Positions 1 to 64,000 of a stretch of DNA of 64,000 nucleotides are shown one piece after another. Each line of letters starts with the position of its first letter. The first letter of the stretch is position 1. Under the pieces are notes generated by a model that was given only the letters and a program-made list of their open reading frames with translations, was not told the origin of the DNA and searched no databases. The stretch is from Hyaloraphidium curvatum (lineage: Eukaryota; Monoblepharomycota; Hyaloraphidiomycetes; Hyaloraphidiales; Hyaloraphidiaceae), in NCBI GenBank assembly GCA_025558095.1, contig JAIVFI010000006.1, positions 496,001 to 560,000 of the forward strand, written 5' to 3'. The position numbers and the translations under genes were made by a program.

Positions 1-34
1 GGCTCCTCCCCGCTCGCACACTCGGTCGCCGTCG

Positions 35-1534
35 ATGGACAGCCATTGGCCCCCGTCTGCCACGAAGAGCCCTTTTATTGCGCTCCAGGAGGAGAATGCC
101 TTGCTCAGGCAAAAGCTGGCCAAGCAGGAAGAGCTGCTCCTGGCCGCGGTCGGGGTCATTGGCAATCTCGAGTCGGAGACGGAGCTCTTGCGGAGCGTCG
201 TGCAGCGGCTTTCGAACGAGCTGGAGGCTGCAATGGCGTCGGAGTCGCGCCCCTTGGAGGTTGCTCCACCGGCGGCGGAGCTCGAGGTGCCGTTGCCCGA
301 GCCACCCGAAATCGAAGAAACCACTGGCGCTGGTCTGGCCGAACCATCCTTCGATCTCGACGCCGTTCCGCCTCCGGAAGAGGAGGAGAGCATCTCTATT
401 GCCGTGGAAATCGCTGGCGAAGATGCCACGACTGATGCGCGGCGTCCCTCTGAACCCCTGCCAGAGCCCGACGGGCTCGAGGCCGAAGTTGGGGTTGAAT
501 CCTTCGGCTTTACGGACTCTGATCGGACTCCTGCGGTGCAAGAGCCAGTGGTGCTCGAACCCTTCGGTTTCATGCTGTCCGATCAAGTCCCGGAGGCGGA
601 AGTTCCGGAGGCGCGAGAGCCTGAGGCGCAAGAGCCCGACGCGGTCGAACCAACCGAGAACGGCGATTGGCAGCTGGATTCCCCGCCCGTTGTCATGGTC
701 GAGGAGGCCGTGGAGGGAGGGTCCGAAGAAGTGGCCGATATTGGTGCCGAGGAGATGCCGGCCGGACTGGAGGAAGAGTCGTTGCGCGTGGATGACGAGT
801 CGGTGCGTTCATTTGGCGAGGTGTACGAGCTATGGACCCCGGACCATGTGGATGTGGAGATGTTTGGCAGCTTGAGTCTTGCCACGGAGAGCAAGACCAT
901 CGAAGCGGCGGTCGTGGCAAAGGTCTCTGAAACGGAGGAAGCGTCTGCCATCGCAGGGAGCGGAATGGTTGTCATGGAAGACAACGTGGTCGAGGCAGAG
1001 ATGGTCTCGCAAGAAGTCGAGGTTTCTGCCGTAATTGAGGACGAAGGGAGCGTGCATGTTCAGGACTCGGCAGCCGTGGACTTGTCTTTTGAGGTCGCGG
1101 GGATGACCCAGCCCGAGAACCTGCTGGACGAAACCCAGCCGGACTTCTTGGTCGAACCCAGCTTCGATGCGAGTGTCGCCGACAGGACGGTCCTTTCGGC
1201 TCTCGACAGCCTCTTCGTCGCACAGGGCGGGCCCGACGCCGACGACGCCGATTTCGACCCAGGCATGCTCCTCGACTCCCTGTCGCCGTTCGAGCGCCTG
1301 CCGTCGGTTCCGAGCTTCCCATTGGACCTGCCGACGGATCTGCCGAGGGCGCCGGACCACGAGCCGGTTTCGCGGGGGCCGACGCCCCAGAGCTCGCCGC
1401 AGCGCAGGGGTTCCACAGCGAGCGCGAACGGGGTGCCGCGCCCAGACTCGCCAGTGAAGAACCCTTCCCCGACCCGGTCGTTCGCAAAGACGGCCACGAT
1501 GGTCACCAAGATCAAGACGCGGCTCGGGGTTTGA
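35..1534 (+). CDS. Hypothetical acidic protein with N-terminal coiled coil (499 aa)
   Basis: I do not recognise this protein. It is a single open frame with an ATG close to the left edge, so an upstream exon cannot be excluded. Residues about 15-65 form a leucine-rich coiled coil, starting near the motif IALQEENALLRQKLAKQEEL. Residues 75-400 are strongly acidic and low in complexity, and look disordered. They carry an imperfect internal repeat, ESFGFTDSDRTP followed by EPFGFMLSDQVP. The last 60 residues are basic and Ser/Pro-rich and end in KIKTRLGV. It converges on PAF1 with a 134-bp gap. The open frame and amphipathic start support a real gene, but I see nothing that defines a function. Confidence 0.6.
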   Translation: MDSHWPPSATKSPFIALQEENALLRQKLAKQEELLLAAVGVIGNLESETELLRSVVQRLSNELEAAMASESRPLEVAPPAAELEVPLPEPPEIEETTGAGLAEPSFDLDAVPPPEEEESISIAVEIAGEDATTDARRPSEPLPEPDGLEAEVGVESFGFTDSDRTPAVQEPVVLEPFGFMLSDQVPEAEVPEAREPEAQEPDAVEPTENGDWQLDSPPVVMVEEAVEGGSEEVADIGAEEMPAGLEEESLRVDDESVRSFGEVYELWTPDHVDVEMFGSLSLATESKTIEAAVVAKVSETEEASAIAGSGMVVMEDNVVEAEMVSQEVEVSAVIEDEGSVHVQDSAAVDLSFEVAGMTQPENLLDETQPDFLVEPSFDASVADRTVLSALDSLFVAQGGPDADDADFDPGMLLDSLSPFERLPSVPSFPLDLPTDLPRAPDHEPVSRGPTPQSSPQRRGSTASANGVPRPDSPVKNPSPTRSFAKTATMVTKIKTRLGV

Positions 1535-1668
1535 GAAGAGGAAGGAAGAGGGGCGACAACGCGGCGCACGGTTGGGGTCTTGTGCCTGGATTGAATGAAA
1601 AAGAGTCTTTTGAACCTCGTGACTATCTACAGTGCCATGGTATAGCCGCCACCCGATGCCACGGGCGC

Positions 1669-3230
1669 TCAATCGCCGGCCGCCCGCTGTTCCGGCAAGT
1701 ACACGTCCCGGATGATGATTTCCGCATCCTCGGGGGAGCAGATCTGCTCCAGCTGGTGCCTCTTCTCCTCGATCTCCTCCTCCGTCCAGTCCCGGCTGCG
1801 GAGCTTGATTATCTGCGCGGGCTCCTGCTGCTGCGGTTCGTCCTTTGCCTTGTCGTGACCCTGCCGACCGGTTTCGTCAGCCGTTGGCGCCAAATCAGCT
1901 CGCAGCTGCCCCCCACCTTTGCTCTCCGCTTCTTGAACCGCATCGTGGCGTGGATCATCGAATACAAAGCCGCGGCGCCGCCCTTTTCGCCGCGGATCGC
2001 GAGCGCGAAACGCCGATTCCGGACGTCCTTGGAATACTCGAACCCGTAGTTCCGCACGTGGCTGTAGTCGTACTCCTGGAGAACGAAACCGATGAGGCAG
2101 CCGACAGGGCAGATCTTGGGTGACTACCCACCTCGTCCTCGAGCTCGAAGTCGAACTTCCGTTTCTGCAGCAGCTTGGAGAAGCTCTCCTCCGTCGGCAG
2201 GTACATGCACGCAAAATCCGACTCGAGGTAGTAGATCGCCTCCTGGACCCTGAGCACCTCGGGATCCTCCTCGTCCGGTATCGCCGCGTCCTTGGCGTCC
2301 GCGCCGACCCGGATCTCCCGCCCCGTGGGGTCGTCGTGGAAGACCGTGTGGATGTAGTTGTTGGTCCAGTTCTCAAAGTCCGGGAACACGGGGATGGCCT
2401 CGACGGCCGTGACGTGCGGCTTGCGCTCGTGCCGCAGCTCCTCCAGCCGCGCCGTCTTTTGCTGCACGCGGTCAAAGGTGCGCCGGATGGCGGAGAGCTG
2501 GCCCGCGGGGGTGCGATCCAGCGGGCGGGAAAAAGCCTCGTTGGCAACGGAGAGGCCCATTCTGGAAGAGGGAAGCCGTCAGTGGGGGCAGATGCCGAGC
2601 GGGTGGGGGGAACCAACTGTGACTCGACCGACGTCTTGGTGGTCCCGAACACACGGCTCTCGTTCGAGATGTACTGCGTGGCGCGGAGAAAGACGTCGTT
2701 CCGTTTCCCGCTGAGGCCCGTGACGGCCTTTGGCAGCGCCATGCCCTCGTCGGGGTGCCACAGCAGCGCGCGGTCCGCCTCGTGCAGCTCCGCCTCGGGC
2801 ACCGGGTTCCCCGAGTCTGCAGGCCGGGCGGCAGTCATCAGAGGATACCCACAGGCGAGCTGGACGGCCACGCACCCAGGCCCTTGCCCTTCTCTGCCAG
2901 CTCGCGGTCGAACACGCCCATCTCGATCATGTCGACCGGCATGCCCAGCTCCGCGTCCGTCGGCAGCACGTCCGTTGTCTGCAGCGCGGCCACTGCGCGC
3001 GCATCGTAGCGGAACGCGGCGTCGGGTGCGATCGGCGCGGCGAGCAGCTTCGGCGCGAACGGCGGCGGCGGCAGCGCGTTTGTGAAGGAGAGCGCGTACG
3101 CGAAGTCGTAGCCGGGTTTCTTGGCGGGCGGCTTCGCGGCGGGCTTCGCCGGCCGCGACGACGACGTCGGCGGCCGCGAGGAGGAGTGCGGAGGCCCGGG
3201 CGGAGGCCGGCGCGGCGCGGACGCCGACAT
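1669..3230 (-). CDS. PAF1: RNA polymerase II-associated factor PAF1, PAF1 complex subunit
   Basis: PAF1 is a core subunit of the nuclear PAF1 complex, which travels with RNA polymerase II and supports elongation and histone modification. Exons on the minus strand are 3230-2876, 2816-2618, 2561-2132, 2075-1917 and 1860-1669. They join to 444 residues, and all four introns are 56-59 nt. The N-terminus is Pro/Ser-rich and low in complexity. It is followed by the family hallmark TNALPPPPFAPKLL, then YISNESRVFG, and a long central domain with FPDFENWTNNYIHTVFHD. Near residue 350 is DYSHVRNYGFEYSKD. The C-terminus is charged. The gene is divergent from the glycosyltransferase-like gene with a 126-bp shared upstream region. 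Frame agreement at every junction and the motif order make the identification firm. Confidence 0.9.
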
Positions 3231-3356
3231 CGTGGGGGCGGTCTGCCTGGTCGCGGGCGACGCTGTGACGCGGCGCCAAACACCAGGGACGCCCACTGAC
3301 TCCGACGTACACCGAACCGGCAAATCGCCACGGGGGCCCCTTGATACTATGTCCCG

Positions 3357-4532
3357 ATGGCCCGTCTTCCCCCATCGATGGGCCCCATAACCATTGACCT
3401 GCGGACCGTGCTGGCCTTGCTTCTTCTGCATGCTTTCTTCTTCACCGCTTTCCCGCATGCGACGCACACAGGCTCGAGCCTCTCCCGCCAATGCTCTGGA
3501 TTCGGACGCAAAGTCGACGTCTTTGTCGTCGCCGCGCACGATGCGATGCCAATGCTCGAGGCGTTGATCCGATCCCTGAACCTTTTCATGCCGTGCCGCG
3601 GCACCCTGCATATCTTTGCGGACGAACCCGACCTCGCCCGCGTGCAGGTGTGGGCTGCCGGAGCCACGCTGGGCAACGCTGTGATTCGACCTTTTGTCGC
3701 CCCGCCGTCGTTCAGCGATGTGGAGGGCTACGTCCTGCAATCTTGGTTCATGTTCTACGCGGACAAGTACGTCAGCCCTACTGCAGAGTACGTCATGTTT
3801 ATGGACACCGATTCTCTTCTATCGTTGCCGGTCACAAAGAAGGCGCTGATGACCTCTGACGGCAAGCTCTACCTGCCCGGCTGGGATCTCAAAACCGCAA
3901 CCCAGTTCTACGCCCCCTGCAGACATTTCCTAGGATCTGGATGCGGTACCAACTTCATGGCCTACTTTCCGTTTTCCATGCCAAAGAGCTCGTTCGCGCG
4001 ATTGCGTGCGGCCATCGAGGCGCACACGAAAACGGACTTTGACACTGCTTTTCTGCACTGGCACGCCTCAAAGTCACCGGCCCAACGCCGCACATTCTCC
4101 CAGTTCTTCATCATGGGGAACTACATGGTGGAATTCGAGCCCGACCGGGTGGAACACATCCACTGCCCGCACGTGACCGCCCTCAAGGACACCGATGCGT
4201 GCAGGCACTACGTCCATCCAGGCTTCCACTACGGCTGGCGGACCTGCCAGTACGTCGGGTCCTGCCGCGCCGGCCACTACCAGATCCACGTCGGCGACGG
4301 CAAGGTCTTCACCCACAAGCTCAGCATGGAGCTGATGAAGTACCACGAGGAGGTCCTCATGTACGGTTACTGCCTCGCATGGCGCCTGAAGAACCCCAGG
4401 GCGGAGGATGCCGAGATTCCGGGCGGATGCACGCAGGACATGTTCTATTTTGTCCATTCGGAGGCACTGACTTACCCCAAGCTGCCGCAAGACTTCAGCT
4501 TTATCAAGGAACGCTTTACCCCAGACTACTAG
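3357..4532 (+). CDS. Type II membrane protein resembling a Golgi glycosyltransferase (391 aa)
   Basis: This intronless gene encodes a short cytoplasmic tail, one hydrophobic anchor at residues about 17-32, and a lumenal domain. That is the topology of Golgi glycosyltransferases. The anchor is followed by VDVFVVAAHDAMPMLEALI, a start typical of GT-A folds, and by FMDTDSL near 150-152. FMDTDSL reads as a DxD metal/nucleotide-sugar site. The second half is Cys/His/aromatic-rich (for example CRHFLGSGCGTNF) and could be disulfide-bonded. I cannot assign it to a numbered GT family or a substrate. Placement in a glycosyltransferase fold is inference from the topology and DxD; the open frame itself is clear. 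Confidence 0.65.
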   Translation: MARLPPSMGPITIDLRTVLALLLLHAFFFTAFPHATHTGSSLSRQCSGFGRKVDVFVVAAHDAMPMLEALIRSLNLFMPCRGTLHIFADEPDLARVQVWAAGATLGNAVIRPFVAPPSFSDVEGYVLQSWFMFYADKYVSPTAEYVMFMDTDSLLSLPVTKKALMTSDGKLYLPGWDLKTATQFYAPCRHFLGSGCGTNFMAYFPFSMPKSSFARLRAAIEAHTKTDFDTAFLHWHASKSPAQRRTFSQFFIMGNYMVEFEPDRVEHIHCPHVTALKDTDACRHYVHPGFHYGWRTCQYVGSCRAGHYQIHVGDGKVFTHKLSMELMKYHEEVLMYGYCLAWRLKNPRAEDAEIPGGCTQDMFYFVHSEALTYPKLPQDFSFIKERFTPDY

Positions 4533-4717
4533 ACTGCTAGAATGTCTGTCTAGATCGATCATGACTCGATTGCCTGCCGCGCGTCCATATTTCTGACGGC
4601 CAATTTGCCGCGGATGCTGTCGGGTCGTCTAGGGGCGGCGGAGGCAGTCAGGGGGAGCCGCGATCGAAACAGCGGGACGAAACCCCGAACCCCTGGCCAG
4701 GCCCAGCATCTCGCGCA

Positions 4718-6832
4718 ATGAAGCCCGAGCGCCCGTCGCTCTCACGCACTGCCGCGCTCCGGAGCGACGCGTCGCCGACCTTGGTGACTCCGCGCGCCGG
4801 GGAGGTCGGGACACTGCCCCATTCGACCTCGAAGCTCCTCCGCAAATCTTCTGTGATTTCGAAGCGATTGGCCCAGCTATCGTTGAATGGGACCCCGAGC
4901 GGCGCGGAACCTGCCCTTTCCGATGGAGATTCCGCGTCATCGGACACGGAGGACGTGCCTGAGGTCCCTGCCGAGCTCGACTTTCCGGACCCGATCATCC
5001 CCCACCCTGGTTACCTTGACGAACGAGGGCCCGAAAGCAAGGAGCCGGACTACCTCCAGTTGATCCTTAACGCCAAGGTATACGACGTTGCCAAGGAAAC
5101 TGCGCTGCACTACGCGCCGCGCTTGAGCGACAAGCTCGGGAACCGCATCTATCTCAAGAGGGAGGATACGCAGCCCGTATTCAGCTTCAAGGTCCGCGGG
5201 GCGTACAACCGAATGTTTCATTTGTCTCCCGCGGAGAAGAAGCGCGGCGTCTCGTGCGTATCGGCGGGCAACCACGCGCAGGGGGTGGCCCTCGCGGCGA
5301 AGCGACTCGGCGTCAGGGCTTCCATCTTCATGGTGATTCCATTTGCTGCAGCCCCTACTCAGTTCAATCCCCTAATTTGGCCTCCTTTCGCCAGCCCACG
5401 ACCGCCCCATTAATAAAGGCGAGACTTTCGCGCTTCGCCGAGCTTGCGATGTACTTACTTGGCGCATCAAGGTCGACAACGTCCGACGGGTGGGAGGGGA
5501 CTGCGTCGAAATCATCATGATCGGCTCTTCTTTCGACGAGTGCAAGCGGGAATGCCTGCGCGTTACGAAGGAGAAGGGTCTCGTCTTCATTCCCCCTTTC
5601 GATGACCCTTACGTGGTCGCCGGCCAGGTTTGCTCGAATCCTGTTACACCTTTCGAATGCTCACAGTGCTTCCGGCCGCCAGGGCACCATTGGGCTCGAG
5701 ATCCTGAAGCAGATCGACAGCGAGCGGCTGGACGCGGTATTCGTGAGTGTCGGCGGCGGGGGTCTGATCGCCGGAGTCGCGGCCTTCATCAAGCGCGTGC
5801 GGCCCGAAGTCCGTGTGATCGGCGTGAACACGGTGGATAGCGACGCGATGCTGCAGGGGCTCCGGCTCGGGGAGAACATCAAGCTAGACAAGGTCGGCAT
5901 ATTCAGCGACGGAACAGCCGTCGCCCAGGTCGGCGTGGAGACTCTTCGCCTCGCGAAGAAGTACGTCGACGACATGGTGACTTGCGGCACAGACGAGATT
6001 TGCTCGGCGATCCAGTTCGTGTTTGAGGGTGAGTAACACTGCAACACTGTGTGCAGTGTGAAACTTAGCCACTGTTCGTCTAGACACGCGAGCCGTGCTG
6101 GAGCCCAGCGGTGGCCTCGCCGTCGCCGGGATGATCAAGTACCTGAAGGCGAATCCCCAGCTAAAGGGAGGCACGTTCGTGGCGATCCTGTGCGGCGCCA
6201 ACATCCCGTTCGATCGCCTGCGCTTCGTCACGGAGCGCGCGCGCTGGGGTTCCGGAGACGAGGCGCTGATCGGATGCATCATCCCCGAGCGCCGCGGCGC
6301 GGTCTTTGCGATGCTGCGGCTCATGAAGAAGTCGTGCCACATAGTGGGCATTACTTACCGCTACAGCGAATACCCGGAAAGCATCGCCCGCGTGTTCCTC
6401 GGCTTCCAGATCAGGCCTGACGCGGGATACCCCGACGGCCCGACAGGCGTCAAGGACGTGCTTCAGAAGCTGCAGGAAAGCGATGCGACAGTGGAAGTTA
6501 TGGACCTCACGGGCGATGAGCTCGCAAAGACCCACGTGCGGCACATCCTCGGCGCACCAAGATCGCCATCGACCGAGCGCCTATTCTCCTTCCACTTTGT
6601 CGAAGTTCCCGGGGCCTTCTTCGACTTTGTGGCCGAGATCGACCGGCTCGAGTGGAATTTGTCGCTGGTGCAGTACCGCGCCAGTGCTGGGGATCTCGGA
6701 TACGTCCTTGTAGGGGTGATTTTGGAAGATGGTGAGACGGAGGCGTTCGAGGCTTTCCTGGAAGAGGTTGGACAAAAGTACCCCTGGAAAGAAGTCACGA
6801 ACTGGACCGTCGTCGAAAAGTTCATGCGTTAA
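4718..6832 (+). CDS. ilvA: Threonine deaminase (threonine ammonia-lyase), biosynthetic type
   Basis: This PLP enzyme converts threonine to 2-oxobutyrate, the first step of isoleucine synthesis. Exons are 4718-5332, 5395-5418, 5472-5627, 5683-6028 and 6084-6832, giving 629 residues. The first 90 residues are a Ser/Arg-rich extension that could be an organelle presequence. The PLP lysine lies in [12 protein letters not shown] (Lys158), and the phosphate-binding Gly loop is [11 protein letters not shown]. The C-terminal third carries ACT-like regulatory repeats, consistent with isoleucine feedback. Exon 2 is only 24 nt (PTTAPLIK) and the next intron is GC-AG; without them the conserved stretch [19 protein letters not shown] is lost. 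Presence of this enzyme argues against an animal host. Confidence 0.92.
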
Positions 6833-7048
6833 ACACAAGACAGCTGTATCTAGTAGTCTTTATCACACACACATTCGTGGCTTTGTCGAGTTCTCACTAC
6901 GCTACGCTGTAACTGGCATCCGCTCAAACTCGGGCCCCAGAGGCGCAATGGTGTCCTCGGGAGCACCATAGCGCTCCTCTGCCCACACATTTGCTCTACG
7001 GTGGTAGCCTCGCACTAAGAGAGTTGATGCTCAGTCAATCACGCCGAG

Positions 7049-7759
7049 TCAAGCGAAGCCGCGCCCACCTTCCCAGAAGCCCGGGGCGTCTTCTTCCGCA
7101 AAGGTGACGGTCGTAAGCCATTTTGCTGACTTCCACAGGTAAAGGTGCGGGAAAAGGATGCGCACAGTGCCGTGCTCGATCGGTATCGGGATCTGGCCGT
7201 CCAGTCCGTAAACGAGATAAACGTCCGCGCGCTCCACATCCTTTCGGGGCAGATTCGTGGTGTACCCTTCAACGGTTGCCTCATAGAGGAACTGCCAATT
7301 GGGCGGGATGATGGAGCGGCACCTTTCGATGATCTTGCTGAACGGGACCCCAATCCACTCCACATCCAGGGCGCTCCACGTCGTGACACAGTGCACGTCG
7401 CACACGTACGACTCTTCACCGAGCGCCCTGATGTCAGCGAGGCTCAGCTCGATAGCCCCCAGCTTGGACGTCACTTTGAGCTTCCAAGTTGCCATGTCGA
7501 TCACCGGCCGGTGCCCCAGGTCCAGCACCTGGAAGCGGCGAGACAGGTGGTTCCCGGGGGGGATACGAGGGTTCTCCTGCGACGTATGGGCGCCGGCCTC
7601 CGGCTCGATCTTCCGGAAGGTCTTCTTCTTCTGGGTCTGCGCATCCTTCTCTTTGCGGTCAATCTCCCTCTGGGCCTTTGCATCGATAGCCAGCTGGGCC
7701 GGTTCTTCCGGCGGGGCGACATCGTCCTCGGGAAACGCTCCGGGAATAGAGGACGACAT
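7049..7759 (-). CDS. Molybdopterin-dependent oxidoreductase, bacterial YuiH/sulfite-oxidase-like type
   Basis: This 236-residue protein consists of a charged N-terminus (1-70) and a single sulfite-oxidase-fold molybdopterin domain. The domain shows CDVHCVTTWSALDVEW, where Cys124 is the expected molybdenum-ligating cysteine. It also has EGYTTNLPRKDV, IEHGTVRILFPHLYLWKSAKW and a final EDAPGFWE, in the order found in small bacterial oxidoreductases of this type. There is no cytochrome b5 or dimerisation domain as in animal sulfite oxidase, so the substrate is unknown. It ends just after GFWE, where bacterial relatives usually run 15-20 residues further. The gene is intronless and close to bacterial homologues in motif detail, so acquisition by transfer is plausible. 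An in-frame GTG extends upstream to 7894, but the ATG at 7759 was chosen. Confidence 0.8.
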   Translation of the reverse strand: MSSSIPGAFPEDDVAPPEEPAQLAIDAKAQREIDRKEKDAQTQKKKTFRKIEPEAGAHTSQENPRIPPGNHLSRRFQVLDLGHRPVIDMATWKLKVTSKLGAIELSLADIRALGEESYVCDVHCVTTWSALDVEWIGVPFSKIIERCRSIIPPNWQFLYEATVEGYTTNLPRKDVERADVYLVYGLDGQIPIPIEHGTVRILFPHLYLWKSAKWLTTVTFAEEDAPGFWEGGRGFA

Positions 7760-7903
7760 TGTGCGGCCGACTTCTGCTTTGCGCTCTAGCCAAAGAAAGA
7801 CGGGCTGACCGTCTCGGGCCAACCGCGTGGATAAGAGGTGTGGCAAGCGTCCGTCCAAAGGATTATTGTGCACACCGGACGAGCGTTCACACAATCGGTA
7901 GCC

Positions 7904-8405
7904 ATGATTATCCCCGTGGTGAGTACTCTAGAGGCGACGGACATGCTTGTGTCTGTCGTGGGCGGTCGAGGGGAGTTCGGCAGAGCTCTGACGTCCACCT
8001 GCCCCCTTTCGCGATTGCTCTCGCAGCGCTGTTTCTCGTGCGGAAAGGGTGCGTTGTACCCTGTTGTCGATCAGGATCTTTGCTAAAGGCTTTATTGTCT
8101 GTTGCTCATCGCGTCGTGGGGGCTGCTTCGTGGTTCACAGTCCTCGGGGACAAGTGGGAGGCCTACCTCGAGTACATCGCCACGGACGTCTACAAAGATG
8201 ATCCGACGGTCGATGGCTCTTCCGAGGGGTGCGTTTGTTATGCTGCGTGGTTTTACTGTCGACCGGGCCATCTCATGTGGTCCTCGCCTGTTCCTTCAGC
8301 CGCGCTCTGGATCGCCTCGGCCTGACGCGGTACTGCTGCCGGCGAATGATCCTCACACACGTGGACCTCATCGAGAAGCTGCTGCACTACAGCGCAAAGA
8401 GCTGA
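7904..8405 (+). CDS. POLR2L: RNA polymerase subunit RPB10 (RPABC5), shared by Pol I, II and III
   Basis: RPB10 is a small zinc-binding subunit shared by the three nuclear RNA polymerases. Exons 7904-7918, 8027-8048, 8141-8228 and 8300-8405 join to 76 residues. The signature [20 protein letters not shown] is rebuilt only across the first two introns. The C-terminal half gives [20 protein letters not shown]. The four zinc cysteines (CxxC and CC) are all present. Between them is a longer spacer ([16 protein letters not shown]) than usual, so the protein is about 9 residues longer than yeast or human RPB10. Introns are 108, 92 and 71 nt, longer than the window norm. It was missed by simple ORF reading because exon 2 is only 22 nt. 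It is divergent from the molybdopterin gene with a 144-bp gap. Confidence 0.93.
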
Positions 8406-8524
8406 GCTCGACAACACGGACGTTACAGAGTCAGAGACGATACCCATCACCAATTGTAGACTCTCAATCAAACGCTTTGTCACATGGTATCTGCAGTTGC
8501 CGGGTTCCTTGGTATCGAATCGGG

Positions 8525-11500
8525 TCAATTCCCCTTCTCCTTCGTCGCCGCACTGGTATCTGGCGGAGAAGGGCCGACCACGGCATCGGCGACCTCGGCC
8601 GGGCCGTCGATTCGCCGCACAGTCCGCCTGGAGACGGGCCCGTCACCCTGCGAGCTCCCGCTCCGAGGCATCACGAATTCGAAAGCACCCGAAGGAACGC
8701 CGTTGACAGGTGTGCGGGCACCGTCGGGTTCGCGAGGTCCGCCACCGATTCTGTCCAGGATCTTCTGGAGCTCCGCCTGGAGCGCCTCCTGGCTCGTCGT
8801 CCTTTCGCGGCGCGGGCGTGGCCGGCGGCCAGCAAACGCCACGTGGCACGCCGAATCGCCAAAGTCGAAGCAGAAGCCGCATGTTTCGTCGTTGGCGTCC
8901 GTAACGGGCAAAACCGTCCTCACAGTGAGAACCGGTGGCGCGCCGGCGAGCATGGAGTCCAAATCCTCGGATTCCTTCTTTCGGTCACTGGCCGAACGCA
9001 CCGTCTCTGCGGTCTCGTCCCTCACAACGAGCTCTCCGGAATCGTGGGCACCGTCGGCGTCGATGCGGCAACCCAGGCCCCGCAGGCGGTCAGGGGCAGC
9101 ATAGACCGACTTTGCGATCGGCACTTTGAGCGCCCCGCGGCCCAGGCTGTCGACCGAGCTCCCCGCACCCGGACCGGTGACGTCCACGCCCCAAGCCTCC
9201 CAGACCCACACACCGCTGGAAACGGGAGGCGAAGCATCCTCGCGGCGGAATAGGTCGTAGAAGGACGAAGTTCTGGGGGCGTCGGTGGCCAGCGAGACCC
9301 TCCTCCTGCGAAGCCCCACGATCATCCCGAGATCAGGCAATCCAGCGATGGCCGAACATCCGAGCTGATCCATGGAGCCGAAAAGTACCGCTCGCGCGAC
9401 TAGCGTTTCCGGAGATGGTGTCTCGAACGTTGCCATAGGCACGTCTGCCGGTGGTGTTTCTGCTACCGGCGAGGCGTTCATCGCCAACGGCGGCCGCTGG
9501 AGCATCATCGGCGTTATGTTGACAAGCGGAGAAGGCACCGAGGGCGCCGTGATCCGCCGATGGTGGGTGGCGACCTTGATCGGCGCCAGGGGAGGCGTCG
9601 CGGAGCGGTGGCTCCACGGGCCCGCCGCCTTGAAAAGCAGCGGATCGTCCGGCTCCGTCGCCCGCGACGAGGAGCGCGACGACTCGCGCCGCCTCGACGG
9701 TGCGCGCTCGATCGACACCCGCCAAAAGACGCAGCTGTTGTCCGCCTGCCTCCGCGCGAGCACGACCGCAGTCTCGCGTTCCTCCAACGGCACAGCAGCC
9801 ATGCGAGGCGCCCTGGAAAATCCACCCTGCCCCGACTGCTGCGGCTCGATCGTGCAGAGCACGTAAGGTTCGGATGCCCCAGAGGTATCCCAGAGCCGAA
9901 TCGTCCCATCCTCGTACAGCACCGCCACAAGGAGCGCGCTGGACGGCCGCGAGATCGAAAGGCATTCGACCTGGAGCACCGATTTGAGACCTGCGCCCCA
10001 TCCGGACGCCCGCCGCGGCACCCGATCTTGCGCAGACACGCCCGTCAGGTACCGCTCCAGAGCGCCGTCTGCAAATCCGACGACCAAGCATCCTGCCTCC
10101 TTGCTGTATGCTGCGGCCGTCACCTTCCCCGATCCTCTGGGCGGCACCGACCCTGCAGCGACCAGCGCATCCCCGCTGCGTTCCCAGACCGCCACCTCCC
10201 CGCCGGCCGACACCGACAGCAGCTCCACCGCCCCGGCCCCGGCCGGTAGAATCTCCAGGTGCACGATCGGCTCCGCCCGTTCCACTGGCCCGGACACCCA
10301 CTGCTCCCCGACTTCCCCGTCCGCACCGAGTGCGACCAGCCACACCCTCCCGTCCGCCCTCCCCAGCGCCAGATGGTCGCCCTCCCCCGACGCACGCACG
10401 CACGTCACGTCCACCGCGCTCTGCAGCGCCGTCCCCTCCCCGACGCAGACCGTGCGGCGGTCCTTGGACCTGACGAAGGGCAGTCCGGCGGGGGTGGGAG
10501 AACCCGAGAGGAGGCAGACGTCCCCGAGGAGGTCGTGCTCCGTGTCGGTCAGCCCAGGCAGGCGGCACGCGACCTGCGTGACGATCCAAGGGCGGTCCAG
10601 GACCTCGCGCGCGGGCGCAGGGCCGGCGGCGCGGGGCTGCTCGGATTCCCACCCGCCCGGCCCGCAGACGGTCGCCTGTTCCGCTGCCTGTTTCGCCGCG
10701 AGAGGGCTTTTGGCAGCGTCGGCGCGCGGGCGGAGCCAATCCATGCCCGCCGAAAGCACGCCGAAGCCCCAGGCGGAGGTGAGCCACCGGTGGAGCAGAT
10801 TGGTCCAGCAGACAAAGATGAAGGTCAGGCAGAGCAGCGCCGCGACGATCGGCAGGGTGGTCCTCGCCGCGCGCGGAAAGCGTCTCCCCCTTGGCGCCGC
10901 TGACTCGGCGGCGAGCTCCGCGCCCCGCTGCTGTGCCCGCCGCAAAGCCTCGTCGAACCCCGGGATCGCGTCCGCCGCCGGCGGCTCCCCGGAAAACGTG
11001 AGCGTTTCGGTCCACTCGATCGCGCGGTAGCCGTGTAGGAAAGGGTGCAGGCGCTCGCCCAGGGGCTCGAGGACAGCGTCGATCGCCTCGTGCGAGTAGG
11101 CCGCGCCGTCGCCGGCGCCGTAGGGCGAAAAGACCGACATGGCCGGGCGGTAGGAGTTCTTGGCGAGGAGGTCGACAAAGAGGAAGCCCCCGAAGAGGGC
11201 GAGGAACACGATCTGTGGGCACAACACACCGTCTGAGTACGACCACGGCCTGCTCAGCGGAAGGACGCGCCCACCAGCACGTATCGCATGACCGTCGTCC
11301 TCTGCTGGAAGCTCTTTGCCGCCACCTTTTCCCTGGCCAGCTTGGCGTTGACTTCGGCCGCCTTGACCTGCGCCTCGCTAGGGGCCCGCTTGACCCCCAC
11401 GTGCGGCGGCCCCGCGGGCGCCTGCAGGTCCGCGGCCGAGCTCTGCCGGATGATCTCGGCCACGCGGCGGTGCGACAGGTCCGCGAGCTCGAGGCGGCGC

Positions 11501-12742
11501 ACGTCGATGGAGAGGACGGTGACGAAGAAGGTGATCTGCAGGAAAAAGTCGACGACGACAGCGACCGACGCAAAGAGGCTGAACTCCTGCAGAGCGGGGA
11601 CCGAGGTCGCGGTGCCGAGGAGGAAGAGGAAGAGCTCGCCGAAGAGCGCGACGAGGATGGGCACGCCGACCTTGCCCAGCCCTGGCACGACCGCGGTGAG
11701 CGGGGACCATCAGCGGGCCACGGTCGGGCCACCCACCCCTGCCCACGCGCTCCGGCACGGGCACGTCGATCGACGTCGTGGTGATGCCGTTGGTGATGAC
11801 AAAGATGTTCTCCACCCCCACGGCGATGATGAGGAACGGCAGCACCTCCCACTGCACCAGGCCGATCGGCACCCCCGCCACGTCCAGGATGCCCATGGAC
11901 ATGGTGAGCGAGCCCAGGACGGTGGCGAGCGCCGCGATGCCGAGGCCGAACTTGGACTTTACCAGCTCCACGCGGCCCAGGGAGAGGGAGATGTACAGGA
12001 AGACGGTGAGGTAGGCGAGCACGATGAGGAGGTGGTTGGTGGAGAGGGGTGCCGAGGGCAGGGAGAGGGCTGCGCGGGGTTCGATGCGCGGGGGGCGACC
12101 CGGCGTGGGAGGGGGAGGGTCCCATGCCAGGGTTGCGTTTGCGGGGAAGGCCGAGGCGTTGGCGAGGGACGCCAGGACGCGCGCCCAGGTCGCGGCGCCG
12201 TCCCCGCGGCCGTCGACAAACAGCGTGGCGGAGAGGAAGACGGGCGTGGCGGCTGCGGGCGGTGCTTCCAGGCCTGCGGCGAGGTACGGCGCTGGCGAGA
12301 GCGCGAGGCACGCGCCGCCGGGCCCATCGGGGCGGAAGCACAGGTCGGCGAAGGCTGCGCCCGAGTCCGGGTCGGCGGCGGCGCCCCATGCCGCGTCCAG
12401 GGCGAGCGCCGCGCGGAGGCGCCTGTCCGGGGAACCGCCCCCGGAGTCGCCCCACGCGACGCGGGTGACCAGCGCGGCCCCGCCGGCCCCCCTCCCCGCC
12501 GGCGCGCCGCCCGCGAACGGCAGCGCGCCGCGCACGGCGGTCCGCAGCCGCGGCGCCGCGTCGGTGCCGAGCAGCGCGTCGGCCGCCGCAAAGTACGCCG
12601 GCAGCGAGAGCCCGACGATGAGCGCGCCCGTCAGCGCAATGACCGCCACGCGGTGCGACGCAGCAAACACGCCGTGGTAGTAGAACACGCGGCCGGCGAG
12701 CTGCTCGGCGCCGCGGACCGCGGAGCGCAGGGCGGACGCCAT
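8525..12742 (-). CDS. SCAP: SREBP cleavage-activating protein (SCAP): sterol-sensing domain plus WD40
   Basis: SCAP escorts SREBP from ER to Golgi when sterols are low. Exons 12742-11737, 11681-11275 and 11212-8525 give 1366 residues. The order is an N-terminal membrane segment, a lumenal loop (about 60-225), a polytopic sterol-sensing domain (about 230-400), a cytosolic loop, a second membrane block with a lumenal insertion, then degenerate WD40 repeats to the C-terminus. The match to SCAP is close in [20 protein letters not shown] and [25 protein letters not shown] (residues 399-404) corresponds to the MELADL COPII signal of mammalian SCAP. The INSIG-contact YIYF motif is not conserved and reads LYIS at that place. 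HMG-CoA reductase, another sterol-sensing protein, lies 46 kb away. No SREBP gene is seen in the window. Confidence 0.92.
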
Positions 12743-12872
12743 CGGGGCCCACGGAGTTGCGGGACGGACGACCCTCGGACACTCGTTGATGAGGCGTCAC
12801 ACCGCAATCAAATGAAATGAATGAGTCCAGCCGGGTATCATGCTACATCCTCTGCCCCTCGCCCCCGAGTGC

Positions 12873-13649
12873 CTACTCGCCGTGCTTGAGCACGCGCACG
12901 AAATCGCGGTAGTTGAAGTTGCCGTGCGCGTCCAGCTGCGCCCCCTTGAGCATCGTGTCGACCTGCCGACCACGGCAAGGCAAGGACGTCAGAAAGTGTC
13001 CTTGGCACGGGCCCGACGTCGCACCTCATCGTCCGTGAACCTGTCCCCCATGGTCGTCATCCACTCCCTGAACTGCTCGCCGTCCAGCACCCCCGATTTC
13101 TTGTCGTCGAACGCCTCGAACGCCTGCAGGATCTCGTGCTCGGGGTCCGTGCCGCTCATCTTTTCGCCGAGCAGCGTGAGGAAGAGGGTGAAGTTGATGG
13201 GGCCGGGCGCCTCGGAGAGCATCGACTGGACCTGCTCCTCGGACGGCGGTTGGCCTGCCCGCAGGGGGGAAACGACGGGTGCGCGAGGAGGCGGGCAATC
13301 AGGACCAACAATCCGGTTGGGGCCCAGGGTCAGATGGGCACGGTGCCGGCCCGAAAGCGACCCACCCAGGGAGGAAAAGATCTCCTTGAGGTCCTCGGCG
13401 TCGATGAACCCGTCGTTGTCGTGGTCGATCATCGAGAACGCCTCCTTGAACTCGGCGATCTGCTTCTGGTCGAACATGGCGAACACGTTCGAGTTCTGGC
13501 GCACGGCGCGCTTCTTCTTTGTGTCGCGCTTTGCGCGCTGCGACTGCGGGCCGGGCGGGGGGTCGGTGCGGTTCCGGGCCGGGGGGCGGGGGCCGGCAGC
13601 CTCCGTGCGAGCCGGGGGGAGGCCGGCCGGCCGGGCGGCTGCTCACCAT
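12873..13649 (-). CDS. Myosin II regulatory light chain (phosphorylatable)
   Basis: This light chain binds the neck of non-muscle myosin II and controls its ATPase by phosphorylation. Exons 13649-13647 (the ATG alone), 13543-13366, 13254-13025 and 12962-12873 give 166 residues. The N-terminus [19 protein letters not shown] matches the metazoan basic leader in length. Ser19 aligns with the main MLCK/ROCK site of human light chain, and Thr18 is replaced by Asn. Then come [20 protein letters not shown], a first EF-hand with an intact loop ([12 protein letters not shown]), and degenerate later EF-hands around MSEAPGP-type sequence and [12 protein letters not shown]. The start was chosen because only splicing of ATG onto the TCG CAG exon restores the conserved leader. 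Introns are 103, 111 and 62 nt. Confidence 0.9.
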
Positions 13650-13945
13650 GTTTGCGGGGGCGGGGGCGGGAGCGGGGGGTCGGTTGGTGGACGCTCCGGG
13701 GGGGAGCGGGGAGCGCGGGCCCGGGCGGGTGCGCAACGCGGCGTGCGGGTGCGGCGGGAGGGCGGGCGGCGGCCTCGGATGGGCGGCGGCCGCGCGGGGC
13801 ACGGAGGATTCGGGTGTTTGGGTTCGAGGTTGGCGTGGGCGGATTTCCCGTATTCGCGGGCCAGACTCATCGGCTCTGATCTCGGGTCTAGCGACTCGTC
13901 GGTTAAAACGGAGCAACCCCTGCCACCCCGAATTCCCGCGCGGCG

Positions 13946-16900
13946 ATGGCGTCCCGCGCGTCGTCCGGCAGCGGCGCGTCGCGGGCGGCGCGGCCCGGCC
14001 TGGCCGACCTGCCGTCGGACCTCGACGACTTCCTGGGCATGGTGGGCGACTTCCTGGGCATGGTGCCCCTTTCCGCTGACCGCAACGCGCACGCAGACCG
14101 ACACGTCGGCCGGCTCGCGCGGATCGCGCGCGAGCTCGTTCAGCGGCCTGCTGTCGCCGCTGTCGCCGCCGGGCGGGTCCGCCGCGTCGTCGGCCGACCG
14201 GCGGGCGCGCCTCGCGGCAAACCAGCGCCGCCTCGACGAGCTCGCGCGCGGCCGCCCGCTCGTGCCCTTCCGCCACCGCGAGGGCGCGCTGTCGCCCACC
14301 CCGCTCTCCCCCGGGGCACTGTCCCGCTCGTCCTCGGACCCCGCCCCCCTGCCGGCCTCGACGCCCGTCTCCTCGCCGCTGGTGCTCTCGGCCGCCTCGC
14401 AGCTGCGTCTGGCTCGCGACTTTGCCGCCCTGCACCGCCCGCTGATCGACCAGGACCCCGCCTCCCCCTCGGGCGCCTCCCCCTCGGGCGCCTCCTCCCC
14501 CCTCTCGCTCTCGGCCGCGCAGCTGACCCCCGCCGCGCCCTCCCCCGGCCGCGGCTCGCCCGAGGGCCCGGACCCGGGGCCGCTGTCGCCGCCCTCCATG
14601 TACAGGGGCACGTGGGCGCCGTTCGTGCCGGGCAAGGCGAGGGGGTACCCGGGGTACGAGGAGTACGTGCCGCGGGAGCTCGAGGGCGGGACGGACGACG
14701 AGGGCGGGCCAGAGGGGCTGGACTCGGAGGGGGGGAGCGGGGAGGGATCGGAGGACGGCACGTCGTCGTCGCGGCGTCTGGAGGGCTTCGGAAGGTCGCT
14801 CGACGGCGGGACCGACGGCGAGATCGACGGCGGCACCGACTACGGCAGCTCTTCGCGCCGCTTCGACGACCTCGCGGCCTCGCTCGGCGCCGGCTCGTCC
14901 CGCCGCTTTGGCGACCTCGGGGCCTCGCTGGTCACCGCCTCCTCCAGGCGCCTCGACGACCTCGCCCTCGATCTGGCCTCCCTCTCCCCCAAGCCCACCA
15001 CCACCACCCTGTCCTCGCCCCGCACCATCCCCTTCTCGCCCAACTCGCTCGCCCTGGGCCTGGAGCTCGCCTCCCTCCCCCGCTCCGACTCGCTCTCCCT
15101 GGGCCTGGAGCTCGCCGCCCGCGCCGCCGCCGGCCCCCTTTCCGACCCCTCCTCCCCGCGCCTCGAGAACCTCGCGCTCTCCCCCGGCGGCGACACCTCG
15201 CTCCTCTCCCAGCCAGTGGAAATCTCCGACGCCGGCGAGAACGGCGTGGAGCTCCCCGAGGGCCTCAGCTTCGGCTCGCTGGACGGCTCCCTCGACGAGG
15301 GCGTGGACGAGTTCGGGATCCCCCTCGAGGGCGACTTCCTCTCCCCCGGCCGAGCGCGACCGCCGCGGTACTTTCCCCCCGGGCCGCCGTCGGACGCAGC
15401 ATCGGACGAGACGGACGAGGGCACGAGGGCGCTGATCGCCCGGCTCAAGGCCTCGGCGCTGTCGCCCCTCCCGGACGAGGAGGGCGGCGACCTGCGGGAC
15501 GAGAGTGCCCCGAGCTCGGGGCCGCATTCGGTCGACGGGCGGGGTGGCGTTTCGTTCGAGGAGGGGGCAGAGGTGGAGGTGGCGGACGAGTCGGCGCCGA
15601 GCGAGGCGTCGCTGGGGCCCGAGGAAGAGTGGACCGACGGCGAGGCGGACGAGGGGGGAGGGAGCCGATCGGAGCGTTCGGGATCGGAAGAGGCCGCTGC
15701 GATCCCGGCGCAAGGGGAAGCGGCGGCGCTGCCCTGGTACCGGCAGCCCTACCCGCCCGCGGCATCCTACCCCCGCGAAAAACCCCTCGAGACCGCCGCC
15801 AAGGCCGCGCCCGCGGCCACGGCCCCGCGCACGCCGCCCGCGGCGGTGCTCCCCGCGCAGGCCGCGGAGAGCACGACCGGCAGCTCGCCGCTGAGGTTGA
15901 GCCCCGTGCGGTCGGACCCGGGCCCGCCGGGCGAGGTGGCATCCGATCACGGGCAGGAGGGCACGGCTTCGGGCACGGCGTCGCGGGACGAGGGGACGGT
16001 GTCGCGGGACGAGGAAGCCGCGTCGCGCGACGAGGGATCCGTGTTGATCGACGAGGACGCGGTTTCGCGCGGCGAGGAGACGGTTTCGCGGGACGAGCAG
16101 ACCGTCTCGCGGGACGAGGAGACCGTCTCGCGGAACGGAGCGACCGACTCGGGTGCCAGATCGCCCCCAACGAGCGAGTCGGATGGGTACGACGGGCCCC
16201 CCGTTGTGCAGCATCTGACCATGGACGATCTGCTGCGGATGAATGGCGTGCACGACGAGCCCGAGCCGGCGCCGCCGCAGGCGGCGGCGCCTGCGCAGGT
16301 TGAGGCATCTGCACCTTTGCAGCAATCGCCCGCGCCTACGCGGCACACACCGGCTCCTGCGGAAGCATCGCTGCCTACCCCGACGCCTGCCTTGCATGCC
16401 AGCCCCCAGAAGGCACCCGGCACCCCCGCCGCCGCCGTGCGCGACTTCCTCAGCTACACCCCCGCGCCGCGCACCCCCCGCGCCAACACCATCCTGGACC
16501 AGCTCCGGAGCAAGCTCAAGACGGCGCCGCCGGGGAAGCGCCACGGGCTGCACCCCGGTGCGCAGGCGGCGGGTGCGCGGAAGATGGCGTCGGCGGACGA
16601 GGAGTTCGAGGCGTTCCTCGGACTGGGCAAGACGAGCGAGCGGCCGGCTGTCGACAGGAGGAGGGTGGAGCGCAGGTCGTCGGGCAGGGTGCCGGAGCCC
16701 AAGGCTGCTCAGGACCGGCCGCGGTCGCCTGAACGCAGGGAGGCGCCTTCAGCGGAAGCCCCGGTGCCCGTGCACGCACCGGAGCCGACCCGGTCGAGAT
16801 CGCAGTCGCCGAGCAAGGCCGACAGGAAGGCCCCCGCGCTGCAGGTCGACACCACCAGCCCGCCGAAGCGGGCTTCCGCGCAGCCGCGCGCCGCACCTCC

Positions 16901-18936
16901 GCCCCCGCAGCCCGCGCACGCCGAGGATTCGCGGGAACGGGGGCACGCCGTTTCCTTCTCCCCCGACGAGCCGACGCCCGACACGCTGGTGGAGCGCGAG
17001 TCTCCGCGGCGGACGCCGCGCATGCGTGGCAAGTCGCCGGGTGCCGTGCGCGCGGGGCGCAGTGCGGCGACGCTGGTGGAACAGGACGGGTACCTGCCCT
17101 CGGAGGAGGAGAGGCGCGAGATCGTGCAGGCCATTCGGTGCGCAGCGTTTGCTGTCCGTCATTGCCGCGGTTCTGATCTGTTTTGGCGGCAGGGACCTCG
17201 GCGAGGACAACGACAAGCTGATGGCGAGGTTGGCTTCCCTGAGCAACGAGCTGCTCGGCCTGCAGGAAACGCATGCCGAGACGGAGAAGCAGCTGCGTGG
17301 GCGGATCGAGGACGCGGAAAAGGCGCGCGCGGCGGCCGAAGAGCGGGTCTCGGCGGCCGAAGCGAGGATCGCCGAGCTCGGCGGCGGATCGGACGAGCTC
17401 CGGCGGGAGAATCTGGACCTGATCGGGCGCCTCGAGGAGATGCAGAGGGGCAAGGAGGCCGCCGAGTCGGGCCTGACGGCCCGGGAGACGGAGGTCAACT
17501 CGCTTCGTGTGCGCCTGCGCGAGGAAAGGACCTCGCTTCGCCAGCTGGAGGAGGAGCTGCAGGAGCTCCGGAGGCAGCTGCCCGATTCAAAACGACGTCC
17601 ATCCGTGCCGGATCCTCGGGACTCGAGGCTGGCGCACTTGGAAGGACTGGTGGCCGAGCTGCAGGCAAAGCTGGACGTCGCTGCTGCAGAGAAGCGCACG
17701 CTCGAATCTCAGCGGAACTCCATGGCTTCGGCCCCGCATTCGCCTTCGCGGAGTACCGGCGACCGAATGCAACCACAATCCAGCGCCTCACGGCCCCGGC
17801 ACTCGCTTTCGAGCCCGCAGCGCCGCAAGGACGAGGCTGCGGACCTGACACGCCAGCAGGCGCAGCATATCGAGAAGCTGCGCAACGAGAATGAGATGCT
17901 GGTCAGGCGCACCGCCGATGCCGTGGTCGAGCTCAAAAACGAGCACGATCGCGTGCGCAAGACGCTGGAGGACAAGGTGCTGCAGATGGAGGCTGCCCTC
18001 AAGGTAGCCGTCGCGGAAGGCACTGCCGAGGCCAAAGGGGCCGGCATGTTCCCCACGTCGTTGTTCCCCGAGCTGCTTTCCGGAGGCGACGGCAAGGCGC
18101 TAGGCAGCAGCGGGGTCTACCATGCGCTGCAGAACAAGATCAGCAACCTTACGCGCCAGATGGACGCATTGCGGCGGGAGCACGAGCGGGAAACGCGCTC
18201 TCTGAATACCGAACGCGATCGCCTCGTCGCAGGCTACGAGGGCAGGCTGCTTGCGGCGCAGAAGGAGAGCCTGCGCACGGTGGACGAGCACACGCGGGAC
18301 CTCCGCGAGCAGCTCGAATCGCTCCGCGGGGAACTTGGTGAGGTCCGCGGCCAGCTCAAGATCTCGGAACTGCAGCGCAAGACCGCCACGGAGCGCCTCG
18401 AGGCGGCATGGAAGGACGCCAGCGGATCTACCGAGGCGGTTCTCCGGATCGCTAGGGAGCAGGGCAAGATCCGCGAGCGCGAACGCGCATTCCAGAACGA
18501 CATCCGCAGCCTGCGGTCCGAGCTCGAGGAGGAGCGAAGGACGTCGGACATCTGGAAACGCAAGGCGGCCGATCTGCAGGCGAAGCTTGCGGTTGCGCTG
18601 CAGGAACGGGACATGAGGAGCAGCGTTGCAACGGCAGCGCGCTTGCCGGCGCTCGCACCCGCTGGACAACTGACGTGGAGCGAGAAGCTGGAACGCCTGT
18701 CGCGGAGGATCGCCGAGCTCGAGGACAAGTTTGCGCTCGACGACCCCAGCGAGGACGCCGCCTTTGAACGAGATCCTCGCGTGAGCATGCGGGGATCGCG
18801 CAGGCTTTCCGATCTGCGTGGAGTCCGATCGCGATGGGAGGACCTCTCTGTGGAGCTGTCGGTTCTGGAAGATGGTGGCTTCAGCATGGTTAGCGGCAGC
18901 GGTGGCGACGGCGAGACCTGGTCGCGGGAGTTTTGA
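13946..18936 (+). CDS. Large disordered and coiled-coil protein, possibly CEP162-like (1626 aa)
   Basis: Exons 13946-14041, 14097-17137 and 17193-18936 join in frame to 1626 residues; both introns are 55 nt. Residues 1-1040 are low complexity and rich in Ser, Gly, Pro, Asp and Glu, with two short tandem repeats annotated separately. From about residue 1045 a long coiled coil runs nearly to the end, for example QHIEKLRNENEMLVRRTADA. This arrangement (disordered N-half, coiled-coil C-half) and the local wording resemble CEP162, a ciliary transition-zone protein. The similarity I can judge by eye is weak, and any centrosomal or scaffold coiled-coil protein is possible. It is divergent from the myosin light chain gene with a 296-bp gap. 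The gene model is firm; the function is not. Confidence 0.65.
14760..14982 (+). repeat. SSRRxxDL protein repeat in the large coiled-coil protein
   Basis: Within exon 2 the translated sequence repeats SSRRLEGFGRSL, SSRRFDDLAASL, SSRRFGDLGASL and SSRRLDDLALDL at near-regular spacing, and the DNA repeats with it. Several Ser-Arg-Arg units could be phosphorylation sites for basophilic kinases; that is inference. Confidence 0.8.
15975..16136 (+). repeat. Tandem SRDE-type hexa- to nonapeptide repeat
   Basis: About eight units of the form TxSRDEx follow one another (TASRDEG, TVSRDEE, AASRDEG, TVSRDEQ, TVSRDEE), some diverged to SRGEE or SRNG. At DNA level the unit is built on tcgcgggacgag. The tract is likely to vary in copy number between strains. 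Confidence 0.85.
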
Positions 18937-19007
18937 GGAAATCGTACGCATTGGGAAGGAATGCAAATGAATGCAATGGCGATACCCCAGGATCAAGATC
19001 CAGGCAA

Positions 19008-19696
19008 CTACTGCCTCTTCCGCAGCCGGGGCCCCTTCTCCTCGGGCTCCTCCTCCTCCACAGCTCCGTTGGCGGCTGAATCCGCCGCCCTTAGCTCAGC
19101 GAGCTCCCTCTCGGCCTTCTTCAGCTTCTCGGCCAAGTCCTTTTTCTCCTCTTCCAACTCGTTGACTTTCCGCCGGAAATCATCGATCTCGCGGTCCTTC
19201 ACTTCGCTCGCGGACGCCTGCGACTGGATGTTCCGCAGCCTGTGCTCGAGCTCCAGAGCCTTGACGAGCAGGGAGTAGTAGCGAGCGACAACGAACGACA
19301 TGAGCAGGGTCACGCCCGTCAGGTAGAAGTTGCGCTGCGCGTAGAACTTTTTCGCGTTGAGCGACATGGCTCCTTGGGCCTCGAAGACTCCAGGAGGGCT
19401 CTTGCCGCGGGGCTCGTTGGTTCCGGGCGGGTTCAGCACTGTGTCGCGTCAGACCCCCAGCGACAGCTGAGCCCGGAGACGGACGTACCGGCCCGGTTAA
19501 AGGCGTCCAGAAAGAGCACGGTGATGAGGAACCAGATCACCAGGAGCATCGTCTTCATGGGCTGGAACGCGGGCTGCCTCGTCACCCATCGCACGAGCTT
19601 GGCCTTCTGCGCGTCCAGCACCGGCGCGGCGAGGATGACGAACGTCACGATCTCCGCCACGAGGACCGCGAATGCCAGAGAATAGACGACCGTCAT
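19008..19696 (-). CDS. BCAP31: BAP31/Yet1-family ER membrane chaperone
   Basis: BAP31 proteins are ER membrane cargo receptors and quality-control factors with three N-terminal membrane spans and a cytosolic coiled coil. Exons 19696-19489 and 19438-19008 give 212 residues with a 50-nt intron. Spans lie at about 5-25, 42-65 and 100-120. The family pattern FYAQRNFYLTGVTLLMSFVV is present before the third span, aligning with FRAQRNLYIAGFSLLLSF of animal BAP31. Residues 125-195 are a strong coiled coil (KVNELEEEKKDLAEKLKKAE). The protein ends LRKRQ, which has Lys at -3 and Arg at -4 and could act as a weak dilysine-like ER retrieval signal in place of KKEE. It lacks the caspase-8 sites and length of animal BAP31. 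Confidence 0.88.
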
Positions 19697-19875
19697 TGTA
19701 TTCGCGGGGGAAAGGCGCGGTATGGACCGGCCGTGGACACGTAGGCACGCGCGGTGACGACTTGAGACGCGGCGCCGCGCGGCCCGCACGCTCAGCACCA
19801 CGATTTTGGGTAGCACAGGCCTGCGCTTCAATCCAGATTCTGCTCTCGACTCTGGTTAGCTCCTCGCAAGCTGCG

Positions 19876-20517
19876 ATGAGCGGGATTCTTCCTCGGACCG
19901 CGATGGGCGCCGGTCGGAGAAGCCGGACACCTCCGACGCTTCTCGCCGCTGGGCGGTCGTGGAGGGCGCAGCCCAAACGTTTTGCTTCGAATCCTGCGGT
20001 CACCAGACGCGAGGAAGAGGAGGAGTATCCGGACCCCGCGCAAACGAAGGGCAACGCGAGCATTCCGAACCCATTGGCCCCCTTCATGCTGTCATCCTAC
20101 ATCGAGGCACCGTCGGAGCGCGACAAGTTCAAGCGACGGTTCCGACGCAACATCTACGAGATGTTTCTTTGGATGGCGTTGGGTAGCTTGGCGCTGAAGA
20201 CCAAGTGGCAGCGGATGGAGACGGAAGAGCTGCTCGGTGCCGCGAGGCTGCAGGCGCGCTCGCTGATGGACGAGATCGAACGGCTGGAAGCCGAACTTGA
20301 CGGACGGTCGGTCAAGGACCTGGACAGCGGCGATAAGGGCGCGGCCCCGATCGTCGCGCCGCGGATCGTCGCACGAGCGACGGCGGGCGAAGTCGGGGCT
20401 GCTCCGGCGCCAGACGAGGCTGCTGCCGCCGATGCAGACGTCGTGGACCATGTCGTCGTGACCGATGAGGGTCTCGTCGACAAGGAAACGAAGAAACCGC
20501 TGGGTTCCTTGATGTAG
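19876..20517 (+). CDS. Probable mitochondrial single-span coiled-coil protein (213 aa)
   Basis: Unrecognised, intronless. The first 40 residues are Arg/Ser/Ala-rich with almost no acid (for example LLAAGRSWRAQPKRFASN), like a mitochondrial presequence. A hydrophobic stretch sits near 100-112 (EMFLWMALGSLAL) and is followed by a coiled coil at 115-150 (ARSLMDEIERLEAELDGRSV). The tail is Ala/Asp/Val-rich. The layout of presequence, FLW-type span and coiled coil is the same as in the gene at 23994-24524, so the two may belong to one family. The ATG at 19876 was preferred to one at 19672, which overlaps the divergent BAP31 start. Inner-membrane location is inference. Confidence 0.65.
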   Translation: MSGILPRTAMGAGRRSRTPPTLLAAGRSWRAQPKRFASNPAVTRREEEEEYPDPAQTKGNASIPNPLAPFMLSSYIEAPSERDKFKRRFRRNIYEMFLWMALGSLALKTKWQRMETEELLGAARLQARSLMDEIERLEAELDGRSVKDLDSGDKGAAPIVAPRIVARATAGEVGAAPAPDEAAAADADVVDHVVVTDEGLVDKETKKPLGSLM

Positions 20518-20754
20518 CATTGGAGCTCGACACGCGAACAAACGGTGTTCCAATGCTGCGATCGCTGTCCGGGAGGTTCGACAAGCAACTTCTCTTGAAG
20601 GAATTCGAAATGCGCTGCCTTTCGGCGTCTGCTTGTCCAACAGCCCGCTGACGCCCCCGCGCGCCCGCACGCTCGCCGCGCGCTAGGCGCGCGCCGCGGG
20701 CCGCGTCTCAGAGCCTCCCACTTCGGCCGCAGCCCGCAGCCCGCACGCGCCCGA

Positions 20755-21668
20755 ATGATCCATTCCGAGTCCATCGGGACTTTCTTCTTCATCATCGGAG
20801 CCTACTGTGCCTTCACGGCCTTCCTCCAGTATGCCTTCTACACGCGGCCGGCTGCTTCGGCGAAACAGTGGAAGCTGCAGCCCAACCGTGTCGAGAACGT
20901 CGGGAACGAGACGGCTAGGAGATGGTGGCTCCCGTTTCTGAACTCGCCTAAGGCACGCCGGCATCCTCGGCTGTGGCTTTGGGGCACGATCAACCTAGTC
21001 AACAGCGCTGCGGTCGGCGCCTTTACTGCCGAGTGCATCCTGCGGGGTTGGAGCCGGGTAGTCTTGCCATCGAAGTCTCCCCCGTGGACTGCACCCTCCT
21101 GGATCGCCGCCCAAGTGCTGTCGCATGCTGTGCAGGGGACGCTGGAGTATCTCTGGCACAGGATGATGCATTCCGAGTGGTTCTTTGAACGATTTCACAT
21201 CCACCACCACTACTATCTGAGTCCCGAGGTGTACGACGACATGGTACGGCGTGCAAAGAGCCGCAGCGTTCGTCGTGGTCTGACACTCCTCGTTGGCAGA
21301 TGATACACCCGCTCGAAGCGTTCCTCTACTACTTCATCCTCTACTCTCCGGCCTTCTTGGTCCGTCAACCGCTTTCATCCTTCGTTGCGTTCATGGTCAT
21401 TAACGGGCTCTTTGGCGTCCTCGATCACTGCGGCATTGATTTTGAGCTAGGCCTTTACCGAACGCGCGACCACGACGCACACCACGCGCTCGTGAACGTG
21501 AACTTCAGCTTCCCTTTCCCCGTGCTCGACATTCTCTGCGGAACGTACTACGGCCGCTTTCTGGGGATGGATTTTGTGCCATGGGCAATGTCTGCGACGG
21601 AACTTGTGAGCTTGAAGAAGCGCGAGCTCTCGCGGGGCCTAGCAGCAGCGGCGGGGAAGGGCAGTTGA
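20755..21668 (+). CDS. Fatty acid hydroxylase / sterol desaturase family membrane enzyme
   Basis: Family members are ER di-iron enzymes that hydroxylate or desaturate lipids (sterol C4 methyl oxidase, C5 desaturase, sphingolipid and alkylglycerol hydroxylases). Exons 20755-21243 and 21300-21668 give 285 residues; the intron is 56 nt. Several membrane spans flank three His clusters: HRMMH (135-139), HIHHH (148-152) and HDAHH (221-225), plus VLDHCG at 206. That is the order HxxxH, HxxHH, HxxHH expected for the di-iron site. The conserved WHRMMHS/FHIHHH pair is split from the last cluster by the intron. The motifs do not tell which lipid is the substrate. A role in the same sterol pathway as SCAP and HMG-CoA reductase is possible but unproven. 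Confidence 0.87.
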
Positions 21669-21754
21669 TGCTGGCCAGGAGGGTGCTAAGATCTGGAAGC
21701 ATGGAAGACGTTGCTTTTTGACACGGTAGAGCAATACAGAGAATGTGAAGATAT

Positions 21755-23908
21755 CTAAAGCATAGATGCGATCGTGCCAACGGTGCTTGCGATGGCCGAG
21801 GAGACAAACCCTGGCTGCTGGATGTTCTTCTCCACGACCCTTTGCATCCTGACCGCTTCGGGGTCAACGAACATCCCGTGGAAACCGTAAGGAACGCGGC
21901 ACGGAAGCCTGACTTTGCACACCACGGTCTCCATGTCCCGGGCGTCGATCACCCAGCTGCAGGACGCACTTAAGTGAGCCAAGTCCCCAAGCATGCCATG
22001 GCGGACTCACAATTCGGAAACGCCGTCGTACTCGTTCGGGCCCTGTCCCTCGTCGTGCACGAAGCACACGAGGTAGCCGTCGTCCTCGGCCAGGGGCGCG
22101 CCGGTGGCAGGGTCACGACCGTTGGCGGTCCGGGGGGCAAAGACTGCCTCCCCGGAGAAGCGCTTGCCACCGTAGCGGAACGTTTTCCTTTTGACCTCGC
22201 TGCGTCCCTCTGCAAGGTCCTTAATGCCCTGGAGCGTGTCAAATCCTTCGCCGAGATCGTACTAGAGGAGTGTGCTCAGGCCACCGACACCAGCATGCAA
22301 AGCGGGCGGAATCGCACCTTGTGCACACCACAGAACTTGCGGCTGTCTTTCGCGTCGAACTCGGCAGCGTATATGTAGCGGGCTGACTTCATCATCCGCT
22401 TGTTGTTGATGACGGGGAACTCGCCAGTGACTTCGGGGTCGAGGCACCGCTCGATCGCTTTGCCCTCCTTCGTGTCAATGAGATAAATATGCATACGGGC
22501 CATGTCCTTGACACAAAGGTCAGCGACGTCCAGCACAATCGTTGAGAAGCAACTCACGGGTGAGCTGTAACCTTTGCCCGAAAGCGTGCGCAGTTCGACC
22601 TTGGTACTGCGCGGCGTGACGAGCACCAGGTACCGGCCGTTCTCCTCGGGCAGGTCCCAGGCCCCGCCGGTGTGGATGATTGAGCAGGGAGCTATGTCGA
22701 TCCACTGGACCTGGTCCTTCTCGGGGTTGTAGTGCCGGGGAACGATCCCGATGCGCGAGCCGTTCTCAGGCCGGAACGAGAGGATCGGATACTTGGCCGG
22801 GTTCGCCTTGGGGTCAACGCCTGGGATCGAAAAAACTAGAGGATTATCCAGTATCAAGCTGCGAGTCTTGGTAGTTGCGAAGTCGTGCATCATTATGGGG
22901 GCCGGCAAGGGGATCTTGTCAAATCAGGCATGAAAAATACAGACACCACAACGCAGCAAACATGATGAGAATAAGGAGAGAGAGAGAGAGAAGAGTGAGA
23001 GAAAAGAGAAAGGAGAGAGAGAGAGAAGAGAGAGAGAAGAAATGATGGGTAAATCTTAGAACAAGCGAGAGAGCACAGAGGAGCGCACCTTCGTGTTCAC
23101 GATCAGCTCCCCCTGCTTGTTAGCGACGTGGTAGTTGATGTGGGGCCTCGTCGAGTAAGAGAAGAAGACCATCTCATCGTTGTCAGGGTCGACCTTGGGG
23201 TGGGCAGTGAACGTGACGATCTGGTTCTTGTAGGTCTCGAAGCCCATGCTCTCGAGCGTAGGCAGCTGAATCCGCATCGGCTGAGCAGCTTCCATGAGCG
23301 CCATTGCCGTTCCGTTGTGGTACACCAGAGCAGTGTTCGACGTGGTGATCGGGGCGGAGCCCATGGTCGCCCTGGCCAGGGCGGCCTTGCCCATCATTTT
23401 TGCGACGCTGCCTTTGGTCATGGGCTCCAGGAAGGTGGCGATCGAGGTCCTGAGGCCGAACCCGAGCGAGTCCTCCACCTTGAGCTGCGGGTTGTTGATA
23501 TATCTGCCCACGTACGAGACCTTGTTGGGTCCCTCGACGTTGACGAGGTGAAGGTACCCGTCGCCATCGAACCTGCCGAGGAGCAGGGGTCAAAGGGGGG
23601 CAAGCAGCGGAACAGTGCTCGAACCAGTGGTACGCAATGCCCTCGTAAATGTGCCTCGGGTTCGGCCCATTTCGCAGGTAGTTGGAGCCGACCAATCCCT
23701 GTGGGATCTCCCCGGAGACGATCTCGCAGGCGGTGGGCTCGGGGTGTTCGCTACGCAGCGGAGCAAAGTTGCCCTGGGTCGTGGGAGACGACCCGGAAAC
23801 CGTCCCGCCCGGGCCCACGACAGGTCAGCTTCGGTCCGATGCCCCAGCGGCACGATCAGAACCGACCTGAAGGTAATCGTGCGTCGAGACCGTGGCCACG
23901 TCCGGCAT
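21755..23908 (-). CDS. Carotenoid cleavage oxygenase family protein (CCD/RPE65 type)
   Basis: These non-heme iron enzymes cleave carotenoids, apocarotenoids or stilbenes. Exons 23908-23867, 23773-23625, 23572-23089, 22914-22558, 22506-22318, 22261-22011 and 21956-21755 give 557 residues. N-terminal hallmarks are GNFAPL, IPQGLVGSNYLRNGPNP and YHWFDGDGYLH. The four iron-binding histidines can be placed: His188 (TAHPK), His235 (MMHDFA), His306 (IIHTGGAW) and His517 (YGFHGMF). So the protein should be active. Intron 22507-22557 is 51 nt with no in-frame stop, so it can be mistaken for coding. The start is uncertain: ATGs in frame also lie at 23968 and 23995, and the latter overlaps the ATG of the divergent gene. 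The substrate is unknown; no opsin or carotene synthesis gene is in the window. Confidence 0.88.
22974..23041. repeat. GA-rich microsatellite inside a carotenoid oxygenase intron
   Basis: The plus strand is almost pure G and A for about 68 bases, made of GAGA runs broken by single A or T. It lies in intron 22915-23088, which at 174 nt is about three times the window norm. On the coding strand it is a long pyrimidine tract between donor and acceptor. Confidence 0.9.
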
Positions 23909-23993
23909 CTTGGACTTCAGGTTTCCAGAAGTTGGAGTGGGCGCAGCAACGCGACGCACTGCCGCCATCGAGGCGCCTAAACTCGAGGCCGCC

Positions 23994-24524
23994 ATGGAAC
24001 GCGCTCATCGAGCACTGCGGAGAACATGGCAACATTTCAGACATCGAGCTCTTCCTGTTTCGAAGAGGGCCCTCCTCCCTGCCGTGGCCTCTGCGCGTCG
24101 GGCACAGTCGGCGGCGTCGAGTCCTCCAACCGACGCGTCTGTTCCGGCATCCTCAAATCCCGCGGCCGCGTATACGGCCGTCCCTCTTTCTGAGATTGAG
24201 ATGCCATCTGCTCCGGTTCCACTCTCTTTCCGGCAGAAGTACGGACAGCCGCTGGCATCCTTTTTCCTGTGGACTTCATTGACGTTCGTCGGCTTGGAGT
24301 TCGCGTACGCTGCGATGGACACCGAGGATCGGAGAGACGAAATGGACGCCGAGCTGGAAACTTTGAAGGAAAGAGTGGATGAGCTGAAGGGACGGTTGGA
24401 GGCGAAGAGGGCGGGACAGGACATTGCCCGAGACTCCGATGGTGGTGCTACGTCCGTTGCTCCGCAGCGAACTTGGGCCCAGTATATTCGGTCCTTCTTA
24501 CGGGCAGGGCTCCGTAATGAGTGA
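23994..24524 (+). CDS. Probable mitochondrial single-span coiled-coil protein (176 aa)
   Basis: Unrecognised, intronless. It opens with a basic leader lacking acids for most of 40 residues (RALRRTWQHFRHRALPVSKR), typical of mitochondrial import. Then comes a Pro/Ser/Ala linker, a hydrophobic span near 93-107 (SFFLWTSLTFVGLEF), and a coiled coil about 112-140 (ELETLKERVDELKGRLEAKR). It resembles the protein at 19876-20517 in layout and in the FLW motif at the span. Its ATG overlaps the in-frame ATG at 23995 on the opposite strand in the palindrome CATG. An alternative upstream ATG exists at 23892, which would sit inside the carotenoid oxygenase start. The leader supports the 23994 choice. Confidence 0.62.
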   Translation: MERAHRALRRTWQHFRHRALPVSKRALLPAVASARRAQSAASSPPTDASVPASSNPAAAYTAVPLSEIEMPSAPVPLSFRQKYGQPLASFFLWTSLTFVGLEFAYAAMDTEDRRDEMDAELETLKERVDELKGRLEAKRAGQDIARDSDGGATSVAPQRTWAQYIRSFLRAGLRNE

Positions 24525-25167
24525 TTACCATGAGCATTGTGCCTGGCATGTCATGGACAACGCACAACCAAGATACCAGCAACCAGTCCATGGATGTGGG
24601 CACAATTTGCATCAGCTGCAGAGTAAAGATAGAGTGTAATGCACAGAGCACAGAGAGCACAGGGAGGCAATAGATAGAACGAACGAACAATCCTGTTTTC
24701 ACAGGCCTAACTGCGACAGGCATGAAGAACTGGAGTCCTATCCCTTGCTGGTGGGTTTGATTTCCTGAGCTGACGTTGCTTTGTTCTAGCAGCCTGGAAA
24801 GGACAACTGCCATGTATACATGGCAAGTGGATCCCTGCTTTGTGCCAGAGCCTAACCGAACCATTTGGCAATATGTGTTTCCAAGCAGGGAGCCCATCTG
24901 AGACTTTCCCCATACCTATCGATAGGTGGGATTGCTAGCTCCTCATTATACATACCTATCGATACTATAACCTATCGTTTGAGCAGCCAAAAAAACCCCA
25001 ACACGCCTTGTATCCCACAGGCTGGACAGCCTGATCACCGCGGATGTATGTCATGGAATTGATAAAGCATATTGGTAAAGAAAACCGATCTGATTCAACC
25101 CGACCCAGCTCGCACTTTGACATTGGCAGCACGAGGTGCTTCTCATCCCACCCCTGCCCGCTGTTTT
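24525..25167. other. Convergent intergenic region with repeated palindromic motif
   Basis: This is the longest gene-free stretch, between two convergent genes, and is more AT-rich than its surroundings. It contains catacctatcgata twice (24911-24924 and 24951-24964) and a third partial copy near 24969. The first copy is part of the 12-bp palindrome cctatcgatagg. A 149-codon open frame on the minus strand (24448-24897) overlaps the upstream gene and has no recognisable motif, so I do not call it. I see no tRNA or other structured RNA. Confidence 0.6.
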
Positions 25168-25921
25168 TCAGAGCCGGGCGCGGATCGCGACACCGTACAG
25201 GCCCTCCACGCGTTCCACCCCCCTTGCCGCGAACCGAGCGCCAGAACGGATCAGTTGGAGCAGGCCGACCTGCGGGGGCAGCGGGAGCACCGTGCATGAG
25301 CCGGAGAACGAGCCGCTGGACAGCTTCCCAGCCAGCGACCCACGCAGATGATCCGCGTCCGTTCTCTTCCCTCTTCTCTTCCTCAGCCGTGACGACCCGG
25401 AGCTTGGAAACGTCGTGCTTGCCGTCGGAGGCGGTCAGCCTCCACGCTCGGCGCGAACAGCGGTACGGCATACCTGTAAGAGCATGCCCCGGGCCTGAGC
25501 GGCTGCAGGTAGAAGAGGGGGTTGGGTGCCGCAAGGAGAAGCTCGTCCAGGATGGCGCGCATGGCGGGGGTCACAGTGGGGATGTAGGCGGCCTTGGAGG
25601 GGATGCCGACGGCGCAGATGCTGCCGGCGGGCACCGAGAAGGTCCAGGAAACTTGCTCGAGCTCCGGCGGCCCGTCCTCGTCCGCGACCTCGGTCTCCGC
25701 CCCGTCCACCCCGCAGCCCTCCGACACGGGCATCCCCCCGCTCGTGTCCGCGCCCTTCGACCGGTCTTCGCCGTCATCCAATCCCCGTCCTCGTGGCTCC
25801 TCGGCGTCCCTGCTCGCGCGTTGGGTGCGACGGGTGAAGGCGACCGAGGTCCCGCCACCGCGCGGCCGCCCGCCCACCCCCGCTCAGCCGCGCCCGCGCC
25901 GTCCAACTTGCCGTCCTCCAT
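25168..25921 (-). CDS. Hypothetical protein (209 aa), three exons
   Basis: I do not recognise this protein. Exons 25921-25878, 25809-25474 and 25417-25168 stay open and in frame across introns of 68 and 56 nt, the second with a CTGAC branch site like the proven introns nearby. That is the main support. Residues 1-65 are acidic and low in complexity. A compact middle region begins VSWTFSVPAGSICAVGIPSK and includes AMRAILDELLLAAPNPLFYL. A second region near the end reads GLLQLIRSGARFAARGVERV, followed by EGLYGVAIRARL at the stop. Those parts look folded. It lies in tandem with the metallo-beta-lactamase-fold gene. No function is proposed. Confidence 0.5.
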
Positions 25922-26272
25922 CGTGCCTACGCCGCCGCCGATGTTTTGGTCCTGCCGCGGAAGGAGCGCGGGTTCGGGGTGAGTTACCGCCGAGGGGGTG
26001 CCGCCAGCCGGGGCGACCTCCCACCCGTCCCAGCGCTTCTCCGGCGCCCGCGTAGCCCACGCGGCACAATGGAGCACGTCCCCCGAGAGATGCTGCGGGG
26101 TCTGAGGGCCTCGGACGCGGTCGCTGGGGCGGTTCTGCGCGCCGGGTTTTGGACGCGCGCTCCACCGGCGTCCGACACCCCCGGCGCCGGATCCCCCAAC
26201 CCCATCCCGCCACTCGTGCAAGCAGGGCAGCGTCCGTTTATCACTTCAAAGAACGGATCCGGTCCCACGATG
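25922..26272. other. Intergenic gap between two minus-strand genes
   Basis: About 350 bp of GC-rich sequence between the stop of the metallo-beta-lactamase-fold gene and the ATG of the 209-residue gene. It has long open frames because of its composition, but none carries a motif or fits the intron pattern. It should hold the promoter of the 209-residue gene; nothing specific is visible. Confidence 0.5.
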
Positions 26273-27735
26273 CTAAATTCGGGGCCCCGGGCCCCGCCGG
26301 CCGCCCCCGGCCGAGCACTGCGCGAGTCCCGGGATGCCAGCTTCTGCCTCGTCCAGATCCGGAGCCTGCGACCACCGCGTGAAGCCAGCTCGCAGAAGCC
26401 TTGCGGAGCTTCGGTAGAGGCTCCGGGACACGAAGGGCGAGGTCTTGGCGGCCACCTTCTCGCAAAGATCGGCCTTGAACAAACGTGCTTCCTCTACAAG
26501 GGGGTCGTTGCCAGGCGCCAGAGCAACGAGGTCGACCACGTGCAGCGCGAGCTGGTCTTTCCCGCTCGCTGCAAGCTCCCTGGCTCTTGCGAGGACCTTC
26601 GCGGGATCGATCGCGCCAAAGATGGCGGCCGCCGCCTCATCCGGATGCGCAGGGTGGAGATCCGTTGGGTTGCGCGACATCCACCATCCTGAGTGTTCTC
26701 TTACGACATCGCGAACGACGTAATCCGGATCGCCGTAGTCGGCTGTCAGGTACTTTTCCTGGGCATGGGGAATGGGTCGGGGGAGGTCATGAATGATCTC
26801 GACGTCCGTGAGCCCTTTGGCCATCCTATCGAGAGTTTCTTTCCAAAGCCACTCGAGCGCTTCGACGGTCTTGGTCAAGCGGTCCCTGATCTTGTCCTTG
26901 CCGACCACCACAGGCCCGAACTCTGGGATCAGAATCTCGGCATCCAGCGCAAGGAGGCCGCGCAGCGTCTGGGCCCATCTAAGCGTGTACCTTTGCGTAC
27001 GAAGTGGCGTGCCAATGTTCGGAAATCCACTGATGACAGCGGCTCCGCTACAAAGACCAGCAATGAACAAGGTCAGAGAAGCTGCCATTGAAGCTGAATC
27101 CCCAGCACGCACCCGTAGAGCACCCTTTGCTTTGGCAAGAAAACAGTCACCGCGTCGTCCGTCTCGGACGGTCCCCACATGATGTCGATCGGCCTCACGG
27201 GGTCTTCGATCGTCAGCCTGTCGTCGACAAGCGTCGTCGGAGCGTGGCTCCTCATTGCCTGAGCGCCCTGCTCCACCGGCCACCCGAACTGGTGCTGGTT
27301 GAAAATGATCTCGAGCCCGAGGTTGCGGCGGTACCGTTCCTGACGCGCGAGGATATTCCTGTGGGCGATGGTCTCGGGGGGCGCCTCGCCGCGGGAAGCA
27401 TTGTGCGCCACCCATTCCGGGACGCCAGCGTTGTAGCCTGTTGAACAGGAGGGTGAGACTGCATCTTAAGGAGGAGGGCAACTCGTCCCACCGTTGTGCC
27501 CGTGAGAGAAGATTAGAGCGCGCAGCCTCGACCCCGTGAGCGTCCGGAGGGAATCGATCATCCTCCGCGTGACGGGGCCGCCCGGGCCGGCATCGATGAG
27601 CACCACCCCGCCGGCGGTCTCGAAGGCCACGCCGTTGCCCTGCCCCCCGAACAGGTACACCCCATCGGCGATTGTCTGGGGCGAAATCTTCGCGTACAGC
27701 ATGTTCTGGGCCTCGCGCTTGGCCTTGTCGCTCAT
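26273..27735 (-). CDS. Metallo-beta-lactamase-fold protein with alkylsulfatase-type C-terminus, metal ligands lost
   Basis: Exons 27735-27492, 27437-27113 and 27047-26273 give 447 residues. The N-terminal half follows an MBL-fold family: VVLIDAGPGG, then LIFSHGHNGYNAG, IAHRNILARQERYRRNLGLE, and a dimerisation-domain C-half (SGWWMSRNPTDLHPA) as in alkyl sulfatases. The usual zinc motif HxHxDH reads HGHNGY. The later GD and GHG ligands read YGGAA and EFGPVV. With only the first two His kept, zinc chemistry is unlikely, so this may be a pseudo-enzyme. The splice choice does not explain the loss: no alternative site in the 54-nt intron restores Asp-His. A longer N-terminus from an upstream in-frame ATG (near 27855) is possible. 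Introns are 54 and 65 nt. Confidence 0.75.
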
Positions 27736-27961
27736 TGTGCGCGGAATGCGGGGGTTTCGGACGGGCGGAAGGGAGAGCAGAGCCTGCTTTTTGCGTCGGG
27801 GGTTTGTTGGGGGGGGGGGAGAAAGAGCGGGAGACAGTGGGGTCGTTGGATGCATTGAATCGCTTCGTGCATTCATCCCATCATGCTAGACATAGTGATT
27901 GCGCAACCTGCGCAAGCTAATGCGTGCGTCCAAGTATCTCCGTGCAAACAGCAATGAAACG

Positions 27962-30176
27962 CTAATCGTCGTGGTTCAACACCTCCTCCTCGCCGCGATC
28001 GCCCACCTCCACGAGCAGCAGCAGCAGCCTCGGCGCGATCATCCTCGCGCGGCGCTTGGTATCCTGCCAGAGTAGCGGGAACGCCCACGCCACGGAGAAG
28101 CACCAGAGCACGTCGCCGAGGATGCGGGCGGGCCAGAGGACGCCCGTGGCGAACGAGGCGAGGCACATGGCGGCGCCGGAGGTGAAGATGGCGCGGTCCG
28201 TGAGGCGGTTGTAGGCGCCGAGCATGAAGAAGGAGAGGGGAAGGTGGTTCCAGGTCATGCGCAGGCGGTTGACGAGCTGGAAGACGGCAAAGAGGAACTT
28301 GACGGCCAGCAGCAGCACCGTGGCGGATGACTGCAGGATCTGGTCATCGAACATGCCCTCCGTGAGGGAGCCGCCGGTGGGAGTCGCGGTGGGGGTGGGC
28401 AGCGAGTCGGGGAGCTCGGGCAGGATGAGCAGGTTGGCGGGTAGCAGGTTGGCTGCGACGCGTGTGGCGAAACCGACGACGTAGGTGAGGAGCATGTAGT
28501 AGAGAACGAGGAAAATCTCGCAGACGACGGTGGCCCCCCCTGCGAAGGGCGCACTATGTCAGCGCGATTCGCAATTGCAGCAGGCGGCAAATGGGTACCT
28601 AGCGTCAGATGGGCTTCCAGCCCGTACCTGCGGCCCGAGCTCCTCGAAAGGCGGTAGTACGAGTGGCAGACCTCGCACTGGACCTAAAGGGACAGTCGTG
28701 TCAGAACGCGGCCTGACAACAAACAGCTGTAGACCGGGAACGCACCTTGCTGATGACGTTGGTCGCCGTCTTGCGCCACCGCGCCAGGCACACCCTGTGC
28801 ACCCACTTGGCGCTCCCGTCGCACGCGCACGGCGCCAGCATGCTCGCCCAGTTCTCGTCCCCCAGGCAGATCCTGCAGGTCCTCCCGTCGGGGTTGGACG
28901 CCGCCTCGCCGTCCTCCTGCGCCGCGCGCGGGGGTTCCTCGGGGACCAGGTGGTACGGCGACGACTGCCGCGGGTTGCGGTACCGCGGGCGGCGGCGGCG
29001 CCGGTCGCCGGCGGCGAGGTCGTCCAGCACGCCGCGGTACCGGTCGAACGCGGCGTCCGAATCGAAGGCTGTGCTCGCGGCGGGGGCGTGGGAGGGTGCC
29101 GGGCGCGCGGCGGGCTCCCCGCGCGACGAGTGGCCGGGGGAAACGAAGAAGCGCGGGGCGATGGCGTCGCCGGGGCCGTCCTGCGGCGACGAGGGGCCGC
29201 CAAGGCGCGAGGGGGGCTCCGAGACGGAGGAAGGCCCGGCCTGCACCACGCGTCGGCCCTGCGCGACGACGGAGCCGTCGCCTCCGCGCTGGATTCGCCG
29301 CTGGGTGATGGGGCGGCGGATCGGCGGGTCGTCGTCGTCGAGCCAGCGCTCGCTGGGGCCGGGGCCGAGCTCCCCAAAGTAGCCGGGCGACGGCGGCCGG
29401 CGAGCGGGGGACGACTCAGCCGAGGTGGGCTGCAGGTCCGACAGGTCCGTGCTGTCGCCCAGCCTCTCAAAGTCATCGCCTTCCTCGCTGTCCAATGCCG
29501 AGCCGGCATCGCCGTCCTCGGGTACCATCTGGTCCGCCGCCTCGCTGTGCGGTGCTCTCGCGCGGCCGGTTCGCCCGTGGATCTGTGCCAGAACCGGGGC
29601 GCCATCGTCCTCCGCGGCCGGGGTTGCCGGCCGGGGCCCGGTCCTCCGCACCCTGGGGCGGGCGGTGGCGGGGTCGATCGAAGCCAAAAAGTCGTCCATT
29701 TCCTGCGAGCGGTCCTCCTCCGGGGTGCCCGCGCACAGCGAGTACACCAGCTCCAGCACGGCGGGGCGCGGCAGGGCAAACAGCTCCTCGGGGTCGCCGT
29801 CGGCCGACAGGGCAGCCGCGCCGTCCAGCAGCATCCCGAGCAGCCGCTGGTCGGCCGCCAGGGCCGCTGCGGGCGGGCAGTCAGCCAGCGCGGAGGCCAC
29901 GTGCCGCGCCACGGCCTTCAGCTGCCTGCGGGCCTTTGCCGCGCCGATGGCCGCGCGCCTCCGCTCCGCCGGCGGAACTCTCCTCTCAGCGGCGTGGCGG
30001 ACGACTCCCGGCGGCGGCGGCGTCGCGGTGCGGAGCACGTCGTCCTCCAGCATCGACAGCAGCGGCGGGTCGACGGGCGACGCCGGCCCCGCCTCCGACG
30101 CCTCGCCATCCGACGCCTCGACGGTGCGCAGCCACGCGCCGCAGGATGAGTCGGACGGCGCCGGCGACCCCGCCAT
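27962..30176 (-). CDS. RING-CH (MARCH-like) membrane E3 ubiquitin ligase
   Basis: MARCH-type ligases transfer ubiquitin to membrane proteins. Exons 30176-28746, 28683-28628 and 28553-27962 give 692 residues. Residues 1-430 are a long disordered region rich in Arg, Pro, Ser and Asp. The RING-CH domain spans the first intron: Cys434, Cys437, Cys450, Cys452, His460, Cys463, Cys480 and Cys483, giving the C4HC3 order with the Trp-containing linker typical of the variant. The 56-nt second exon carries the last two cysteines (QCEVCHSYY). The C-terminal 190 residues contain at least three hydrophobic spans, including EIFLVLYYMLLTYVVGFA. Human MARCH proteins put the RING first, as here, but have short N-termini. 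The substrate is unknown. Confidence 0.87.
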
Positions 30177-30319
30177 GGCGAAGGCTCCCGATGCCACGCT
30201 CGGGCCGCGTGATTGAGGCTCAACCCACAGCTTAGAAGGGTGATGAGTCGAGTGTCGTCTTAGACCCCGCCGATACCATTTTTCGGATTCTCATCCAGTA
30301 TCTCCCAAACGCCCGCGGG

Positions 30320-32977
30320 ATGTCCGAGCCGCCCGGCGTGTACTCGGCGTGGCAGCTGGGCCCTCCGCCCGGGCTGCCCGGCGTGTCGCAGCCCGCGCCG
30401 CCCGGCGTGGCCGCCCCCGGCGCCCCCGCGGCATACGCGCAGTACCCCGGCGCGGCGGCCCTCACTCCCGAGCAATATGCCGTGCAGATGGCGCAATACG
30501 CGCAATACGCACAGATGGCACAGTACGCGCAGGCCGCCGCGCAACCCGCGCCGCAGGCGGACTACGGGCAGCGCGCCCGCTCGCGCTCCCCCCGCCGCCG
30601 CTCGCGCTCGCCACGCGGCCGATCGCGCGATCGACGGGACGACGATGGCGGCCGCTGGCACCACGACCTCGCCGACGACGGCCACCGCTCGCACGGACAC
30701 GGCCACCGGGACCGCGACAGGGGGGACCGCAGGCCAAAGCCAAAGAGCATCAACGAGCCCAACCAGCACATCATCGTGCAGGGCATCCCCACGCACTACA
30801 GTGAGATGGATGTACGTTTCAGTTTCCGCACCGCCGGGACGCGGCCCCGGAGGACCGCGCGCGCCGGGTTCCCGGGACCGTAGCCTGGAGACGCATCAGT
30901 GTCCTTTCATGCATGTCGGGACAGACGCCTAAACAGCCCGCGGACGCAGGTGCAACGGGTACTGGAAGAGTACGGCTGCCAGATCGAAAGCGTCGAAATC
31001 CAGACGGACAGGCGGACTGGTGGGTTGCCGCCTTCGTGCCTGCCGTTCTCTCCTGACTCCAACCATCTCATCGTTTTTTCTTGTCTTCCCATGTGATCGG
31101 CATTCAGGCGAATCGCGCGGATTCGCCTTCGCCAAGTTCACGACGCTCGAGGGCGCGCAGCAGTTCATCGATCAGAACTATCCGTTTGTGTGGATCGGAC
31201 AGCTCAGGATACGTGTTGACTACTCGAACCGCCCCTCGCACTCGCCCGCGGCTGTCGCGGCCGCCGCCGCCGCGGCGGCGAGCCAGGCGCAGTTCTTGGG
31301 CCGCCAACCCGCCGGCGCCCCGGCCCACCCGGCCCTGTACAACGACGGCGCAAACGACGTCGGCACCGTGCCCAACAAGCTCCTCCTCGTCCGCGGGCTG
31401 GACCCCCTGACCACGGAAGAACTGGTAAATCCCCCCCGGGACCCCTCCGACGCACCGGCACCCGGGACCCCTTCTCAACGTTCCGCCCGGCTCAGCTGTT
31501 CCGGATGCTGCGGGAGCAGGAGCCCGCGCTCAAGGAGGTGCGCATGGTGCGGGACAGGCGGAGCAACATGGCCTCGGGCTTCGCGTTCGCCGAACTGCCG
31601 GACGAGGCCGCAGCCGCGCGCCTGCTGGGCGTGCTGAGCGCCCCCGAAGGGTTCGAGGTGGACGGCAAGAGGGTGCAGGCGTCGTACGCGCACCACGGGA
31701 GCTTCATCCCCGTGTACACCTACACGCAGTGGGCCGCGTCGAGCATGCAGGACGCCCTGGGCAAGACCGTGTTCCTGCAGTACTGGGACGAGAACGCGTA
31801 TTGCTCCGCGTTCCCGCCGCCGCCGGCGCCCCCGGCCGAGGCCGCGGCGGGGAAGCCCAAGAAGAAGGCCAAGAAGGCGGAGAAGAAGGGCGGTGCGTGG
31901 TGCATCGCGCGCAGCCTTCCAGTCCCGGCTGACCCGTCCCAAAAGACGCCCTCGACGATGCGCTCTCGGCATTCTACTCGGACGTCGGCAAGGCTGCCGT
32001 CACGGCCGAGCCGGATCCGATGTTCACCGTCTCGGCGCCTTCCAAGCCCGAGGTTGCCCCGCTCTCGGAAAAGGACGATGGCGGCGGTGAGCAGGACGAG
32101 GGCGGGGACGGTTCGCTCAACAAGAAGCCGATCATGAGCCTGGCTTCCAAAAAGGTGCGGCGATCCGGCTTGCGCTGCCGCTTTCGAGTCGCCGACACGC
32201 CCTGCAGGCTTCGGTCAACATCCAAAAGTGGGCCGCGGTCAGCGGTGTGGAGCCCGAAGAGGACGACGGGCCGGACGAGTCGAAACCGCCAGAACCCATA
32301 GTTCGTTGCCGCACCGCCCTGCCCGTCTTACGCCTGGCTGACGTGGGGACTCGGCTTAGCATGTGCCGACGGAGGAAGAGGTGAACCAGACGCAGGTGGA
32401 CCTGGCCATCAACGCGTGCCTGTTGTGCCAGCGGCAGTTCCCCTCGCTGGACAAGCTCAAGAAGCACCAGGCGGCTTCGGAGCTCCACAAGGTTTGCCGG
32501 CGGTGCGGCAGGGCCCGCGACGTCCCGCTGACCTGTTTGCAGACAAACATGGAGCAGTTCCTTGCGGCCAAGCGCGAGGAGGCGGCTAAACAGGACCAGG
32601 AAGCCGCATCGCAGTGGAAGGACCGAGCCGCCGAGCGGCGCAAGGCCTTCAACCAGCCCGCGCGCCCGCCGAAGCCCCAGCGGCATTTCGTCGGCGGCCC
32701 GCGCAGCGCCCCGCCCCCGCCCGTGGAGGAACCGACGAGGCGCGGCATCGGCGGGGACAACATCGGCAACCAAATGCTGAAAAAGCTGGGCTGGCGTGAG
32801 GGAGAGGGGCTCGGGAGGGACAGCGGGGGTATTGTGGAGCCCATCAAGGCCGAGGCCTACGCCCGCGGCGCGGGCTTGGGCGCCGGCACCAAAGTGACCG
32901 AGCCGACGGACTTTGAAAAGTACGCGGCCAACACGCGGGACGCCTGGCGGAAGCGGTTCACGGGGGAATCCGAGTGA
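30320..32977 (+). CDS. RBM5: RBM5/RBM10-like splicing factor (two RRMs, C2H2 finger, G-patch)
   Basis: RBM5/RBM10 proteins regulate alternative splicing in the early spliceosome. Exons 30320-30811, 30950-31019, 31108-31424, 31496-31892, 31946-32154, 32208-32300, 32360-32491 and 32543-32977 give 714 residues. The N-terminus has a QYAQYAQ low-complexity tract and an Arg/Ser-rich region. RRM1 runs from HIIVQGIP to RGFAFAKF, and RRM2 from KLLLVRGLDP to SGFAFAEL. A zinc finger follows (CLLCQRQFPSLDKLKKH), then a region matching DRAAERR of RBM5, then a G-patch (IGNQMLKKLGWREGEGLGRD). The RanBP2-type finger of animal RBM5/10 is absent. Intron 32492-32542 (51 nt, no stop) is recognised by the restored HKTNMEQF. 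The stop lies 4 bp from the convergent anoctamin stop. Confidence 0.9.
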
Positions 32978-32981
32978 TTCA

Positions 32982-35273
32982 TCATTCGTTCTTGTACAGC
33001 GAATTCATGAAGCCAAGTGCCGCCTCCTGCTTTGCGGGGTCCCCGGATGGAGGTATCTGCTTGGTCTCGTCCACGTCCAACATGCGCAAAAGCAGCTCCC
33101 TCGTTTCCACCTCCATCTTGTCGATTTCCGCTTGGCGCTTCAGCGGGATCGCCGCGATTGCGCCGCCCAGGACAGAGTTGGCCGCCAACCAGCCGAGGAT
33201 GGCAACAAGGGTGCCGACCGTTGCACCATGGATGTTCAGGTGGATCTCCTCCCCGGGCTTCCCCGTCGGCGGATCGGGGAACATGCCGACGAGGGTGCCG
33301 TTGGTGATGGCGGCGAAGAACGAGATCGCCAGCATAGCCGAGTGCCACTGCCCGGGGGATTCAACTCGCACCGGGATGGGACGACGGAGGTGGGCAATGA
33401 GCTTGTACAGATCCCCACGGAGCTCCAGGAAGTTGTTGACGAGAGAGAAGACCACGCCCAGTGGCAAACCGAGCGCAAACATGGCGACGTAGCCGAACTG
33501 CGAGACGAGCTGCAGCGAAAAGGAGCTCGATCAGCAGTCCGGAGGACACGCGACCAGGTGTCGAACCTCGGCGTACTCTCCATACGGGTCCCATTCCGGC
33601 CTGTCAATCTCCTCCCTAATCTGCCGCACCACCACGTCGCTAATGGCATCGAGCTCGGCGGACGCAGCGCGGCTGCGGAAGAGGCTGACCACCTGCTTCA
33701 CGATCACAGGCTGCAAGTTCTCCTGAACGAACTGAACGATCTGAGCCGTGATGAGGTAGTACTGGATGTAGGCTTTCAGGCGCTCGGGATGGGGTGCGTT
33801 CGGCAGGAACCAGTAGCGGCCCGCAAGAGGACTTGCGGGGAGTATGGTGCGTTACGATGATGGCAGAGTCCACCCACGAGCACACCCACTAGTAGAAGTA
33901 GAGGAGGAACGCGAGGTAGCTGAATCCCGTGACGGCGTTGAAGAGAAAGATCTTGGCCGTGATTGAATCGTTGTGGCCGTTCACCGTTTCGTAGTTCTCA
34001 CGAAGGGTCAGATACTTGGCCAATCGAGTGAGCTGCTCGGAGATCGGCCCGACGCCCGCGGCATCTGTTCAGCGAGCGAACAGGTCAGAGGTGTTCGGAC
34101 GGTCGCCAGCAACTCCTTACAGGCGATGATTGGAGCAACCTTAAACTGTTGGTGAAGCATTGAGAAGGGCACCGCGAGCCAGCGTTGAAAATGCTCACCA
34201 AAGTGGCGTGCGGCCCTTCGTAGTACTCGTACGCCCAGGTCTCGATCCCGAAAACCGCAAGGTTGAGCAGAAACAGGGCAAACGACGACGCCAAAACGAA
34301 CGGGATCGAAACGGTGAGCTTCAGAATCCACCGCCTCAGGGGCGCGTCGGGCATGAAGAGCGTTCCCGTAAGGGGATTGATGACTGGCCTTTCAGGAACG
34401 AAGCCTGGTCGCGGCTGGTCCGCTCGGGATACGTTTTTGGTCCGCCAAAGAAGAGCAAGATCCCGGGCCTTCCGGAACCAAGCCTGGATGAAGACGATGG
34501 ACCACAAGACGATGAAGGTGGCAAAAAGTCCCGAGTACGGCCGGAGCAGGAAGTGAACGAGCACGGCGATAACCGAAGGAACGGCCAGGTAGCGCGTGTA
34601 GAAGTGCACAAAGGCGAAGTAGAAAGCCACACGTTCCCCGTGGTGGTCGCGCAAGCTCGTAAGATCGGCCTCCGTCAGAGCCCACTTGGAACCGACGGCG
34701 GCCAGCCACGATTTGTTGAAGTTCTGGTCTTGGAGCCCCATGACGGCTTCCACGCCCTCTGTGCCCGCGCGAATTCCGAGGCCACCGGCTCCCGGATCCC
34801 CCGTCACAAGAGCATGGACAAGGCGGAGGCGTTCCGCGGGTGTCAGCTCAACCACGGCCGCCGATCGAGGGCCTTTCGCGCAGGGAGTTTGGGGGGTTTC
34901 ATTAGTTACGATCCGATTGCGGGCTATTCGTTGCTCACCTTTCTTGGTGATCAGATCCCGTGTCAGAAGCGTCGGCACGTTGTGTAGCCAGTCAGCGACT
35001 CTGACAGGTGGGGGACACCGCTTCAGCGAGACCCTCGCTCCCGTGCGGCGTGCCGCACCTCGCGCGGTTTGCAAGCACCTCCATGAGCTCATCCGGCGCG
35101 TAGAGGCAGGCGGCGACAAGTTTTCGCCGTTGGACGAGCTTCCCGTCGACCTCCAATCCCGAGGAGACCAGGCGCGTCACGACGTCGCGCCATGCTCGCG
35201 TGTCCTGCGACGCATCGCCAGAGAGCCGAAAAACCACCACGAGGTCAAAAGCGGGGGCGATGGCCGCAGGCAT
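32982..35273 (-). CDS. Anoctamin / TMEM16-family ion channel or lipid scramblase
   Basis: Anoctamins are dimeric ten-span calcium-activated chloride channels or phospholipid scramblases. Exons 35273-35059, 35000-34199, 34145-34121, 34064-33890, 33831-33567 and 33509-32982 give 669 residues. An N-terminal cytosolic domain of about 190 residues precedes the first span. Hallmarks include FYFAFVHFYTRYLAVPSVIA, MPDAPLRRWILKLTVSIPF, LTLRENYETVNGHNDSITAK and LVSQFGYVAMFALGLPLGVV. Exon 3 is only 25 nt (FKVAPIIA) and joins spans that would otherwise be out of frame. The length is shorter than animal TMEM16s and closer to Ist2-like or protist members. Channel or scramblase activity cannot be told from the motifs. 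A DNA transposon ends 26 bp upstream of the ATG. Confidence 0.87.
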
Positions 35274-35299
35274 TGTGGCGCGTCTTCGTCGCCACCAAT

Positions 35300-35341
35300 G
35301 GGTGACTTCCCGCAGCCGTTTAGAAGCTCTAAACCGCCTTC
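35300..35341 (+). repeat. Left terminal inverted repeat of the transposon
   Basis: The outer 16 bases match the right end perfectly. The next 25 bases match partly and include the palindrome around TTTAGAAGCTCTAAA followed by ccgcc. Confidence 0.85.
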
Positions 35342-35422
35342 CAAACCGAGTTTAGAACGTTCGGTGTAGAACGGCATTCCAAACCTTAACCGTTGTCGTC
35401 GAATTCGTAACCCCACTCCGCC

Positions 35423-36638
35423 ATGGCGGACGGGGAAGACCATGAAGATTTCGTCCACGAAGATCCCCAAGGCACCCCAGACCCGCCGCCGCCCGCGCGC
35501 GGCCGTGGGCGCGGCACTCGAGGCGGTGTCTTCGCCCCCCGCGGCCGCGGCGCCGGTCAGGCGGTTCCCACGGTCCCGAACCTCTTTCATCCTACCGGCG
35601 TCGTCACCGAGCTCGACACACGATCAAGGCCTCCAACGTGGGCGCGGCGGCGCCCGCCACCCAGCTCGCGGGATGGGTCGTGGTGGGCGAGGTGGTCGAG
35701 GCGGTCACAATGCTCCCCAAGAACCCGAGACCGACGGCGCTCCACCGCTGCCTCGCGGTCGAGATGGACGCGGTGCTCGCGGCGGTCGGGCCGACGCAGG
35801 CCGAGGCGGCCGTCAGCAGGGAGCAAGCACGTGGACGAGGGAGGACCTGATCGGGGAGCGACGCTTATCCCGGCCGCGGACTCCTCAACTGCGTGCAAGA
35901 GCGGATCGAACATGCAGAGGCTACAGGGGACATCTCGGTGCTCCCTGTTGGCCAGGACGCGTACGAGGATCTGACGAACGAGTAAGTGCAGGACGCCGAT
36001 TTCACCTTGATCGACCTGACATCATCCCGCCAAGCTACAACCGGCGCGTGCGTCAGGGACACCCGGAACGCACGTCAGACCAGGTCAAGAACAAGTTCAC
36101 CGCGCTGGTCAAGTCCAAGAAGCCCACCGGCGACCCCTCGTGCCCCACCCCGGTGAAGATGGCGAAGAGACAGAACCGTGCAATCGAAGACATGTACGGC
36201 ATGGCCGATCTCGGCGGCGAGGAGGACGCCGAGTACGCCGAAGACGACGAGGAGGACGGCGGGGGTGATGGAGGGGATGATGGCGGCGCTCCGGACGAGG
36301 GATTTGGTAGGTGGTCCAACACGGTGGTCAAGATCATGGAGCGCTCGTCGCCGCTGTTGTATTGCATGGCCCACGGCGTCCCCAGGCGCGGGTTGGGCAG
36401 GAGCGTGGTGGTCGGGTCAAGTACGTCCGAATGCGCCGCGCCTTCTTCTCCTCCCGCGCTCCATGGAAGTCCAGATAGAGCGCCGCCATGCCGGCCATTG
36501 CCAGCAGGTCAGATTCATCGTCTGACGCCTCGTTATCGCTGTCTGCGAGGGCGGACGGCATCGCGGGGGGTTTGGATTCCTGTGTTGTTTGGAAGCTCCA
36601 AACACCGCCCCGCGTGCTCCTGCGGGATCCCAGCCTAG
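35423..36638 (+). pseudogene. Decayed SANT/Myb-like (trihelix) gene carried by the transposon
   Basis: Translation in changing frames gives an Arg-Gly-rich N-terminus and then a SANT/Myb-like DNA-binding domain. The domain runs from STWTREDLI through LLNCVQERIEHAEATGDISV and, across a plausible GTAAGT intron (about 35981-36032), to NRRVRQGHPERTSDQVKNKF and KSKKPTGDPSCP. An acidic tail follows. The step from TREDLI to LLNCVQ needs a frame change in about 30 bp, too short for an intron, so the gene looks broken. Such Myb-like proteins accompany transposases of PIF/Harbinger elements. Confidence 0.6.
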
Positions 36639-36654
36639 ACATCTCTATTCCCAA

Positions 36655-36696
36655 ACCGCCCTTTAGAAACTTCTAAACCCCTGCGGGAAGTCACCC
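36655..36696 (-). repeat. Right terminal inverted repeat of the transposon
   Basis: Read on the minus strand it begins with the same 16 bases as the left end. It continues with a TTTAGAAGTTTCTAAA palindrome that differs from the left copy at a few positions. Confidence 0.85.
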
Positions 36697-36866
36697 AATC
36701 CTCGAGCGGCTGATCAACCCATCGAGTACGCGATCACCAGGTAAAGCAATGGTATTCAGTCAAAGTCACAGCATCAGATCGAATTCCAGGGTATCTGTTT
36801 TGGCAGCGCGCCCTCGGCCGACAGCGCACGCGTCGAATGCGAGCCCCCCCTGCCACAATCCATCAC

Positions 36867-38864
36867 TCAACTCAGCCTGGACACGACGGTGTTGGTCAGG
36901 TTCTTGACACCGTTCGTCCACTTGTCGAGCGCGGAGTACTGAAGAGAACCAAAGCTCCTGCATTCGTTGCGGAATGCGTTACCGACTGCCATGAGCGCAC
37001 GGTGATGTGATAACCCACTCTGTTTGGAGCTCCAGGCGCTGGTTCACTTGGTCGATCCTTCCGTTGATCTTGTTGTCCAAAATCAGATTGACCAGAAGGT
37101 CCTCCACCTCGTGCGGGGAGATGTTCAGTTGCTGTCACCGTGCATGTCAGTCGGGTTGCTTCGCGAACGACGGACTGCACGTGGTCCTCACCCGAGAAGC
37201 GAATGGAATCTCGATGCGAGTGTAAGGCTTGATTAGCCGCACGAGAACCTGCATCCGAATGTTGCGCAGGACATCGTCGATGTAGGTCCGGATGAAGGGA
37301 TCACCCATGATGCTGGCCTTGTTGTCTGGATGGCAAGGGTGAGGATCCAACTTCAAGAAGATGTTTGTCGCGCTGTACCTCTGAGGATCTTCTCGAATTC
37401 CTTGATGTCCTTTCGTTGGTAAGCGTTGACCAGATTCGTCATGGCCTCGATTTGTACGTCATTCTTGTACCTTTTGGAACGAGAGTCAACGACAAATGGT
37501 GCAAGCCAACGAGATCGCCTTACGGCTTGGTCTCCTGCGAGTCGAACGGGTTGATCTGCGACTCCATGAGCATGTTGGCCAGCACGAGGTACTTGAGGCA
37601 GGAGATGCGCTGGGGCGATCCGGCCTCATCGTAGCTCTTAAACGCCTCGAAAAAGTCGGTCTGCGCCTTCTCCCACTCCTTCTCGCTCATGTGCATTTTG
37701 CCTCCGCACTCCCGAATGACGCCCTGGGCGGAGGCGGTCAATGAAATCGCAAAATCGCCAGCGAAGAGGCCCCACCATGATCTTGGGATGGGGGATGGCG
37801 CTCTTGACGTGCAGGCACTGCTGGTACAGAGCCTTGAGCTTCTTGTTGTTCTTCATCTCGGTCATCATCTGGATCTCCAGCGCGAGCACCTCGAGAAGCA
37901 GCGTGCCCTTTCGCTGGTCGTCGGACGAGTCGTCGCTCTCGCAGATCTGGTGCAGCGCCTTGAGGATCTTTGACAGCCGGCCATACTCTTTCCGATCGAG
38001 CCACAGCTTTGCGAGTTTCAAGTTCGTCTTTGTCCACAGCCGCTGATGAAGGCCCACGGCAAATGAAACCGGGCTTTCGACAACAGTTCAGGCTACCCAC
38101 GTCATTCTTTTGCTCCTGCAAGCTGTCCAGCGTCGTGGCGTAGAATTTCTCCAGGAACACCATGTCCGATGCCGTCGAGACAAAGTCCAGGATGTTGTTG
38201 ATAGATTTCTCCGCGTAGTTGCGCGTCACAGATTTCACGTAGGTAAGCAGACGGTCGTAGTTGGCGAGGCACTGCAATGTTCCGTTACCAGAGGGTCGGC
38301 TTCGCCAACAGCCGCGACCCACGTCGTCGTATCGGTTCAGTTTGAACGTGAGCTTCGCCATCTGCTTCAAAGCCTTGAAGCCCCTGATCCAGATCCACGT
38401 CCCATGAGTGGCGAAGGCACAAGGCGGGGCCAAGCGACGTACCAGTCCCCTTTCTCTCCTTCGGCCTCCACCACCGCGTTGAAGTCCTTCAGTGCCCCAT
38501 TTGGATCGTCCTCCTTCTTGCCTGCAACGGCAAAAGCCCGTCAACGCCCGATTCAAGACTGAATCCGACTAAGAACGCGCCTTTCGCGCTGTAGTACTTG
38601 TTCTCGAGCCCGACGTCCGGCTCCTCCGCGTCGTCATCGTCCTCGTATTCTGAGCTTCGGCATGAGCAACCGCCAAGAGCCATTCCACGGGCCTACTACC
38701 GAAGTCAAAGTCCTCATCGTTGTCCTCAATCATAAAGTCCCCATCGTCGGACTGCAAGGCGCGGAGCGCGTCAGTCGTTGACCTCGTCTCCCAGTCTCCC
38801 CGCAACGCGCTTGACGCGTGTTCCGCAGTGCTCAGGAGCCTGGTTCACTGTAAGCTCGTACCAT
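36867..38864 (-). CDS. COPS2: COP9 signalosome subunit 2 (CSN2)
   Basis: CSN2 is a PCI-domain subunit of the COP9 signalosome, which removes NEDD8 from cullins. Twelve exons (38864-38862, 38751-38700, 38649-38581, 38521-38443, 38383-38323, 38271-38101, 38042-37776, 37723-37524, 37470-37379, 37325-37192, 37131-37019, 36957-36867) give 443 residues, the same length as human CSN2. The N-terminus [20 protein letters not shown] follows the acidic human leader. Helical repeats contain [34 protein letters not shown] and [12 protein letters not shown]. The PCI region has [20 protein letters not shown] and NGRIDQVNQ. The first exon is the ATG alone. The intron after exon 3 has GC-AG ends, and intron 38272-38322 is 51 nt without a stop. 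It is the most intron-dense gene here. Confidence 0.95.
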
Positions 38865-38977
38865 CGCTGTCTAGGTGACCGCGCGGTCGACGCAAGACGC
38901 GTGTCCTAGGTGCTCGAGTGTTGTCAACGGCGGGCGGGCGCGGACATCACGAGTGCGAGGCGGACGAAGCGCGATCG

Positions 38978-39614
38978 ATGTACTCCCGCCTGGGCGGCTC
39001 GCTGCGATGTGCACTGCGATTGGATTCTACAGTGCGAAGATACTCTAAAGCTGGTGTTCCGGATCCGCACTGGGCGGTCGCCTTCACGGAAGGCGACATC
39101 CCCCGGGACCAGCTCTCGATCAAGTTCATGCGCAGCAGCGGACCCGGAGGCCAGAATGTCAACAAAGGCAGAGCATCCGCGTGTCGCGGCGGCTCGCTGG
39201 CTGACCGATGCGGTGTGCAGTCAGCACGAAGGTGGAACTCCGGTTCGAGGTCGACAGCGCACTCTGGATCCCGGACTTTGCCCGCGCGAAGCTGAAGGAC
39301 CAGGAGGCAAACAGGATCAACAAGGCCGGGGAATTCGTATTGACGTCCGATAAATACCGGACTCAGGCCGAGAACATTGAGGACGCCTTTGGGAAGCTCC
39401 ACGAAATCGTCCAGAAAGCCGGTTTCGTGCCCAGGGAGACGTCCGCCGAGACCAAAGCCGCGATCGCTCGGAAGTGAGTGTCCGCCGAGGCGGAGAGCCG
39501 ACCACGTGATCCGAGCCCTAGTAAAGCATCGCCAAGGGTCGAGCTGCTGATCGAGCGTTCAAGGAACGTCACAAGTCGAAAAAATCAGACCGAGGCGGCT
39601 CGTGGCGCGACTGA
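38978..39614 (+). CDS. ICT1: Mitochondrial peptidyl-tRNA hydrolase ICT1 (MRPL58), GGQ protein
   Basis: ICT1 releases peptides from stalled mitochondrial ribosomes and is also a large-subunit protein. Exons 38978-39167, 39221-39473 and 39527-39614 give 176 residues. A basic leader (LGGSLRCALRLDSTVRRYS) suits mitochondrial import. The catalytic loop is RSSGPGGQNVNKVSTKVE, with the GGQ motif intact; it is joined across a GC-AG intron of 53 nt. The second intron (53 nt) is needed to reach the basic tail RAFKERHKSKKSDRGGSW, which family members insert into the mRNA channel. Without it a TGA at 39475 would truncate the protein before that tail. It is divergent from CSN2 with a 113-bp gap. Confidence 0.9.
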
Positions 39615-39684
39615 AGCACACCTGTCGAGAGCAATGCATCGCTGGGCATCCGTTCCCTGACTGGAGAACCCTTGCGCAAGTGAT

Positions 39685-42600
39685 TCACCGGTCCTGCCGC
39701 GTTGCGGCGTCGCTTGTGTAGATGGCGACGTGGTCGTCAACGCCGGCCGCGAGCACCAGCCTGTGCGGGTGGTACGCCAAAGGCCTCCCCGCAGGCACTT
39801 GCGAGCGCGTATCTAGCTCGATGTTGCCAAGGACGTCGCCGGAAGGATTCATCGTCACCACGTGATCGGAGGAACTCCAGCTGCGGAGGGTGAATCAGCT
39901 TGGTGCCTCGCAATATCTCGACCTGCTTACCACGATATCAGGCCCGCCCGGTCGTGCACTGCCATGGCAACCATCTCGCCGTCGCTGGACACGTTGTAGG
40001 TCTTTGACGGTTTGCTGTACCGCAGGTCCCACAGCTTAACTTCACCGGAGGCGCTGGGCAATGCATGTTAGAACTTCATTGCTAGCATTGAAGCTCATAG
40101 AGGCCTCACCTGCCGCTGATGAGCTCCTGCGTGCCGGCTCGCTGCAAGAAAACACCCGTGACAGGAGACCCGTTCGACAACGAGCCGACCATGCTGCCAA
40201 ATGCCATTGACTTAAAAAAGCCCCCGTGAGATTCTGCCTATCCCACCTTTCTTTGGCAGCAAGGCGCCTGTCGTAGATCCGGATGTGCCCATCTGTGCAT
40301 CCTGCCACTATGAGCGCGGTCGCGTTCCGGTCGCTGCTCAGGCTAGAGACGGATGCGAGTGTCCGCGTCGGGATGTCCTGCACACAGAGCTCCTTTTCCG
40401 CATCCCAGACCCTGACGGTGCGGACGTCACCGGAGATCAAGAACGACCCCGACGACTGCTGCCATTCGAGGACGAGTCCTTTGTTGTGGTTGCCCGGCAC
40501 CACATCCGTAAGCGATCTCCAGGCCGTCAGCAATTCGACCTTATCCGGAGACTCGTAGTTTCGGTAGATCCTGAGGACGCCGTCGTCTGGTGCACACTCC
40601 GTCAGTCGGTGGAACGCCACCCGAACCGGCTGCCACGCACCGGATCCAACGGCCAGCAGGCCCACGTCATCTTCGTTGATGAGACGCAAAGCAGTCGGCC
40701 GGCTTCCGAGCGGATTTTGGTTGAGGAAAACGTTGAGCTTGGATCCGAGCACCCAGTCCCAAACGCTTCGGCGCTGCGTGAGCGACTGGACAACAGGGCG
40801 GTGAAGCAGCTTACGTGATAACATCGCGATCGCTGGCAGCGATCAAATGAGGCTCATACGAGTGAAACGCGACAGTCTGGACACTCTTTTGGCCCGTCGC
40901 GAGTGTCCTCGTCCGCTCCTCCAGCTTGCGAGTGGCGGCCAAGGGTTGGAGCCGCTGCGCTTGCGCGACGAGTTTCTCGTTCCTTTGATGTCGCCACTGC
41001 TTCTCGATGTAGCGCACGCTGCCGGGATCGTCGACCTCGGGCACCTGTTCCCAGACCCGTCAAGAAAGCACCCGCGCCATCTGACCGCAACGCACCTTCA
41101 TCTGCGGCTCAGCGAAGTACTCGCAGCACCACTCGAAAAAGACAGACTGGATTGGGGAAGGGTTGGCTTTCCAGGTCCGCGCGAGCTCCTCCAGCCCAGG
41201 TCGCCGACGCGCCTCGTAACCCGCGACCGCGGGCACGACCGGCTCAAGATTCCGGCGGGGTGCAAAACGGGACACGAAAGGTGCAGACTCTTTCCCGGCA
41301 TCCCCATCCACGGGCCTCTGTCCGTTAGCCATGCCCAGGCCAAGCTCTGGCGCAGACTGCGCCCCCGATAGTTGCTGCGGTGGCTTTGCGACGGAACCAC
41401 CAAGAGGGGTGCGTTTCTCCACATCCGCCAAAGTCACTTTGACGGATACCGCTGAGGCCTGGGAAGCCGCCGAGTACTTGTCCAAAATGGTTGGCAAGAG
41501 GTAACTGTAGGTGATTTGATCCACAAGCTCGGTTGCGAGAGTCGCGATCTCTGGATGCGGGTCCACCGCGAGGTTCAAGAGCACCTTCCAAAGGCAACCG
41601 TAGACCGAAAGCTGGCCATTGGAAGCTTGGTATAGGCCATCGGGAATACTTGACGCTCCCTTGGGCCTCGCGTCCTCGGCAGCAACCTGTTGCCGTTTGC
41701 GTTCCTCCTCCACGAGCTCGGCCGCAGCGGCGACGAAGCGGCTCGCGTTGAGGGCGACCAGCTTGGAAATGGTCGTGAGAAACTCGCGCCGGACCAGCGG
41801 GCTGGCATCCGTGGTGGCCACCAGCATGGCCAGCGCAACATTCTGCTCGATGGAGAGCACCTGGTCGGACTTGTCGAGGTCCCCGAAAAAGGTGCCAAGG
41901 GCCAGCATGGCGCCGGCCCGGACTTCCGGCACGATGTCCTGCAGCATGGCGCTGAGCTTTTCGTGCACAGACTCCTTCACCGCCAGCCACTTGGCCTCCG
42001 GAAACCTGCTCCACAGCTCCGCCATGCAGATTGCGGCCCATTGCCGCAGCAGCGGATCCGGGTCCGCGAGGTGCTGGGCGCAGGACGCGAGCAGGTTTGC
42101 CTTCAAGCACGCCTGCTGGCCCTGGCGAAAGTCGTGGCAAAACACCGACAGTATGAAGCAGCACATTGCCCTGTGTTCCGAGATGTTGGGTATAGGGGGC
42201 ATGTTGGCGTTGGAAGCCAGGATGTTGACAAAGTAGAGGAAGCCGTTGTCCTTGAGCAGGTCATTTTGGCACGACGAGTCCACGGCAAGGATCTTTGCCC
42301 AAATGAAGACCAGGACGGGCTTCAGCTCCGCCGCGGGACTCTGTAGGAGCTTCAGCACATAGGGAAAGATGCCCACCGACAGCGCCAGGTTGACTGCCCA
42401 GGGGCCCAGATCCAAGAATCTGCTCAGCAGCATGAGGGCCCTCAGCCTGTGCACCTGGCTGAGGAGAACCTGGAGCACAATCGGCAGCTGCTCCGGCGGT
42501 TTCCTCGAGATTGCCCCGCGCGCCAACCAGACTTCGAAAGCCGTCAGCTGCTCCGCAAAGAAGGAGCTGTGGCGGTATTCGACGGCCTTGGTCTGACCGT

Positions 42601-44086
42601 TGCCTGAACCGGCAGGTGCGCCAGATCCTGGTGCCCCGTTCGCCACGGGGACAACCCCAGCACCAACCCCCGGGTTCATCAAAGACAGGCTCATCGTCGA
42701 AGCGGACGTGTTAGCTATCGGGGGAAGGCTGGTGTTGGCCGCAACGGCCCCTGCGCCCTGTGCTGCGCCGGCAGCGGCCGTCCCGCCGGTGGCCAGCGGC
42801 GAGACAGGATCAATGAGCACAGGGCCGGCGTTCTCCTCCCCCGCGAGAAGGCCGGGCAGCTGTGCCAGGACCATATCGGCCGCGAGATCCCAAGCCTGCC
42901 ACAGAGGATGCTGGTGGGTCGGGGGAAGTTCCGGGTACGAGAGTGGCGTGCAGTTGTAGGACCTCATGATCCGCTCCGCCAGGAGAAAGTTCCGAAACAA
43001 CGCGGCCACCATAAGATCCTGGCGGAAGAGCTTTTTGAACAGGTCGTGCGGGAGCACGTTCCACGCGATTGTGTCCGTGATGGCAGTGAAGATCCAGTTG
43101 AGCTCCCCCAGAGGCGTCCGGCGGTCATTCAAACGCCCCGGGATCTTCATGATCATGTCCGACGTCACGTTCGTGAGCAGCGAATTCTGCGTCACGAACC
43201 ATCGGAGGGCGATTTCGATCGGCGTCGTCAGGCAGCAGGTGAAGATGTCAGCGGGCAAATCGGGGTTCATGGGGAGGGTCTCGGTCGGTCCGCACGCGGC
43301 GAGCTGGATGCATTCCCGAAAAGGAACGTAGGGAGACGGCATGGTCGCCCCTGGGGCCGTCCCCGCCGCCGCTGCGGCCGGATCAGGCGAGGCAGGCGGG
43401 TCACTCGGCCCCAGCGCCTGACCCCCCGTCTGCCGCAGGGCCTCGGCATCCCTCTGCTCCGCAAAGCGATTGAACGACAGCAGGATGTTGCCGGCGTTCG
43501 AGCAGTCGTAGACAAAAATGCACGGCGACCCGAGCCACGTCTGGATGTCGTAGATGGACACGGGGATATACTGGGTGTAGTTCTTGTTGAAGACCCAAAT
43601 CTCGCCGCCGGGAGTGGGGCGCGGCACGCCGTGCCCGTTGTAGTGGAAGAGGATGCGCTCCTCCTTGGCGTTGCGCCGCAGGGAGAAGCACAGCTTCTTG
43701 GTCTCCTCGACCGACGGGTCCAGCGACAGCTTGTAGCGCGCCCGCGGCTGCCACACCTCGTACTGCTGCTGCAGGTTGCGGCCGATGTTCTCCAGCGCCT
43801 TCTGCGGCGGCATGGAGAAGGGGTCGACCCACGCCTCCAGCTTCGCGGCCGGGTTGGTCTTGACGAGGTCCGGCGGGTCGATGCCGATGTTCAGGCACAG
43901 CACCAGGGCGACCGACACGGTCTTCAGGCGCTGCGTCATCTTCCAGTCCGTGGCGGGATGCTTCGCGGGATGGTCGCCGTCGGGCCTGCCGCCGGTCTCG
44001 TGGCGCCTCTCCGTGAAGAACGCCATCGCCGGGCCGGCCGCCGCCGCCGCCGCCGATTGCAAGCCGGCCTGAAGCACGTCTGGCAT
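39685..44086 (-). CDS. RPTOR: Raptor / KOG1, regulatory subunit of TOR complex 1
   Basis: Raptor presents substrates to TORC1. Exons 44086-41096, 41044-40815, 40765-40641, 40586-40247, 40193-40110, 40053-39931 and 39880-39685 give 1362 residues. The raptor N-terminal conserved domain is caspase-like and keeps the dyad: His152 in HYNGHG and Cys195 in VYDCSNAG. It continues with LPADIFTCCLTTPIEIALRW and RTPLGELNWIFTAITDTIAW. HEAT repeats fill the middle. The WD40 propeller is encoded by the last six exons and includes TVWDW, SDDGVLRIYRNY, VRVWDAEKELCVQDIPT and IRIYDRR. Almost all introns sit in the 3' quarter. Intron 40587-40640 (54 nt) has no in-frame stop. Rapamycin-pathway control is expected from the family. 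Confidence 0.95.
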
Positions 44087-44224
44087 TGCGGCGGGGCCCG
44101 CGACGCGACGTCCGCGCCTCGCAGGGGACCGTGCGGCCGGCTATCGGAACTGATCGATCGGGAGGCGGCCGCCCGCGAACCGCAGCCAAAGTCGAGGACA
44201 CGCGCACCGCCGCCGAGGCGCTGC

Positions 44225-45752
44225 ATGGACCGCACAGCTCCCGCGGCGTCGGAAGTCATCGCCCTCGCGCAGAAGTCGCCCGCGCGTTCCCCCGCGCGCT
44301 CGCGCTCGGGCAGCCGCGACGCCGGCCCGCGAGGGACGTCCGCCACCGACGACGCCGCCGACGCCGACACGATGGCCCGCGAGGCGCTGCTGGACGGTCC
44401 CGAGAAGCGCCCGGATTGGGCGCTGCCGCCGCCGGTGTCGAAGCAGGCCGAGCGCGCCCACTCGATGGGCACAATCGCCTCGGTCGTGGCATTCTACTGG
44501 GTTTCGTCGCTCGCGGTCGTCTTCCTCAACAAGTTCATTCTGAGCTACGGGGACTACAAGTTTCCCTACCCGCTGTGGGTCCTCGCGGGATGGCGCGGCC
44601 AACGCAGCTGAATGTGGCCGGCCTCGTCTCGCGAAGCTTCGTAACGTGGTACCAGCTCGCGGTGGCCCTCTTGCTCCTGCTGGTATGGGGTCATCTGGGC
44701 AAATCGTGGGTTCCGCCAGGAGCCTTGTTCTCGCACGCCACCTAATGTTGAGTGCCGGTCCCCCTCCTCGGTCACCAGGTACACGGCCCTCTCACTCGTG
44801 CCGCCGTTCGAATTCAACCTTGACATCGCGCGCCGCGTGGCCCCGTTGACGTTCATCTACGTCATGATGCTCGCGCTCAACAACCTCTGCCTGCAATATG
44901 TCGAGGTCACGTTCTACCAAGTCGCCCGGTCGCTGACCATCATCTTCAACATCATCCTGACCTACACGATCCTGGGAACCACGACCTCGTCGCAGGCCAT
45001 CGCGGCCTGCGCCGTTGTTTTTGCCGGCTTCATCATCGGGTCGGCCGGCGAAATCAACTTCAGCTGGGCCGGCATCTTCTTTGGCGTGGGCTCGAGCCTC
45101 TTCGTGGCTCTCTACGGCATCTACGTCAAGAAGACCCTGGCGGTCGTCGACAACAACCAGTGGCGCCTGCTCCACTACAACACGGCCCTTAGCATTTTCT
45201 TCCTCGCCCCGCTCGTTTTCCTCGCTGGCGAGGTGACCGACATCCTCCGCAACGTCAACTTCCTCGGCAGCATGACGTGAGCGCAAGATGTGTCCCCCTA
45301 GGATGGCGCTGATTGTTCCGTCATAGGTTCTGGAGCGTCATGACCGTCACAGGCGTGACGGGGTTCCTGATCAACATCTCCACTTTCCTCCAGGTGTGCC
45401 CGATTGCTTTGCGCGCTATCCACATTCACTCACTCGCTGCTCCGTTCTACAGATCAAGTACACCTCGCCGCTGACGAACACCATTTCCGGAACAGCCAAA
45501 GCTTGCGTGCAGACGATCCTGGGAGGCTTCATTTTCCGGAATCCGATATCTCTTATGGTGCGCCGTCGCCGCAGTTTCGTTCTGCCTCACTTTTTGAACC
45601 AACGCCCCCGCAGAATGGCTTTGGTATCTTCTTATCTCTGGCTGGCAGCACGTACTACAGCTGGGTGAGTATTCGCGTCGGCTTTCATCGAATTACTCTT
45701 GCGACTAATGGTGTCTATTGCGCTACAGGTCAGATTCAAGGAAATGAAGTAA
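44225..45752 (+). CDS. SLC35C1: GDP-fucose-type Golgi nucleotide-sugar transporter (SLC35C1-like)
   Basis: Members of the TPT/SLC35 group import nucleotide sugars into the Golgi. Exons 44225-44574, 44637-44705, 44779-45276, 45327-45393, 45453-45557, 45614-45664 and 45729-45752 give 387 residues with about ten spans. The first 75 residues are a cytosolic Arg/Ser/Asp-rich extension. Close agreement with SLC35C1 is seen at FYWVSSLAVVFLNKFILS, LNNLCLQYVEVTFYQVARSL, QIKYTSPLTNTISGTAKACV and the short final exon VRFKEMK, matching the WEMKK tail. Fucose specificity is therefore likely but not proven. The last coding exon is 24 nt including the stop. The gene is divergent from Raptor with 138 bp between ATGs. 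Confidence 0.88.
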
Positions 45753-45792
45753 TCTGTATGAATCAATTGGAAATGCAAAGCCCCCGACCATG

Positions 45793-48198
45793 TCAACCGA
45801 GGTTCAAGTGTTTTTTGATCGCCTCGATCAGATCCGCCTTTTTCCCCCTTGCCTTGACGTTGTTCTTCTTGAGCCACTCTTGCAGGATAGGAATTGTGCC
45901 CTTCTCGAGCTGGCGAACACCGCCTGTTAGCGACCGACGTTCGTCCGTGCCCGACGTCCTCGTACCTTGCCTGCCCTCGCGAAGATCTCCACGTCATCCA
46001 CGCTCTCGAGCTTGTCCGAGCCGCCACGTTTCTTGGGTGCCGGTTCCTCCCCCTCGGCAACCCCGCCGCCCTCTCCGCCCTCGGGCCGCGAGCGCTTCTT
46101 GGATGCAGGGACGTTGTGCAGCGGCACGCGGACCTCGCTCGCCGGCAAGCTCTGCACAGCTTCCGTGATGTGCTCGTTGAACTCGGGCAGCATGTCCTTG
46201 GTCTTGTCGAGGAGGACCTTGTTTTTGGGCAGCGTGGTGTCTTCCATTTCTTCGGGCTCATCGTGGTTCAGCGCCAGGGCCGCAAGGTTGCTGTGGAAGC
46301 GATCAAGAGCTGTGCGACGTGCACGCATCAGAATGCTGGTTTGGCCCGTCTTCAGTTGGCACCCACCAGGGTTGGTGAAAGCTTCCGGATCAAACTCCTT
46401 CATCCGCACCCCCTTGACCATTCGCTTCGCAGTTTCGACTGCTTCGGCGGGTGCTGGCATAGCGACTAAGGATCGTCCCCATCGACGGTCGCGCAAACCC
46501 GCCCACCTCGCAACTCGGTTGAGCCAGGTACGTGGCGGATGTCGTCGGCAAAAGGAAGGGGGATCAGGTGCAGGCCAGTGTAGCGGACAGTGTCCGAGGA
46601 AGCCTTGTCGGCATCCTCGATTTCCGGCCACAAGGCCACCAGCCTCGGCGGGCTGTTCTTGCGGGGAATGAAGCGGCAAATGGCCACCTTGTCCAGCGCG
46701 TTCATCCTCCTCAGCAGGGTGCCGAAGATGGCGCAGCTGCCCGTGTAGCTCTGAGCGTCGGCGTGCATCAGCCCCGAAGCGCCGGGACCAACGACCGTGC
46801 CAGGGCACCCACGGTCTCGTCGGGATACAAGAAGGTCGAGTGCTTGATGGTGTGGTGTAGCTTAACGGCGCTCTTTGGCTTGAAGCCGAGCAGGTGCAGG
46901 CCGGGTTCCCCAAAGCTGCGCATCTCTTTGACCTCGTCCTTGGTGAAGAACACGTTCTCGCCGCCATACGGGTAGTAGTACTTGATCTCCCGGGGCTGCA
47001 GCGGCTCCGCCGTGTCCCGGCACACGAGCACCTGCTTGGACTTGACCACGTCGTTGCCGCTGGCGCGCATGTACACGAAGCTGGGCTTCTTCTGCTCGAC
47101 GACGAGGTTGTAGCCGCGCACGCCAATGGTGAAGCCACTTCCAAGCACGAATGGGATGCGCATGTACGACCGCTTCCGCATTTCCTTCTTCCGCACGGCG
47201 TTGCGGAGGTCCTCGAACTTTTCCGACGCCGATTCGACCACGATCTCGTCCTCGTCAGCGTCGACCTCGCGGAAGGTCACGTCCACCCAGAAGCGCTTAA
47301 AGTCGAACTGGGCGCCTTGCGTGTTGACGGGAAACAAGTCGAGGCTGGCTCCAAAGGCCTCAAGGTCCCTCGCTCTCTTCATGATGGCCTTCTTGTTCCT
47401 GGGATCCGTTTCCGGGTTGTCATTGTCCGTCACAAACATCGACCGCTTCTCCGTGCCCTTGACGTTCCTGCCGGTTGTTGAGACCCAACAGCCAGGCCGA
47501 GCATGCTGCGGTCCCACTTTTGAAAGCGCTCTGCCAGAGCGTGGAAAAGCTCCGTCAAGGGGGCACCCTTTATGCCGAACTTCCGCTCGAAGAACTCGTG
47601 ACCCCCTGCGGAAAGCGACGCCTCGTTTAGGGAGCTGGGTGACGGCGACCGAACGGCTGCCCACCCCTCTCGATTTCGTCGGCCAGAGCCTCCACCTCCT
47701 TGACGCGCTCGCTGTCCGGAGAATCCGGTCCCATGAATTCGTATAAGCCTTGGTGCGTAACGCCGCCGACGGACCGGCTCTCGCGCTGGGTCGGAGCACG
47801 CCCCCTTTCAGCGAGGACGAGGCCACCCCGCGGCAGAACCCACGGTTCCAAAGAGGATAAGACCGGCGAGATCGCGAGGCGACCGCATGAGCTTGGCCTG
47901 CAGCACGTCGGAGAAGCACCTCAACGCCATGACCACGGGGATGTCCCCCTCATCGTTGATGGGCTGGAACATGGTCTCCGAGCTGCAGTCGATGACAAAC
48001 AGCAGCAGATCCTGTCGGCAGCCCGTCGTCAGGCCGCGAAGCGCCGGCATCGCGGCCGCGCCGTGCCTTCTTGTCGGTCCACATCTCGGCCTCCTCGGTT
48101 TCGTCCTCCTCATCATCGTCCTCCGGCGCCCCCTCGCCGCCCTCGCGCGCCGCATCGCCGTCGACCTCCGAGCGCTGGCTCCATATGTAATGGGACAT
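45793..48198 (-). CDS. XRCC6: Ku70 (XRCC6), DNA end-binding subunit for non-homologous end joining
   Basis: Ku70 pairs with Ku80 on broken DNA ends. Nine exons (48198-48067, 48011-47844, 47785-47665, 47605-47518, 47467-46813, 46750-46507, 46453-46367, 46309-45966, 45909-45793) give 651 residues. The von Willebrand-like domain starts LLLFVIDCSSETMF and includes KRSMFVTDNDNP. The beta-barrel core has EMRSFGEPGLHLLGFKP and LHLIPLPFADD. The C-terminus holds a SAP domain, GTIPILQEWLKKNNVKARGKKADLIEAI, here cited in two pieces: GTIPILQEWLKKNNVK and ARGKKADLIEAIKKHL. The first intron is GC-AG. The acceptor of intron 46454-46506 is ambiguous with one 12 bases upstream, both in frame. It is divergent from UBE2S with a 113-bp gap. 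Confidence 0.93.
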
Positions 48199-48311
48199 GG
48201 CGCGGAGTTCGCTCTGGGACTTCAGTCACCCTTGGGCTTGAGGCACCTTTCAAAGCACCGGTCGCTTTGGAGAGCGGACAGGCGTCAACCCAACAACGGC
48301 TCGTCATTTCC

Positions 48312-49042
48312 ATGTACTCGGAAAGCCAGAACCTTGGCCCCGGGGTCTTGAAGAGGATCGCGCGGGAGCTCGCCGCGCTCGAGGGCCCTTCTGCACCCGA
48401 CGGAATCAAGCTGCTCCTTGGGGACGGAGCGGATATGACCAACATCACGGCCGTCATTGAGGGGCCGGCGGAGACTCCGTTCCACGGGGGAGCATTCAGG
48501 GTTAGGCTCCAGTTACTTGCAGACTACCCCGCAGTTCCGCCGAGAGGTTCGTCGTCGCCCCTGCTCTGCCTGGACACGAACGAGTCGCTGACGTGCCCGC
48601 AGGTTTCTTTGTGACCAAAATCTTCCACCCGAATGTCTCTGCCTCCGGCGAGATCTGCGTCAATACCTTGAAGCGAGATTGGAGGCCCGAGCTGACTCTC
48701 AAGGACGTCCTCTTGGTCGGTGAACTGTTCCGCGGCAAGCAAGGTCTTGCTCTGACCAGTAGTTCCGACCCACAGACGATCAAGAGCCTGCTGTTCCAGC
48801 CGAATCCGGATTCGGCGCTGAACGAGGAGGCCGCGAAGCTCCTGGTAGAGGACCACGACGCATACTGCCGACGAGCGGCGCTATTCACCTCGATCCACGC
48901 CGTTTCCCATCTCCACCTCTTCCGCGAGGGGAAAGGCGTGGACCGGGACGCAGGGTCAGTCCCCCCGGATCCGCAGCCGGCTTCGGCGTCGGGCGCTAAG
49001 GCGCAGGGCCAGGCGAAGAAGAGCACGCTTCGGCGACTGTAG
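48312..49042 (+). CDS. UBE2S: Ubiquitin-conjugating enzyme E2 S, APC/C chain-elongating E2
   Basis: UBE2S extends Lys11-linked ubiquitin chains on APC/C substrates. Exons 48312-48546, 48603-48715 and 48776-49042 give 204 residues. The UBC fold reads [46 protein letters not shown] and [20 protein letters not shown]. The catalytic residue is Cys97. After the UBC domain (about 155) comes a Pro/Ala/Lys-rich tail that ends STLRRL. The LRRL end is the same as in human UBE2S, where it docks on APC2, so the APC/C role is probably kept. The introns are 56 and 60 nt. Confidence 0.94.
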
Positions 49043-49073
49043 CGAGGTTGTAGAAGGAGTCTGTACATCGGTT

Positions 49074-49975
49074 TTACAGCTGCGGGATGTGGCTCAAGGT
49101 CCGCGGATTCGGCCCCAGGTCCTCTACCCGCAGGCCCTGATCTTCCAGGGCCTTGGGAACCGGCACCTTGTAGCGCTTCACAAAAGCGGGCAGCCGCGGC
49201 GTCCGCAGAGTCCTGGGCATCGACGAGCGCTTGATGGCGCTCATGCTGACGAAGCCCTCGTCGCCCTCTGCGCAACCCGATCAGCGCAGGCGCACACCGC
49301 CGGGCCTCGACGCAACCCACCTCCCTCCTTCCTGGTGGCGTTGATGCCCATGATCTTGCCGGTCTCTGCGTAGTCGGCCGGGTTGCGCTTGACCATCTCG
49401 CAGGCGACGGGCATCCGCAGGTGCGCGGCCCGCGTGGCCTCCTTGACGACGGCCTCTGTCAGGCCCTCGCCGACCAGCTCGAAGATGACGCGGCCAGCGC
49501 GCACGCGGCAAGCCCAGTAGTCGATGCTGCCCTTGCCCTTGCCCATGCGCACCTCGATGCCCTTGGAGGTCATCGGGAGGTCCGGGAACACGCGCATGTG
49601 CACCTTGACGCCCTTGATGTTGCGCGTGACCCTGCGCAGCTGCACGCGCACGGCGTCCAGCTGGCGCGCGGTGAGCAGCGTGGTCGCCATCACGCGGATG
49701 CCGTAGTCGCCCCACGCGAGCCGCGTGCCGCGCTCCGAGCCGCCCAGCGAGAACGGGATGCGGCCGCGCTGCGACACGCGGTGGCGCCTCCGCTTCGGCA
49801 TGAACGGGCTGCCGCCTCCCGCGAACCGCGCAAACACCGGGGTGGCGACGGCGGGCGGGCGTGCGACGGCGCGCCCCGGCACGCTCGGTGCGGCCGCCGC
49901 GGCGCTGCCCGGTACGCGCAGGGCCGCACTGCTGCGCGCCGGCAGCGCAAGTAATCGTCCCAGCGTGTTCATCAT
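49074..49975 (-). CDS. MRPL16: Mitochondrial ribosomal protein L16 (uL16m)
   Basis: This is a large-subunit protein of the mitochondrial ribosome at the peptidyl-transferase centre. Exons 49975-49321 and 49267-49074 give 282 residues; the intron is 53 nt. An Ala/Arg/Ser/Pro-rich leader of about 55 residues fits a mitochondrial presequence. The L16 core runs from GGSPFMPKRRRHRVSQRGRI through GDYGIRVMATTLLTARQLDA, KGIEVRMGKGKGSIDYWACR and RAAHLRMPVACEMVKR. The second exon adds a 60-residue basic extension (KRSSMPRTLRTPRLPAF) not found in bacterial L16. Two adjacent ATG codons start the frame; the first is used here. It is divergent from WDR75 with only 99 bp between starts. Confidence 0.9.
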
Positions 49976-50074
49976 GGGCAATCGGGGTTGATGCGGTGCC
50001 ACGCGCCGACCCCGCGAGAGTCCAGGGAGTGATCAGTATGAGGGACAATAAAACCACAACGTGCACACGCTCGA

Positions 50075-52851
50075 ATGGCGGCCTTCCGGGACGAACCGCC
50101 TGGCGAGGCCGGGGGCCCGGGCTCCGGCGCCGTGTCGGCCGCGGCTGGCCCGGCGGCTGCTGTCCAGACGCCGTTCGCAGAGACGATGATCGGCGGGGCC
50201 ACACGGCCGCTCCCCGTCGTCTTTACCGCCGACTCGAGGTGCGCGCTGGCGCCACGGACGGGCAATCGCTTTTCTCACACGGATTCTGTGCGGGCAGCTT
50301 CTTCTTTTGCGCGAGCCCGCCGTCGGTCAAGCTCTACAGCGCCGCGACCGGGCAGGTTGTGAGGACCTTGAGGGACGAGACCGCTGTCCGGATCACCGGG
50401 CTGCAGCTGAATCCTGAAAACCCGCTGCAGGTTGGTCGCGCTTCCGGGCTGCCGTCTTGGTCTTCCTCACGGTCGCACCTTGCCAGGTGTTTATCGCCTA
50501 CTTCGAGGGAAAGGTTGCCCTGTGGGATTTCAACGACACGATGGTCGTTCAGTCGTGGGATCTCGACCACAACATCGTGCACTTCCGGCTCGACCCCGCC
50601 CGTCCGCGGGAAGCGTTGCTTGTTGTCAGGAAACGGACGCCAGGCGCAGAAGGCAAAGCGGCGCAGACGTCTGTTCTGTACCGTCTCGATCTGGACACGA
50701 ATCGCCTGGTTCGAGTTGCCAAGGCTCGGCGGTACGAGGCAATGGCCATCTCTCCATCAGGCCGTTTCGTCGCCGTCTGCTCGGGGAAGAAGCTGGTGGT
50801 GACCGGAAATCACGACGATGGCACAAACGCGCGAACGTGCGTTCTGCCTGCAGGCGGTAGTGTGTGGCCGATTCCTGACTCCTTGTCCACGAAGCTTCAA
50901 GCACGACGAGAACATCGTCGCTGTGGACTTCCACCCCACGGCCTCATGCGTTGCGTATGGCGACACCAAGGGCAGGATCAGCCTCCTTTATTTCATGACG
51001 GGCTCCGACGGAAAGACACCGCTCGTAACCACGCTCCATTGGCACGCACACCGCGTGGGAGCCCTGCGATTCACGACCGACGGTGAGATCGAAGCGCGTG
51101 GCAAAGAGGACCGTGCTCATTAGTCGGCAGGCGACCAGCTTTTGTCTGGCGGGGAGGAGGCGGTACTCATCGTGTGGCAGCTCCAGACGAGGCAAAAGAG
51201 CTTCTTGCCGCGGATAGGCGGCGAGATCCGTTCGATTGACATCAGCCCCGACGGCGAGACGTATGCCGTGGGCCTCGCGGATGGTTCCGTGAAGCTGCTG
51301 GATTCGGCGAGCCTCGCCATCAGGCAGACCGTTGAGGGAATGCGCTTCGGTGGGCGTCGCGGGTCCGCGAGAAAGGCCGTCCTGACGTGCGAAATCTTTC
51401 CCGCAGCGAACCTTCCCATGGCCCTGCGGCGCTCGCCGGCAGGCCTTTCCTACGAGGCGTACCGCAATCAGCTCGCCTTCTTTGGACCCCGTTTCGTCCA
51501 GTTTTGGAGCCTGGACACCAACTCCCACGCGGCCGACGTTGAGGTGACGCCTCGCAACCGCATATCCCGCACCGAGACGAAGGAGCTCGTGGACTCTCGG
51601 GTCACGCACGTGGCATTCGCGCCGGGGGGCGGCTGGATGGCCACTGTGGACGTGCGGGACGACCGGGAGTTCCCCGCAGATCAGTACCTGAAGTTCTGGG
51701 AGTGGGATGCCGCGGCCCAAGGTTGGACGCTGAACACGAGGATTGAGGCGCCGCATGGCACCGGCGTGGTTTCCGGTTTGGCTTTCAATCCGGCCGCGGA
51801 ACCCGGCGTGGTGGTTTCGACGGGCGCCGATCGCCGCTTTCGCGTATGGACTCTCAGGGATGGGCAGACCGACACGGATGCGAGGACCTCTTTCTGGGCC
51901 AGTTCGGCAGGAGGAGACTACAAGGGCAAACTGTGCAGGGGCGTGAGCTTCTCCCCGGACGGGTCCCTCTTCTGCGTGCTTCACGACGTGCAGACGACCA
52001 TCTGGGACTCGGCGGCGCTTTCGTTGCGGACGGTCTTCCTCCATCCTACCCCCACGGCGGAGCTGCACGGGGCCACATTCCTTGGACGTGGCTCCCGCCA
52101 CCTCGTGGGGTGGACCGCCAACCGCATCTTCTTGTGGGACCTCTTGACCTGTACGGTCAGCCAGGTCTTGTTTGTCAGCGCGGCTGCATTGGTGGCTGAT
52201 TCCCGAAGTCCTCGGTTCGCCGTTTTGACGGCCGAAACAGGCGAAGATGGCGCGAAGCGGGAGGCTTGGGTACGGGTCTTTGAGCCGGGCTCGGTCGATC
52301 CAGTGCTCGTGCACTGCAGTCCGAGGGCCCCGAAAGCCATGGTCTTTGCTCGCGCTGCGGGAGGCCACAGCGTGCACTTGGTCGTGCTCGATCGGGATGG
52401 GAGTGTCATGAGTCTTCGAGAGGGAGAAGCCGCGCGGACGGCGGGCGATCGGGCTGCAGAGGAGCCTGTGCGCCCAACAGGACGCAGAAACCTCCTTTCC
52501 AGCGTCGTGGGCAGGGTGGTCGGCGCGGGCGACGAGATGGCTGGGCCGGCAACGGGCACCATGATCGGCAGCCGGAAGACGGCGGGCGACGACTTCCTTG
52601 GGATGGCGAGCCATCTCCTACCGCCGCTGAGCTCGATTTTGGATGGCTTCATTACGGGGCTTGTTGCGACACGGATTCAGGGACAGCGCCGGGAAGCGGC
52701 AGAGCGGGAAGCAGTAGAGGAGGAGGGAAAGCAAGCAACAAGGAAGAGGCCTCAGTTGACGCCGCGGGACGTCGTCGCAGGGTCATCGGATGGGATGGTG
52801 GTGGAGGCGGAGGACTTTAGCTTTCTCACGGAGCTGTTCCGGAAAAAGTGA
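50075..52851 (+). CDS. WDR75: WDR75/Utp17 (Nan1), WD40 component of the small-subunit processome
   Basis: Utp17/WDR75 belongs to the t-UTP (UtpA) group that binds pre-rRNA and supports Pol I transcription. Exons 50075-50238, 50298-50430, 50487-50836, 50895-51082 and 51131-52851 give 851 residues. Two tandem propellers are seen. The first begins VVFTADSSFFFCASPPSVKL and includes VALWDFNDTM, and AVDFHPTASCVAYGDTKGRI followed by SGGEEAVLIVWQ. The second includes QLAFFGPRFVQFWSLDTN, TGADRRFRVWTL and RIFLWDLLT. The C-terminal 150 residues are helical and charged, with SHLLPPLSSILDGFI. Identity rests on this double-propeller layout and the local wording, so confidence is slightly below the certain cases. 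Nucleolar location is expected. Confidence 0.82.
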
Positions 52852-53091
52852 TGCAAGATGCGGTATTTCCCGCTCTATCTCTCCTTCGGCGATCGCGGTG
52901 CCTTTGGCAGTGCGTGCGTCCCTGGATCAGATTCGAGGCTCGATTGGGGGCGAGTCGGGGGAAGCGGCGGGCGGTGAGCACGTCCCCCACAACACGCGGA
53001 AGTGCCGCCTCGACCGCCATGTAGGCCATGCAGCCGCTGCATTGAGCTAGGACAATGGAGGGACAAGGGTCTCGCGGGTCAGGTGCGCACG

Positions 53092-56000
53092 ATGCGCCTT
53101 CGCGGAGGGCCACGGGCTCACTTGCTGTCGGACATGGCAGCGGACTCGCTGCAGCCCAAGATACGCTCGCAGATAACGGAGGCGCTGCAACGGCAATTTC
53201 AAATGACCCAGCTGTCGCAGCAGGCTGGGTCGAAGGCGGACACGAGCAAGCAACAGGCTGCCTTGACGTCTAGCCCTCGCTTTGGAGTGTTCAGCTCTGT
53301 TCCGTCTAGCAGGCGCCCGATGGCCCAGGCGAACGCTCCACAGGAGCCGCGCGTCGTCATGCCCGTTCAAACGTGCCGCAAGTACTCCTTAGTACCGCCG
53401 ACGAAGCGCCAGCTTGCACCCGGACTAGGTTCGTGTCCTCGTCTGAACATCTGGGCTGTCTCTGACCTCTGACCTCTCTCCGCCGGTGACAGGCTACGCG
53501 GATTTCTACCCTCAGTCGACGGCGCAGACAGAGGATTTGCTGAGCGAGGCTCACATCCGCCACGGCTATGTGGACAAGCCACTCCTGGCGGTGAGAGCGA
53601 TCTCCGCGCCATCTCCCGACCATGGACCAACGCCTTCCAAAGAACGAAACCCTGTCGGCACAGGATCTCATCAGCGATCTGCTGCGCTCTTCGTCTGGCG
53701 TTGGCAAACTTGGCGCGGTCGGAGAGACCTTGATTGCAGACACCCTTAACAACACCGATTCCAGGTATGTCCTCCATTAACGGACCAAGCGGAACCTTGA
53801 TCGAAGTCTCGCGGCAGTGGCAGGAAATCCCCTCGACTCGAAAAGATGGAGGAGTGGAAAAGGGAGCAGTGGTTTCTGGAACTCGCGGATCCTAGGGTTC
53901 CGCTCGGCAGTCTTGCGGACAGAGTCCCAAGCGACGTGGATGACGCCGCGCTGCTTTCCATGCTGTCCAAAGCACGAGTGCCCTTGGCGCGCGCAAGCTG
54001 GTGTGTGAAGACTATTGTGGGGTCCGAGATGGTACGATCAAGCTCTGCTGGTTCGGGAACCAGGCTGATTTCGGACTCAGGCACTCTCACTGCTGGTTGA
54101 GAACAGCGAGCCGCGCTGGCGGGCATGGGTGAAAGCTCTGCGCAGGTTCCTGGCCTTGCAGCTGGACCGGTTCGCTGACGCCAAGGAGGGGCCGATCGAC
54201 CCGCTGGCGGAGCATTTGCATCCGAAGCTGATTGACGCGATCGAATCGTGGACTTACGCTACCAAGCTGATGCAGTGGCAATGCAGCGAAGGCCTTGTTC
54301 CCCGGGCGTGGTTGCTGAAGTGGGCGGTGCAGAGGTTTCAGAAAGCGAACGAGCTCCAGGTTGGTCCCGGTAGTCCCGCGCGGGCTGTGTCTGATTCCTG
54401 CGCCTGCGGTATGGCGACGTGCAGACATACCTACTTCTCCCGGTTGTCGCCGACTGGCTCCCAACTCTGTGCGAGTCTCGCCGCCTGTTGTTTGACGTCA
54501 TCGATGCTGCCCTCCAAAGACTTGGCTGGCTCTCCCGGCTTCCACAGGACGACCACGATGCGCGTGACCCGTATCGGAATGGACTGTGTGCTCTGGTTCA
54601 GGTGTGTGGGGTTGGCCCCGTCGCTTGTTGGCCCCTGACGCACCGATTACTAGGCCGCAGTTCTCTGTGAACCGGAGGTCCTCAACGCCAGACAGTGGCG
54701 GAACACTTGCGACCGTGTCGTGGACGCAGTGTTCTCCGGTTCGGGCCTGTTCGAAGTCCTGTCGGAGGATGTGCGCGCCGACTGCGTCTCGCTCTTGGCG
54801 GGCTACCGCGAAACTGTCGCGCGCCGGAACCAGCATTCGGAGGCGAGCGACGAAATCCCTACTTCGGATCTTGAGCGAAAGCTTATGATCCTTGATCTTC
54901 CTCCCGAGAAGCTCCCGCTGTCGGAGCGCTACAAAGCCCTGTTTTCCAGTTCAGGGCACTCTTCGGTGGAATGCGATGACGCATGGACGATAGCCACCAT
55001 TTGCCAATGGGCGGTCACGCAGGAGCGTACGGGCAGGCACCGTCCGTACATGGCTGCATTGCTCGTTCTACAACACGTGAACAGGGTCGGCGCGTTGGAT
55101 GTGCAAGCCGCTCTCACTAGCTTCCTCGAGACGCACAAACCCGCATTTGAAGAGGAAGAGCGCCAAATCGCAGTCCTCTTCGGGGAGCTGATTAGGACCG
55201 GCATTTTCTCCTATTCCCTGTACCTGCAGCGTCTGGTGGGGAAGGGGCTTTTGCGGAGGGGTGCAACGCGCACGGAGTCTTCGGAACGGGAGGTTCGGTA
55301 TCTGCGAATGTTCCCAATCCCGCGGACCAGTCAGCACCTCAGGAACCATCGACGGTTCTGCTTTAGCGAGGACGCAGCGACGCATTCCGAGAGGGTCCAT
55401 GAAATGTTCCGAGATGGCCTCGCAGGTTTCTTGTCTGGGACGACTAGCTCAGAAAGGGACGATGGTGCTGCAGTCCTGACTGTAGCATCCCTGGAAGTGC
55501 TCGATCGGTACGACCAAATCCGCCTCGGTGACTGGGTGCTCGATCTGGCGAGGAGCGCGAGCGCAGCCTCGGGTGTCAGGTGGGTCCGTTCTCAGCGCAG
55601 TGATTCGGACGTGCGATCCAATGTATCGTACGCAGCTTGGACTTTGCTGCACCCGTCATCGGAGCTTTGGAAATGCTTTCCGACTATTCGGGTGCTCTTG
55701 AAGCGTGTTTGTGTTTCGTCGAGCAGCTCCATAATCTTGGCATTGTGCACTTCGTGGTGGAGTGCGTGGAACGAAATCTTGCCGTGTTCATGATGCTCGA
55801 TCGTTTTGGACGTCTTTGCGAAGTTCTCGCAAACAGCGTAGGTGCAACAGATACCACCAGGGCGCGTATCTCACGTCTTGCACCAGGCGATGCAACAGCC
55901 CGTTCAGACGAGGGATGCACCCACGGTTCGCCTCTTGATGCGGGTAGCAAAGCTTCCTGATTATAAGTTCCTTCATGAGGTTCGGGGTCGCCGTCTTCAG

Positions 56001-58390
56001 CACGTAGTCGTCGTTTCTCACGCATGACGAGCAGAAGCTCTCTCAGTTCGTCTACACGGCCGAGGGAAAGGTAGAACCCGCGCAAATCTGGGCTGTACAC
56101 GAAGCGCTCACTGTCGCACGCGTCACGCAGTCCCTCGAGATGAAGGAGACCGATCGGGCTTTCGATGAGTATCAGTCTCGCGTTCACGAGGAGTTAGGCC
56201 GTGTTTCTGCGGGCGTATTGCCCACGATGGCCAAGTTTCGAGCCGAGAACGTAGCTCCCTTCCTTGAGCTTGTCGTCAACAAGATCGGGCACGACTCGGC
56301 AGACCCGTGAGTAGCCGGGACGACCTTTCACCAGTTATGACTTAAATCATGCCACTCGAAACCAGGGCAAATGGTGGAGTCCATACCGTGATGGCGGCAC
56401 ATGCTCAGGTTTTCGCCGATTTCGTGGGGACCGATGAAGCTTCTCTCGTCGCTCTCCTGGATTGGCTCCTCGCTGGCTTTGATGGACTTGCCCATGCTTC
56501 GTTCCCTGATGGTCAGAGCTCGTGGGATCGACCTGCTCTTGCATTGCGTTTCGCAATCGACCTGGTGTCGCGAGGTGTCCTTCCTCTTGCATTGTGGCTC
56601 CATCATGCCTTGCTCCCTTTGCTTCGCGATGCGGCAGCTACTTCTGATTTGGTCACGGCGACGAGATTCGTTCGAACACTCGAAGTCTCCGGTACGCTTT
56701 TGTGGGACCCTGGTTCGGGCCATGCGCTGGCATCTGCCACGGTTCCGCCCATCGTCTGGCTCCGCCTGCGTCACCAAAGGCAGCAACTCCTTGAAACATC
56801 GCCGGTCGGATTGCTGGAAGTTCTTGGCCTTCTGACGTCTCTTGGAAGCTCTGTGCACGTCGAAGGGTCTCTCCAGCCCTTGAAGCAGGCCAGGATGGCG
56901 TTGCTCCAATTCGGGAACGAATCACACGCGATCCAGCGGGACCTGTGGCCCTTGCGCGATGTTTTGCGTCTCTCCTTCCAGGGTTCCCCTATTTCCCCCG
57001 TTTTGCGTGAGGAACTGCGACAGAATGCCGCTTTCCTTCTCGGATGGCCGGGAGATTTGTGGGCTTCAGACTTGTACTCTCTCATTTGCAGCACCGATAC
57101 CTGGACGTACGTTCGAGTCGCCAAGACGATCCTATGCAAGGTGGAAGGAGGGGGATACGAGACTGCAGCGGATCTTGCACGCGCGGTTCTCGAAGGCAGC
57201 GTACTGGGGGGCTTTGTCAGCACGCGCATGATGAGGCGTTTGCTTTGTGGGTTGGATTCGGATACCCTTGCTGCTGTGAGACGCCCCTTGCTGTCTCTAA
57301 TGCCGCAATCTGACGACCAGCACCATCAGATCTTTGCCCTGGCATCTGGAAAGCTGTCGGAGATCGATCAACAGGGGTTGCCCTCTTTTCCAAACGTTCT
57401 GCAGCACGATTCCAGTATCATCGACGGCTTTCTGGCATGTACTCTAAAATGCGCCGAGATTCTGGGTTCAGGGAGACGCGAGGTCCCGGAGCCGGCGCGC
57501 GTTGGTCCTGCCCAAGTGGAACGATTGTGCTCGGACCTATATGAACAGCTGAATGCTTTGGCTCAGCAGGAACGCGGCCTTCCCAGGCTCGTTGCTTCGA
57601 TTGCGCCCTTTGCCTCTTTACGGGATGAAAGTGCCAGCAATGCTGCCGATGGTGACGCGGATGTTTCTGCCCTCACGAACTTTTGCGCACGATTGCGTTT
57701 AAGGTTGGATCTGCTCCATCATCTTCGCGACGCTGTTTTGCGGGGCCAGGAGTCTTTGCGGCTGCTCGAGTACGTTAAATTGCTCCTTCAGATCCTTGCT
57801 GTGAGTTTGAGCAGGAGCGCGTCGCTGAACTGGAGTTGGCTGACCCTTGGGGCACACAGGGTCCGCTTGTGACGTACGCACTACCGGCGAAGTGCCGGGA
57901 AAGAGCGTGGGACGACATTTGTTACTGGCTCGACAATGTTCCAGAGGACCAAGCGGATGGGTGTTTCGATGCGCTTACGGTGAGCTTTTGATTTGCGCCG
58001 CTGTTCGCTTCCGGACCTCTGCTAACCTGGTCTACCAAGGCGTTGATCAATGGGGGCAAGCTACCCATGCGGACCCTTGTGCTCCTGGAGCGCCTCGTCG
58101 AAGGGGACGAGCGGCGCAGCTCGGAGCCCTTGGAGAAGTCTGCTGCATCCATTTGGGAACCCGTCGAGCACACAGCCTGGAGCTCCGACGCGGCCCCGGA
58201 AATGACCTACGAAGAGTTCTTTTCCAACGGATGGCAAACTCCCCTCCTCCTGCTGCTCATCGAGGAGGATCCCCTGTTCTCGTTCACCATTGGCGGCCTT
58301 GAAGGTTCCCCAGATTTCGGACCCGTTGAACTGTTGTTTGCTGATGATAGCGATCATGTGACGAAGAAGTTACGAACTGTACTGGCCTGA
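53092..58390 (+). CDS. MED12: Mediator kinase-module subunit MED12
   Basis: MED12 links the CDK8/cyclin C kinase to Mediator. Thirteen exons (53092-53428, 53493-53590, 53643-53764, 53824-54031, 54081-54359, 54425-54601, 54654-55579, 55636-55837, 55887-55979, 56035-56306, 56366-57800, 57860-57979, 58040-58390) give 1539 residues. The N-terminus carries APGLGYADFYPQ, the MED12 DFYPQ motif. It is followed by QWFLELADPRVPLGSLADRV and ARVPLARASWCVK, matching the region that activates CDK8. Around 515-560 is AWTIATICQWAVTQERTGRH, the LCEWAV domain. The C-terminal half is helical. It is shorter than animal MED12 (about 2180) and lacks the Pro/Gln tail. The start is uncertain: ATGs at 53092 and 53134 are in frame. 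Confidence 0.88.
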
Positions 58391-58417
58391 CGATCTACAT
58401 TACAAGCTGTAGTATTA

Positions 58418-61400
58418 TCACTTCGGGGCATGGGGTGTGTGTCTGTTTAGCGCCATGTGGCTCTTGACCAAATGGCCCGCCGCGAGTGCAGAGCAGAGGC
58501 TGAGTTCACCGGCCATCACGGTGGCCGCAATGATGCGTGCCAGCTGCGCGGCATTCGCCCCCGGCCGTTCCGGGTGCGGTCCTCGTACGCCGAGCAGCTC
58601 CAAGCAAGACGCCTGCGGCGGCAACACCGTGCCCCCGCCAACCGTCCCCACCTCGATGCAGGGCATCGAGCACGAAACATGAAGATCTTGGCCGTCATTG
58701 ACAGCCTCCATCAGGGTAATGCACTGAGAAGACTCCACGTTCTGTGCCGGGTCCTGACCCGTAGCAAGATACACGGCCGTGAGAATGCTGCAAAGCGTTC
58801 AGTTGTCGACACTAAGTGACCCGCAAACGAACCACTCACTTTGCCGCGTGAGCGTTGAATCCACCGATGCTCCCCGCCATGGCGGAACCGATCAGGTTCT
58901 TGCTCGTATTGAGCTTGACGAGATCCTCCACTGTCGTCTTGAGCACGGTGCGCACGACGTCACCGGGGATAACGGCTTCTGCAACGACCGACTTTCCACG
59001 GCCTTCAATCCAGCTGCGAAAAGCGTTAGCTCCTCAGAGACGCGCCACCTCTCGCTTTGCTCACTTGATCGCGGCGGGCTTCTTGTCGGTGCAGTAGTTG
59101 CCGCTCAGCGCAACAACGCGAAGCTCCGGAAACTGGCGTTCAAGCTCCGCCAACGCCTTCTCGCAGCCTTTCGAGATCATGTTCATGCCCATAGCGTCGC
59201 CGGTTGTGGTGACGAATCGGATGAAAAGGAGCTTGCCGCCGTTCGCCATCTTGAGCTTCCTCAGCCGAGCGAAGCGGCTCGTCGACTCGAACTCGAGTTT
59301 GATGGTGGCGAAGCCTTCGTCCGATTCCAGCCAGGCCCTGCAGGCACCGGCTTGGACAGCGCTCGGGAACTCGACAACAGGTCCCCTGCTCATGCCGTCG
59401 GCAGTCAGCACGACCCGGGCGCCGCCTCCCGCGTTTATGGCCTTGCAGCCGCGCGAAGTCGATGCGATGAGCGCCCCTTCCGTGGTGGCCATGGGCACCT
59501 GGTAGCTCTGGTCGTTGATGATGAAAGGCCCGGCAACGCCGACGGGAATCGGCACGTAACCGACGACGTTCTCGCAGCACTGCCCGTGCACCTTGGTGTA
59601 GTCGTAGTGTTCCACGGGAAGCGCAGGAGACTCGGCGCCGTGCCCGTCCAGCACGTTGTCCTTGCCCACGGAGCGGCTGATGACGATGCGACGCACCTTG
59701 ACCGCGCGCGTGAGATCCCCCAGAAGCTTTTCCAGAGCGTAACCCTGGACGTGTCCCTTCTCAACCAACACGGCCAGCTCCGCGTTGCTCAGTTCTACGG
59801 GACCCGAGACTTTGAAGATCTGCAGGCACTCTTCCCAAGGGCGAATCGAATGCAGAGATTGCTTGCGCTCGGCTCTTGGCGGCGACCGCACGAGCGCGGC
59901 TTCTCCGAAAGACGCCCGCCTCTCGGTAACGGTGCTCAGCCTACGGCGTGCCGGCGAACCGACCGGCGACGGCGGGGCATGCGAGCGCTCGCCAAGGTCG
60001 GCCGCAGGCCGGGTGATGGGCGTCGCGGGTCCCTCGATGGCAGCCACCTTGGCCGCAAGCTTTTCCTCGATCGTCGGGCTCTCCTCCTCTTGGGTTTCCG
60101 CAGCGGCACTGCCCGCGGGGAAGCCGAGGGAGCGAGAGCGCGCAAAGGCGTAGATTGCACCGACGGAAAGGACAGCCATCACCAGGTTGCCCCAGGTCAG
60201 CGTCTCGGACGGTCCAGCGGAAGAATGTAGCTCCACGACGTCCAGTTGGATCTCGGGAGCAACGAGAAGCACGGTTCCTGGGGCCGCAAAGGTACGGATC
60301 TGGTCCAGCACCGCAGCGGCGATTGCGTTGGCCCCGGCTGCTTGTGCGGCGCCGACGTGAGTGCGATTCGACTGGCCAACGGCCCTTGACGATATGCTGG
60401 ACGAGTTCATGGCGTGATAGGCGAGGAACAAGAAGATCTGTGGGGCGGCGAACTTCAGAACATGCCCCCGACCGGCGCCGCACGTCCGTGCGCACCATGT
60501 ACAGCTTGATCTTGCCGATCAGAGGGTGTTCCGCAGCCTTGTGAAGGCTAAAGCCGTTAAAGCCGAGCACGGCTCGGGCCTCTTCCGCGGGGCGGACTTC
60601 GCTGGCCTGCGCCTGGCTCTCCCTGGACCGAATGAGCTCCAGCTTGAGGGTGACCATGGCGGTGTAGAGGGTGAAGAGGAAGACGGCGTCGAAGTAGAGG
60701 GTGAGGCTCGCGATGATGCAGAAGTTCTTCATCCCGGCCACCCCGCTGAAGGCACCCAACCCCATGACGGCGATCTCGACGGCGTAATTCGTGATGAGCG
60801 TGGGCGCAACGGCGCGCACGCCGCCCAGGACCTTGTCCCGCACCGACGGGGTGCCGGACCGCTGGTGCGTGAAGATGGCCCTGGTCAGCTGGTACGGCTT
60901 CTCGAAACCGACGGCCACGACGAAGAATGGCGTCGCTTCGCTGATGCGCAAGGGTCAGCTCTGCAAAATGCGCGAGGAATGAGCTCACGGACCTCAGTTG
61001 GGTGAAAGCAACCGCGATGCCCAGCAGCTTGCCCACCACCAGGGCGGCCAGGAAGGCGAGGAAGCTGCTGCAGATGACGGCGCATCCCAGCGTGAACTTG
61101 GACCCCAGGCGGCGCATGTTGAGGAACAACGACGCCATGGTTGCATGCATGAGCACGTATCCGACGGCGACGACGAGGATGTCGGCATTGCGGGCACGCT
61201 GTCGTGGTGGGTGTGAGACCGCGAGCCGCCGGTGCGGCGCGACGCAGCAACACGCACGTTCCAGGCGTCGCGCAGCTCGTAAACGCCGCCGAGCAGCGTC
61301 CGCGGTTTCCCCTCGTCCGCGGATCCCGCAGCGCTTGCCTCGGCGGGCGGAGGCCTGGGCTTGGCCTGTATGCGCACTCCGTCCGCTTCTGCCGACACCG

Positions 61401-61911
61401 TGCCCAGCGCATCGACCCACGCCTGCGCCCGCAGGGCGTCGCGGGGCGCTGACACGTCCAGGAGATACGCCAGCGAGCCGTTTGCGGCCGGGCCGGGCAA
61501 TGCGCAGTCCGAGGCGTGCGAACGCCAGCACAGGTCGCTGTAGACGGCGCGATCGCCGCCCAGCAGCGGTGCGGCCGCGGCGACCGATCGCACGGCGGCC
61601 TCGGCGGCGCCGGCGCGGGCGGCCCCCGGCAGCCGCACGGGCACGAGCAGCATCGCCGGCGCCGCGTTCCCCGCGGGCGCCCACCCGCCGGCCGCCGCCG
61701 CGAGCGCCGTCCACGCGCCGCCGCCCGCGGCCGCATCGCCCGCACCCGGCGAGTTCCAGTGCGCGAGCGCGCCGTACAGCGACGCCGCGAGCACGAGGCA
61801 CCCCGCAATCGTCGCCACCGGGTGCCGCGCCGTCCTCGCGAGCACCGGGTCGACGAGCCGCTGCGCAAACTGCGCCGCGGGCGACGTCGCACTGCGCGTC
61901 GACGGCGTCAT
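58418..61911 (-). CDS. HMGCR: HMG-CoA reductase with sterol-sensing-type membrane domain
   Basis: This ER enzyme makes mevalonate, the controlled step of sterol synthesis. Exons 61911-61258, 61198-60993, 60940-60496, 60437-59065, 59013-58840 and 58787-58418 give 1073 residues. The membrane half has a lumenal loop and a sterol-sensing-like block ([20 protein letters not shown] to [19 protein letters not shown]). A variable linker follows, then the catalytic domain: [21 protein letters not shown] (catalytic Glu), [28 protein letters not shown] (Lys) and [13 protein letters not shown] (Asp). Near the end is [15 protein letters not shown] with catalytic His1061. Human Ser872, the AMPK site six residues on, is His1067 here. 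The Tyr-Ile-Tyr-Phe INSIG motif is not seen. Its stop is 27 bp from the MED12 stop. Confidence 0.94.
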
Positions 61912-62083
61912 GGTGGGAAACACGGGCGGGAAAGCAAGGACGGTAATTTCCCTTGCCACGCTGATCCGGCCGGGTCGACCCACTTCAAACCAGCCCAAAA
62001 CACCAGCCCATTTCCGAGGCGGTACATGGAGCCACAACGCTCGGATTCTGGCCCGACGGGCTTTACATTCTAGCGCAACCGAA

Positions 62084-64000
62084 CTAGTGCTCGCCGAACT
62101 GGCTCTCGGTGACACCTGCAGAACGCCCCACAATGCCACGTCAGCACGGTAGACGATGCTCGCCGCCAAACACCCACCCTTGCCCATGGCGGCCGTGGAC
62201 GCCACACCGCCCTGCACCGTCTTGATGAGGTTGTCCTTCGCACATCCGAGTCAGCTTCGTGGCATCGTGCCTCCCGGCGCCTCCCACCATGTAGTTCGCA
62301 CCGGACCACTTCTGGTGCGCGAGGGTCTCGACCTTGTTCTCGCGCTCCTTCCGCTGGATCATCGAGACGTACGCGTACATGCCGCGCGTGGCGTACTCGC
62401 GCGCAAAGGTGTCGATGATGAGCGCTGGCGGTCGCAGAGGTCAGCGGCATCTCTGTGCCGGCATCGCGTGATCCCACCGTCCGAGTGGAAGCCGGCGAGC
62501 GTGATGAACTGCCACACGAATCCGAGCTTGCCGAGGTCCCACACGAAAGTCTCCATCTCCTTGTCCGACATGCCCGCCGCGTCCCAGTTGAACGAGGGCG
62601 AGAGGTTGTAGGCGAGCTTGGCCCACTACAAGGTTCCGTCAGGCCAGTTTGGGGCTGCAAGCAGAGGAAGGCCCACCGGGTAGACGGCCTTGACGCCCTC
62701 GGCAAACTCCTTCGCCTGCGCGTAGATCGGGCTCTTGGTTTCCATCCTAGATCACGGCAGGAACTGGTTGGTGGCGAGCGCAGGCAAAGCTCCCGATGGG
62801 ATCCTCACCAAAGAAGATCGGCGTAGGGCGCGTAGGCCACGGCGCGGGCGGTGCAGCACTTGGTACCACCCTGGTACCGGTAGTAGCCCTCGCGGGTGCG
62901 CGGCGCATCCTGAACAAGCCGGATCAGACCGGTCCAACCACTGTAAACCATACAGAGCTCACCCAGTCAAAGTGGAATTCCACTCCGGCACCCTTGACGA
63001 ACTCGCGCGCCTCCTCGATCGACATGGAGTCCGCCTTCTCAAGGAACTTTGCGGCGTCCTTGCCCGCCGCCTTGAGGGCGTCGGCAATGGCCTGACCGAA
63101 GGTCATGAGGTTGGCTGGCAGATGAACGCGGAGCCGTCAGCGACGAACGGGCCCGGCGGCCGGGAGACACACCATCAGCGATCCACTGGTCCTCCACCGA
63201 CTGCAGCGCGTCTCCCCGCTTCCCGGCAGCCTGGGCCTCGTCCATGACCGTCACGAGGGGCTTCAGCTTCGGGTTGGTGCTCCCGAGGATGAAGGGGTGG
63301 TCGCGGCGGTCAATCGACGAGGTGATCAGGGTGGCGGCCTCGGCGTCCGTCCTTGCAACAAGCACGTTCTCGACGCCCATGACGTCGAACTGGGGGGGAA
63401 ATGAATGTAGTTTGCGTCTCTCCGTGGGCCTCAGGTGTAAGTTACCTGCAGACGGACCGCGATGAGGCGGTTGATGTGCTCCGAGATGGGGACGAGCACT
63501 TTGCCAGCCATGTGGCCGCACTTTTTCGTGCCGGGGGCCTGGTCTTCCAGGTGAATGCCGGCCGCACCGCGCTCCACGAACATCTTGGCGAGTTTCAGGC
63601 ACGCGGTGATGCCGCCGTGGCCGGTGTCGCCGTCCGCGACGATCGGGCGGAGGTAGTCCACGTAGGGGGCGGCGGCGCGCTTCTCGGCGGACATGCCCAT
63701 CCTCTCCTCGCGCTGCTTGCGGTCGTGGAAGAGCTGCGCAAAGAAGAGCTGCTCGACCTTGTTCGGGACGGTGTCCATGGGGTAGCTGCGGCGCGCGAGT
63801 GAGTCCGCCGGCCGGGCCACGGAGCGAGACGGCCACCCACTCGGCAAGGTCCGGGCCGGGCTCGTTCGAGGTGGACGCCGTCGAAGACGATTGCCAGCCC
63901 GAAACGTAGATGGTCTCGAGGTACTTGCCCATCTGGGTCACCTGGATGGTGTCGAGGGCGCCGAAGGTGTGCGAGGTGGTGCCGTTCTTCTGGTGGCCCT
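62084..64000 (-). CDS. ICL1: Isocitrate lyase, 5' end beyond the window
   Basis: Isocitrate lyase splits isocitrate into succinate and glyoxylate in the glyoxylate cycle. Exons from the right edge are 64000-63841, 63785-63446, 63389-63173, 63114-62963, 62909-62809, 62746-62677, 62625-62478, 62424-62288, 62235-62178 and 62115-62084. They encode at least 470 residues, reading from 63998. Hallmarks are [37 protein letters not shown], the catalytic [51 protein letters not shown] and [12 protein letters not shown]. The C-terminus is ESQFGEH, with no SKL-type peroxisomal signal, so location is open. The N-terminal part is missing. It lies in tandem upstream of HMG-CoA reductase with a 172-bp gap. 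Confidence 0.95.

Follow-up and report, generated by a model that had tools for sequence, protein, structure and literature searches.

Descriptions of SCAP–SREBP systems in mammals and fungi provide the closest comparisons for the gene reported here. In mammalian SCAP, the segment Met447–Leu452 has been reported as the COPII binding site (PMC9233655). Binding of INSIG is abolished by mutating Y298, L315 or D443 of SCAP (PMC7472741) and locked by mutation of D428 (PMC12773782), and E359 has been reported as a contact of INSIG-2 (PMC9314443). Among fungi, Cryptococcus neoformans is listed in a review table as having SREBP, SCAP and S2P, with INSIG, S1P and DUF2014 absent (PMC8549280). In Schizosaccharomyces pombe, Scp1 is reported to need no Insig for either the retention or the release of Sre1, and a putative COPII motif has been reported in Scp of Komagataella phaffii (both PMC12926077).

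We analyzed a window of 64 kb (the whole stretch of DNA under study, C6:496001-560000 of a GC-rich, 31.9 Mb assembly with short introns) and found on its minus strand a three-exon gene (12742-8525; ATG at 12742, stop at 8525) whose 1366-residue product is, judged by homology, a true SCAP. Exon 1 (11737..12742) encodes TM1, lumenal loop 1 and TM2–TM4, the first part of the sterol-sensing domain (PF12349, 1.2e-20; phmmer to SCAP, 1.3e-18), and exon 2 (11275..11681) encodes TM5–TM6 and loop 6 with the sorting signal (PF12349, 5.9e-22; phmmer to SCAP, 3.8e-17). Exon 3 (8525..11212), assigned from the gene model and hydropathy, encodes TM7, lumenal loop 7, TM8 and a C-terminal domain that runs to the stop codon. 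Both introns are GT-AG, the first of 55 bases (11682..11736, GTGGGT...CCAG) and the second of 62 (11213..11274, GTGGGC...ACAG), and with intron 1 spliced out the joined exons again align with human SCAP without gaps. When exons 1 and 2 were used as queries against solved structures, SCAP chains outranked those of NPC1, Patched and HMG-CoA reductase (HMGCR); together with the Pfam sterol-sensing domain, these phmmer matches bear out the identification of the gene as SCAP in the original prediction. In the predicted topology, eight hydrophobic segments fall at the places of the eight spans of SCAP, and lumenal loops 1 and 7 are large. The long C-terminal domain is probably a WD40 propeller, as suggested by weak WD40 matches (3.5e-4, under the Pfam cut-off); a single-sequence fold model of exon 3 had a mean pLDDT of 38.8, too poor for a structure search, and a PDB search with this exon gave no matches.

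Several other genes lie on the minus strand of the window. Directly upstream of SCAP, an EF-hand protein resembling a myosin regulatory light chain (12989-13642) was identified by reading the sequence; farther away are genes for an alkyl sulfatase dimerisation domain (26276-27880), the N-terminal domain and HEAT repeats of the TOR complex 1 subunit Raptor (41063-44140) and a Ku70/80 C-terminal arm (45930-47276). An HMGCR gene with its own sterol-sensing domain (58400-62000) lies about 47 kb from SCAP, and two more HMGCR loci are present on C28 and C19. A PDB search with an HMGCR membrane exon gave no matches.

The sorting signal of SCAP is present in its aligned place. LELADL (residues 399-404; 11476..11493, minus strand) stands opposite MELADL (447-452) of human SCAP in an ungapped phmmer alignment, as the original prediction had proposed, and our gene model reproduces its numbering exactly, with the hexapeptide inside residues 397-408. 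These twelve residues align gap-free with human VLSIDIRRMELADLNKR. The hexapeptide lies between VLSIDVRR and SHRR and is identical to the human one at five of six positions, the sole change being the conservative M447L, and the flank follows the pattern SIDxRR. From TM5 to loop 6, 42 of 79 residues are identical to human SCAP, with no gap around the motif (phmmer, E 4e-17 for exon 2). A chance resemblance of the motif in an unrelated protein can be dismissed with near certainty, given strong SCAP homology over 176 aligned residues around and including it. When all six reading frames of the window are scanned, the pattern xELADL turns up a single time, where shuffled sequences lead one to expect 0.08 occurrences; it arises in 0.5% of shuffles of the SCAP protein itself.

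We considered whether LELADL could instead be kept for the helix structure between TM6 and loop 6 of sterol-sensing proteins, rather than for COPII binding. Alignments of NPC1, NPC1L1 and Patched do reach into the hexapeptide (residues 73-78 of the exon query), so that its first part is partly common to this class of proteins; however, they stop at query residues 74-77, whereas the SCAP alignments alone complete the hexapeptide and extend to residues 86-88. Since the NPC1 and Patched matches end before the last residue of the hexapeptide, the complete signal looks SCAP-specific at the level of sequence. The hexapeptide is, moreover, where COPII binding has been mapped in the mammalian protein (PMC9233655), and we regard a purely structural role as improbable.

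The original prediction had also held that the YIYF motif is not kept and that INSIG control may differ or be absent. In the alignment to human SCAP, the position of YIYF (298-301) is occupied by YISL (residues 250-253; 11984..11995, minus strand), so that the claim is correct for Tyr300 and Phe301, which are lost, but not for Tyr298 and Ile299, which are both retained. Across TM2–TM4, 37 of 97 residues are identical to human SCAP, and the INSIG-binding surface is largely preserved: L315, E359, D428 and D443 are identical, F417 and E347 are retained, and different hydrophobic residues stand in for I348, Y351, I402, I403 and I414. Because Tyr298, L315, D428, D443 and E359 are all kept, concluding from the changed motif that INSIG has been lost is insecure on its own, and the altered YIYF would by itself be weak evidence against INSIG control. 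The part of the claim that finds support is the one that concerns the genome, in which no INSIG was found.

Searches of the genome for INSIG, SREBP, S1P and S2P had been proposed along with these claims. They were run exon by exon, on an assembly in which gaps may hide genes, and the queries for INSIG-2, S1P, EF-1alpha and the SREBP-1 tail were approximate sequences that may contain small errors. For INSIG, neither the Pfam profile nor a mammalian INSIG-2 query returned a single candidate, in searches that had no positive control. The direct evidence is the genome searched in this way, and the absence of INSIG from it is tentative: with the INSIG-contact residues of SCAP largely retained, a diverged INSIG could have been missed. 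An animal-like pathway with an INSIG that escaped detection through high divergence, splitting by introns or an assembly gap would fit the retention of Tyr298, L315, E347, E359, F417, D428 and D443, as if the INSIG surface were under selection, and would be compatible with empty searches that lacked a control. We nevertheless consider it unlikely. The same tool found SCAP, HMGCR and S2P, which are likewise split membrane proteins, and half of YIYF is gone from SCAP. In the HMGCR of the window, too, what we take to be the YIYF position, aligned with an approximate human sequence, appears to read TMAS. In our preferred reading, INSIG is probably missing from this pathway.

An SREBP gene is present on C16. 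Of eight bHLH loci in the genome, this one reads SHNEIEKRYR, where the residue that is usually arginine is the tyrosine diagnostic of SREBP (SHNEIEKRYRENIN), and the best solved relatives of its bHLH domain are Hms1, Tye7 and SREBP-1A. After a 53-base intron, the gene continues with two predicted membrane spans separated by a 55-residue lumenal loop and a tail of about 380 residues, so the search for an SREBP homologue ended in a Tyr-type bHLH protein with a predicted membrane anchor. The predicted lumenal loop contains no RxxL, the S1P site of animal SREBP. Compared with an approximate human SREBP-1 tail, the C16 tail scored 46 against a mean of 42 for shuffles, which is not a significant similarity, and no DUF2014 was found anywhere in the genome search. 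Since the tail has neither significant similarity to SREBP-1 nor DUF2014, we can only infer that this SREBP pairs with SCAP. A second Tyr-type bHLH (L003 1471-1728, MEKEYRK) was set aside as a candidate SREBP, having no predicted membrane span.

The proteases gave a divided result: S2P was found and S1P was not recognised. The S2P gene on C9 has an M50 match, and its translated exons contain HEAGH and NMIPAYRLDG, corresponding to the HExxH and NxxPxxxLDG motifs; a PDB search with the S2P exon gave no matches. Fifteen subtilase matches were found in the genome by exon-by-exon searches, none of them S1P-like. The best, at C16:456406-457229, was rejected as S1P for its proteinase K-like layout and its short, weak match. 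The COPII coat is represented by Sec23, recognised by reading the translation, and by two Sec24 genes (L046 and L047), whose closest relatives are Sec24A/B in one case and Sec24C/D in the other.

These genes suggest a pathway in which SCAP most likely binds the membrane-anchored SREBP of C16 and, at low sterol, escorts it out of the ER to the Golgi. The end of the helix after TM6, LELADL, would be recognised as a cargo signal by a Sec24 of the COPII coat. Once SREBP is in the Golgi, S2P would probably release the bHLH factor, the first cut of SREBP being probably either absent or made by something other than S1P. Retention at high sterol would probably be achieved by SCAP itself without INSIG, by analogy with Scp1 of fission yeast. 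For this reading as a whole, namely a true SCAP, LELADL-dependent COPII export of the C16 SREBP, release by S2P and INSIG-free retention, we estimate a probability of roughly 80%. If INSIG is indeed missing, SCAP may keep nearly all of the INSIG-binding residues because they drive a sterol switch of its own, by which LELADL is hidden or exposed, with INSIG a later addition to a sensor that works alone; this is a tentative idea, and we would sooner bet against it than for it.

Set beside the vertebrate protein, this SCAP has the same eight predicted spans, the sterol-sensing domain, a MELADL-type signal in place and Tyr298, L315, E359, D428 and D443, but differs in M447L and in YISL for YIYF, and neither INSIG nor S1P was found in its genome. 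The gene set is the same as that of Sre1–Scp1–Stp1 in C. neoformans, a likeness in which genes are present and which were not found. With S. pombe it has in common the SCAP–SREBP pair and, probably, INSIG-independent retention; S. pombe differs in being without S2P, in using the Dsc complex and Rbd2, and in an Sre1 that has DUF2014. K. phaffii Scp is a SCAP homologue from a fungus for which a putative motif for interaction with COPII has been reported, and activation in that species requires the Dsc E3 complex.

An ancient origin of SCAP export from the ER, as the original prediction had it, is plausible from these sequences, because EF-1alpha of this genome carries a fungal-like variant of the opisthokont insertion (KAGEVTGKTLLQAIDAIE); its identity is about the same to human (81%) and to yeast EF-1alpha (82%), measured with approximate query sequences, so that the organism is probably an early fungus or a near relative of one. 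What stands out is a nearly intact vertebrate-type COPII signal in SCAP, although searches of the genome recovered neither INSIG nor S1P. SREBP, SCAP and S2P without INSIG, S1P or DUF2014 have already been published for Cryptococcus, and the present, well-supported case extends this picture known from fungi rather than changing it. The organism may thereby be a helpful natural case for asking if INSIG is required for the signal to be exposed under sterol control.
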